Program-made: the position numbers and the translations under genes
Notes under the pieces: generated by a model
What the model was told of the DNA's origin: nothing
Seen by the model: the letters and a program-made list of their open reading frames with translations, nothing else
The model's database searches: none
In this document: piece after piece, positions 1 through 35,894 of the stretch
How positions within the stretch are numbered: position 1 is the first letter of the stretch
Layout of the letters: each line of letters opens with the position of its first letter
Virus record (IMG/VR): IMGVR_UViG_3300031521_000016
Coordinates: 1-35,894 of that record
Source: a virus
Direction: 5' to 3' (one strand)
DNA: 35,894 nt

Positions 1-155
1 CATGAAAATATAGCAATATCACTAAACTTGTCTTGAAATAAGCTTAACATCTTCTTTGTATCTTCAGTTACATGCACATCTGTAATAGACTTCCAAGCCC
101 AATGCTTAGGTGTTTCAACTATTGCATCTCTCTGTGATATAATCCACTCTTCCAT
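1..155 (-). CDS. Hypothetical protein, N-terminal 51 residues only (runs off the window)
   Basis: An open frame begins with ATG at 155 and continues leftward past the window edge. The visible part starts MEEWIISQRDAIVETPKHW and holds several Trp and acidic residues, with no signal peptide or membrane segment. It lies 2 nt downstream of the 158-397 gene and is probably co-transcribed with it from the promoter at 420-454. No family is recognised. Because the C-terminus is outside the window, it cannot be said whether it carries the FGF tag found on many neighbours. Confidence 0.6.
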   Translation of the reverse strand, partial: MEEWIISQRDAIVETPKHWAWKSITDVHVTEDTKKMLSLFQDKFSDIAIFS

Positions 156-157
156 GA

Positions 158-397
158 TTAAAAATTAATTTCGGTCCATTTACAAACTTTTATTTTACCA
201 GTCATACCTTCAACTGTTAGTTTTTTGTCATTATTGAAAATACGTATAGTTGCAAATCTTGGTTCATATTGATCGACAAAATTAGTAAACTTCGATAATA
301 CCAAAAATTTATCAGTTTCTCGTTCATTTTTCATTCCAACTTTATCAATGATCGTTTGTAGATCAATTGTTTCCTCAAATATATTCCAGTTTATCAT
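158..397 (-). CDS. Hypothetical small protein (79 aa), first gene of its unit
   Basis: The product begins MINWNIFEETIDLQ and ends KVCKWTEINF. The frame is open further upstream, but those codons lie in the leader just after the promoter -7 element, so the ATG at 397 is preferred. That gives a leader of about 20 nt behind the promoter at 420-454. The protein is a mix of charged helix (ETIDLQTIIDKVGMKNERET) and a beta-rich end. No membrane segment, motif or recognised family. A partial gene follows after 2 nt. Confidence 0.65.
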   Translation of the reverse strand: MINWNIFEETIDLQTIIDKVGMKNERETDKFLVLSKFTNFVDQYEPRFATIRIFNNDKKLTVEGMTGKIKVCKWTEINF

Positions 398-419
398 AAG
401 ATTGTTTTTTATTATGATA

Positions 420-454
420 CAAAAATAATACAAAAATGAAAGATATGAAAACGC
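420..454 (-). promoter_or_regulatory. Phage promoter, CGTTTT-N20-TATTTTTG class (P1)
   Basis: Read on the minus strand: GCGTTTT (454-448), a 20-nt spacer, then TATTTTTG (427-420) followed by TATCATAAT. TATTTTTG fits the Bacteroidetes TAnnTTTG -7 consensus. The G of the -33 box is the last base of the TAG stop of the upstream gene (454-1041). It should drive 158-397 and the partial gene at the window edge. Confidence 0.8.
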
Positions 455-1041
455 TAGAGGATAAAATTACGTATCAGTTGTGGAAATTTGCAACACCTAT
501 CAGCCATTTCATAACCTCGAGTCGTAAATTTGAGTAATGTTCGATTATCGACAGAATATTCATCCATTACTAAATCTCTGAATTCGTGTACTGTACCACA
601 ATGTGAACATTTTACTACGATTTCATTATCGGGTGGTAACAAATCTTGCCAACAAGAAGCTGGTAAGTCAAGCCAAATTTCACCAAGTCCTTTATAACCG
701 ATATTTACACCATCTTTTACAATGAGCATGTCTTTGAAAGGTAAACCTTCTTTGAACGTTTCAATGTCAGTATTTGGAAATTGTTTGAGCAGTTCTTCAT
801 GTATCTGTTCTATGCTTTGGAACCGTGAAGTTGTATCGCCAAGACTAATGCCGCAATATCGGTCTTTCTTAGTCAGATAAGCTACTTCATCTGGATCAGT
901 AAGTTCCCTCAAGAGGTCGGGTGATCTACTTCCAGCTGATAAATGAGGTGAAATTTTGAACTCTGGAGATTCAGCGTATCTGCAATAGTAGTGTTCTGCT
1001 TCCATCTGGCCGATGAAAGTTGATATATTAGCGTGTATCAT
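454..1041 (-). CDS. Hypothetical protein with Cys-rich (zinc-binding-like) C-terminal part, 195 aa
   Basis: Starts at ATG 1041, overlapping the stop of the 1038-1259 gene by ATGA, so translation is probably coupled. The visible feature is a CSHC knuckle at residues 145-148 followed by a CC pair at about 183-184, which could form a zinc site (inference). The N-terminal 130 residues are mixed charged and aromatic without recognisable motifs. No signal peptide or membrane segment. Its TAG stop overlaps the -33 box of the next promoter. It lacks the FGF tag. Function unknown. Confidence 0.75.
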   Translation of the reverse strand: MIHANISTFIGQMEAEHYYCRYAESPEFKISPHLSAGSRSPDLLRELTDPDEVAYLTKKDRYCGISLGDTTSRFQSIEQIHEELLKQFPNTDIETFKEGLPFKDMLIVKDGVNIGYKGLGEIWLDLPASCWQDLLPPDNEIVVKCSHCGTVHEFRDLVMDEYSVDNRTLLKFTTRGYEMADRCCKFPQLIRNFIL

Positions 1042-1259
1042 ACCTCTTTGAAAAAGGGAAGTAGAGTAATTGGCACTTTAAATGTTTCGCCTTTTGTGTC
1101 AGTGTGTGCTGTGCCGTTAATAGTCTCTGCAAGTTGCATAGTATCAGATGTTACATGAGATACTTTATATACGCTGGTGGGGAAAAGTTCATCAAATAAA
1201 ACAGATGAACTGGAGTGATGGCGTAAGACTATTTTAGTCTTGGGTTGTAAAAGTAACAT
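1038..1259 (-). CDS. Hypothetical small protein (73 aa), promoter-proximal
   Basis: Begins MLLLQPKTKIVLRHHSSSS and ends LLPFFKEV; likely beta-rich and soluble. It is the first gene after the promoter at 1289-1323. Its start codon lies inside one arm of a perfect 19-bp inverted repeat whose other arm covers the -7 box, so DNA structure or an operator there could control it. It overlaps the next gene by 4 nt. No family recognised. Confidence 0.7.
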   Translation of the reverse strand: MLLLQPKTKIVLRHHSSSSVLFDELFPTSVYKVSHVTSDTMQLAETINGTAHTDTKGETFKVPITLLPFFKEV

Positions 1260-1307
1260 TTTGTTATATTTTTGATTATTTTATGATACAAAAATATAAC
1301 AAAATGT
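1256..1307. repeat. Perfect 19-bp inverted repeat spanning promoter and start codon
   Basis: Arms ACATTTTGTTATATTTTTG (1256-1274) and its exact reverse complement (1289-1307), separated by 14 nt. On the minus strand one arm contains the -7 element, and the other contains the 5' leader and the ATG of the 1038-1259 gene. Because one arm is upstream of the expected transcription start, it is a DNA-level symmetry rather than a transcript hairpin. Operator or cruciform roles are inference. Confidence 0.85.
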
Positions 1308-1323
1308 CTATTTAGAAAAACGT
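1289..1323 (-). promoter_or_regulatory. Phage promoter, CGTTTT-N20-TATTTTTG class (P2)
   Basis: Minus strand: ACGTTTT (1323-1317), 20-nt spacer, TATTTTTG (1296-1289), then TATCATAAAATAA. Expected to drive 1038-1259 and 454-1041. It lies just downstream of the stop of the 1326-1778 gene. Confidence 0.8.
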
Positions 1324-1325
1324 GG

Positions 1326-1778
1326 TTATAAATTATGTGATAAAATATCTACTTCATGTTCTACAGTAGAGCGAACTTCATCATTAGCACCAACCAATCC
1401 AGATTTGAAATCGAAATTCTTTTTAAATAGCTCAGATATGTAATGTTTAAAGTTCCATTCATCACCATCATCATTTAATAAATTTTGAACAGTAGATTGA
1501 AATTCTTTAGGAGAAGGAGCTTCATCTTTTTTTACACTTGCGTTTTTGAAAGTTTTCAGAATAATAGCAGTAGCTTTTTCAAACTTATCATGTGCTTCTT
1601 TTGTAAAATCAGCTTCATTTGCAGAAATACGTTTCATTTCTTTGTCAACTTGTGGATAATCGATCTTTTTAGCGTAAATTTTAGCTAATAGATCATCAAT
1701 TTGTTCGACTGTTTTATCAACGTCTTTTGTATCTTTCTTGGGATACGTATATTCCTCAAATAATTGTACATGTTCCAT
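1326..1778 (-). CDS. Hypothetical charged helical protein, 150 aa
   Basis: Begins MEHVQLFEEYTYPKKD and is rich in Lys, Glu and Asp, with long predicted helices (roughly residues 20-85) and a C-terminal segment ending HEVDILSHNL. No membrane segment, Cys cluster or known motif. It follows 1780-2244 with 1 nt between stop and start. It is the last gene of the unit started by the promoter at 2435-2469 and, unlike most unit-terminal genes here, does not carry the FGF tag. Confidence 0.75.
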   Translation of the reverse strand: MEHVQLFEEYTYPKKDTKDVDKTVEQIDDLLAKIYAKKIDYPQVDKEMKRISANEADFTKEAHDKFEKATAIILKTFKNASVKKDEAPSPKEFQSTVQNLLNDDGDEWNFKHYISELFKKNFDFKSGLVGANDEVRSTVEHEVDILSHNL

Positions 1779-1779
1779 G

Positions 1780-2244
1780 TTATACAGTAATTTTTCTTTT
1801 TAGATTATATGCAAAGGTTTTCGTTTCGGTATCACATATTTTACCGAATATTCTAAGACATAGTGTAGTCCAAGTGATTGATGCAATAACAGACCAGACT
1901 AATACTTTAAAAGGGTCAAAAATTTGATAGTTCATATTAGTCATAAGATATGCAACATAACCGATGCCAATGTATAAAACTACGATACTTAATATTTTTT
2001 GCAGATCATAATCTAACATAGGAATAATAGGCTCTCCTTTGTCCACCCATTCGAATTGTAGAGTATTCAAATCAGATCCTACTAAAACACAGTTGTGAAA
2101 TTTGATAGATATCTTGCTTGAATTACCAAACGATATACTTTCTATTTCACCAACATAACCAGCGAATCCATCTGCAGTATTAGAAGATGGCCATGACAGA
2201 ATTTTTATCTTGTCACCTATTTCTAAATATTCATACCGTTTCAT
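1780..2244 (-). CDS. Membrane protein with N-terminal SH3/KOW-like beta domain, 154 aa
   Basis: The start is set at ATG 2244 (MKRYEYLEIGDKIKILSW) because the upstream part of the frame overlaps a real small gene ending at 2246. Residues 1-80 look like a small beta barrel (GDKIKIL, GYVGEIESISFG), reminiscent of KOW/SH3-like domains, but this is only a resemblance. Two hydrophobic helices follow at about residues 83-105 and 112-133, then a short basic tail ending RKITV. Probably an inner-membrane protein with its beta domain in the cytoplasm. Confidence 0.65.
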   Translation of the reverse strand: MKRYEYLEIGDKIKILSWPSSNTADGFAGYVGEIESISFGNSSKISIKFHNCVLVGSDLNTLQFEWVDKGEPIIPMLDYDLQKILSIVVLYIGIGYVAYLMTNMNYQIFDPFKVLVWSVIASITWTTLCLRIFGKICDTETKTFAYNLKRKITV

Positions 2245-2245
2245 A

Positions 2246-2416
2246 CTATAAGTCTTTAAGATATTGTTCGTACCACCATTTGTGAAAATCTGCATGGTAA
2301 TCAACTTTGAACCCGCTCAATAAACTTAAAAATAAGCAAGGAGTTATGATTAAAGCAGAAATAAGCCAACTAATAATCCAAAAAATAGTGCTTCTTAGTG
2401 ATATTAATGTTTTCAT
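2246..2416 (-). CDS. Small membrane protein, 56 aa
   Basis: ATG at 2416, TAG at 2246-2248. The product starts MKTLISLRSTIFWIISWL and contains one long hydrophobic segment (about residues 11-34), then a short soluble tail rich in His, Trp and Tyr ending YLKDL. It is the first gene after the promoter at 2435-2469, with a leader of about 18 nt. It is followed immediately by the 1780-2244 gene, which fixes that gene's start. No family recognised. Supported by position, an intact frame and clear membrane-protein composition. Confidence 0.65.
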   Translation of the reverse strand: MKTLISLRSTIFWIISWLISALIITPCLFLSLLSGFKVDYHADFHKWWYEQYLKDL

Positions 2417-2434
2417 ATTCTTTTATTTATGATA

Positions 2435-2469
2435 CAAAAATAACTAAAAACTAACAATTATGAAAACGC
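2435..2469 (-). promoter_or_regulatory. Phage promoter, CGTTTT-N20-TATTTTTG class (P3)
   Basis: Minus strand: GCGTTTT (2469-2463), 20-nt spacer, TATTTTTG (2442-2435), TATCATAAATAA. The G is shared with the TAG stop of the FGF-tagged gene 2469-2900. The segment CGTTTTCATA at the -33 box is mirrored by TATGAAAAC at the start codon of the first gene, a 9-bp inverted repeat. Confidence 0.82.
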
Positions 2470-2900
2470 TAAAACCCAAATTTTTTGCTAAGTATCAAAC
2501 CTCTGTTATCTTGGAGCTTCCTTTCTGTATTTGCGTAATTAAGTTGCAATGTCCTACAGCGTAGTTCTACTTCGAATTTCATTTCTTTCAGAGCTTTTAG
2601 CATAGTATCAAATAAATAGTCTTCAGTAAACGTCTCTAGAGCATATTCTTCTATTTGTGACCATGATTTGGGCCATTTAGTTTTGTAACCTGTATAAGAC
2701 ATGACTACAATTTCATGTGTATTACCTTCTATGTCGATTTTTACTTCTGTGTCTTCATGAGTATCTTCTATTATGTAACTTGGGTTGAGTAACAACATAA
2801 TTCTAACACCTGAATCATAATAATTCATGATATAGAATTTATTTAGATACTGATATTCTTCAGTAAGCATAACTTTATCTCTTATCTTCTTGTAATGCAT
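2469..2900 (-). CDS. FGF-tagged hypothetical protein, 143 aa
   Basis: The start is ATG 2900 in a TGATG overlap with the stop of 2900-3325. The C-terminus is NRGLILSKKFGF, a close match to the 12-residue tag shared by 18 proteins here, preceded by YANTERKLQD. The body resembles the upstream protein in layout: an FYIM beta start, a W-x-x-I helix, a helix with LFDTMLKALKEM, then YANT and the tag. The two are probably diverged paralogues. No membrane segment or enzyme motif. It ends the unit started at 4302-4336; its TAG stop overlaps the next promoter. Confidence 0.78.
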   Translation of the reverse strand: MHYKKIRDKVMLTEEYQYLNKFYIMNYYDSGVRIMLLLNPSYIIEDTHEDTEVKIDIEGNTHEIVVMSYTGYKTKWPKSWSQIEEYALETFTEDYLFDTMLKALKEMKFEVELRCRTLQLNYANTERKLQDNRGLILSKKFGF

Positions 2901-3325
2901 CAAAATCCGAATTTATTTGACAGTAATTTTCCTCTCATTTCATGCAATCTTTCATCAGTATTAGCATAAATAACTTTATATGAGTTCAGTTCTTTATCTA
3001 GAGAATCTTCTAGTGTTTTTATAGCTTCATTGAACAGTGATTTAGTTTTCCATTTATCTATTAATTTCCACATATCGTCATCTCTTTTCCACAAAGTTAG
3101 TCCACGCGAATCTTTATCTATATTGATATCTGAACTTTCATCTCCTCTACATTCTAATTCGTAACGAATATTCGGCAATTCTTTAAAATTACTTTTACTT
3201 GGATCTAACCTAATATCGATATCGAAAAAATCTTTATTTGCTACTATACCCGTTTTAACAACATAGAACTTCTTAAGTTGTTTCACTTTCTCTGATGAAT
3301 CATAAATTTCTTTCCAAGTTTCCAT
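2900..3325 (-). CDS. FGF-tagged hypothetical protein, 141 aa
   Basis: Begins METWKEIYDSSEKVKQLKKF and ends MRGKLLSNKFGF. The segment YANTDERLHE before the tag is nearly the same as in the following gene (YANTERKLQD), which supports duplication. The N-terminal 100 residues are beta-rich and acidic (DFFDIDIRLDPS); the rest is helical. No catalytic motif is visible. It is separated from the upstream tagged gene by 13 nt and overlaps the downstream one by a single base. Confidence 0.78.
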   Translation of the reverse strand: METWKEIYDSSEKVKQLKKFYVVKTGIVANKDFFDIDIRLDPSKSNFKELPNIRYELECRGDESSDINIDKDSRGLTLWKRDDDMWKLIDKWKTKSLFNEAIKTLEDSLDKELNSYKVIYANTDERLHEMRGKLLSNKFGF

Positions 3326-3338
3326 GATTTATATATGG

Positions 3339-3620
3339 CTAGAACCCAAACTTTCTACCTGCTAAAAGTCCTCTTTTAGCATGCATAAATTCTTCTACCG
3401 TTTTATATGGAGAGTTTTTGTATGCTACGTAAAATTCCACTGGACATCCTTCTATTTCAATAGGAGTGGCATTAGAGTAGTCTTTTTTCCAGAGTGTTTT
3501 CGGTGTGGAGATATAACAATCAGATATCATAAGCTTACCGGCTGGATGCCATATCTGATTACCGAGAGTGATAGAGCTAGTGCTCCATTTAGTAACTATT
3601 TGAAGTTGTTTATTTGTCAT
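3339..3620 (-). CDS. FGF-tagged hypothetical protein, 93 aa
   Basis: Begins MTNKQLQIVTKWSTSSITLG and ends KRGLLAGRKFGF; one of the shortest tagged proteins. Before the tag stands the module YKTVEEFMHA, fitting the x-x-F-x-x-K-R-G pattern. The short body appears beta-rich (IEIEGCPVEFYVAY). It starts in a TAATG overlap with 3620-4147. The small body implies that the tag is a large fraction of the protein. Confidence 0.78.
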   Translation of the reverse strand: MTNKQLQIVTKWSTSSITLGNQIWHPAGKLMISDCYISTPKTLWKKDYSNATPIEIEGCPVEFYVAYKNSPYKTVEEFMHAKRGLLAGRKFGF

Positions 3621-4147
3621 TAAAATCCAAATTTAGAGCCTACGATTTTGCCTCTTGAGTTATACATTTTAGTGTCTGAGTTGACATAATCAACTTGTTT
3701 TCTTTTTAATTCGTCCAAATCGTTGGTTATTGATTCGATAACTTCTGATAATGCAATATCTAATAGAAGTAGCATCTCATCTTTAGACGGGTTGACTATT
3801 TTTTGGTTTGACTTTATCATCCAATAATTTTCATCAAAATCCCACTTTTCAGTAAGAATTTGTGATCTAGTAAGTTCAATATTATAAAGCCCCATGTTGA
3901 AGTTTCCATTTAGTGAACTTCTAAATCTATCTTCAATGAATTTTTCATGACGTTGATTAGTATACAAACTTTTAGAAGTATAGAGAAAATGTTCACCTTT
4001 GAGATAAATTCGTATATAGTGTATATGTTCTTCATCCGAAGAAAAAGTATTCGTGGTTGTTTCTATTCTAAAAAACTTACAGATATATTTCATTCTTTCC
4101 AAAGAATCCAATTCTAAGATCAGTTCAGTAAAATCTTGTCTAGTCAT
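3620..4147 (-). CDS. FGF-tagged hypothetical protein, 175 aa
   Basis: Begins MTRQDFTELILELDSLERM and ends SRGKIVGSKFGF. YVNSDTKMYN just before the tag matches the YANT(D/E) segment of the two tagged genes downstream, so the three form a subfamily. The body has a beta-rich middle (HIHYIRIYLKGEHFLY) followed by a long helix (about residues 120-155). Its start overlaps the end of the small membrane gene 4140-4283 by 8 nt. No enzyme motif or membrane segment. Confidence 0.78.
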   Translation of the reverse strand: MTRQDFTELILELDSLERMKYICKFFRIETTTNTFSSDEEHIHYIRIYLKGEHFLYTSKSLYTNQRHEKFIEDRFRSSLNGNFNMGLYNIELTRSQILTEKWDFDENYWMIKSNQKIVNPSKDEMLLLLDIALSEVIESITNDLDELKRKQVDYVNSDTKMYNSRGKIVGSKFGF

Positions 4148-4283
4148 CAGATAGTAATGAAAGGATTATGATTGTTACACCAGCTATAGGATGTCCAAAA
4201 TAGCATAGTACTATACCTAACGTAAACATCGGATATGTTAATGCTCCGAGAATAGTCAAAATACACAAAAGACATGTCATCAT
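4140..4283 (-). CDS. Small hydrophobic membrane protein, 47 aa
   Basis: ATG at 4283, TAG at 4140-4142. The product begins MMTCLLCILTILGALTYP and consists of two hydrophobic stretches (about residues 3-29 and 33-45) around FGHP, ending SDD. It is the first gene after the promoter at 4302-4336 and overlaps the next start by 8 nt. As at 2246-2416, a tiny membrane protein leads the operon. No family recognised; the hydrophobic composition and coupling support it as a gene. Confidence 0.6.
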   Translation of the reverse strand: MMTCLLCILTILGALTYPMFTLGIVLCYFGHPIAGVTIIILSLLSDD

Positions 4284-4301
4284 ATACTTATTTATTTTAT
4301 A

Positions 4302-4336
4302 CAAAAATAACAAAAAACAATCAATGCTTAAAACGC
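4302..4336 (-). promoter_or_regulatory. Phage promoter, CGTTTT-N20-TATTTTTG class (P4)
   Basis: Minus strand: GCGTTTT (4336-4330), 20-nt spacer, TATTTTTG (4309-4302), then TATAAAATAA, lacking the CA of the usual TATCAT. It lies directly behind the TAG stop of tagged gene 4337-4846 and should drive 4140-4283 through 2469-2900. Confidence 0.8.
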
Positions 4337-4846
4337 CTAAAACCCAAATTTTTTACCCAATAGACTGCCTCTATTTGTGTGAACAAACTGATCGATATCT
4401 TGAGAATCTAAAAGCCTTGCTAATAATTGATGTTTTTCGTATATTAGAGCTTTAACTTCTTCACACATTGTTAATAGACTATCATACGAGTTTCTCTTGG
4501 CTGATATCACGATATCGCTTTTTTCATCTTCTATGTAGCTTTCGTCATCATCTTCTTTTTCAACTTTGAAATCATACATGTCTATGTCTATGTCATCTGA
4601 CGATATATCAGCTTTAAATTTACCTTCAAATTCTAATCCTTCTGATGGACCAGAAGTTCCAAGTTCACCAGCCAGTGTAATTATTTTAGTTTCTGGAAAA
4701 CATGCTATGTCAAAATTGAAATAAAAAACGTCTGGACGCTTATCAATATTAATGTTGATATCAGAAGATAGTTCGGAAAGTAGTGGCAGGATAAAGTTAT
4801 CGATATTATCTGCCTCAAAAAGGCTGAAGGGGAGAATACGTGGCAT
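4337..4846 (-). CDS. FGF-tagged acidic hypothetical protein, 169 aa
   Basis: Begins MPRILPFSLFEADNIDNFIL and ends NRGSLLGKKFGF, with LLDSQDIDQFVHT before the tag. The body is strongly acidic, with repeated beta segments ending in Asp/Glu (DINININIDKRPDVF-like N-terminal part; DISSDDIDIDMYDF in the middle). A helix precedes the tag. It ends the long unit that starts at the promoter 8539-8573. No motif identified. Confidence 0.78.
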   Translation of the reverse strand: MPRILPFSLFEADNIDNFILPLLSELSSDININIDKRPDVFYFNFDIACFPETKIITLAGELGTSGPSEGLEFEGKFKADISSDDIDIDMYDFKVEKEDDDESYIEDEKSDIVISAKRNSYDSLLTMCEEVKALIYEKHQLLARLLDSQDIDQFVHTNRGSLLGKKFGF

Positions 4847-5515
4847 TTAAAATCCAAATTTTTTGCTTAGAGTTTTACCTCTTTTGAAATGCTTTATGAT
4901 ATCGAACTGTTCATATAGAGATTTACCTACTAATGAATCTATAAGCTGTGGCGATTCACCTAATTTGTCAAGTAATATAGGTGTCGCTTTCTGTATATTG
5001 TCAATATTTATGCTTATTTTATGACCATTTATGTAAATGATCTTATCTTGTGAAGTCCATGAAGCAGTCTGTGGTTTATCTTCTTTAGAATAGTGGTCAA
5101 ATGCAGTAACAACAGGCTCGCTACTGCTATGGAGTGGGTATATAAAGTTCCATTCAGTTAAATCCTTTTTTGCATCATCAGTGTATTCTAAAAATGCGAA
5201 TACATCGTGCAATTTCAGTATAATAGGTGCAATTTCTTTAGCTAATAGAATCAGTCTGATGGCATCTGCTGAAGTAAATGTGAATTTTCCATTTTTTGGA
5301 AGGTCTGCTAAAATTTTATCTGCTACACTGTTTGGACTATGATGATTATTAGCACACATGTAAATAATGGCATCTTGTGTGACTAAGAAACGCCAATTCA
5401 AGTCATCAAAAATATGAACATTGACTACTGTATGTCCTGCCGATGTATAAGCTTCGGTGAAAAGATTTATGTTAGCAGCTTTTAAATCACGACGGAAATC
5501 ATAAGATAGACTCAT
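4847..5515 (-). CDS. FGF-tagged hypothetical protein, 222 aa
   Basis: Begins MSLSYDFRRDLKAANINLF and ends KRGKTLSKKFGF. It is among the longest tagged proteins. Two-part layout: beta-rich N-terminal region (VVNVHIFDDLNWRFLVTQD), a helical middle (EIAPIILKLHDVFAFLEYTD), and a second beta stretch (DKIIYINGHKISINIDNI) before the helix preceding the tag. No Cys cluster, P-loop or membrane segment. It is followed directly by tagged gene 4337-4846 with no spacer. Confidence 0.78.
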   Translation of the reverse strand: MSLSYDFRRDLKAANINLFTEAYTSAGHTVVNVHIFDDLNWRFLVTQDAIIYMCANNHHSPNSVADKILADLPKNGKFTFTSADAIRLILLAKEIAPIILKLHDVFAFLEYTDDAKKDLTEWNFIYPLHSSSEPVVTAFDHYSKEDKPQTASWTSQDKIIYINGHKISINIDNIQKATPILLDKLGESPQLIDSLVGKSLYEQFDIIKHFKRGKTLSKKFGF

Positions 5516-5536
5516 GTTTTTTCTTTATATATTCAC

Positions 5537-6013
5537 TTAGAATCCGTAACGTTTACTTATAATCTTAGCTCTATTCTGTTCTCTGAAATTAGGTATCGTC
5601 AATCCACTTCTTAGCCAGTTTTCTATAAAGTCATCTTCTATCCCTGAAACACACCATCTAGCATAAGTACACCATCTGATTTCTCTTGCTAATGCAACAA
5701 GCCGACAAAGAATAGGATGTGGCAAAGCTCCATCTAAAAAAGTATGTTCTCCTTTTCGCCAAATCATGTTTATTGAAAATCTTGTATCTAACGTTTTGGT
5801 ATCAACAAAATATCCGGCACTTATATCGAAAAATACTTCATTTCCGTTAAATGAAATGCTATTCAATAAGTACCCATATTCGCCTAAACCTACATTTCTT
5901 GGGTACCATTTATAACCCACCTTATACCATCGTGGACGTATACCATGCATTGAGAATTTAGTTCTCGTACTTTTATTTACGTTGCTTCTATATGCATAGA
6001 TAAGAGCTTTCAT
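5537..6013 (-). CDS. FGF-tagged hypothetical protein (variant tag), 158 aa
   Basis: Begins MKALIYAYRSNVNKSTRTKF and is basic and rich in Trp, Tyr and Arg. It ends NRAKIISKRYGF, where Ala replaces the usual Gly and Arg-Tyr replaces Lys-Phe. The preceding NWLRSGLTIPNFREQ fits the extended W-L-x-S-G-x(5)-F module seen on the best-conserved tags. The start overlaps the stop of 6013-6315 by one base (TAATG). Confidence 0.77.
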   Translation of the reverse strand: MKALIYAYRSNVNKSTRTKFSMHGIRPRWYKVGYKWYPRNVGLGEYGYLLNSISFNGNEVFFDISAGYFVDTKTLDTRFSINMIWRKGEHTFLDGALPHPILCRLVALAREIRWCTYARWCVSGIEDDFIENWLRSGLTIPNFREQNRAKIISKRYGF

Positions 6014-6315
6014 TAACCTTTGAACTCGAAGAATGCATCATAGGTTTCATTATATGCTGGCTTGTCAAAATTAACGAACCATCCAGCTTTTCTGTAAATA
6101 TCTTCAAAGTCTAGCCAATGTTTTTCGAAGATCATAGAACGAGTCACTTGTAGTTCTTCAGGAGCACATTTTAGAATTTCATCTACAAATAGATCTTGCT
6201 TCACTTTAAAATAACCTTGCTGATAATTTTCCTGAATCACGTTGTTTATAGCACAGATTACGAATTCTGGAAGTGTCTTTACGACAGTTTTCGGTGTAAG
6301 AGGTTGTATTGACAT
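6013..6315 (-). CDS. Conserved phage hypothetical protein, 100 aa
   Basis: The ATG at 6315 (MSIQPLTPKTVVKTLPEF) is preferred over a GTG three codons upstream. The layout P-E-F-V-I-x-A-I-N-N, KQDLFVDEI, EKHWLDFEDIYRKAGW, then DKPAYNETYDAFFEF resembles a small protein seen in many tailed phages, recalled from general knowledge and not checked. Function is unknown. It is mostly helical and soluble. It sits between an untagged gene and tagged gene 5537-6013. Confidence 0.75.
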   Translation of the reverse strand: MSIQPLTPKTVVKTLPEFVICAINNVIQENYQQGYFKVKQDLFVDEILKCAPEELQVTRSMIFEKHWLDFEDIYRKAGWFVNFDKPAYNETYDAFFEFKG

Positions 6316-6316
6316 T

Positions 6317-6526
6317 TTATTCACGATTTTTTATTTCGAAATGTTCAAAAAATTCAGAATCATTTAGTTGTTCATCATTGAATCCGTCGAACATTCGAGC
6401 TATGTTATAGTATTTATTTAGAATGTAATCTCCACAGTTCCACCACTGTGCAGTTTGAAAATTTAGATTAGTTGGATGAGTACCTTTGCACCATACCCTG
6501 AAGCCTTTTCCTATGCTAGAATCCAT
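6317..6526 (-). CDS. Hypothetical protein rich in Trp and aromatic residues, 69 aa
   Basis: Begins MDSSIGKGFRVWCKGTHPTN, with a WWNCGDY segment at about residues 28-34, and ends FEHFEIKNRE. Its first 11 bases overlap the end of tagged gene 6516-7019. Two Cys residues are present but not in a metal-knuckle arrangement. No family recognised; likely soluble. Confidence 0.65.
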   Translation of the reverse strand: MDSSIGKGFRVWCKGTHPTNLNFQTAQWWNCGDYILNKYYNIARMFDGFNDEQLNDSEFFEHFEIKNRE

Positions 6527-7019
6527 ATTGAGTCGATTTTATTTTTCCACGTTTTAACTGTAATATTTTTTCGAAACCTATCCCCAGCTTTGATAGTCTC
6601 GTTATCTCTGACATTATCTCTTCATCATCTGCTGTACTCGATACTACTAACTTATAGAAAGGAGAAATAAGAATTAAGTTTGTGATGAATCGAAATTCAA
6701 ATGTAGTCTTTATGTTTATCCCCAATATTGCTACTTCATTTTGTGTAAATTCATTACAATCTATACTATCTTTTCTTACTTCGATATTGATCGATTTTTC
6801 AAGCTTGACATTTCGATATGTGCCCTTTAGCGATAAATTAAACCTTAAACCTGTGTCATTATTTATGATAAACACAATTTTTATTGTTCCAGTAAATAGA
6901 GTAGTATGTATTCTTTTTTCTTCTTGTACTAATTCTAGCCAACTAGGGTTGACTGTATACATCAAATTATTGAAGTAATAGTCTTCTTTTCCTGCTAGTG
7001 CATAAACATAGTGTCTCAT
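6516..7019 (-). CDS. FGF-tagged hypothetical protein, 167 aa
   Basis: Begins MRHYVYALAGKEDYYFNNLM and ends KRGKIKSTQYGF, with Gln-Tyr in place of Lys-Phe. The centre is rich in alternating hydrophobic beta strands (TIKIVFIINNDTGLRFNLSL), followed by a helix (EEIMSEITRLSKLG) and the tag. The beta-body plus helix plus tag layout repeats that of other tagged proteins. It starts in an ATGA overlap with 7016-7285. Confidence 0.77.
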   Translation of the reverse strand: MRHYVYALAGKEDYYFNNLMYTVNPSWLELVQEEKRIHTTLFTGTIKIVFIINNDTGLRFNLSLKGTYRNVKLEKSINIEVRKDSIDCNEFTQNEVAILGINIKTTFEFRFITNLILISPFYKLVVSSTADDEEIMSEITRLSKLGIGFEKILQLKRGKIKSTQYGF

Positions 7020-7285
7020 GAGAATGAAAATAGTCGTTGCATCATAGGTATTTCTGTCATATGGAATCTTGCAGCCGACATTTGTCTTTGTGCTATACCA
7101 ATCTTCAGTAATCCTTCACAACACATTTGACCATAAATGTATATTTTATTGATTTGTTCTTCAGTTATAGCAATCACAGGTTCATCGATTCTTATATTGT
7201 CATAACCTTCGTACAGAATCCAACCATCGTGATATCTTACCCATCCTTTTCTACACATCCATGCATCAGGATTTCCTTTATGCAT
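7016..7285 (-). CDS. Hypothetical protein, 89 aa
   Basis: Begins MHKGNPDAWMCRKGWVRYHD, with GWVRYHDGWILYEGYDNI suggesting a small beta sheet, then EEQINKIYIYGQMCCEGL and a Met-rich end. Three Cys residues, no classic zinc pattern. It overlaps the tagged gene downstream by ATGA. No family recognised. Confidence 0.65.
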   Translation of the reverse strand: MHKGNPDAWMCRKGWVRYHDGWILYEGYDNIRIDEPVIAITEEQINKIYIYGQMCCEGLLKIGIAQRQMSAARFHMTEIPMMQRLFSFS

Positions 7286-7294
7286 CTCATCTGG

Positions 7295-7828
7295 CTATAT
7301 AATTCCAGCCTTTTCAAGTGCATCAGCTATCTGATTATGTAGCATATTGCTTATGACTCCCTTTAAAGCATATACGTCACCATTAGGTGCTATCCAGCCA
7401 GCATTATATCCATCTTTGATGTCTACGGGCTTTATCTTTTCTAGTACCGAGTCTATGTTACGTTGAAATTCGAAAAATTCTTCTATATCCTCAGAGTCAT
7501 CAGCATCAATTTTTCGAAGTTCATTTATATCGAATTTAGTTAATGCCATTAATCGATAACCAATCTGATCAACTACCATATGTCTGCCAGTATCGATTAT
7601 TCGTCGATTTTCCTTTTTGAACATTGCAGTATCTTCACTTTCCCAGTCCCATGCATCAAAAACTTTAGGATAAGCTTTTTCTAACCATGCAAATGTACCC
7701 CATAGTAAATATGTCTTATCGAGATACTGTTTAGATATACGAATCAGTGTGGCTATATCATCGATGCGTTCATTGTTCATTGCTAATTCAGCTGCATACT
7801 CACCAATTTCAACAGTATCTTTATTCAT
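7295..7828 (-). CDS. Hypothetical helical protein, 177 aa
   Basis: Begins MNKDTVEIGEYAAELAMNNE. It is largely helical and acidic through residue 130. The end contains GWIAPNGDVYALKG followed by LHNQIADALEKAGII, a layout I associate with uncharacterised proteins in phages and plasmids where the C-terminal G-W-I-x-P-x-G segment is conserved; this is recall, not a search result. No membrane segment or nucleotide-binding loop. It lies 6 nt from 7835-8242. Confidence 0.72.
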   Translation of the reverse strand: MNKDTVEIGEYAAELAMNNERIDDIATLIRISKQYLDKTYLLWGTFAWLEKAYPKVFDAWDWESEDTAMFKKENRRIIDTGRHMVVDQIGYRLMALTKFDINELRKIDADDSEDIEEFFEFQRNIDSVLEKIKPVDIKDGYNAGWIAPNGDVYALKGVISNMLHNQIADALEKAGII

Positions 7829-7834
7829 TACATA

Positions 7835-8242
7835 TCACATAATAATCTCGTATGGGATCGTAATGTCAAGTGTCTTTTCTCTAATTACATGAGTAGTTAA
7901 TGACTCAAGCGCATGATAGATGCTCTGTCCATCATCTCCAATTTGATCGAACTTTCTATTGTACCAATCTATGATATCAAGTACTGGCCAAGCCTGATGT
8001 ATTTCAGGATTGCGAGGACATACGTTGAACATTTCATGATCATCCTCAGTAACTACTTCTATGACATGATCACCTTTTATGATACTTAATACTAAGTCAT
8101 CTGGACAACCTGGTAGTGAATCAGATATCACTTTAACAGCTTTTATCGGATTAAATTCACAAGTTATTTTTTCTTGAGCTATTCTAGCTAATAGTCTTCC
8201 TGTGTCTTCGCCTATTCTAAAATGTAATAATTGAGTTGTCAT
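7835..8242 (-). CDS. Hypothetical protein, 135 aa
   Basis: Begins MTTQLLHFRIGEDTGRLLAR and ends LDITIPYEIIM. An N-terminal helix is followed by a mixed alpha/beta body with an acidic loop (VVTEDDHEMFNVCPRNPE) and a WPVLDIIDWYN helix. It follows 8245-8514 with a 2-nt gap and precedes 7295-7828 by 6 nt, so they are likely co-transcribed. No recognised family. Confidence 0.7.
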   Translation of the reverse strand: MTTQLLHFRIGEDTGRLLARIAQEKITCEFNPIKAVKVISDSLPGCPDDLVLSIIKGDHVIEVVTEDDHEMFNVCPRNPEIHQAWPVLDIIDWYNRKFDQIGDDGQSIYHALESLTTHVIREKTLDITIPYEIIM

Positions 8243-8244
8243 AG

Positions 8245-8514
8245 TTATGAAAGTGAAAGTAAATCGATATATGTTTCTTTTGAAATAACGCGATATGTCC
8301 AGTTATCTGGATCTTGAACTTGTGATTCTAAATCACATCTTATTTCATAACAATCATTGGTGATGTCGTGTGTTACTACTAGATCACCAAGTTCTGATTC
8401 TCCGATGATGCTTGAGACATTGAAATCATCAGCATACAATATTTCTGGTGTAATCATTGTAGAACTGATACCGTAGAGTGATTGTATCAGTGATTGTTTT
8501 TCAGGATAGGACAT
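8245..8514 (-). CDS. Hypothetical protein, 89 aa, first gene of its unit
   Basis: The start is set at ATG 8514 (MSYPEKQSLIQSLYGIS). A longer reading would translate the promoter's TTTGTATCAT and is rejected. The product is acidic and beta-rich (DLVVTHDITNDCYEIRCDLE), ending YIDLLSLS. The leader is about 20 nt. The sequence CATAATGT beside the -33 box is mirrored by ACATTATG at the start codon, an 8-bp inverted repeat. No family recognised. Confidence 0.68.
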   Translation of the reverse strand: MSYPEKQSLIQSLYGISSTMITPEILYADDFNVSSIIGESELGDLVVTHDITNDCYEIRCDLESQVQDPDNWTYRVISKETYIDLLSLS

Positions 8515-8538
8515 AATGTTTTGTTTTATTTTATGATA

Positions 8539-8573
8539 CAAAAATAAACAATTTCTACATTATGCCAAAACGC
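8539..8573 (-). promoter_or_regulatory. Phage promoter, CGTTTT-N20-TATTTTTG class (P5)
   Basis: Minus strand: GCGTTTT (8573-8567), 20-nt spacer, TATTTTTG (8546-8539), TATCATAAAATAA. The G belongs to the TAG stop of tagged gene 8573-9085. It probably drives ten genes, 8245-8514 down to 4337-4846. Confidence 0.82.
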
Positions 8574-9085
8574 TAAAACCCGTATTTAGTAGACATGACA
8601 AGTCCTCTTTTTTCATGCCGCATCTCTGGAGTTTTTAAATAGACACAGCCTCTAGTTTCTATGCCATCAACAAATTTTACCCATTCAATATATGCTTTCT
8701 GTATAGCATCTTTCCATCCTTCGAATGTACTTAAATCTTTGTCTATTCTTACAGTAGCTCCATTATTAAAACGAGTAAGTGATGTATTATCGTAAAGTAA
8801 AATAGATATTCCCAAAAATATTTCTCTAGCCGCTACATTTCCTTTTAACGTTAAAGGATCAGTATTGGTGTCATTAACGATTAGATTGTTGCCGATAGGT
8901 GTAGTGAAAATAGAAATTCCTCTATCATCTTTCGTAATATTTACTCTTAATCCTAAGTCTTTAAGTTTTTGAAATTCTTCGATATTCTCATACGGTTCAT
9001 ATACTGATACAGTAGATGCAATCTCTGAATATTGCTTTAGAGCTTCGGATAAATTATATTTATTCAATACTTCATCGTGTCCCAT
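8573..9085 (-). CDS. FGF-tagged hypothetical protein, 170 aa
   Basis: Begins MGHDEVLNKYNLSEALKQYS and ends KRGLVMSTKYGF. The segment KTPEMRHE before the tag is close to STPEERHE in tagged gene 9392-9949, marking these two as paralogues or a shared C-terminal module. An N-terminal helix is followed by a beta-rich centre (GLRVNITKDDRGISIF) and a final helix. It is the last gene of the unit starting at promoter 10207-10241. Confidence 0.78.
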   Translation of the reverse strand: MGHDEVLNKYNLSEALKQYSEIASTVSVYEPYENIEEFQKLKDLGLRVNITKDDRGISIFTTPIGNNLIVNDTNTDPLTLKGNVAAREIFLGISILLYDNTSLTRFNNGATVRIDKDLSTFEGWKDAIQKAYIEWVKFVDGIETRGCVYLKTPEMRHEKRGLVMSTKYGF

Positions 9086-9086
9086 G

Positions 9087-9380
9087 TCAATACGATAACA
9101 ATTCCCATACGTTAGACGAGTGTTCAGAATCGGCTTCGGGTTTTTGATTAGGGTGTAGCGAGTAAACTATTTTAAATGACTTGTAACGGGAGCTTTTGCG
9201 AATTTCATCTATTTGCACTGTTCCCATGGGTACATTCAATGCATCCGATAATTCTCCTCCTATTGAGTAAGCATCTATAACATTTATCGATCCACCGCCG
9301 AAATACCCTAATACCCAGTAATTTCGCTTTTGTGTAGTATCGTAATACTTTTTGAAATCTCCATTTTTTTCGTATGACAT
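9087..9380 (-). CDS. Hypothetical protein, 97 aa
   Basis: Begins MSYEKNGDFKKYYDTTQKRN and ends SSNVWELLSY. It contains a Gly-rich beta segment (YWVLGYFGGGSINVIDAY) and a KSFKIVYSLHPN strand. It lies between two tagged genes, with a 1-nt gap to 8573-9085 and 11 nt from 9392-9949. No motif recognised. The competing frame at 9205-9480 is a same-strand shadow. Confidence 0.65.
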   Translation of the reverse strand: MSYEKNGDFKKYYDTTQKRNYWVLGYFGGGSINVIDAYSIGGELSDALNVPMGTVQIDEIRKSSRYKSFKIVYSLHPNQKPEADSEHSSNVWELLSY

Positions 9381-9391
9381 AACTTTTATTT

Positions 9392-9949
9392 TTAGAATCC
9401 AAATGATTTTGAAACAATCGTACCTCGCTTTTCGTGACGTTCTTCAGGAGTAGAATAGAATTTATTTCCATTCTGTTCAAGTTCTTTTATCTTAAGTTTT
9501 GTTCTAGTGTATGCAGCTCTCATAGCCTTATTTAGATCATCTCTTGTGTAAAATCCGATATTTCGTGGATAGAGACTAGGTAACTGTATTCTAGAGATGC
9601 CTCTTCTATCGACATATTCTCCGCCCTTCCTAGTACAAGTTTCTGTAACTGTTATCTTATGATCAATCCAGATGGCAATTTTCCAATGCTCAGCAGAATA
9701 TTCTTTAATTGCAAGATATTTATGATCGAATGATACGTGCAATGAGTTTGAAGTAAGCTTATTTAATGTAACTCCTAGTTTTTCTAGAGCTTTGTAATAA
9801 TGATGATGTTCAATATTAGCAATCTCTTCAGGTTCAGAAATAATTTTAATATCATCCGGAAAAGTAGGGATTTTACTATTATCGTATACGGTTTGTATAT
9901 TCTTACAAAGCGACTTTGTAAACTTTAATTTTTTCTTTTTCATTTTCAT
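9392..9949 (-). CDS. FGF-tagged basic hypothetical protein, 185 aa
   Basis: The ATG at 9949 is chosen (MKMKKKKLKFTKSLCKNIQT), in a TAATG overlap with the gene upstream. It ends KRGTIVSKSFGF, with Ser in place of the usual Lys at position 9 of the tag. The N-terminus is strongly basic. The centre includes a beta region (WKIAIWIDHKITVTETC) and a DLNKAMRAAYTRTKLKIKEL helix before the STPEERHE segment. No enzyme motif. Confidence 0.77.
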   Translation of the reverse strand: MKMKKKKLKFTKSLCKNIQTVYDNSKIPTFPDDIKIISEPEEIANIEHHHYYKALEKLGVTLNKLTSNSLHVSFDHKYLAIKEYSAEHWKIAIWIDHKITVTETCTRKGGEYVDRRGISRIQLPSLYPRNIGFYTRDDLNKAMRAAYTRTKLKIKELEQNGNKFYSTPEERHEKRGTIVSKSFGF

Positions 9950-10182
9950 TAAGAACAACGTGCGTCTGATGAAGTTTCATAGATATTATTAACTATAATT
10001 TCGCAAACGGTTAACGTTCCGTCTTGAAAATTCTGATTAAATTCAGCCAAAGCATTCTCTTTTGCTTGTTCTTTTGCCTCCTTTTTATTTTTTTCTTCAA
10101 TAATAGATGTATAATTTTCCGAATCTTTGAAATTGTCTGCGTCAGTATAATAAACCGACGTCTCTGAATAATAAGTTTTCAT
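9949..10182 (-). CDS. Hypothetical helical protein, 77 aa, first gene of its unit
   Basis: The start is ATG 10182 (MKTYYSETSVYYTDADNF). A longer reading would translate the promoter's TTTGTATCATAAT and is rejected. The centre is a charged helix (EEKNKKEAKEQAKENALAEF), followed by a beta end with Cys residues (VCEIIV, DARCS). The leader is about 23 nt behind the promoter at 10207-10241. No recognised family. Confidence 0.66.
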   Translation of the reverse strand: MKTYYSETSVYYTDADNFKDSENYTSIIEEKNKKEAKEQAKENALAEFNQNFQDGTLTVCEIIVNNIYETSSDARCS

Positions 10183-10206
10183 AAGTTGTATTTTATTATT
10201 ATGATA

Positions 10207-10241
10207 CAAAAATAAACAAATTGATCAACATTAAAAAACGC
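10207..10241 (-). promoter_or_regulatory. Phage promoter, CGTTTT-N20-TATTTTTG class (P6)
   Basis: Minus strand: GCGTTTT (10241-10235), 20-nt spacer, TATTTTTG (10214-10207), TATCATAATAATAAA. The G is part of the TAG stop of tagged gene 10241-10759. It should drive 9949-10182 through 8573-9085. Confidence 0.82.
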
Positions 10242-10759
10242 TAGAAACCAAATTTTTTGCTTATCATTATGGGTTTATATTTTAACATTGGATCTTTTTT
10301 GGACATCCATTCACTGTATGGAATGTCGATATTTCTGCCAAACATGAACCATGAAAATGGAGTAGAATTTCCGACTTTTTTCATTATGAGATTAGTAATA
10401 AGTGTATCAGAGCTTTTGACAATGTAACTATCTTTCACTTCTATATAGTGATCGACTCTTCTCATTTCTTTGATATGCTTTACTTTATCGACATTATAAT
10501 AGTTGAATACAAACATGATACGATTCAACTGTATCTTAAATATGATCGATACTAATTTTAACTTGCGGTTATCTGTGGGGTACCACTTATGTAATGCAGT
10601 TTGATAGTCTGGCATATCTATAATTTCATGCGTTATACTATTACCTGAAAACCACCAATCATATCTTTTCATGTCAGACTTCAAGTTTCTCAAGTTTTCG
10701 TGAACGAGGAAAAAATGAATAGTATCTCCGTCGTCACGAAATTGTTGAACAACTTTCAT
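10241..10759 (-). CDS. FGF-tagged hypothetical protein (Lys-Pro variant), 172 aa
   Basis: The ATG at 10759 (MKVVQQFRDDGDTIHFFLVH) is preferred: the longer frame would read the Gly/Asp-coding tail of the upstream lipoprotein as an Arg/Trp run. It starts in an ATGA overlap with 10756-11220. It ends YKPIMISKKFGF; Lys-Pro replaces the conserved Arg-Gly, making it the most divergent N-terminal half of any tag here. The body is basic and aromatic. EWMSKKDPMLK before the tag resembles DWMACDDPIFT of tagged gene 12415-12990. Confidence 0.76.
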   Translation of the reverse strand: MKVVQQFRDDGDTIHFFLVHENLRNLKSDMKRYDWWFSGNSITHEIIDMPDYQTALHKWYPTDNRKLKLVSIIFKIQLNRIMFVFNYYNVDKVKHIKEMRRVDHYIEVKDSYIVKSSDTLITNLIMKKVGNSTPFSWFMFGRNIDIPYSEWMSKKDPMLKYKPIMISKKFGF

Positions 10760-11220
10760 TCTCCGCCTCCACCATCTCCGCCTCCGTCGCTGCCACAATC
10801 ACTACCCGCATCTGATGATACATCTGAAGAAGATTCGGAACCGACTTCTGATGATTCAGTATTGCCAACGTCTGTGCCTTCTTCTGTAGATACTTCTATC
10901 TCATTTTGAATATTGTCGGGTAAATCTTGAGTATCGATTGTTACTTCATTTTCAGGAGTCTGATTAGCCAATTCACTAGGAGTGCCCACTGTCCAAGAAA
11001 TGCTAGAAAAATTAGTTATAGGTTCTGACGATTTGCAATAATAGCTATCTCCATCTGACATAGTCATTAAGTACCAATAACTGAAGCCGTCATCGTCATC
11101 TGACATAGAATGTGAACCAGAATAAATTCGGTATTCAAGAACTTTCATTCTTTTATGATGCATATTACATGACATTATCATGAACATGCTAATAAGCAAA
11201 ATTAGAAGTTTTCGTGTCAT
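10756..11220 (-). CDS. Putative lipoprotein with Ser/Asp/Gly-rich acidic tail, 154 aa
   Basis: Residues 1-17 form a lipoprotein-type signal (MTRKLLILLISMFMIMS) with Cys18 as the likely lipidated residue. Residues 25-75 hold a small globular part with an acidic run (SMSDDDDG) and Tyr/Trp-rich strands. From about residue 95 the chain is low-complexity: Glu/Ser, then Ser/Asp/Gly, ending GGGDGGGGE. Probably exported and membrane-anchored with a flexible acidic tail. Function unknown; superinfection or surface roles would be speculation. It overlaps 11217-11420 and 10241-10759 by 4 nt each. Confidence 0.75.
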   Translation of the reverse strand: MTRKLLILLISMFMIMSCNMHHKRMKVLEYRIYSGSHSMSDDDDGFSYWYLMTMSDGDSYYCKSSEPITNFSSISWTVGTPSELANQTPENEVTIDTQDLPDNIQNEIEVSTEEGTDVGNTESSEVGSESSSDVSSDAGSDCGSDGGGDGGGGE

Positions 11221-11420
11221 TTCTTTTTTGTTTTTAATTCGATTAGTATAGTTCCTTTTTTATTCGTTATTATTGCTGTATCGCCCGTAGTAGTCATGAC
11301 TTTTACTTGATCTACATTTTGAACGGCATTAGATTTAGGGGCTAATGTAGCTATTCCTACTATTATAAGACATGCTATTACAATACAACCCATTCCAAAA
11401 TATTCATTATGTCTATTCAT
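11217..11420 (-). CDS. Small single-pass membrane protein, 67 aa
   Basis: Begins MNRHNEYFGMGCIVIACL. One hydrophobic segment at about residues 9-27 is followed by a soluble part of short beta strands (VKVMTTTGDTAIITN) and a basic end, ELKTKKK. No cleavage site is clear, so it is probably an anchored protein. It overlaps its upstream neighbour by 1 nt and its downstream neighbour by 4 nt. It belongs to a run of membrane genes (10756-12144). Confidence 0.68.
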   Translation of the reverse strand: MNRHNEYFGMGCIVIACLIIVGIATLAPKSNAVQNVDQVKVMTTTGDTAIITNKKGTILIELKTKKK

Positions 11421-11899
11421 TAATGGGTTGCAGTTTTAGAATGTAAATAGTCTATTACTGCAAGTATCAAAGCTCCACCTAAGAAGATTCCATGAATATA
11501 AGTCTGTTTATAGATTATGTCCCATGATATCTTTTCAGCTGCGATGAATGTTTGTAATAAATGTATCATTGTTACACCAGTTATAGACGTGGCAATCTTG
11601 ACTTTTAGACCGCCGCTACTTATCTTCTCAGACGATTCTTCATGCGTTTTACTTACGAAAGAGTTATAACTACCAGTTATAATCATTTTCACTAAGTTCG
11701 CTATCATGACTACGTCTACTGCTTCAAGTGTGGTCATCAGTTCTTCACTGGTAATATGTCCGTTCTTCATGAAACAGTACATAAGAAATAACAGTGTCCA
11801 AAATAACTTCAGATAGAATGGAATTAAGAGCCATTTACTAAAGAAAATGATTTTTTCTACTGTTGTTTTGATCAAGTCTCCTGCGTAAGGTGTTTTCAT
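11420..11899 (-). CDS. yqhA: UPF0114 / YqhA family inner-membrane protein, 159 aa
   Basis: The sequence follows E. coli YqhA segment by segment, recalled without a search: SKWLLIPFYLKLFWTLLFL matches the first helix region, VDVVMIANLVKMIITGSYNSF the centre including the conserved G-x-Y-x-x-F, and KVKIATSITGVTMIHLLQTF the third helix region. The length fits the family (about 160 aa). Four hydrophobic segments are visible at about residues 23-43, 62-78, 98-118 and 134-152. Family function is not established. It sits among small membrane and lipoprotein genes. A phage copy is unusual. Confidence 0.82.
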   Translation of the reverse strand: MKTPYAGDLIKTTVEKIIFFSKWLLIPFYLKLFWTLLFLMYCFMKNGHITSEELMTTLEAVDVVMIANLVKMIITGSYNSFVSKTHEESSEKISSGGLKVKIATSITGVTMIHLLQTFIAAEKISWDIIYKQTYIHGIFLGGALILAVIDYLHSKTATH

Positions 11900-11904
11900 T
11901 CAGT

Positions 11905-12144
11905 TTATTTTTTATTGTGTCTAAAATTGATTTTTTTATCCCAAATCTCAAGATCTATTATACGATGCAGGAGCAGTGCTATTACAGTTGCCCCTGAAGC
12001 AAGTATTGTAGCAATTACACATGAGGCGTAAAAATTACTTGACTTCATATATCCAAAAGGATTACCGTACTTAATGCAGAAATTGATATCAGATATCATT
12101 ATGATAATTAACAAAAAGATGATAAATAACGTCTTAACTTTCAT
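11905..12144 (-). CDS. Small two-pass membrane protein, 79 aa
   Basis: Begins MKVKTLFIIFLLIIIMISD. Hydrophobic segments lie at about residues 5-22 and 38-60, followed by a basic tail ending NFRHNKK. The length and pattern fit a small inner-membrane protein, with holin-like topology possible but no holin family recognised. It precedes the UPF0114 gene by 5 nt and lies 11 nt after 12156-12413. Confidence 0.68.
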   Translation of the reverse strand: MKVKTLFIIFLLIIIMISDINFCIKYGNPFGYMKSSNFYASCVIATILASGATVIALLLHRIIDLEIWDKKINFRHNKK

Positions 12145-12155
12145 ATTGTTTCATG

Positions 12156-12413
12156 TTAAAAATTTCTTGTTCCTGGCGAATCGGCATTGCAATAAATACA
12201 TGTGCAGGTCTCACTGTAAGGATTGCAGTCAATCCATTCATATTTATGTTCACACGTATCCCATAGCTTTTTAATTTCTTCTTGAGCTTTTTGTATTTGA
12301 TAGCCGGTATGATTATAACTATTTCCGGCTATTAAAAGTAAGGATTCTACTTTCTTTTTAATTTCTAATCCCTTCTCAATTTTTATAGCCTCTTCCTCAC
12401 TTATCTGTTCCAT
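12156..12413 (-). CDS. Hypothetical protein with C-terminal Cys/His cluster, 85 aa
   Basis: The ATG at 12413 (MEQISEEEAIKIEKGLEIKK) directly follows the TAA of tagged gene 12415-12990; a TTG four codons earlier is possible. Residues 1-50 are helical. The C-terminal part contains CEHKYEW, then CTCIYC, a likely zinc-binding cluster resembling zinc-ribbon ends in small phage proteins (inference). No membrane segment. Confidence 0.68.
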   Translation of the reverse strand: MEQISEEEAIKIEKGLEIKKKVESLLLIAGNSYNHTGYQIQKAQEEIKKLWDTCEHKYEWIDCNPYSETCTCIYCNADSPGTRNF

Positions 12414-12414
12414 T

Positions 12415-12990
12415 TTAAAATCCAAATTTAGGTGATACTAATTTTCCTCTATATGTAAATATTGGGTCATCACAAGCCATCCAGTCTTTATACTTCGGTC
12501 TCGAACGTTGATCAGCCTCTAACCATTTTATGGGTAGATCGTTCTTGACAATATGATACAGAACGTAAGATAGTGGTGTATTCTGTGATGGATGATTAAA
12601 TTGATAGATACTTTTGCATTCAGTATTTTTATCTTTATGTTTCCAGCAAAAATAAATTTTATTATCGAACGGAAAATGTATAACTATTCTCGTTAATAAT
12701 CTACCTTTAAACTGCTCATGTAATCGTGGCCATGAAGCTTTATACACGGTAGTATATTCACTTATACTTTCAGCATGAAGTTTAAGAATAGAGTTTGACA
12801 CATATGTATCATCAGTAAATAAACTAATTATGCCTTTTATTTTATCTTCTGAGTACTGATGACATGTTGCATCTTCTACATTCTTGAATACGAGGCAATT
12901 TTTATATTTAGTCTCTTGTATCACGGGTGAATATGTTATGTGAATTGAAACCGATAACTGGATTACTTTTACGTAATCCATATATTTCAT
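12415..12990 (-). CDS. FGF-tagged hypothetical protein, up to 191 aa (start uncertain)
   Basis: It ends YRGKLVSPKFGF, preceded by DWMACDDPIF. The longest frame starts at 12990 but overlaps the caspase-like gene by 83 nt, which is unusual here. A GTG at 12924 (169 aa) would leave only a 17-nt overlap and is a reasonable alternative. The body is rich in aromatic residues and His/Cys (FPFDNKIYFCWKHKD) with no recognisable catalytic motif. Confidence 0.72.
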   Translation of the reverse strand: MKYMDYVKVIQLSVSIHITYSPVIQETKYKNCLVFKNVEDATCHQYSEDKIKGIISLFTDDTYVSNSILKLHAESISEYTTVYKASWPRLHEQFKGRLLTRIVIHFPFDNKIYFCWKHKDKNTECKSIYQFNHPSQNTPLSYVLYHIVKNDLPIKWLEADQRSRPKYKDWMACDDPIFTYRGKLVSPKFGF

Positions 12991-13450
12991 ATTGTTCGGT
13001 TACTAAACGTGCAAAATCTGGTTCATCAATATACTTGGCACAAGTTTTTGAGAATAGGGTATTTGATTCTTCGATATCTTTGTCAAGATGATCGCTATAT
13101 ACACTGAATAGATAAGCTTCATCAACTTCTGATATAATCATGCCAGTGTAATGTCCATTAAGCTCATATTTTTCAAAAAATACATTGGCGTTGCACCAGA
13201 TACCTATGCAAATCTTTTCTCTTAATAACTGAACATGTGAAGGAGATATAACGATTCGTTTAGCATCTAAATCGTACAGTCCTCCCTCATATCCATGACC
13301 GAGCATGATAATTCTATCGTGTGCTTGTATCTGTCTTTTTAGTTCAGAATTAGATACTCCACTTCTGATAACTTTCCATCCTTTATTGTAATAAATTTTT
13401 GAAAGAAAGTCAGTTGTATGATCTATCGGATGTATTACGAGTGTTTTCAT
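12908..13450 (-). CDS. Putative caspase-fold (clan CD-like) protein, 180 aa
   Basis: Begins MKTLVIHPIDHTTDFL. The hydrophobic strand RIIMLGHG (about residues 46-53) places His52 after a strand, and ICIGIWCNAN (80-89) places Cys86 after a second strand. That His/Cys spacing after successive strands is the layout of caspase-like and CHAT-type folds. Conserved-looking GLYDL and GMIISEV segments support a compact alpha/beta domain. Protease activity is unproven; the resemblance was judged by eye. It lies in an ATGA overlap with 13447-14253. Confidence 0.55.
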   Translation of the reverse strand: MKTLVIHPIDHTTDFLSKIYYNKGWKVIRSGVSNSELKRQIQAHDRIIMLGHGYEGGLYDLDAKRIVISPSHVQLLREKICIGIWCNANVFFEKYELNGHYTGMIISEVDEAYLFSVYSDHLDKDIEESNTLFSKTCAKYIDEPDFARLVTEQYEIYGLRKSNPVIGFNSHNIFTRDTRD

Positions 13451-14253
13451 TTTAACTGAAGTTTAATGAGTGTATTTGATGCATGAAACTGAGCTTCTTC
13501 TGGTGTAAACCATTTTACGTTTCCGTCTTCATCTTGAACATCAAACTTTCCAATTTTTGCATAATAGTGTTGTCCACCTGGCCAAATCATTATCTTTATG
13601 TCATCGGACGTTGGTACTTTTTCGTCTGGAAACAGCATAGATTTGCGATCTATATCATCGACTATTTTCATAGAGTCGATTAAAATGTGGTATCGCATGT
13701 CAGCCGTTAATAGTAGAATCTTTCCGTCATTGATATGACGCATTCTATCTTGTAATGTTCTATTTTCTAGCTGTAAAGCAACTACTGCAGCTGAAAGTGG
13801 TGTACCACGTTGGTTACCCATCATCAGCTCTAATGATTTGCCGAATACAGTATTGAGTCGTTTATCCCGTTTAAAAAACTCGGGAGATAAATCAGCTATA
13901 GCATTATCGATATAGTTGCGAATGCCATCTCTGATTTCTGTACCACAATATTTTTCAAAATGGATACGCATTTCATCCATTGTAGAAGCTACAAAATACC
14001 ACTGCGATAAATCTTTTTCATTATCCTTGTACCGAATAAACCGATACTTGTCGGGATGTTTAGGTCGTTTAACGTCGAACATTATTCTACCACATGCCGA
14101 TTCAATAGGAGGTTCTCCTTGAAGTCTCCTAGAAACTTCCTCTTTTCCACCATTATCATAACATTTGCAACAATATAGTCCGTACGGAGTATTGTAGCAA
14201 CCAGTATTCGGTGGAATTGGATTATCGCAACATCTACATTTTAAAGTGCTCAT
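13447..14253 (-). CDS. Hypothetical protein with N-terminal zinc-ribbon-like motif, 268 aa
   Basis: Begins MSTLKCRCCDNPIPPNTGC, with a second cluster YCCKCYDN at about residues 27-34: two Cys pairs about 20 residues apart, typical of a zinc ribbon. The remainder is alpha/beta with helical regions around DGIRNYIDNAIADL and a C-terminal part containing MIWPGGQHYYAKIGKFDV. It is the first gene after promoter 14276-14310 (leader about 20 nt). The largest protein of the left half; function unknown. Confidence 0.72.
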   Translation of the reverse strand: MSTLKCRCCDNPIPPNTGCYNTPYGLYCCKCYDNGGKEEVSRRLQGEPPIESACGRIMFDVKRPKHPDKYRFIRYKDNEKDLSQWYFVASTMDEMRIHFEKYCGTEIRDGIRNYIDNAIADLSPEFFKRDKRLNTVFGKSLELMMGNQRGTPLSAAVVALQLENRTLQDRMRHINDGKILLLTADMRYHILIDSMKIVDDIDRKSMLFPDEKVPTSDDIKIMIWPGGQHYYAKIGKFDVQDEDGNVKWFTPEEAQFHASNTLIKLQLK

Positions 14254-14275
14254 TTTTTATTTTTTGATTATGATA

Positions 14276-14310
14276 CAAAAATAAACAAAAACTTCGATAT
14301 TGCAAAACGC
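14276..14310 (-). promoter_or_regulatory. Phage promoter, CGTTTT-N20-TATTTTTG class (P7)
   Basis: Minus strand: GCGTTTT (14310-14304), 20-nt spacer, TATTTTTG (14283-14276), TATCATAATC. It lies just after tagged gene 14312-14614. It should drive nine genes from 13447-14253 to 10241-10759. Confidence 0.82.
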
Positions 14311-14311
14311 A

Positions 14312-14614
14312 TTACATACCAAATTTTGTCCCAATTACGAGTCCTCTTTTCTCATATTTGAACTGATCAATAGTCATTCCACTTTTGTACCATTCCACGG
14401 CAAGAGAATCGTCTATTTTTCCTTTTTTCCAGATGTCAGATTTTACAATTATTTTGTAGATTGTATCATCTAACTCTTCTATCGTATTACCGGCAGTACT
14501 ATGCAATGGTGATACCATTGATCCTGTATAATCTACGATAGAATTATACAAGTTGTATAGTCGTTGAGAATCGTAGCCTTGTGTATTATATTTTGGTTCC
14601 ATTTTTATTTTCAT
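14312..14614 (-). CDS. FGF-tagged hypothetical protein with FGM end, 100 aa
   Basis: Begins MKIKMEPKYNTQGYDSQRLY and ends KRGLVIGTKFGM, the only copy in which the terminal Phe is Met. The preceding EWYKSGMTIDQFKYE is a good match to the extended module. The protein is short, so tag plus module make up about a third. Its start overlaps the end of 14586-15038 by 29 nt; an internal ATG four codons in would reduce that. It ends the unit driven by 15944-15978. Confidence 0.76.
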   Translation of the reverse strand: MKIKMEPKYNTQGYDSQRLYNLYNSIVDYTGSMVSPLHSTAGNTIEELDDTIYKIIVKSDIWKKGKIDDSLAVEWYKSGMTIDQFKYEKRGLVIGTKFGM

Positions 14615-15038
14615 TCAGCATTTTACGTTCAATGTAATTATTACACCAGAATATATCTTGAAACAATATATTGTCATAGAGATATCCTACTTTTCTACTA
14701 TTAGGATACGCATGAAAATGAAACTGTATCATTTCAACAGGTGTTGTACCGATCATGAAAATATCATTCTTCAGTAAATCTATCTGTGTTTTACAAGCTT
14801 CTTTTCTGCCGAAATGTGTATTGTCGTATATCTCATAGTTCAAACGACCGTACGATCTCTCAGTATGCCAAGAACAGTTTACTTGCATTACTTTAGATGA
14901 TATCTTATTCCAATTGGATCGCCAAGTAAACCATCTATATTTATAGACTGTTTTCTTTTCGATAAAATAGTCACATACATCTTCATCACGTATATCTTTT
15001 AATATACGTGTCTGTATTCTGTATCGAGTAGTTTTCAT
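14586..15038 (-). CDS. Hypothetical basic, aromatic protein, 150 aa
   Basis: Begins MKTTRYRIQTRILKDIRDED and is unusually rich in Tyr, Trp, Arg and Lys (KYRWFTWRSNWNKI). The middle carries MIGTTPVEMIQFHFHAYPN. No membrane segment, zinc cluster or known motif. It overlaps tagged gene 14312-14614 and is preceded by a small gene at 15069-15230. Confidence 0.68.
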   Translation of the reverse strand: MKTTRYRIQTRILKDIRDEDVCDYFIEKKTVYKYRWFTWRSNWNKISSKVMQVNCSWHTERSYGRLNYEIYDNTHFGRKEACKTQIDLLKNDIFMIGTTPVEMIQFHFHAYPNSRKVGYLYDNILFQDIFWCNNYIERKMLNENKNGTKI

Positions 15039-15068
15039 AATGCGCGTATCTTGTGCAGAATGAACAAG

Positions 15069-15230
15069 CTATTTATGCTTGCAATTCTTATGTTTTATAT
15101 TTACATGGCCCTTAACGATTCTTTTGTTCTTTGGTGATTTGTAAATTTCTACACCTTCTCCTAAATCATGTTCTATTACAGTGATGACACTATAGATAAA
15201 ATTGTCTACTAATTGGTATTGTACTTTCAT
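15069..15230 (-). CDS. Hypothetical small protein, 53 aa
   Basis: ATG at 15230, TAG at 15069-15071. The product begins MKVQYQLVDNFIYSVITVI and ends in a basic tail, HVNIKHKNCKHK. It fills most of the gap between 14586-15038 and 15249-15488. An intact reading frame, beta-rich body and Lys/His-rich end support a real gene. No family recognised. Confidence 0.58.
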   Translation of the reverse strand: MKVQYQLVDNFIYSVITVIEHDLGEGVEIYKSPKNKRIVKGHVNIKHKNCKHK

Positions 15231-15248
15231 TCTTAATTTGTTACGATT

Positions 15249-15488
15249 CTAATCTAAAAATTTTTTACATTTACAGTTTTGATCATGTCTATCACGCCAA
15301 GAACTTACATAACACCACTTACCTACAATATTTGACTTATAATGCTTAGTGCTACAATTTTTACATGTTCTAACAGTTCCATTGTCGATATGTTTATGAT
15401 CAAACATATTTACAACGTATTTCTTGTAAATTACGAAAATGATCCCTATGACTAGTAATGCTAGTCCAGTAAATGTTTTAGAATCCAT
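15249..15488 (-). CDS. Small membrane-anchored protein with Cys/His cluster, 79 aa
   Basis: Begins MDSKTFTGLALLVIGIIFVI: one membrane helix at about residues 6-21 and a basic soluble domain. The soluble part has CKNCSTKHY and later a CYV ... NCKCK cluster, which could hold a metal ion (inference). Its ATG lies within the tag codons of the upstream gene (11-nt overlap). No family recognised. Confidence 0.66.
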   Translation of the reverse strand: MDSKTFTGLALLVIGIIFVIYKKYVVNMFDHKHIDNGTVRTCKNCSTKHYKSNIVGKWCYVSSWRDRHDQNCKCKKFLD

Positions 15489-15939
15489 ATTTTTTACTTT
15501 TTAAAATTCCTCGTTTTTTGAATATAAATTCATCAGCTGTCATATTCGATACTTTGAATTCATTCATAATTTTCTCAAATTCATTTCTGTGCATATAGTT
15601 GAATGTTACAATAATTTTATATGAGTCTTCGCTGTATATGTATAGACATTTATCTTCAGCTGCAGCCTTTTTACCGTAACGTTTAAGTGTCACATGTTTA
15701 CATACAGGCAAATATTCAATTTGATTTACATATGCATAAAATTGAATTTCACCTTTATCCATAAATAGTCTAATGCTACTTGACATATACATAAAGTCAT
15801 GCACTACACATTCCGATATTAGTACTACATACTTATCAGCTAACATATTAGAAAATATATACTCAAATATTCCTGCATGTGTAGTATGCATGGTATCACT
15901 TAAATATGCAACTAATTCATCTTTATCGTATATTTTCAT
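15478..15939 (-). CDS. FGF-tagged hypothetical protein, nearly leaderless, 153 aa
   Basis: The start is ATG 15939 (MKIYDKDELVAYLSDTMHT). Codons further upstream are the promoter -7 element itself. The distance from TATTTTTG to the ATG is only 4 nt, so the mRNA is predicted to be leaderless or nearly so. It ends KRGILKSKKYGF, preceded by NMTADEFIFK. The body has beta strands (KYVVLISECVVHDFMY) and a Cys-Lys-His segment. It leads the unit 15478 to 14312, which is thus tagged at both ends. Confidence 0.75.
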   Translation of the reverse strand: MKIYDKDELVAYLSDTMHTTHAGIFEYIFSNMLADKYVVLISECVVHDFMYMSSSIRLFMDKGEIQFYAYVNQIEYLPVCKHVTLKRYGKKAAAEDKCLYIYSEDSYKIIVTFNYMHRNEFEKIMNEFKVSNMTADEFIFKKRGILKSKKYGF

Positions 15940-15943
15940 AATA

Positions 15944-15978
15944 CAAAAATAACACATTTTATCAAAAGTGCAAAACGC
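15944..15978 (-). promoter_or_regulatory. Phage promoter, CGTTTT-N20-TATTTTTG class (P8)
   Basis: Minus strand: GCGTTTT (15978-15972), 20-nt spacer, TATTTTTG (15951-15944), then TATTATGAAAA, in which the ATG is the start of the 15478-15939 gene. It lies just after the TAA of 15980-16432. Confidence 0.82.
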
Positions 15979-15979
15979 A

Positions 15980-16432
15980 TTATTTCATCATAGTTAATGC
16001 TCTAGTTAAGTTCTTTATTATGTCCGTCATTTTAGCAATATCGTTTATTGTGATACTATTCAATGATTCATTCACTTCACTTACAAGGTCTTTAAAATTC
16101 TGGGTCTGATCAGTAAATATGTATGGGTGTAAAATCCAAGTTCTTATTAGATCTTCTATGACTTCGCAACTATTATCTCCATCAAACGGCTCATTTAGAC
16201 TTGCATATACAGAACCGTCATAGCATACACGAATAATATTATTCGATATAGCTTGATCAGTTCCCCAATTATTAAAGAAACAAGTGAACCAAAGTTCGTA
16301 GTTGCCTTTTGCAACATAGCGTTGTTTTTCGAAAATAATAGGTCCAGATATAGATGTTTCACTGATAGCTTCGATCTGACTGTTTAAATAGTCTACTATT
16401 TCGCATCCATTTATAATGCTTAAATCAATCAT
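15980..16432 (-). CDS. Hypothetical protein, 150 aa, untagged
   Basis: Begins MIDLSIINGCEIVDYLNSQI. The beta-rich centre (NYELWFTCFFNNWGTDQ, NIIRVCYDGSVYASLNEPF) followed by C-terminal helices recalls the body layout of tagged neighbours, but the protein ends TRALTMMK without an FGF tag. It is transcribed away from the rightward LRR-like gene at 16492. The 59-bp divergent region holds no member of the CGTTTT promoter class; a weak ATTTTTTG-like element is visible on the minus strand. Confidence 0.7.
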   Translation of the reverse strand: MIDLSIINGCEIVDYLNSQIEAISETSISGPIIFEKQRYVAKGNYELWFTCFFNNWGTDQAISNNIIRVCYDGSVYASLNEPFDGDNSCEVIEDLIRTWILHPYIFTDQTQNFKDLVSEVNESLNSITINDIAKMTDIIKNLTRALTMMK

Positions 16433-16491
16433 TTTTTATTTAATGTAACAAAAAATGTCGGATTTGAATATATACAAGAAAAAGGTTTTTA

Positions 16492-17238
16492 ATGAAACTA
16501 ACTGATGAACAAACAGAATTTCTTAATAAAGTATGTGATCATAAATGGACAGAAAAAGACGGTTTAGTTGAGGTAGATGGTAACGTATCTATTATTAGTT
16601 ACAAATATCCTAGGCTTCCCGTAATGTTTGGTACAGTTTCAGGTATGTTTAAAATGACTAACTGTATGGTCGAATCTTTAGATGGATTTCCAACTTACAT
16701 AGGCAATAAATGTCTTTTAACGAATATAGATGTAACTGAAATAGTAAATCTATGCAAAGTGAAATACAGAATTGTCATAAATACTTGTAAGAAACTAAAG
16801 AAGATAAAAAATTTACACGCTGAAACTATTTCTATCACATTCTGTGACGTACTGGAAAAAATTGAATTAGAAGAATCAGTTGTAGATACATTTAGTATTG
16901 CAGATTGCAAAAAGATAAAAAATTTACACGGATTTCCTAAAACTGTGACTAAAATGTTCAATATTTATCAATGTGAAGGTTTAGAAGACTTATCAGGGAC
17001 TATAGAACATACTGATACATTTAGAGTATCTGATTGTAAGAAATTGCGTTCAGGTAAAGGAGCTTGTAAGAACGCTAATAAATATGATATAGATCTACGT
17101 TTAATAAATAATATTGATGAACTTAAACTGTATCGCGATGACGATATCTATGCTCAATGGCTACATTCTGGAGAACCAGCTGAAGGTTTCTTGGAGAAAA
17201 AAAGAGGATTCATATTGGGAAGAAAGTTTGGCTTCTAA
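16492..17238 (+). CDS. FGF-tagged leucine-rich-repeat-like protein, 248 aa
   Basis: Rightward gene beginning MKLTDEQTEFLNKVCDHKWT. Residues about 40-200 form irregular 20-25-residue repeats with the pattern L-x-x-L/I-x-G-F-P and repeated cores such as SIADCKKIKNLHGF, NIYQCEGLEDLSG and RVSDCKKLRSGKG, like the LRR proteins found in many phages (recalled, not searched). The end is QWLHSGEPAEGFLEK, then KRGFILGRKFGF. The LRR part should be a binding surface; the tag is separate from it. It ends tail to tail with tagged gene 17235-17507 (4-nt overlap). Confidence 0.78.
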   Translation: MKLTDEQTEFLNKVCDHKWTEKDGLVEVDGNVSIISYKYPRLPVMFGTVSGMFKMTNCMVESLDGFPTYIGNKCLLTNIDVTEIVNLCKVKYRIVINTCKKLKKIKNLHAETISITFCDVLEKIELEESVVDTFSIADCKKIKNLHGFPKTVTKMFNIYQCEGLEDLSGTIEHTDTFRVSDCKKLRSGKGACKNANKYDIDLRLINNIDELKLYRDDDIYAQWLHSGEPAEGFLEKKRGFILGRKFGF

Positions 17239-17507
17239 AACCCGAACCGTTTAGCTACTATTTCTCCTCTTATTTTAAGTAAGAAAGCATCTAAACTTAA
17301 ATGACAATTTTCTTTATTTTTCCACTTCACGTAATTTTCTGGACTTAAATCACTCTGTGCAAACTCTTTAAGTATATTCTGTGCAATTTGATATTGATCA
17401 TTTGAAGTGAAATGTAGATATACGTCACCTGTATAAAATTCTACTCTGCCAAATAACACTATAGTAGCTGATCGTAAATCTGATACTAATAATGTGAAAT
17501 CGACCAT
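17235..17507 (-). CDS. FGF-tagged short protein between two LRR-like genes, 90 aa
   Basis: The start is ATG 17507 (MVDFTLLVSDLRSATIVLFG); longer frames run antisense through the 17523 gene and are rejected. It ends IRGEIVAKRFGF, with Ala at the Ser/Gly position. The body is a small beta domain (GRVEFYTGDVYLHF) followed by helices. Its start is only 15 bp from the rightward gene at 17523. No CGTTTT promoter is visible, only a weak TATTTTTA at about 30 nt upstream. Confidence 0.7.
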   Translation of the reverse strand: MVDFTLLVSDLRSATIVLFGRVEFYTGDVYLHFTSNDQYQIAQNILKEFAQSDLSPENYVKWKNKENCHLSLDAFLLKIRGEIVAKRFGF

Positions 17508-17522
17508 AATAAAAAGTAAAAA

Positions 17523-18173
17523 ATGAATAAAAATACAATTCGTAAATTTAATAAACAGATGACTACAATAAAGGGTGCAGTTATGATAACTGAAGAGTCT
17601 TTTAAAAAGGGAATAGCTACAGTTACAAGAATATTGAATGATGGAAAAGAACATAAGATCGTCTTGCCTCTGCCAAGTTTGTCTGGTGCTATAATTGATG
17701 GTAACTATGAATACTATGTAAGTGGAGCGGACATAAAACATGCACCGTTGACTGTGTCGAAACAGATAAACATAGGCTACAATAAATTAGAGTCTCTTAA
17801 AAATTGTCCTGATACTTGTGAATCAATAAACTTATCTTCTATTGAATCTCTAAAAACTTTGCATGGTATATCTAAATATATCGAATCTGAATTGAATATC
17901 AGAGACTGTAAAGATATTGAATCATTAGATGGCTCTCCATCCGAAGTACAATACTTTATATTATTTAATGTACCAAAATTGAAAACATTAAAATTTGCTC
18001 CTATTGCTGATACCTACAGAATCTTAAAATGTCCCGATGTACCAGATGAAGAAATAGATTTAAGCAAAAATGATAAAGAGTTATTTCATAAATGGTTAAA
18101 GTCAGGTGAAGACTTTAAAGATTTCATGTATAAGAAAAGAGGTATAACCCTCGGTAAAAAATTTGGGTTTTAA
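17523..18173 (+). CDS. FGF-tagged leucine-rich-repeat-like protein, up to 216 aa
   Basis: Paralogue of 16492-17238. The LRR-like part includes INIGYNKLESLKNCPD, NIRDCKDIESLDGSP and KLKTLKFAP. The end is KWLKSGEDFKDFMYK, then KRGITLGKKFGF, the same extended module as its paralogue. The start is uncertain: ATG 17523 leaves only 15 bp to the divergent gene, while ATG 17583, with AAAGGG about 8 nt ahead, gives a protein starting MITEESFKKG that aligns better with the paralogue. A strong bidirectional terminator follows. Confidence 0.76.
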   Translation: MNKNTIRKFNKQMTTIKGAVMITEESFKKGIATVTRILNDGKEHKIVLPLPSLSGAIIDGNYEYYVSGADIKHAPLTVSKQINIGYNKLESLKNCPDTCESINLSSIESLKTLHGISKYIESELNIRDCKDIESLDGSPSEVQYFILFNVPKLKTLKFAPIADTYRILKCPDVPDEEIDLSKNDKELFHKWLKSGEDFKDFMYKKRGITLGKKFGF

Positions 18174-18194
18174 ATAAAACCTTTATAACAAAAC

Positions 18195-18237
18195 AAAAAA
18201 CCCATGACATATAATCGAGTATATTGTCATGGGTTTT
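18195..18237. terminator. Bidirectional rho-independent terminator
   Basis: Between convergent genes 17523-18173 (+) and 18258-19085 (-). AAAACCCATGACATATA pairs with its reverse complement (one bulged T) across a 6-nt loop ATCGAG, giving a stem of about 17 bp flanked by A-rich and T-rich runs on the two sides, so it can act in both directions. Confidence 0.85.
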
Positions 18238-18257
18238 GTCTGTTCTTATAGATGAAT

Positions 18258-19085
18258 TTATGAATTTAGCATATCTGTTTTTATTTTCGATACTAATTCC
18301 AAATGAGCTGGTCCAAACGGAGTCCATGCAATACCCATTTCTTTAAGATCATATTTTTGAACTACTGTACTATAATCGGTTACTCCTTCTGGATGTCCAA
18401 TTAAATAAATAACATCGGCTAATTCGGTAGCAAGATGTAAATCATGAGTTGAAAAAATGATAGTATTTAATTCATCACTTGATTGAATTAATTCGAAAGC
18501 CTCTTTTACACTTTCAATATTTCCAACATCTAAACCAGAAAATGGTTCGTCGAATATCATGAAATGCTTTGATGTAAGAAGCTGTTCAATAATTGCTGTA
18601 CGTTGTCTTTGACCACCGGATAACTCGCAAGGGTATTTATCTTTATGTTCGATTAGTCCCCATTTGGTTAACTGTTCATCGATAAGTTTCGTTTTTTCTT
18701 CTTTTGGTAACATACATTTTTTCAGTGCATAGAACATGATTTGATTCACTGTCTTATGTCTAAATAATGTATATTTTTGATCAACAAAACCTACATCTCC
18801 TTCAGCTACTTCTTTAGCAGCTTCTGGTTGTCCAGGCATTGAAGTAGAAATTAAAACTCTTCCGGAAATTGGTTTATCAAGTCCAGATAAAGCTCTGAAT
18901 AATGTAGATTTTCCTCTTCCAGAGCGTCCTACTACAGCTATAACTTGTCCAGTGGCTTTGACACCTTCACGAACCACATCTTTTTCGACAATCGTAACAT
19001 TTTTCAAAACACCTTTTCCACTATAACCGACTGAAATATTGTCGAGATAGAAAATTGTCTGTTTAAGTTCGTAATTATAGCTCAT
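18258..19085 (-). CDS. ABC transporter ATP-binding protein (nitrate/sulfonate/taurine importer type), 275 aa
   Basis: All ABC ATPase motifs are present: Walker A GRSGRGKST (53-61), Q-loop at Gln103 (VDQKYTLF), signature LSGGQRQR (155-162), Walker B HFMIFDE (174-180), D-loop SGLD, and switch His214 (STHD). The order and length fit the SsuB/TauB/NrtD-like group, assigned mainly from the partner permease and binding protein. It overlaps the permease gene by 4 nt (ATGA). It would power import from the cytoplasmic face. The substrate cannot be told from sequence. It looks intact. Confidence 0.9.
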   Translation of the reverse strand: MSYNYELKQTIFYLDNISVGYSGKGVLKNVTIVEKDVVREGVKATGQVIAVVGRSGRGKSTLFRALSGLDKPISGRVLISTSMPGQPEAAKEVAEGDVGFVDQKYTLFRHKTVNQIMFYALKKCMLPKEEKTKLIDEQLTKWGLIEHKDKYPCELSGGQRQRTAIIEQLLTSKHFMIFDEPFSGLDVGNIESVKEAFELIQSSDELNTIIFSTHDLHLATELADVIYLIGHPEGVTDYSTVVQKYDLKEMGIAWTPFGPAHLELVSKIKTDMLNS

Positions 19086-19855
19086 ATTTTTGAAAATCTA
19101 AAAGACATTTTACGTATTGAAGTTAGAATATAGTCAAGGAGTATACCGATTGATAGAATAATGATCTGTAATGCAATAACCCTTCCTTGATTACCTAACT
19201 TATCTGAATTTTTAATTAGAAATCCTAAACCTCCGGCTGCAGCTAATAAACTTTCAACCGTTATTAGCATCATCCAAACGATAGCCAAATTTTGTCGAAT
19301 ACTTTCGATTACATAGTCGAATCTTCCTTTTATGACAACTTCATAAAGAATTTCCCATCTACTGCAACCTAATGCTCTGGCATGGTCAAATTCCTCTTGT
19401 GGAATATCTTTGATGACACCTAATATAGAAGTTGCAAAGAACGTACTCATGAATACCACGAGGATAGATACTTGTGTTATTCTGGCATCCGATATCAAAA
19501 TAGATAAGTAGAATGCGATACCTGCAAGAGGTAAGTATCTAAACTTTGAAATAAATGAAGAGATCGGTTGTAAAATTGGAACAGGTGATAAATAACAAAA
19601 TGATAATGAAAATAAGACCGATATTAAAACAGCTTGACCACATAGTGATAAAGAGCTTCCGATATGAACAGTTAAACCTTCATTCCATAATGCACCGAAA
19701 CCTTCTAAGACTTGAATTGGCGTTGGAAAAATGTGCGTTTGACCAATGTAGCTTGATGTGACCCAAAGAGTAAGAATAGAAATTAACCATCCTAAGCGGA
19801 TGGTTAATTCTGTGGAACTCTTTATTTTTTCAAAAGGGCTTAATATTCCTTTCAT
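19082..19855 (-). CDS. ABC transporter permease (SsuC/TauC-like BPD family), 257 aa
   Basis: About six hydrophobic segments (near residues 19-38, 67-90, 107-122, 127-147, 190-212 and 226-245). The EAA-loop that docks the ATPase is visible as EEFDHARALGCSRWEILYEV (154-173), with the conserved A-x-x-L-G-x-S. It begins in a 1-nt overlap with the stop of the substrate-binding gene and overlaps the ATPase gene by ATGA, so the three are one operon. Length is typical for the family. The N-terminus lacks a cleavable signal. Confidence 0.88.
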   Translation of the reverse strand: MKGILSPFEKIKSSTELTIRLGWLISILTLWVTSSYIGQTHIFPTPIQVLEGFGALWNEGLTVHIGSSLSLCGQAVLISVLFSLSFCYLSPVPILQPISSFISKFRYLPLAGIAFYLSILISDARITQVSILVVFMSTFFATSILGVIKDIPQEEFDHARALGCSRWEILYEVVIKGRFDYVIESIRQNLAIVWMMLITVESLLAAAGGLGFLIKNSDKLGNQGRVIALQIIILSIGILLDYILTSIRKMSFRFSKI

Positions 19856-21663
19856 TATTTCATGATGTTAATTTCGCATCTACGATTCTTTGCTCTACCA
19901 GCTGCCGTTACATTAGTTGCAATAGGGTTGGCTTCACCTAATCCATCGACCTTTTGGAAACGTGTTTCATCGATGCCTTTATTAGCAAGATATGTTTGAA
20001 CCGCTTTAGCTCGTTGTTTAGATAGAGTTAAGTTTGTGTTATCATCTCCTGCATTATCAGTATACCCGGTGATTACTACTTTAGAATGTTCTCCTTGAAC
20101 CAATAGGCCGTAGATAATTTCTAGTTCTTTTGTACCGATTATGTTAGCAGAACCTGAAGCGAAATTGATTTGCCATTGTCCTGATGCCATAACTGTAGTT
20201 TGTGTAGCAGTATAGTCTTGTTTTGTTACAGAACCGGCATCTACATCGGTGATAGATTTTAAGAAGTATAAATTCACAGCTTCTGAATAAGGAATGATAC
20301 CACCTTTTACAGATTCATTAAAGCCACATGGATTTAATTCTACAAGATATTTAGAAATTTGTTCATATACTGTCTTGTATCTATTTGTACCATCGGTTAG
20401 TCCAAAGTATTGCATTGCATCAGCATAATTCAATGCTCTTGTTCCACCGATATTGTATTGTACTCCGGCTTTTGTTTTATGAATACCTTTGAACATTGTA
20501 TACCAGTATTCAGGAGATTCAAAGTTGTAAGTTTTACATACAACTTCTGATCCGAATCGTGCCCATTCATCATATTGTTTTACTTGGTTAGAAGCAGTAT
20601 ATGCATTCTTTAAAAGTGCTACGACTTGTTTTTCATGTGCCACTGCCCATTCTTTAACTACTACAATAGAAGTTGCCATTTGATTAGTGAACTCTTTAGT
20701 TGAGATTACATCTGTATATCCTGATAAAGCATCGAATGCAATTTTATCTCCCGGAGTCCATGTGGTAGCACCATTGATTTTGATATTTACTGTGTTACCA
20801 GTCAATTTACCATCTTTTACTTCTTTAAGTGGAACAGTAAAACCTGTGTTTTGTGATTTAATAAGCTCTTTTACAGAGTTGATATAGTCATCATTTTCAG
20901 AAGGAGTAAAGTTGATAGCATCAGGGTCATATGTTTTTACATCCGGATTAACTTTGATGTTATTAGCAAAGGCAAAGTTGATAGCTACTACCCAGTCACC
21001 ATCTCCTACTACTGATGAAATAAGACAACCTTTCATTAATTGTGGATTTTTCTTCCATGCATCTGGTCCGATTAATTTATCTTCACCGTCCGACATTCCA
21101 ATTGCTCCAATATTTTGTAAGTGATACTTATCTTTACCGAATTTATCGTTTAAAGCCTGTTGACCGGTTGCTATATAAAATGGAACACCATCACCCATGA
21201 TAGATACTGCGAATGCCGATTTGTCAGCATCTGGGTATTCTTTACCGGCTGCTAGTTCTTCTACGAACTTAAGTTGCATATTACGTAAATCCGATACTCC
21301 GTCGATACGTACAATTTCTAAATTAAGGTCGGATGCTTCATTTAATGATCCTTTTGTAGTACGAGGTCCACCATTAGCAGCAATCATTCCGATGTTTCCG
21401 TTCCATGCATATTCGGCGATACGAATAAGTGGTTTCTTTGCGGCCGAAGTAGAAGGAGTTTGTGAAGGGGTTTCAAGTTTTGCAGCTTTTTGCATGTTAT
21501 CGATATGATCTTTACTCAACGATAATCCAGCAAGTCTTTTAGCTGCATCAATACGAAGTCCCGGTGAAAGCCATGCGATGGCACCTAATACAATTGCTAA
21601 ACCGATTGTTACAATGACTGCTTCAGCACCACTGGTCAATTTAGTCTTTAAAATTTTTCCCAT
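19855..21663 (-). CDS. ABC substrate-binding protein fused to an OmpA-type peptidoglycan-binding domain, 602 aa
   Basis: Residues 14-32 are a membrane segment with no clear cleavage site, so it is probably anchored. Residues about 70-480 resemble a periplasmic binding protein of the nitrate/sulfonate/phosphate-like kind (an RIAEYAWNGNIGMIAANGG start, SIVVVKEWAVAHEKQVVALL in the second lobe). Residues about 495-602 are an OmpA C-terminal domain: GYTDNAGDD, LSKQRAKAVQTYL, GLGEANPIATN and GRAKNRRCEI, which includes the Asp and Arg positions that bind peptidoglycan. It would tie the importer to the cell wall. It follows the promoter at 21712-21746. Confidence 0.85.
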   Translation of the reverse strand: MGKILKTKLTSGAEAVIVTIGLAIVLGAIAWLSPGLRIDAAKRLAGLSLSKDHIDNMQKAAKLETPSQTPSTSAAKKPLIRIAEYAWNGNIGMIAANGGPRTTKGSLNEASDLNLEIVRIDGVSDLRNMQLKFVEELAAGKEYPDADKSAFAVSIMGDGVPFYIATGQQALNDKFGKDKYHLQNIGAIGMSDGEDKLIGPDAWKKNPQLMKGCLISSVVGDGDWVVAINFAFANNIKVNPDVKTYDPDAINFTPSENDDYINSVKELIKSQNTGFTVPLKEVKDGKLTGNTVNIKINGATTWTPGDKIAFDALSGYTDVISTKEFTNQMATSIVVVKEWAVAHEKQVVALLKNAYTASNQVKQYDEWARFGSEVVCKTYNFESPEYWYTMFKGIHKTKAGVQYNIGGTRALNYADAMQYFGLTDGTNRYKTVYEQISKYLVELNPCGFNESVKGGIIPYSEAVNLYFLKSITDVDAGSVTKQDYTATQTTVMASGQWQINFASGSANIIGTKELEIIYGLLVQGEHSKVVITGYTDNAGDDNTNLTLSKQRAKAVQTYLANKGIDETRFQKVDGLGEANPIATNVTAAGRAKNRRCEINIMK

Positions 21664-21709
21664 GTTTTTGTTTTTAAATGATTATTTTTTAATATGAATT
21701 ATTTTATGA

Positions 21710-21764
21710 TACAAAAATAATACAATTACGTCTATTTGCAAAACGTAATTGTATTATTTTTGTA
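21710..21764. repeat. Perfect 21-bp inverted repeat over a promoter
   Basis: Left arm 21710-21730 and right arm 21744-21764 are exact reverse complements, with a 13-nt loop (21731-21743). On the minus strand the downstream arm carries the promoter spacer and the -7 element; the loop carries most of the -33 box. It may double as a terminator for the 21771-22877 transcript, since the stem is followed by T-rich sequence, or serve as an operator (inference). Confidence 0.87.
21712..21746 (-). promoter_or_regulatory. Phage promoter, CGTTTT-N20-TATTTTTG class (P9) for the ABC operon
   Basis: Minus strand: ACGTTTT (21746-21740), 20-nt spacer, TATTTTTG (21719-21712), TATCATAAAATAA. The leader to ATG 21663 is about 43 nt, longer than at other copies. 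It places the ABC importer under the same class of control as the tagged-gene units. Confidence 0.82.
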
Positions 21765-21770
21765 AATATT

Positions 21771-22877
21771 TTAGAAAATGCTTCCTAATGAACCGAGAGA
21801 ATCTTTATCAGTAGATGATAATTTATAGTCAGGGTTATTATACTTTTTAGTATCAGTAGTTGCTTTTTCTCCGGCAGTAATACTATTTGCCAACTTATCA
21901 AGATTAGCATAAAGATCATCACTATTTAAGTTATAGTCTTTAGTAGCAGTATCGATATCCTGAAGATTAGTTGTAGTTATTGCAATATCGGCAGTAATTG
22001 CACTTGATACACATTCGATAGCATACTCAACTTCCCAACCGGTAGTAAATAAGATAGCATCTTTTGCTGCAGTCGTAGCATCTTTCGATTTTTCAGCAAA
22101 GTCATAATCACGTTTTAGCATATCTACTGTAGCATCGAAGTCAGCAATTTTGATATCCATAGAAGTTGCCACCATAGTCAATTTTTGACCAAGTTTCTTC
22201 ATGATAGTTGCACGAGACATGTATTTCTGTACAAAATTCTGTTCTTGTTCTAATTGAGCGGCTAAACGTGTACTTTTAGAAACAAGGGTAAGAAGTTCAG
22301 CGCTATCATTAACATAGTCATCTTCCTCTTTAGCTTTTACACCACCTTCTAAAAATCGTCTATCTAAGTCATCATGAAGAGCTTTTGCTTGATCTCGTAA
22401 TCTAACGATTTCTTTTAGATCTTTTTCAGCATCTCTTTCATTTTTCTTAGCTTCTACTTCCATATCTCTTCGGAGATTTTCAATTTTAGCTTTAGAAAGA
22501 TAAAATTTATCTCTATTTGCGAGTAAACCTACTCGTTTATTTGCTAATTCACCGAGTGGATCATATTGTATAATCGATTTATGAATAGCTCTAGTTAATA
22601 ATCGTAAGCCTCTGATGATATTTGGTATCATCATAATTACAAATACAAGAAATGCACCGGTAGCTACTAATGCAATAGCCTTGCCAAGATATATGAAAAG
22701 TGGTGGTAGAACATATTTGAAGATAAGGAATCCAGCGAGTCCAAATACAGCTAGTTTAATAAACCAGAAGAGATTTTTTTCACCTTTTCGGAATACGTCT
22801 ACTTGTTTAGTTACATTCTCAGGAAAGTGTTGCATAAAAGGCAACTGTTGCAAACCATTACTTACATTGTTTGTCAT
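21771..22877 (-). CDS. Membrane-anchored coiled-coil protein associated with the ABC module, 368 aa
   Basis: Begins MTNNVSNGLQQLPFMQHF. Two membrane helices at about residues 36-55 and 64-84 precede a long charged helical region (about 105-260: NLRRDMEVEAKKNERDAEKD, EIVRLRDQAKALHDDLDRRF), typical of coiled coils. The tail is Asp/Thr/Ser-rich and ends SLGSLGSIF. The architecture recalls PspA/TelA-type membrane-stress partners, but no signature motif is certain. It lies between 22892-23617 and the importer genes, read in the same direction. Confidence 0.7.
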   Translation of the reverse strand: MTNNVSNGLQQLPFMQHFPENVTKQVDVFRKGEKNLFWFIKLAVFGLAGFLIFKYVLPPLFIYLGKAIALVATGAFLVFVIMMIPNIIRGLRLLTRAIHKSIIQYDPLGELANKRVGLLANRDKFYLSKAKIENLRRDMEVEAKKNERDAEKDLKEIVRLRDQAKALHDDLDRRFLEGGVKAKEEDDYVNDSAELLTLVSKSTRLAAQLEQEQNFVQKYMSRATIMKKLGQKLTMVATSMDIKIADFDATVDMLKRDYDFAEKSKDATTAAKDAILFTTGWEVEYAIECVSSAITADIAITTTNLQDIDTATKDYNLNSDDLYANLDKLANSITAGEKATTDTKKYNNPDYKLSSTDKDSLGSLGSIF

Positions 22878-22891
22878 CTTTTTATTTTATT

Positions 22892-23617
22892 TTAGATTGT
22901 TGAAAGATTATTTTTTACTTTTACTAATGAAGTCGTAATATGTTCTTTTGCCATATCGTTAGCTGCGAGCTTTAATTTTATTTCATTAAGCTCAGGATCA
23001 AATTTACTATCGATAGTGGCAAGTTCGGCTGTTTTATTTCCGAGTTGAGTTTGCAACGTTGATATTTGTTCAGTCAATGACTGAATATCGGTAGTTAAAT
23101 TCCGGGTGTCTGTTTCCTTTTGAGTAGCTATTGCAGCTGCTTTTAAATTCCCATCAGTATCGAAAGTTGTGTGAATGTTGTCGATCTCCTTGATATAAAA
23201 ATCGGCTTGTTCCAATAAAGTTTCTTTCGTTACAGATTTGTCCATTCTTACGGCCATTCCAAGTCCCATAGTATAAACTTGTGGATTATCTATACCCATT
23301 TCTGATACAGATTGGTAGAACTCGAAGAAGTCGTATCCAGGTTGATTTAATGCTTCAAACCTCTTATCATATACCTCAATAATTTTATCCATAAATGGAT
23401 TACCTACCTGTGTAGGTTGAGGTTGTGAAAATGATGTTGCAGCTGGTGGAACAAATGATGTTGCAGCCGGTGTAACGGGGAATGAAGTCGCAGAGGGAGC
23501 AGCAGTAGTAACGGGAAATGAAGTTACTGGTGGGGCAGGTGTTGCTTTTACTTTAGCTTCTTCTTCTGCTGCTGGGGCTTCAAAAATTGCATTTTTAATA
23601 ATGTCTTTAAAACTCAT
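22892..23617 (-). CDS. Pro/Ala-rich plus coiled-coil protein associated with the ABC module, 241 aa
   Basis: Begins MSFKDIIKNAIFEAPAAEEE. Residues about 25-70 are a Pro/Ala/Thr linker with repeats such as TSFPVT and AATSF. Then comes a globular helical part (DKIIEVYDKRFEALNQPGYD, FEFYQSVSEMG) and a coiled coil (about 170-235: LTTDIQSLTEQISTLQTQLG). No membrane segment; likely a cytoplasmic partner of the membrane coiled-coil protein 15 nt downstream. A possible promoter with TATATTTG at 23672-23665 (minus strand) precedes it, without the CGTTTT box. Confidence 0.7.
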   Translation of the reverse strand: MSFKDIIKNAIFEAPAAEEEAKVKATPAPPVTSFPVTTAAPSATSFPVTPAATSFVPPAATSFSQPQPTQVGNPFMDKIIEVYDKRFEALNQPGYDFFEFYQSVSEMGIDNPQVYTMGLGMAVRMDKSVTKETLLEQADFYIKEIDNIHTTFDTDGNLKAAAIATQKETDTRNLTTDIQSLTEQISTLQTQLGNKTAELATIDSKFDPELNEIKLKLAANDMAKEHITTSLVKVKNNLSTI

Positions 23618-23688
23618 CGTTAATTATTTTTGGTGGATTATTTTTTTGAATTAGATAAATATAACAAATATACACGCTTAGAAAAAAT

Positions 23689-24207
23689 TTAGAACCCAAA
23701 TTTAGCACCTGCTACAAATCCGCGTTTCTTTTCTGAGAATTCATCAGGTGTCATACCTGATTCTAACCATGCTAAGAAGATATCTTCTTGTATTGTAACA
23801 TTTTTATGCTTATTCAGATAATCTATAGCCATTATCGTTGAATCTTCAGTATATTTTTTATAAAATGTGGTATCGTACACAGACAGGTATTGTGACCAAT
23901 CTTTTTTATATTCCCATGTAGCTATAGTATAAATTTTAGACCTATTAGTTGATTCTACGGCAGCTTGTTTAGTAAGCATTGTAGAAGTGAATTTTTCGGG
24001 TATAGGTTTTAAGACATTATATTTACCAGGTGTATACTTATCCATCTGTAAATATTTAAGATGACAAAATTTTATTCTTATGCTATCTACAGTAGAGTTT
24101 GCTCTGTCTAAGCCATTAGCTATAGCAGTAAGGTCACGTCGATAAATATCTTTACCAATGTGACTATTTATGTATAGCTTTATATGTGAATATAAAGAAT
24201 CGGTCAT
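23689..24207 (-). CDS. FGF-tagged winged-helix-like protein, 172 aa
   Basis: Begins MTDSLYSHIKLYINSHIGKD. Residues 15-70 look like a small winged helix (YRRDLTAIANGLDRANSTVD, then a wing-like YTPGKYNV), suggesting nucleic-acid or protein binding (inference). It ends AWLESGMTPDEFSEK, then KRGFVAGAKFGF: a full extended module. It is the only tagged gene outside the 2.4-18.2 kb cluster. It overlaps 24204-24704 by 4 nt (ATGA). Confidence 0.76.
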   Translation of the reverse strand: MTDSLYSHIKLYINSHIGKDIYRRDLTAIANGLDRANSTVDSIRIKFCHLKYLQMDKYTPGKYNVLKPIPEKFTSTMLTKQAAVESTNRSKIYTIATWEYKKDWSQYLSVYDTTFYKKYTEDSTIMAIDYLNKHKNVTIQEDIFLAWLESGMTPDEFSEKKRGFVAGAKFGF

Positions 24208-24704
24208 GATATTTTTCTAACGCGAGAGTCTTTATATTTTGCACCTGTAATCTTACAGAATACTAAACGCATATCGTTTCTTGAATGACCCGATCTAAAA
24301 AAGATGCTATCTGTTGAACCGTCATGTGAAGAGGCAATATAGTTTGCTTCCGCTAACGAAACAGTAGTAATAATGGTTCCATTACGTTTCGTGTATACAT
24401 AACTCAAATCTGGCAATTGAATGAAAGAAATTGATCGAAAGACATTTTTTGTCTTTTTTACTGTTCCATAAAGAGGAGTTTGAATCTTTATAGGCGCCAA
24501 GTTTTTGGCGGTATAGATTCTAAATGATCCGTTATGAGTAAACGAAAAGTCTAATTGAGCAAGAGCAGCTGATACTTCAGCTTGTTCAGCAAAAAATCCT
24601 TGATTACGAAGTTCGTTCTTTACGTCCAGTGTCGTAGTAGAACCATTTGTTGCAATCAAATCCGATGCGACTAATTCTACATCAGTGATAGTAAATGTTT
24701 TCAT
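24204..24704 (-). CDS. Putative winged-helix-type phage protein, 166 aa
   Basis: The ATG at 24704 (MKTFTITDVELVASDLIATN) is chosen because a longer frame overlaps the upstream gene. The N-terminal 70 residues (TTTLDVKNELRNQGFFAEQA, FSFTHNGSFRIYT) fit a helix-turn-helix with wing, similar in kind to the adjacent tagged protein. The C-terminal part is beta-rich and basic, ending SRVRKIS. It may be a DNA-binding regulator; this is a guess from shape only. Confidence 0.66.
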   Translation of the reverse strand: MKTFTITDVELVASDLIATNGSTTTLDVKNELRNQGFFAEQAEVSAALAQLDFSFTHNGSFRIYTAKNLAPIKIQTPLYGTVKKTKNVFRSISFIQLPDLSYVYTKRNGTIITTVSLAEANYIASSHDGSTDSIFFRSGHSRNDMRLVFCKITGAKYKDSRVRKIS

Positions 24705-24741
24705 ATTGTTTTTTATGTGTATGTGTAAAAAGTTTTGAGAA

Positions 24742-25041
24742 TTATTTTGTATGAGTATCAACAAACCGATCAATATCTTTTGCTTCCTGATCGACGTATG
24801 CAGTTTCTTCATTTTTTGCAAAGTCATCCTTTAGTAATTGTAATATTGTCTTGGCATGTTTTCGTTTTCTATTTTGCTTTGTATTCAGAAGATTGAACAG
24901 TTTTACTTTAGTAGTATCATTAACTTCATCTAGCCCTTCAATGCATAATTTACCGTCTTCTTCATACACATATATTTTCTGTAAAGTTACGACAAATATA
25001 CCTGAAACATCTCTTACACTTTTTACTTTTGTTAGGCTCAT
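24742..25041 (-). CDS. Hypothetical charged protein, 99 aa
   Basis: Begins MSLTKVKSVRDVSGIFVVTL. A short beta N-terminus (FVVTLQKIYVYEEDGKLCIE) is followed by a basic helical section (LNTKQNRKRKHAKTILQLL) and an acidic end, DIDRFVDTHTK. No motif recognised. It starts in an ATGA overlap with the YqeY gene, so is co-expressed with it. Confidence 0.65.
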   Translation of the reverse strand: MSLTKVKSVRDVSGIFVVTLQKIYVYEEDGKLCIEGLDEVNDTTKVKLFNLLNTKQNRKRKHAKTILQLLKDDFAKNEETAYVDQEAKDIDRFVDTHTK

Positions 25042-25487
25042 GATACTAATCTTGAAATTACTTCTTTAACTTTAGTTATATCAGCTCTACCCATGAAGCG
25101 TTTATTGAATTCACCCATAGTTTTTCCTCTACGTGCATTTTCATTTGGCAGACCAGAAAATTCCTGTGCTATTTTTGTTATAGCTTCTTCTATTTCAGTG
25201 TCAGTTAATGCAGCTGGAAGATATTTCTTCATTTCTGCTGCTTCTGCTAGTTCTGCTTCTGCAAGGTCAGGACGAGATTGTTCAATGTAGATTTTAGCAC
25301 TTTCTTCACGTTGCGTCATAGCTTTTGTTATGACTTTGATGACATCCTCATCAGTAGCTTCTACATTTTTTTCTTTCTCAAACTCTACTATTTTTGCTTT
25401 AATACCGCTGAGTGATAGTTTAGCAACTGAGTCTTTGTTCTTCATAGCAAGGATAAAATCTTGCTGTATAAGTTCTTTTAGTGTCAT
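25038..25487 (-). CDS. yqeY: YqeY / GatB-tail domain protein, 149 aa
   Basis: The whole protein follows the YqeY family: an N-terminal helix MTLKELIQQDFILAMKNKD, the central TDEDVIKVITKAMTQREESA, AEMKKYLPAALTDTEIEEAI and the C-terminal GKTMGEFNKRFMGRAD. Length is normal (about 148 aa). The family shares a fold with the GatB C-terminal domain that contacts tRNA; its exact role in bacteria is not settled. It is flanked by hypothetical phage genes with ATGA overlaps on both sides. A role in translation or tRNA handling is inference. Confidence 0.88.
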   Translation of the reverse strand: MTLKELIQQDFILAMKNKDSVAKLSLSGIKAKIVEFEKEKNVEATDEDVIKVITKAMTQREESAKIYIEQSRPDLAEAELAEAAEMKKYLPAALTDTEIEEAITKIAQEFSGLPNENARRGKTMGEFNKRFMGRADITKVKEVISRLVS

Positions 25488-26455
25488 TTTATATATTTGT
25501 TTATCGGGTATGATCTATAACCTTTCCCTTCTATTAATTGATTACTGAATTTATTACATGAGTTTGTCATAAAAAATGTTAAGGCTTCTAGATCACAATC
25601 TTTATTGTCACTTAGATATTTATAAGCACGACTTATTTCATATGAATACTTTGCCTTTAAGATATGTTTCGATAATTCTGGACAAGGATATGAAGCTTTA
25701 AGAGCAAGTTCTGCATTTGCAACTCTCATATCGTCAGAACTCCAAATTTCATGGCTGTTGTATATGATAGCTTCACGGTTAAGAGCCTTGTCAGTAAAAA
25801 TCTGTTCAGTTCTATTAAGACAGATTAAATCTTTAATTGCTTTATTTGTTGGAGCATAATTAATAATACTCCATTTTTTACCAACTAAGCAACCAAAAAA
25901 TGCACGTTTAACAGTATCTTCTTTTATGTGATGAGCGTAATCATATTCTGAATAATATCCTCCTCTACCTGCTCTACTTGTACCGTAACATGCAGTTTGC
26001 TTACAGTACCATGATCCCAAATATACCATTTCAGTGCCATGTTCACATCTAGCTCCTTTGTACATATCTCCAATCCTCGCCTTCGTCAGTGGTATGATTT
26101 GATCAGCAATTTTAGTTAAAGCTTTCTCTTTATATAAGAGATCGATATATTCTGTATCTAAAGTACGGATAAGTTGCATCTCATGCCTTACTATATTTTC
26201 TACAAAAGTCAATTCATCTTCAATAGTACCATTTATTATACGTAATCTGGTAAGTGGAAGTTGTGCAAAATCTACCCAAACCTCTTTCGGTAAGTTAGGA
26301 TGAGTTATTTCAAACCCGTCTGAACAGTAATCAGATATTTTAATTCCAGACATTGGAATATTATTGAATGCCACTGTATCTTTACCGCCGGTCATTCTTA
26401 CTCTTTTCCCGATATATGCTTTCGTTAAAAGCTTTATACTACACGTATTGATCAT
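25484..26455 (-). CDS. Hypothetical protein, 323 aa
   Basis: Begins MINTCSIKLLTKAYIGKRVR. The N-terminal part (GKRVRMTGGKDTVAFNNIPM) looks like a small beta domain; the centre has RCEHGTEMVYLGSWYCKQTA followed by a Gly/Tyr-rich segment; the C-terminal third is helical. Scattered Cys and His could bind metal, but no classic pattern is visible. Similar long uncharacterised proteins occur in phages (recall only). It overlaps both neighbours by 4 nt. Confidence 0.7.
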   Translation of the reverse strand: MINTCSIKLLTKAYIGKRVRMTGGKDTVAFNNIPMSGIKISDYCSDGFEITHPNLPKEVWVDFAQLPLTRLRIINGTIEDELTFVENIVRHEMQLIRTLDTEYIDLLYKEKALTKIADQIIPLTKARIGDMYKGARCEHGTEMVYLGSWYCKQTACYGTSRAGRGGYYSEYDYAHHIKEDTVKRAFFGCLVGKKWSIINYAPTNKAIKDLICLNRTEQIFTDKALNREAIIYNSHEIWSSDDMRVANAELALKASYPCPELSKHILKAKYSYEISRAYKYLSDNKDCDLEALTFFMTNSCNKFSNQLIEGKGYRSYPINKYIK

Positions 26456-27057
26456 AATGTGTAAAGAATAGTAGGTGAATTTTTTTGAATATCTGGTACT
26501 TTTGCAGGAGCTATTTTTTCCTCTAACATTCTATTGAACTTTTCAGGATGGAATGCAGTAGAAATAATGTGACAACCATTCTTGCTTGGAACTATTGCAA
26601 CTATTCTTCCTCTTGATTCTATGTGAAGTTCTTTAAGTGTATCGATCACTAGATCTATAAAGGGCAAATGTTCAGGGTCCATATCTATTACCCATTTCTT
26701 TTCTGATTCAGATGGATAATTACCACAAGTAGTAGTATATGCATTTTGTACAGATGCATATTGTCCCTTCCTCATATATTCTACAATGGTTTGAATGGTC
26801 ATCAATGCAATTAGCTTAGCATCGAGTCTGTTCAAATTGATATATGCTCTTGCATTATGTAATGTACAATCCTCTACTATTTTATGTCGAATTTTCTCCA
26901 AGTCTTCTTTACAAAAGATGTAGTAGACATTTATAGTTTTGGAATTTTTAGACATTTCAGGATTCTCTTTACGTCTCTTTAATATTTGAATAAAGTAGAA
27001 CGTATCGATAACTGAGAAGTCGAGTAATGATGAAATTAATGAGAAATTATCTGTCAT
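26452..27057 (-). CDS. Conserved phage protein, possible primase/polymerase-like fold, 201 aa
   Basis: The ATG at 27057 (MTDNFSLISSLLDFSVIDTF) lies in an ATGA overlap with 27054-27320. The layout - TFYFIQILKRRKENPE, a KTINVYYI strand, HNARAYINLNR, KKWVIDMDPEH, and SKNGCHIISTAFHP near the end - resembles a hypothetical family I recall from many large phages. The W-V-I-D-M-D acidic pair and the late G-C-H-I-I segment are reminiscent of archaeo-eukaryotic primase-type active sites, but this is a weak analogy. Confidence 0.7.
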   Translation of the reverse strand: MTDNFSLISSLLDFSVIDTFYFIQILKRRKENPEMSKNSKTINVYYIFCKEDLEKIRHKIVEDCTLHNARAYINLNRLDAKLIALMTIQTIVEYMRKGQYASVQNAYTTTCGNYPSESEKKWVIDMDPEHLPFIDLVIDTLKELHIESRGRIVAIVPSKNGCHIISTAFHPEKFNRMLEEKIAPAKVPDIQKNSPTILYTL

Positions 27058-27320
27058 AACGCATATTCTTTTACTTTGTCCCAAATAAACCAAGCCTTGA
27101 TACGGTCATCAGTCGGTGAATTAAATGCAGCGAATTCATTTTTGTCATATGCATAACCTGCTGCCGCAAACATTACATTATCTACTACACAAACAAGATT
27201 TTCTTGAAATGTGTCTGGCTTTCTGATCTGTACAGCACCATCTTCTACTAGCGCAATACATTTTTCACTGTATGAAGAACCTAGAGGTCGTTTACTTGTT
27301 TGATTAATATACTTTCCCAT
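27054..27320 (-). CDS. Conserved phage hypothetical protein, 88 aa
   Basis: Begins MGKYINQTSKRPLGSSYSEK. Features: CIALVEDGAVQI, then NLVCVVDNVMFAAAGYAYD and FAAFNSPTDDRIKAWFIWD. I recall similar short proteins next to the same partner (26452-27057) in other phages, not checked. It is the first gene behind the variant promoter at 27343-27378 and overlaps its partner by ATGA. Function unknown. Confidence 0.76.
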   Translation of the reverse strand: MGKYINQTSKRPLGSSYSEKCIALVEDGAVQIRKPDTFQENLVCVVDNVMFAAAGYAYDKNEFAAFNSPTDDRIKAWFIWDKVKEYAL

Positions 27321-27342
27321 TTATTTTATTTTTAATGATATA

Positions 27343-27378
27343 CAAATATAACACAAAAAAGGTGACATAATAAAATGC
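27343..27378 (-). promoter_or_regulatory. Variant phage promoter (P10), spacing 21
   Basis: Minus strand: GCATTTT (27378-27372), 21-nt spacer, TATATTTG (27350-27343), TATATCATT. It keeps the Bacteroidetes TAnnTTTG element and part of the -33 box, with one mismatch and one extra spacer base relative to the main class. The -33 box lies inside a terminator hairpin. Confidence 0.6.
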
Positions 27379-27385
27379 CACCTTT
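27358..27385 (-). terminator. Rho-independent terminator overlapping a promoter
   Basis: Minus strand: AAAGGTGGCAT, loop TTTATT, ATGTCACCTTT, an 11-bp stem with one G-U pair, running into six T residues. It lies 24 nt after the stop of 27410-28261, so it should end that transcript. The same bases hold the -33 box and spacer of the next promoter. Confidence 0.78.
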
Positions 27386-27409
27386 AAATCATTCAGCGAA
27401 ATGATTTTT

Positions 27410-28261
27410 TTATTCTATTTTATCTCCACAAACAGGACAGAATTTCCATGTTTGTTTCTTTATTTTTGCTCCACAGTTAGTGCAATGTTTATTCAATTCT
27501 TTTATTTCGACTGGTTTAGCAGAAATAGGAAGAATTTTTATCTCTAATCTTTCATCATAGAAAGAGTTGAAATTGCCATCTGAATATGAAAAGGATTGTG
27601 ATGATTTATCACCTTGAGCTATTCTACCAGTCTCTTTTACATTTTCAGATAATAGTTGACAATCTGCAAGATTAGCATTATTAGATGAAGTGTATGAGTA
27701 TAATGCAGAAGTAGTATCTGATACATAACTTGTAGAAGTTGTAATAGAAGATACTCCTATACAACCTGGTCCGCCCATAGTTCCTGATACTCCTATATTA
27801 CCAGGGACGTTTGAAGTCCAAGGGATAGTGTAAACATCAGGTGATCCTAACACTCCACCTGAGTTTGGTGATCCGTATATGGTACGATAGTTAGTAGATA
27901 ATAATTGTAGATTCAAAATGTTTTCTTTATAGAAGAAAACTTCAACTTTACCGTTGTTCTTTGTAGCATTTGCAGCTGCTTTTGAATCTTCAATTTCGTA
28001 TACATCAAATGTAAACTTCTTGTCTACATCTATGAAACGTTCGAGATATTCTCTACGGCCAGGACGTATAATTATACCTGACTCTGAAATGAAATTACCA
28101 TTAATCGATATTTTTGCTAGAACTGGTACTCCGTGTGGATTAAACAGTTCTATTTCGAAATTTTGGCCATTCTTTAGGTAGACTGAATCATTATATGATT
28201 TAATTCTACCTCTTTTTACTGTGATATTGGCTGTGCATCTAGCACTTGCATAAGTATTCAT
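27410..28261 (-). CDS. Hypothetical protein with C-terminal zinc ribbon, 283 aa
   Basis: Begins MNTYASARCTANITVKRGRI. Residues 1-100 are beta-rich (VYLKNGQNFEIELFNP, ISESGIIIRPGRREYLERF). A Gly/Ser/Thr/Pro-rich linker follows (about 130-215). The C-terminus has CTNCGAKI and CPVCGDKIE, a zinc ribbon at about residues 259-283. I associate the N-terminal layout with uncharacterised proteins of large phages, possibly virion-related (recall). It is followed by a clear terminator. Confidence 0.75.
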   Translation of the reverse strand: MNTYASARCTANITVKRGRIKSYNDSVYLKNGQNFEIELFNPHGVPVLAKISINGNFISESGIIIRPGRREYLERFIDVDKKFTFDVYEIEDSKAAANATKNNGKVEVFFYKENILNLQLLSTNYRTIYGSPNSGGVLGSPDVYTIPWTSNVPGNIGVSGTMGGPGCIGVSSITTSTSYVSDTTSALYSYTSSNNANLADCQLLSENVKETGRIAQGDKSSQSFSYSDGNFNSFYDERLEIKILPISAKPVEIKELNKHCTNCGAKIKKQTWKFCPVCGDKIE

Positions 28262-28488
28262 TGCGATTTTGTTTTTTTGTTTTCCAATTTACTTGAGTCC
28301 ATTTGAACTCTCGAAGGGCTGATACCTGAAACTGAAATTCCGCTGTATGATTCTACTATTTTAGTGTATGATAATAAATAGTTCTGATAACGCAAAGGTC
28401 GGTGAAATTCTTGTTTCACCGACCTTCGAAGCTCATATCTCCTAATTTTGGTAGTATGAGTGTAACACCTAATTTTTCTGCTACCCAC
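28258..28488 (-). CDS. Possible short gene or leader peptide, start unknown
   Basis: An open frame ends with TGA at 28258 in an ATGA overlap with the next gene, which suggests coupling. The upstream part (to 28488) overlaps the 28416-28715 gene and is probably not translated. Realistic starts are a TTG just after the hairpin at 28395-28426 (about 45 residues: LRYQNYLLSYTKIVESYSG...) or the late ATG giving only MDSSKLENKKTKSQ. No family. It could equally be an untranslated leader. Confidence 0.3.
   Translation of the reverse strand: MGSRKIRCYTHTTKIRRYELRRSVKQEFHRPLRYQNYLLSYTKIVESYSGISVSGISPSRVQMDSSKLENKKTKSQ
28395..28426 (-). terminator. Strong hairpin at the end of 28416-28715, possible terminator
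   Basis: A perfect 13-bp stem, AAGGTCGGTGAAA against TTTCACCGACCTT, with a 6-nt loop. It begins inside the last codons and includes the TGA stop of the 28416-28715 gene. Only TTTG follows on the minus strand, so it may be a weak terminator or an RNA-stability element. Confidence 0.6.
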
Positions 28489-28715
28489 TGCAAGACGTAG
28501 CTATTATCTACTCCCCAGTTTGTATAAACTGATTTGTCCATAAGCAACCTACCTGTTTGGATAACTTTATATCCTATCTCAGCTTCGGCTTGGCCTCTCA
28601 ATTCATATTGAATCCAAATTGTTTCATCTTCAAGTGAAAATGGTTCAGTTATAACGTTTAATAGTGTAGCTGTACCAAGAGATAATGGAAAAATAACGGG
28701 TTCTATTTCTATCAT
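28416..28715 (-). CDS. Hypothetical protein, 99 aa
   Basis: Begins MIEIEPVIFPLSLGTATLLN. Predicted mostly beta in the first two thirds (TIWIQYELRGQAEAEIGYKV) with a helical end (NSYVLQWVAEKLGVTL). The compact acidic style and the LSLGTATLLNV start recall small uncharacterised phage proteins. Its stop codon is inside a 13-bp hairpin. It lies 18 nt after the DUF3307 gene. Confidence 0.7.
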   Translation of the reverse strand: MIEIEPVIFPLSLGTATLLNVITEPFSLEDETIWIQYELRGQAEAEIGYKVIQTGRLLMDKSVYTNWGVDNSYVLQWVAEKLGVTLILPKLGDMSFEGR

Positions 28716-28733
28716 ATCTTTTTCTTCTATATA

Positions 28734-29114
28734 TTAAAGAAAAAGTAATTTATATGAATAAAATAAAATGACGTAATGTAATACTTGATCAAAACCTATG
28801 CTTACGAAGAAATCATGGGTTCTTTTTTGCTTCCAAAGTGAGGAATTTACCCTACTCGTAACATAATCAATTCCAGTATGTGTAACAAATTGTATGATAC
28901 TGAATAATAGAGGTGTATACCAATATTGTGCACCCATCATTCTATAATGTCCAGACATTATTTCTACTCCAACAAACATTAGCAATGAATATGTTAATGT
29001 ATGCTTAATGAGGTTTTTCGTGTCGAAGCTTTTAGTAGATTGCCATTCTGATTTCTGAATTACGAAATCTGCGATCCAGTGGATAAAAATGAGAAGTAAA
29101 AGATTTTCGATCAT
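28734..29114 (-). CDS. DUF3307 family membrane protein, 126 aa
   Basis: Matches DUF3307 features: LLLLIFIHWIADFVIQKSEW at the N-terminus (H-W-x-A-D-F-x-x-Q), NLIKHTLTYSLLMF (conserved Lys-His), QFVTHTGIDYVTSR (T-H-x-x-I-D) and a final FFVSIGFDQVLHYVIL (D-Q-x-x-H). About four membrane helices are visible. The family is frequent in phages and bacteria and lacks a known function. It overlaps the metallophosphoesterase gene by 4 nt (ATGA). Confidence 0.85.
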   Translation of the reverse strand: MIENLLLLIFIHWIADFVIQKSEWQSTKSFDTKNLIKHTLTYSLLMFVGVEIMSGHYRMMGAQYWYTPLLFSIIQFVTHTGIDYVTSRVNSSLWKQKRTHDFFVSIGFDQVLHYVILFYSYKLLFL

Positions 29115-29743
29115 ATTTTTGTATCATTTAGATTTGTCAAGTCATATACTTCAATATCTTTCATAATTTCAAGGATATCATCTACGTGATAAGGCTTAAG
29201 GCCGTTACCACACATTCCACAGTCCATTCTTTTTCCCAGCCCAAATCTTTTGTCACCTTTTAGATGTTGATGACCATGAAGCATAATTGTTCCGGTTCTC
29301 ATATCGTTCCATGAAAGTATAGGGTAGTGGCTTAGCACAAATCTACCTTTTCCTTCAATTATAAGTTCTTCGTAATCTGAAACATGTTTAAATAGATGAC
29401 TGTAATATTTACGTATATGATGATCATGATTACCGAATATTAGAATTATATTCTTACAGTTAATCTGATTTCTGAATTCTTCTACTTTTTCTTTTCCGCC
29501 AAATGACCAGTCTCCAAGATGGATAAGAATGTCATCTTCCATTACTACGTCATTAATATTATTAATGATAGCAGCATTCATGGCGACTAGATCAGGATAT
29601 GGTCTAGTAGACCATTCATGAACATGAAAAACACCATTATCGTCTGTTGATCCCCAGCTACTAACACCTCTGCATATATTCTTATGCATATAGTGAGTAT
29701 CACTTGTAAACCAGATATTTACATTGGGTTTAAGCTTTATCAT
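29111..29743 (-). CDS. Calcineurin-like metallophosphoesterase, 210 aa
   Basis: The metal-binding motifs are in order: SDTHYMH (14-20), GDWSFGG (77-83), GNHDHH (104-109), SHYP (138-141) and HGHQH (156-160). Length and motif spacing fit the small phage/bacterial phosphoesterases rather than full SbcD/Mre11. Predicted to hydrolyse a phosphoester with two metal ions in the cytoplasm; substrate unknown. It overlaps the following ATPase gene by 14 nt, so the two are likely co-translated. Confidence 0.9.
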   Translation of the reverse strand: MIKLKPNVNIWFTSDTHYMHKNICRGVSSWGSTDDNGVFHVHEWSTRPYPDLVAMNAAIINNINDVVMEDDILIHLGDWSFGGKEKVEEFRNQINCKNIILIFGNHDHHIRKYYSHLFKHVSDYEELIIEGKGRFVLSHYPILSWNDMRTGTIMLHGHQHLKGDKRFGLGKRMDCGMCGNGLKPYHVDDILEIMKDIEVYDLTNLNDTKI

Positions 29744-30395
29744 TTTCTAAATCTTTTTTAGGTGGAAGATGCATTTCCAGTCCTGTTTCTTCTAGTACAT
29801 ACTGAGAGGAAATAACTAAATCTCTTTTCATAAAGTCATACACTAGATGCATCTTTATCATAGCTATGGGATTATGCGATATAGCTATTATTTCTACGCC
29901 GTATTTCTTTGAAATATTGTAGAGCATATTATGAAAGTTACTCATATATGCTAAACTGAATCCCTTATCTACTTCATCGAATATCAACAGTGTCTTCCCA
30001 AGTACTATCTTGTCTTTAATTTTCTTCATGAAATTGTCAAACTGAATAAGTGATGACTCTCCATGTGAACTATTACGTGATCCAAAACCTCCCGAATTGA
30101 CATAATTTACAGCATCAAATGCTACCATAAAACTATTACCGTCATCTTTTACAGAATCATAGAAGAAGATTTTCTCATAGTCATGTTCTACAGTTATGTC
30201 ATCCATGAGTAGTCCAAAATATGAATCATTCAAGTTTTTTACTGCATCATTTCCGTGTTGTCCTCTTAATGCATGAAATAGAGATGATTTACCACAGCCA
30301 TTCTTACCAACAACCAAAGTTGGAAATAGTACAAAATCATATACATCTCCAGCTTTTAATTTGTTGAAATCGTTTTTAACAGTTATCTTCAGCAT
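29730..30395 (-). CDS. ABC-type (AAA_21-like) ATPase, 221 aa
   Basis: Walker A GKNGCGKSS (30-38), a signature-like SSHGES (109-114), Walker B TLLIFDEVD (135-143) and a switch His174 (AISHNP). There is no long coiled coil, so it is not a complete SbcC/Rad50; it resembles compact ABC-type ATPases found in phages. The adjacent phosphoesterase gene makes a small nuclease-like pair conceivable, but this is speculation. It overlaps 30389-30661 by 7 nt. Confidence 0.85.
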   Translation of the reverse strand: MLKITVKNDFNKLKAGDVYDFVLFPTLVVGKNGCGKSSLFHALRGQHGNDAVKNLNDSYFGLLMDDITVEHDYEKIFFYDSVKDDGNSFMVAFDAVNYVNSGGFGSRNSSHGESSLIQFDNFMKKIKDKIVLGKTLLIFDEVDKGFSLAYMSNFHNMLYNISKKYGVEIIAISHNPIAMIKMHLVYDFMKRDLVISSQYVLEETGLEMHLPPKKDLENDKA

Positions 30396-30661
30396 TTTTC
30401 CTGATCAGTTATCACCTTTTCTTGAGGTAAAATGGGTTTCTTTACGACTTTAGCTCGTTTCGGCTTAGTTTTCTTTCTACTATCTTTTATATCTTCGCGG
30501 ATAGATTCATCTGACTGTAAATGTTTATCAATTTCAGCATCAGAGAATTTAACAGATATCACATTCTTTTTGTATGTGGCCTTTAGTTCGAAAGATTCAG
30601 AAAATAGGACGTCTTTAACACATATTAAACGTAGAATTAGTTTAATGAGTAATTTTTTCAT
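30389..30661 (-). CDS. Hypothetical basic protein, 90 aa
   Basis: The ATG at 30661 (MKKLLIKLILRLICVKDVLF) is preferred over an upstream alternative within the spacer. A hydrophobic basic N-terminal helix (residues 3-14) could be a membrane-association helix. The centre is a short beta region (ELKATYKKNVISVKFSD) and the C-terminus is Lys-rich (RKKTKPKRAKVVKKP), possibly nucleic-acid binding. No family recognised. Confidence 0.62.
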   Translation of the reverse strand: MKKLLIKLILRLICVKDVLFSESFELKATYKKNVISVKFSDAEIDKHLQSDESIREDIKDSRKKTKPKRAKVVKKPILPQEKVITDQEKC

Positions 30662-30668
30662 TGATTGA

Positions 30669-31511
30669 TTATTTTTTATGCTTGTTGAGAACAAAGTATG
30701 GTTCGAGTATTTTAGTGAGTGCTGTAATTAGTTCTTCAGTCGTATCATTTTTTATAATATGATCGAACTTATCGTAATCATCTAATGAGACTTCAGATTC
30801 ATGAACTAAAGTTTTCCAGATATCATTATTGAATCTTTTAATCCAAGATCGAAAAGGTAGAACTTCAATCTTCATATCTACCGAATCGGCAAGAAAAAAT
30901 AATTTTTCTTGAGCTACGATATAATTTTGGTATTCTGCATACAAGCCAGGCCAACGTTGTTCAATTGGTCTTTCTAATCTGATAAGTATACTGTTTCGTT
31001 TCTTGATTGCTTCAGCTTCATTAGGAAATCTAAGATCAGTTATGATCCAATTCGGATACTTATTTTCCTTTTCATATTCAATCATTGTAGCATTTATCCA
31101 AATGCTTGGATGAACTATATTTCTACCTGCATTTGTACCAATTAATTGCATCAAATTGCGAGGCGTCAGCATTTCATATTCTATTGTCAAATCATTGTAT
31201 GCGATATTGTCGATATCGGCGTATCCGTATAACTCACAATACTTTTTTACTTCATCATACGTAGAAAAAATCATTTTTCCATTATCGCATAATTGTACTT
31301 TCCATACTTCCCATTCTTTTCCTAGAGGAGTATTTTTGAATGTGATATTTTCTAATTGCAGTCTTGTACAACCAATTAGAAGACATACGATGTCTTTTAC
31401 TTTATCTGCAAATTTTACTATTTTCCAATTATGGTTTGGGAGCAGTTTTTTTATTTCTTCTGCTGAAAAATCTTTGCCGGATTGTTGTTTACCCGAAATT
31501 GCTATTATCAT
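30669..31511 (-). CDS. Deoxynucleoside monophosphate kinase-like protein, 280 aa
   Basis: A P-loop GKQQSGKD (7-14) opens the protein. The later TPRNLMQLIGTNAGRNIVHP, NWIITDLRFPNEAEAIKKR and DHIIKNDTTEELITAL match the layout of phage dNMP kinases: an LID-type region, a D-L-R-F-P-N-E strand, and the conserved H-I-I-x-N-D end. It would phosphorylate dNMPs for phage DNA synthesis, fitting with thymidylate synthase at 35.4 kb. Length is somewhat above the T4 gp1 size (241 aa). Confidence 0.87.
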   Translation of the reverse strand: MIIAISGKQQSGKDFSAEEIKKLLPNHNWKIVKFADKVKDIVCLLIGCTRLQLENITFKNTPLGKEWEVWKVQLCDNGKMIFSTYDEVKKYCELYGYADIDNIAYNDLTIEYEMLTPRNLMQLIGTNAGRNIVHPSIWINATMIEYEKENKYPNWIITDLRFPNEAEAIKKRNSILIRLERPIEQRWPGLYAEYQNYIVAQEKLFFLADSVDMKIEVLPFRSWIKRFNNDIWKTLVHESEVSLDDYDKFDHIIKNDTTEELITALTKILEPYFVLNKHKK

Positions 31512-31514
31512 ACT

Positions 31515-31730
31515 TTATAGTCTATTTACGAAACGATATAATTCAAACTCAGAACGTGATAGCCCTAAATTCAATTCATTTTGAAATTCATCAAGTGAAA
31601 AAACTTTCCCTTGATCATATGCCATCTGTTCAAATATATCGTCTGAACATGATAGCCAATATTCTTTATCGTGCCTTTTCTTTATTTCAGCTCTAGAAAT
31701 ATCTACAGCTAAGAGTAAAATATCGTTCAT
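31515..31730 (-). CDS. Hypothetical small helical protein, 71 aa
   Basis: Begins MNDILLLAVDISRAEIKKRH and ends FELYRFVNRL. Acidic and helical, with no Cys cluster or membrane segment. It lies 3 nt before the dNMP kinase gene and starts in an ATGA overlap with 31727-31999, so it belongs to the same transcript. Family not recognised. Confidence 0.65.
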   Translation of the reverse strand: MNDILLLAVDISRAEIKKRHDKEYWLSCSDDIFEQMAYDQGKVFSLDEFQNELNLGLSRSEFELYRFVNRL

Positions 31731-31999
31731 TTATTGTCTCTGTTTTTTCCTAAGTGATATCCATCACAGTATACACATTTGTATACTGAGAAGTGTTTAT
31801 TTTGTTTACGCTTCATACTATCTGCAGCCTTTTCTGCAGTAGCTCTAGTATTATACATGACTTTCAGTTTTCCATCTTCTCGTTGATGACTTCTTTTACT
31901 GAACATTCCCAATGCATTACCAGTTACGATGAAATTGACAAAAGCCCGCTTTATAGGTCCTTGATCTTTAAGCGCAATATATAAGTTTCTAAGTTTCAT
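31727..31999 (-). CDS. Hypothetical basic protein with CxxC, 90 aa
   Basis: Begins MKLRNLYIALKDQGPIKRAF. The C-terminus has VYKCVYCDGYHLGKNRDNK, a CxxC followed by a nearby His, like a half zinc finger common in small phage proteins. The overall charge is strongly positive (KRKQNKHF), which suits nucleic-acid binding. Its start lies just downstream of the structured RNA candidate at 32009-32148. Confidence 0.68.
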   Translation of the reverse strand: MKLRNLYIALKDQGPIKRAFVNFIVTGNALGMFSKRSHQREDGKLKVMYNTRATAEKAADSMKRKQNKHFSVYKCVYCDGYHLGKNRDNK

Positions 32000-32008
32000 A
32001 AGCTAAAA

Positions 32009-32148
32009 TGAGCCACTATAATCAGTGTAATTAATTTGATAGAAGTTTGACAAGCGAAGTGTGAGGTTTGATATCTTGAATTTTAAACTTTAACTTCAGT
32101 ATCGATATCTTGTCATAAATGTTCAATTACAATAAGAATAGTGGCTCA
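32009..32148 (-). ncRNA. Structured RNA candidate in a 157-nt gene-free stretch
   Basis: Nested co-linear stems: 11 bp (32009-32019 with 32138-32148, TGAGCCACTAT/ATAGTGGCTCA), 7 bp (32026-32032 with 32125-32131), 4 bp (32034-32037 with 32117-32120), 7 bp (32048-32054 with 32109-32115) and 5 bp (32056-32060 with 32093-32097). The outer stem ends next to TTTT on the minus strand. The region lies between 32157-32585 and 31727-31999 with no plausible protein frame. Its role (regulatory RNA, riboswitch-like leader, processing site) is unknown. Confidence 0.45.
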
Positions 32149-32156
32149 AGTGAGGT

Positions 32157-32585
32157 TTAAATTTCAGTAGTCAAGTTGTGCATATCTAACTCATCTTGAA
32201 GAGCACCGATTTCGTCTTCTAAGAGAGTGATACGTTCCTTAATGTCTTTTGCATTAAGTTCCACTTCTTTCATTTGTGCTACTGAACTGTAATGTCCGTA
32301 GACTTTACCTTCTTCAGTAGAAATTGCACGAAGTTCTTTAACGTAATTTTTATATTCAGACAATAAGAAGATTTTGCCGTATACTGGAGCATTTGCTACG
32401 TGAATTTTAGATTTTAATTCTGCTAGTTCAGCAGCTTTAGTCTTAGCTTCATCTAGCGAAGCTTCAACACTAAAATGTCTTACGTTTCCTACTTCTATAG
32501 AATTGTTTAGACGGGCTACTTCATATAGTCCATTAAGTTCTTCTATTAATTTGTTTTTTAGTTTTAATGCTTGTTTTACGTTCAT
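32157..32585 (-). CDS. Hypothetical coiled-coil protein, 142 aa
   Basis: Begins MNVKQALKLKNKLIEELNGL. Almost entirely helical, with heptad-like stretches (EAKTKAAELAELKSKIHVAN; ERITLLEDEIGALQDELDMH). The middle has NAPVYGKIFLLSEYKNYVKE. I recall similar coiled-coil hypothetical proteins in phages; function unknown. It is preceded by a second short coiled-coil gene. The structured RNA candidate lies 8 nt past its stop. Confidence 0.72.
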   Translation of the reverse strand: MNVKQALKLKNKLIEELNGLYEVARLNNSIEVGNVRHFSVEASLDEAKTKAAELAELKSKIHVANAPVYGKIFLLSEYKNYVKELRAISTEEGKVYGHYSSVAQMKEVELNAKDIKERITLLEDEIGALQDELDMHNLTTEI

Positions 32586-32627
32586 GATAATATTTGAGTA
32601 TTGAATTAGATTTTAAAATAACAAAAA

Positions 32628-32879
32628 TTAGTCTTGGTATAAAATTTCTATGATTTCATTTGGAGTAATTTTATGACCATATTTAGCTTCAAATTCTTGT
32701 AATACGATTGTTTCTGTAGCTTTTAGTTCAGCTAATTGAGTCTTCAATGAACTGATATTATCAGTTGATTCTTGCATTTGTTTTTCAGCTTTTCCAATCT
32801 CTTTCGATATAGTTGAATATGTGTCAATTATATTCTGTATACGTGCTCTAAATTCAGGGTCTAAGTTTCTTCTGTCCAT
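32628..32879 (-). CDS. Hypothetical coiled-coil protein, 83 aa
   Basis: Begins MDRRNLDPEFRARIQNIIDT. Residues 15-60 form a coiled coil (ISKEIGKAEKQMQESTDNIS, LKTQLAELKATE). The C-terminus KYGHKITPNEIIEILYQD is a short helix. Its start overlaps the end of 32861-33190 by 19 nt. Together with 32157-32585 it suggests an assembly or scaffold-type pair, which is a guess. Confidence 0.7.
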   Translation of the reverse strand: MDRRNLDPEFRARIQNIIDTYSTISKEIGKAEKQMQESTDNISSLKTQLAELKATETIVLQEFEAKYGHKITPNEIIEILYQD

Positions 32880-33190
32880 TCTAATAAGTATATAAGTTCT
32901 GCTAATGTGTAAATTTCTTGATTACTTTCTAGTATTGATCGCCATATCGTATACATATCTATTGCATCTGAGTCAGTAGAAACGTACATTTTATCTTTGA
33001 TATAAATCATAGCTTCCATTTTCGAAAACTCTTTATCTAGCTGATCACTTTCTTCATAACCAAATATATCGTGTGGCTCTTTCCATGGAATTTCAATTTT
33101 GAACTCTCCTTTTGTCAATGTTAATGAAGCTTCTTGATCGAATTTTAATACAGGTTCGATCTTTCTTGAACCATTCGTCAAACCATTCAT
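32861..33190 (-). CDS. Hypothetical acidic protein, 109 aa, possibly the 3' part of a frameshifted gene
   Basis: Begins at ATG 33190 (MNGLTNGSRKIEPVLKFDQE). The body is acidic and beta/alpha mixed (EFKIEIPWKEPHDIFGYEES, ending LIYLLEWTEET). A second frame starts at ATG 33230 in an ATGA overlap with the upstream gene and reads MNSHIQDMANQISDEWFDEW before diverging. A +1 shift near 33165 would join it to this body. Either the gene starts at 33190, or it is frameshifted, programmed or through a sequence error. Confidence 0.65.
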   Translation of the reverse strand: MNGLTNGSRKIEPVLKFDQEASLTLTKGEFKIEIPWKEPHDIFGYEESDQLDKEFSKMEAMIYIKDKMYVSTDSDAIDMYTIWRSILESNQEIYTLAELIYLLEWTEET

Positions 33191-33230
33191 CAGATATCTG
33201 ATTGGCCATATCCTGTATGTGACTGTTCAT
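33093..33230 (-). CDS. Short overlapping frame, possible true N-terminus of the next protein
   Basis: ATG 33230 overlaps the TGA of 33227-33433 as ATGA, the usual coupling in this genome. The frame gives MNSHIQDMANQISDEWFDEW followed by a basic stretch that looks unnatural (TCIKIRSRSFINIDKRR) and stops at 33093. The first 20 residues look genuine; the rest is probably out of frame. Reported because it bears on the start of 32861-33190. Confidence 0.35.
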   Translation of the reverse strand: MNSHIQDMANQISDEWFDEWFKKDRTCIKIRSRSFINIDKRRVQN

Positions 33231-33433
33231 ATATTAAACTTTTCTATGATTCTTGAATGATAAACTTTTGCCATCTGTTTAGATTCTCTTAAGACTTGTT
33301 TCAGATGATTATGTGGGCAGTCATTGCATGGATCATCTGCGTCGCATCCAGCTATACTCTCCATGTCACATAATGCAACAATACCCCACTCAAACCAATA
33401 TACAGGTGTGAGTTTATGTTCTATTCTATCCAT
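33227..33433 (-). CDS. Small Cys-rich hypothetical protein, 68 aa
   Basis: Begins MDRIEHKLTPVYWFEWGIVA. The middle has CDMESIAGCDADDPCNDCPH, four Cys and a His within 20 residues, a probable metal site. A basic helix follows (HLKQVLRESKQMAKVYHSRI). It overlaps the epimerase gene by 8 nt. No family recognised. Confidence 0.68.
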   Translation of the reverse strand: MDRIEHKLTPVYWFEWGIVALCDMESIAGCDADDPCNDCPHNHLKQVLRESKQMAKVYHSRIIEKFNI

Positions 33434-34430
33434 GTTGTAATGTTTTCAAAATTTCTAGAAACTTCTTAGAAGAAGTTCCGTCTCCGTATGGACATGCATA
33501 GTTTATATCAAAAGTTAATATATGCGTGTCAAAAGAAGATTTCAGATCATTTACTAAAAATGAACTTTTACCCAATGATTCTTCTCTTTCGGTCGAAGTT
33601 CTACAAACTAAACATTTTTTATTTAGAAAGCTACACTCTTCTTGTATACCACCTGAATCTGTAATAACAAGCTTACACTGAACTAGAATGTCTAACAAGT
33701 CTTTATGCGAAAGTGGATCTATGACATTTACTTTCTTAAAAATACTAGCATGCTTGCGTATTTCAGGACTTGGATGCATAGGAAAGATAAATTCTAACTG
33801 CGGATAGTCATTAGCTAAATCCTCAATTTCTGCACATAAGAATTTGAATACTCTTTGATTTTCTCTTCTATGTAAAGTTATAAGTACTTTATTGTCATAT
33901 ACACATTTGTCTTTATACGGTAGAAGATTATCTATACTAGTATTCCCGATTACGTATGCTGATCCTTTAATCCTTTCCCTTTTGAGATTAGATAAATTAG
34001 CTTCAGTAGGACATAAATGAATGTTAGTGATATGCGATATCATTCTTCTGTATGGTTCTTCAGGCCATGGAGTAGTTGTATATGTACGTAAGCCAGCTTC
34101 TAGATGTATCACATTTATTCCATTATTAAAAGCAGATAACGCAACTGCAAATGCCGATGCCGTATCACCTTGTACTAAAATATGATCAATTTTATGTTCG
34201 CTTTGTATTACATCTATAAAATTTGAACTTACTATTTTACCGATGATACTATCTAATCGATTATTGATAGATGCTTTATAATCGATTCTATAATCATATC
34301 TGAAATCAGCTAGTGTTGTATGTTGATTAGTATGTAAGATTTTAAATGGATAGTTTGATTTTTCTAATAAGTCAATTATTGGTGATATCTTTAAAAATTC
34401 TGGACGGGTACCGTATGTAAGGAGGATCAT
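33426..34430 (-). CDS. wecB: UDP-N-acetylglucosamine 2-epimerase (WecB-type), 334 aa
   Basis: Conserved segments of the non-hydrolysing epimerase family are all present: TYGTRPEFLK (5-14), VQGDTASAFA (87-95), HLEAGLRTY (109-117), LHRREN (186-191) and DSGGIQEE (258-265). The length is slightly shorter than cellular enzymes (about 370 aa). It would interconvert UDP-GlcNAc and UDP-ManNAc. It is directly coupled (ATGA) to a GT2 glycosyltransferase, pointing to sugar decoration of a host or virion component; the target is unknown. Confidence 0.88.
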   Translation of the reverse strand: MILLTYGTRPEFLKISPIIDLLEKSNYPFKILHTNQHTTLADFRYDYRIDYKASINNRLDSIIGKIVSSNFIDVIQSEHKIDHILVQGDTASAFAVALSAFNNGINVIHLEAGLRTYTTTPWPEEPYRRMISHITNIHLCPTEANLSNLKRERIKGSAYVIGNTSIDNLLPYKDKCVYDNKVLITLHRRENQRVFKFLCAEIEDLANDYPQLEFIFPMHPSPEIRKHASIFKKVNVIDPLSHKDLLDILVQCKLVITDSGGIQEECSFLNKKCLVCRTSTEREESLGKSSFLVNDLKSSFDTHILTFDINYACPYGDGTSSKKFLEILKTLQHG

Positions 34431-35383
34431 TTGAAAATAGTTTTAGTTAAAGATTGAATTTGGACAAAATATTGTCTTGCAGCTTCAATTGTCTGACTAC
34501 AAGGAACAATTTGCTTAAGTCCATGAAAATTATTTGTGATGAAATGATCAGTTCTCAAATTGTCTGCTAAATCTCTTGCTTTCTCTATAGAATCTGGCCA
34601 AGACAACATACTTCTATTAAATTCGAATTTTGAAGCTGTGTCGGACATGCGTTGATCATGTCCTCTTTTCACATAGACTAAATCTTTCATAGCATAATAC
34701 TTGAGACCTAGATACTCACATTTGCCTAAGAATTCTAAATCATCTCCTTTTGACATTTCAACACGAAGTCGTGAGTGATCAATTTTAAGTACAGATGATT
34801 TTCTTAGAGCAAATGGCAAAGATATGATTTGAATATTATCTCTAGAACAATGTACTATCGATGTATAGGGCATACCGTTCAATTCATGTGTATTGAACCT
34901 AAATTTTGTATGATTGTCATTAAAGTATGGCGCCCAAAAGTTGGTACATATTAACTCTTGTGGATATTTAGCTTCTATGAATCGTTCTACATTTCCATTA
35001 TTATCGATCATTACAGATGAACCGTACATGAAGTCTAAATTTGAATACTGTACGAATTTATCCACATATTTCTCTATTGCATCAGGTAAAAGTACATCAT
35101 CAGAATCAGGAAAGAAAAGGATTTCACCATCCGCAAAAAGATGCGAAATCCATTTCATTCTGAATATTCGAGTAGGGTCATCGCAATAAAAATACTTGAC
35201 TGTTCGTTTCGAAATTCGTTCGAATTCTTTTATGATAAGCTTTGTATTATCGTCTGACCCGTCATCGAGTATGTAAAGATCAAACTTTCTATACGTTTGA
35301 TCTAAAAGTGATGTGAAAAATTCCGTTATGTATTGTCCCATATTCCATGTAGGAACTATGATTGATACAAGAGGCTGATTCAT
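34427..35383 (-). CDS. Family 2 (GT-A fold) glycosyltransferase, 318 aa
   Basis: The GT-A nucleotide-sugar-binding start VSIIVPTWNMGQYI is followed by DLYILDDGSDDNT (35-47) and the metal-binding FFPDSDD (90-96), as in GT2 enzymes. No membrane segment is clear, so probably soluble in the cytoplasm. It overlaps the epimerase gene by 4 nt, suggesting that it uses the epimerase product, though its donor cannot be read from sequence. The C-terminal 100 residues are family-unspecific. Confidence 0.88.
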   Translation of the reverse strand: MNQPLVSIIVPTWNMGQYITEFFTSLLDQTYRKFDLYILDDGSDDNTKLIIKEFERISKRTVKYFYCDDPTRIFRMKWISHLFADGEILFFPDSDDVLLPDAIEKYVDKFVQYSNLDFMYGSSVMIDNNGNVERFIEAKYPQELICTNFWAPYFNDNHTKFRFNTHELNGMPYTSIVHCSRDNIQIISLPFALRKSSVLKIDHSRLRVEMSKGDDLEFLGKCEYLGLKYYAMKDLVYVKRGHDQRMSDTASKFEFNRSMLSWPDSIEKARDLADNLRTDHFITNNFHGLKQIVPCSQTIEAARQYFVQIQSLTKTIFK

Positions 35384-35385
35384 AG

Positions 35386-35894
35386 TTAATTGCTTAATGG
35401 AAATTTAATAGATGTTAGCGGTGTATAATTAAGAATTTTGAAATCTTCAGGCTTCCAAGCATCTACATTAAACTTCTTTGCAAATATAGCATTTATTTCT
35501 AACTTAGGCAAAGCAGACGGTATACGTGAAATCTGTTCTATTACACCAGGCATTTGATTCAAGTAAATATGTGTATCTCCTAGATTGCATTTCAATTGAT
35601 CAGTTACCATGTTACATTCTTTTGCTATAATTTCCAATAGAAGTGCATATGATGCGATATTATAGGGTAAACCTAGAGGAGTATCTACTGAACGCTGATT
35701 CCACATTAAAGATATGCTTCTAGTTGGTACGTCGAAATCATTGCATAGTTTAGAAGCCCAATCGAAATCTTGCTTAGTAGGATTTAGACCTGCCAGTTTC
35801 CATCTTTCTTCTTGTGACAATTCTTTTGTGTAACATTGAAACCCATAATGACAAGGAGGTAAAACCATTTCTGAAAGTTCTCCTGGATTCCATG
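35386..35894 (-). CDS. thyA: Thymidylate synthase (ThyA type), C-terminal part; N-terminus outside the window
   Basis: Clear ThyA motifs: the active-site LPPCHYGFQ, LMWNQRSVDTPLGLPYNIAS (substrate and fold region), and LGDTHIYLNQ. The frame continues upstream as WNPGELSE before MVLPPCHYG, matching the segment before the active site in the family, so the Met at 35868 is not the true start and the gene extends beyond the window. It makes dTMP from dUMP using methylene-tetrahydrofolate, supporting phage DNA synthesis together with dNMP kinase. It ends LTSIKFPLSN, slightly unlike the usual V-x-x-A-V end. Confidence 0.92.
   Translation of the reverse strand, partial: WNPGELSEMVLPPCHYGFQCYTKELSQEERWKLAGLNPTKQDFDWASKLCNDFDVPTRSISLMWNQRSVDTPLGLPYNIASYALLLEIIAKECNMVTDQLKCNLGDTHIYLNQMPGVIEQISRIPSALPKLEINAIFAKKFNVDAWKPEDFKILNYTPLTSIKFPLSN

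What the first reader, a model, noticed from the sequence alone, without database searches (positions are those of the whole stretch)
18258..23617. Complete phage-encoded ABC importer with a peptidoglycan-tethered binding protein and coiled-coil partners
Intact ATPase, permease and a 602-aa binding protein carrying both an N-terminal anchor and an OmpA-type C-terminal domain, driven by the phage promoter class, plus two coiled-coil genes, one with two membrane helices, directly upstream. Phages often carry single binding proteins such as PstS; a full importer is unusual. It could raise uptake of a scarce nutrient, but the rigid tether and membrane-stress-like partners also allow an envelope-sensing or superinfection role (inference).
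Basis: partly seen in the sequence, partly recalled or inferred. Interest (0 to 1): 0.72.

Follow-up and report, generated by a model that had tools for sequence, protein, structure and literature searches.

The report
Megaphage-borne peptidoglycan-tethered ABC importer module
This very large virus of Bacteroidota bacteria carries a complete, working-looking five-gene cell-envelope machine (an ABC importer whose binding protein is tied to the cell wall, plus two helical partner proteins) taken from bacteria, and the same machine turns up in several other unrelated giant phages, so it probably helps them during infection rather than being a stray gene.

Summary
At 18258-23617 (minus strand) lie five intact genes: cc241 (coiled coil), TM368 (two membrane helices, long helical hairpin), a 602-aa binding protein (inner-membrane anchor, TauA/CmpA-like domain, OmpA-like peptidoglycan domain), a permease and an ATPase with all motifs. 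It is not a mis-assembly. The same order occurs in 27 of 31 viral loci, LR756500 (462 kb), the 735-kb phage LR756501 and Prevotella Lak phages; Bacillus phage G has the five components in cyclically permuted order. All five genes are under purifying selection. The window's viral copies form one clade nested inside Bacteroidota chromosomal copies, so they came from a bacterial operon. Ravi et al. 2024 predicted that operon (PspA/Snf7-like protein, AAA+, ABC ATPase, permease, PBP-OmpA) to link membrane remodelling with solute transport; I found no paper reporting it in phages. Of ten phage records checked only phage G has the AAA+ gene. Best reading: a captured host envelope-maintenance module built on a NitT/TauT-class importer. 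The ligand, and whether TM368 is truly ESCRT-III/PspA, are not shown. Import alone is the main rival. Side finding: a C-terminal RG-x(4-5)-KFGF tag on 19 proteins of this phage.

The parts
22892..23617 (-). cc241: soluble protein with a Pro-rich N-terminus, a conserved helical domain (about 73-150) and a C-terminal coiled coil; first gene of the module
   Evidence: ORF; first in order in viral and Bacteroidota copies; HMM matches to the Lak (E=1.5e-15) and 735-kb phage (E=2.8e-14) counterparts
21771..22877 (-). TM368: two membrane helices, long helical hairpin, conserved C-terminal tail (Y-x-NP-x-Y ... GG ... F); PspA/Snf7-like in layout, family membership not proven
   Evidence: ORF, hydropathy and tail conservation, AF2 model pLDDT 67 overall with a confident hairpin, fold search inconclusive
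19855..21663 (-). SBP: inner-membrane anchor (15-33), NitT/TauT-class periplasmic binding domain (about 75-480), OmpA-like peptidoglycan-binding domain (about 490-602, D536 and R551 invariant)
   Evidence: AF2 pLDDT 88; VIA-align Z=26.0 to TauA, 24.9 to CmpA, 18.1 to the TagL peptidoglycan domain
19082..19855 (-). ABC permease (BPD_transp_1, TauC/SsuC class) with EAA loop
18258..19085 (-). ABC ATPase; Walker A GRSGRGKST, Q-loop, LSGGQ, Walker B, D-loop and H-loop all intact
23665..23672 (-). promoter-like -7 element TATATTTG 48 nt upstream of cc241
   Evidence: pattern match, function inferred
21710..21764 (-). 22-bp perfect inverted repeat (terminator or attenuator) between TM368 and SBP; overlaps a TTTG-N19-TATTTTTG promoter-like site (-7 box 21712-21719)
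   Evidence: dG -27.3, z -9.6; most other viral copies examined have TAnnTTTG 42-58 nt before the SBP start
18193..18235 (-). intrinsic terminator after the ATPase
   Evidence: dG -17.1, z -5.6

Best explanation
It is a captured bacterial envelope module. The binding protein is anchored in the inner membrane, its Venus-flytrap domain sits in the periplasm, and its OmpA domain grips peptidoglycan. It therefore holds a NitT/TauT-class importer (permease and ATPase dimers) at a fixed place between membrane and wall. TM368, with a PspA-like membrane-proximal helical hairpin, and cc241 form a scaffold at the cytoplasmic face of the membrane. During the long infection by a giant phage the module both imports a small solute and keeps the overloaded inner membrane intact. 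Shown: all parts, motifs, fold classes, conservation of the set, purifying selection and bacterial origin. Inferred: import direction and ligand class (from family), physical coupling of TM368 and cc241 to the importer (from conserved linkage), and the benefit to the phage.
For: Catalytic and structural motifs are the same in viral and bacterial copies. The binding domain fits TauA/CmpA/SsuA (Z 22.9-26.0) and the C-terminus fits peptidoglycan-binding domains. Gene order cc-TM-SBP-permease-ATPase is kept in 27 of 31 viral loci and in most Bacteroidota chromosomal copies. The same order with diverged homologs occurs in LR756501 (735 kb) and Lak, with HMM support for cc and TM. Phage G and relatives have permease-ATPase-cc-TM-SBP, and there all 16 TM proteins scanned match PspA_IM30, best E=1.9e-9. 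dN/dS is about 0.01-0.25 for all five genes in informative pairs. One viral clade (SH-aLRT 99) lies within Bacteroidota. Ravi et al. 2024 independently proposed membrane remodelling coupled to solute transport for the bacterial operon (PMC11237479).
Against: No experiment exists. The ligand is unknown. TM368 itself has no Pfam PspA/Snf7 match in any of 40 members, and its hairpin scores no better than generic coiled coils. The AAA+ partner of the bacterial operon is not found in the window's record, which is a fragment, or in eight other phages checked. Some Saprospiraceae-type loci, and one viral locus (L021), have the transport genes without recognisable cc and TM genes next to them, so the partners can be separated from the transporter.
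Confidence: 0.5

Rival explanations
1. Auxiliary metabolic importer only: the phage boosts uptake of one scarce NitT/TauT-class solute (sulfonate, bicarbonate/nitrate-like anion, thiamine or cofactor precursor). The OmpA tether and coiled-coil proteins are accessory.
For: Intact importer and TauA/CmpA/SsuA-like binding domain. Viral and bacterial binding domains share the same invariant residues, so the ligand is probably unchanged. Three-gene loci without the partners exist in some bacteria and in viral locus L021.
Against: cc and TM genes are retained, in order and under purifying selection, in nearly all viral copies and in distant phage groups. Hosts as different as Bacteroidota and Bacillus would all need the same solute.
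Confidence: 0.28
2. Peptidoglycan-tension or envelope sensor or regulator: the ATPase cycle and the wall tether transmit wall or membrane state to TM368/cc241, in the manner of FtsEX or MotB-type tethers, with little net import.
For: TM anchor plus OmpA domain resembles MotB-type tethers. Coiled-coil membrane partners.
Against: The permease is a type I importer (BPD_transp_1), not FtsX-like. The solute-binding fold is complete and its conserved loops are invariant.
Confidence: 0.13
3. Superinfection exclusion or defence: the module alters the envelope to block other phages.
For: Envelope location. Weak PADLOC matches only to ZorB through the shared OmpA domain.
Against: No defence family is matched as a whole. 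Flavobacterium copies lie among housekeeping genes such as ATP synthase.
Confidence: 0.07
4. Assembly artefact or recent random host DNA.
For: The closest cellular relatives are bacterial operons.
Against: One viral clade with many independent contigs, T4-type portal in the record, purifying selection.
Confidence: 0.02

Closest known systems
Bacterial PspA/Snf7 - AAA+ - ABC - PBP-OmpA operon (Ravi et al. 2024, mSystems, PMC11237479)
   Same: [quoted passage not shown] Bacteroidota chromosomal copies found here are 51-67% identical over the SBP and often carry an AAA+ gene next door.
   Different: Virus-borne; no AAA+ gene found in the Bacteroidota-phage records searched; TM368 not shown to be PspA/Snf7. 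The section of that paper that I read does not mention phages.
NitT/TauT-class ABC importers (TauABC, SsuABC, CmpABCD, NrtABCD)
   Same: ATPase, permease and binding-domain fold.
   Different: Binding protein fused to a TM anchor and an OmpA-like wall-binding domain; linked to two coiled-coil genes; ligand unknown.
Bacillus phage G gp243, gp245-247, gp249, gp250
   Same: Same five components, in cyclically permuted order; both SBPs carry an OmpA domain and gp249 matches NMT1; the phage also has an AAA+ 41% identical to the Flavobacterium one (gp596).
   Different: SBP only distantly related to the window's; two SBP copies; Gram-positive host; TM protein is PspA_IM30-related.
Phage-borne single binding proteins such as PstS in cyanophages (from general knowledge)
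   Same: Phage-carried uptake component.
   Different: Here permease and ATPase are included, and a wall tether and envelope partners are part of the set.

Membership tests
ABC importer, NitT/TauT class | ATPase with Walker A/B, LSGGQ, Q, D and H loops | tested here: met
   All present and conserved in 29 viral and 76 bacterial copies
ABC importer, NitT/TauT class | BPD_transp_1 permease with EAA loop | tested here: met
   PF00528 E=7e-11; SaoP and TauC best subfamily hits, below their cut-offs; EAA-type loop at 154
ABC importer, NitT/TauT class | Binding protein of TauA/CmpA/NMT1 fold | tested here: met
   VIA-align Z=26.0, rmsd 3.3, 291 residues to TauA; CmpA, SsuA and NrtA next. By sequence the window SBP has no Pfam NMT1 match, but Lak and phage G homologs do
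ABC importer, NitT/TauT class | Transports a defined solute | not testable with these tools
   Needs a binding or uptake assay
OmpA-like peptidoglycan-binding domain | Fold and the Asp/Arg pair that binds diaminopimelate | tested here: met
   PF00691 E=1.1e-16; Z=18.1 to TagL and 16.1 to the A. baumannii OmpA domain; D536 and R551, 15 residues apart, invariant. That this is the ligand pair rests on general knowledge
ESCRT-III / PspA superfamily (for TM368) | Significant profile match to PspA_IM30 or Snf7 | tested here: not met
   None among 40 members in Pfam, so TM368 is not filed as a member. The positional counterpart in phage-G-type modules matches PspA_IM30 in 16 of 16 (best 1.9e-9), but its profile links to TM368 only weakly (P=0.006)
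ESCRT-III / PspA superfamily (for TM368) | Long alpha1-alpha2/3 hairpin fold | tested here: inconclusive
   AF2 model has a long helical hairpin; Vipp1, CdvB and CHMP1B appear only at the level of generic coils
Ravi et al. PspA/Snf7-AAA-ABC-OmpA operon | AAA+ ATPase in the operon | tested here: not met
   No AAA+ of the Flavobacterium type in the window record or eight other phages checked; phage G has one elsewhere in its genome
Ravi et al. PspA/Snf7-AAA-ABC-OmpA operon | ABC ATPase, permease and PBP-OmpA protein linked to a TM-bearing helical protein | tested here: met
Zorya (ZorB) | ZorA partner and MotB-like ZorB | tested here: not met
   Only the OmpA domain matches ZorB (E=1e-9); the protein is an SBP with ABC partners

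The most novel reading that the evidence does not exclude
Unrelated giant phages (T4-like Bacteroidota phages, the 735-kb phage, Lak phages, phage G and relatives) have each acquired and kept a phage-encoded 'phage-shock'-type machine: a membrane-remodelling helical scaffold coupled to a wall-tethered importer. It maintains the envelope of a host cell that must stay intact while a 400-700 kb genome is replicated and packaged, so it is a recurrent requirement of phage gigantism.
Probability: 0.3. Interest if true: 0.85.

Novelty: new variant of a known kind. Interest (0 to 1): 0.62.

Why it matters
A complete importer plus envelope scaffold retained across deeply diverged huge phages points to a shared physiological problem of giant phages that a review and a survey of jumbo phages do not discuss (PMC13282480, PMC13037316: no occurrence of 'transporter' or 'phage shock'). 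It also makes an uncharacterised bacterial operon testable, because phage G is an isolated phage with a known Bacillus host and carries the set. If the benefit is envelope maintenance, it gives a concrete gene set for asking how cells survive long giant-phage replication.

Tried and rejected
Toxic-anion (TelA) idea for TM368: no Pfam TelA match; PF05816 found nothing in the window record, though Lak has a TelA elsewhere. PspA_IM30 in the window record: nothing. PADLOC: only cross-matches. FtsEX/EnvC or PcsB-like regulator: seen among coiled-coil fold matches, rejected because the permease is a type I importer. Rfam: nothing in the window. A closer bacterial donor for the 735-kb/Lak type was sought in 296 Bacteroidota genomes: mostly OmpA-domain matches only. 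Terminase PF03237 gave no hit in the window record; the T4-type portal settled it. Fraction of related phages carrying the set: of three newly reached contigs of at least 200 kb with a related portal, two carry it and one (362 kb) does not, so it is common but not universal; the sample is small. A first portal scan with the window's own portal found only two short contigs. A fetch of E. coli pspA as a yardstick missed the gene and was not repeated. Literature: no paper found describing the module in phages; only open-licence papers were searched.

Full report
Where it is. The window is bases 1-35894 of a 140,106-base IMG/VR record. The record has a T4-type portal gene at 91.4-92.6 kb (PF07230, E=1.7e-64), as do LR756500 (462 kb) and three large related contigs. 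The window also holds a phage-type dNMP kinase and a thymidylate synthase. So this is probably a fragment of a huge T4-like phage of a Bacteroidota host (host inferred from promoters, gene origin and relatives).

The observation. The five ORFs are intact and in the order cc241, TM368, SBP (602 aa), permease, ATPase on the minus strand. SBP-permease and permease-ATPase overlap by 1 and 4 bases, as in translationally coupled genes. All ATPase motifs and the permease EAA loop are present, and they are conserved alike in viral and bacterial copies. A strong terminator follows the ATPase, and a 22-bp perfect hairpin lies between TM368 and SBP. TAnnTTTG, the Bacteroidetes -7 element (general knowledge), is enriched in the window and lies 48-49 nt before cc241 and before the SBP. 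Most other viral copies examined have it 42-58 nt before their SBP. I therefore read two transcription units, cc241-TM368 and SBP-permease-ATPase.

The binding protein. AlphaFold2 on a 47-sequence alignment gives pLDDT 88 (the model starts at residue 2 because the reference was trimmed by one codon). Residues about 74-480 align with TauA (Z 26.0, rmsd 3.3, 291 residues), CmpA, NrtA and SsuA. Residues about 490-602 align with peptidoglycan-binding domains (TagL Z 18.1; A. baumannii OmpA domain Z 16.1). D536 and R551, at the spacing of the diaminopimelate-binding pair of OmpA domains (general knowledge), are invariant in the viral copies, the bacterial copies and the 735-kb phage copy. A single N-terminal hydrophobic helix (15-33) with lysines before it implies an inner-membrane anchor with the rest in the periplasm.

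The partners. TM368 has two hydrophobic helices, then a long two-helix hairpin (high confidence there, pLDDT 67 overall) and a poorly ordered C-terminus ending in a conserved motif. The hairpin resembles PspA/ESCRT-III in layout, and Vipp1, CdvB and CHMP1B occur among the fold matches, but at the level of any coiled coil. No PspA or Snf7 profile matches any of 40 family members. I do not file it as ESCRT-III. cc241 is soluble, with a conserved central domain, and is related to the Lak and 735-kb phage counterparts (HMM E=1.5e-15 and 2.8e-14).

Not an artefact, and not one phage's accident. A scan of viral contigs found 31 loci. In 27 the five genes stand in the same order; three others are cut by the contig end; in one (L021) no cc or TM gene is recognisable within 6 kb upstream. 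L023 has a shortened permease frame. The INPHARED collection adds LR756500 (67% identity). The 735-kb phage LR756501 has the same order with a 528-aa SBP at about 25-28% identity, and so do Prevotella Lak phages. Bacillus phage G has permease gp243, ATPase gp245, coiled coil gp246, TM protein gp247 and two SBP-OmpA proteins gp249/gp250. That order is a cyclic permutation. 25 viral contigs, phage G's own among them, encode phage-G-type SBPs with this layout, though cc is not recognisable in two; several have a terminase. In the phage-G type the TM protein is a PspA/IM30 relative: 16 of 16 match PF04012, best E=1.9e-9. Pairwise dN/dS in the window's group is about 0.01-0.25 for all five genes in informative pairs. 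Not every relative has the set: a 362-kb contig with a related portal lacks it.

Origin. Full-length chromosomal homologs (51-67% identity) occur in Flavobacteriaceae, Saprospiraceae and Chitinophagaceae, mostly as the same five-gene operon. About half of the loci (43 of 80) also have an AAA+ ATPase gene in the neighbourhood (Pfam), and in Flavobacterium the operon can lie beside ATP synthase genes. In a tree of SBP+permease+ATPase the 28 viral rows are one clade (SH-aLRT 99) inside Bacteroidota, next to Flavobacterium (support 82) (quick method, no bootstrap). The window groups with LR756500 and contig G007, whose modules are identical to each other; the G007 portal is 43% identical to that of the window's record. 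Portals of the wider viral group have diverged to about 20% while SBPs stay near or above 60%, which fits strong constraint or exchange between phages. In a sample of 198 Bacteroidota genomes drawn around a Flavobacterium chosen because it has the operon, only three others had a related binding domain. The module is therefore rare in potential hosts, and the phage copy is not simply duplicating a common host function.

What is known. Ravi et al. [quoted passage not shown] The section does not mention phages. Jug phages carry pspA-like and terD genes (PMC12363816). A review and a survey of jumbo phages do not mention transporters or phage shock. What is new here is that the full importer module is virus-borne, recurrent in several huge-phage groups, under selection, and in the window's phage without the AAA+ gene (the window record is a fragment, but the far larger records LR756500, LR756501 and Lak-A1 also lack a match). 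Phage G has an AAA+ 41% identical to the Flavobacterium one (gp596).

How it most likely works. Shown: parts, motifs, folds, conservation, origin. Inferred: the SBP captures a NitT/TauT-class solute while tethered between membrane and wall, delivers it to the permease, and TM368/cc241 scaffold the cytoplasmic face and stabilise the membrane in a cell that is kept alive for a long replication. I put about 0.5 on import plus envelope maintenance, 0.28 on import alone, 0.13 on a sensor or regulator, 0.07 on superinfection exclusion and 0.02 on artefact.

Verdict. Its rarity was overstated (phage G had one annotated in part) and its partners are better explained by a known bacterial operon. The recurrence in unrelated megaphages is the interesting part.

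Noticed in passing
window ORFs ending at 2469, 2900, 3339, 3620, 4337, 4847, 5537, 8573, 10241, 12415, 15478, 17235, 23689 (minus), 17238 and 18173 (plus); record positions 86031, 102522, 135946, 136449 (minus): 19 of 631 mechanical ORFs (at least 40 aa) of this 140-kb phage record end in [KR][FY]G[FL], mostly within RG-x(4-5)-KFGF at the very C-terminus, on otherwise unlike proteins of 93-248 aa; background in all other loci held is 2 of 8925. It looks like a C-terminal tag or small terminal domain (targeting, packaging or partner binding). Not seen in related phage loci.
   Followed up: partly
window 16492-17238 and 17523-18173 (+): Two leucine-rich-repeat-like genes on the plus strand, against the run of the region, directly downstream of the module; both carry the KFGF tag. 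An antisense ORF at 17235-17741 also ends in RFGF, which may be chance.
   Followed up: partly
window 33426-34430 and 34427-35383 (-): UDP-GlcNAc 2-epimerase (WecB, above the NCBIfam cut-off) next to a TuaG-type glycosyltransferase: a surface-sugar gene pair in the phage.
   Followed up: no
window 25038-25487 (-): YqeY-like gene upstream of the module.
   Followed up: no
MK250016.1 (Lak-A1) 447220-448191: Lak phage encodes a TelA homolog (E=2.3e-69) far from its importer module.
   Followed up: no
JN638751 gp596 and gp569: Phage G carries an AAA+ 41% identical to the one beside the Flavobacterium operon, and a second weakly PspA-like protein.
   Followed up: partly
L035, L058: Module on MAG contigs labelled uncultured bacterium and Limnohabitans (Pseudomonadota). 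L035 is 67% identical to the window SBP and may be a phage contig. L058 groups with Flavobacterium but has phage-like wide spacing. Likely mis-binned.
   Followed up: no
window 21710-21764: The 22-bp hairpin between TM368 and SBP overlaps the SBP promoter-like site, so it could be a switch between read-through and re-initiation.
   Followed up: partly
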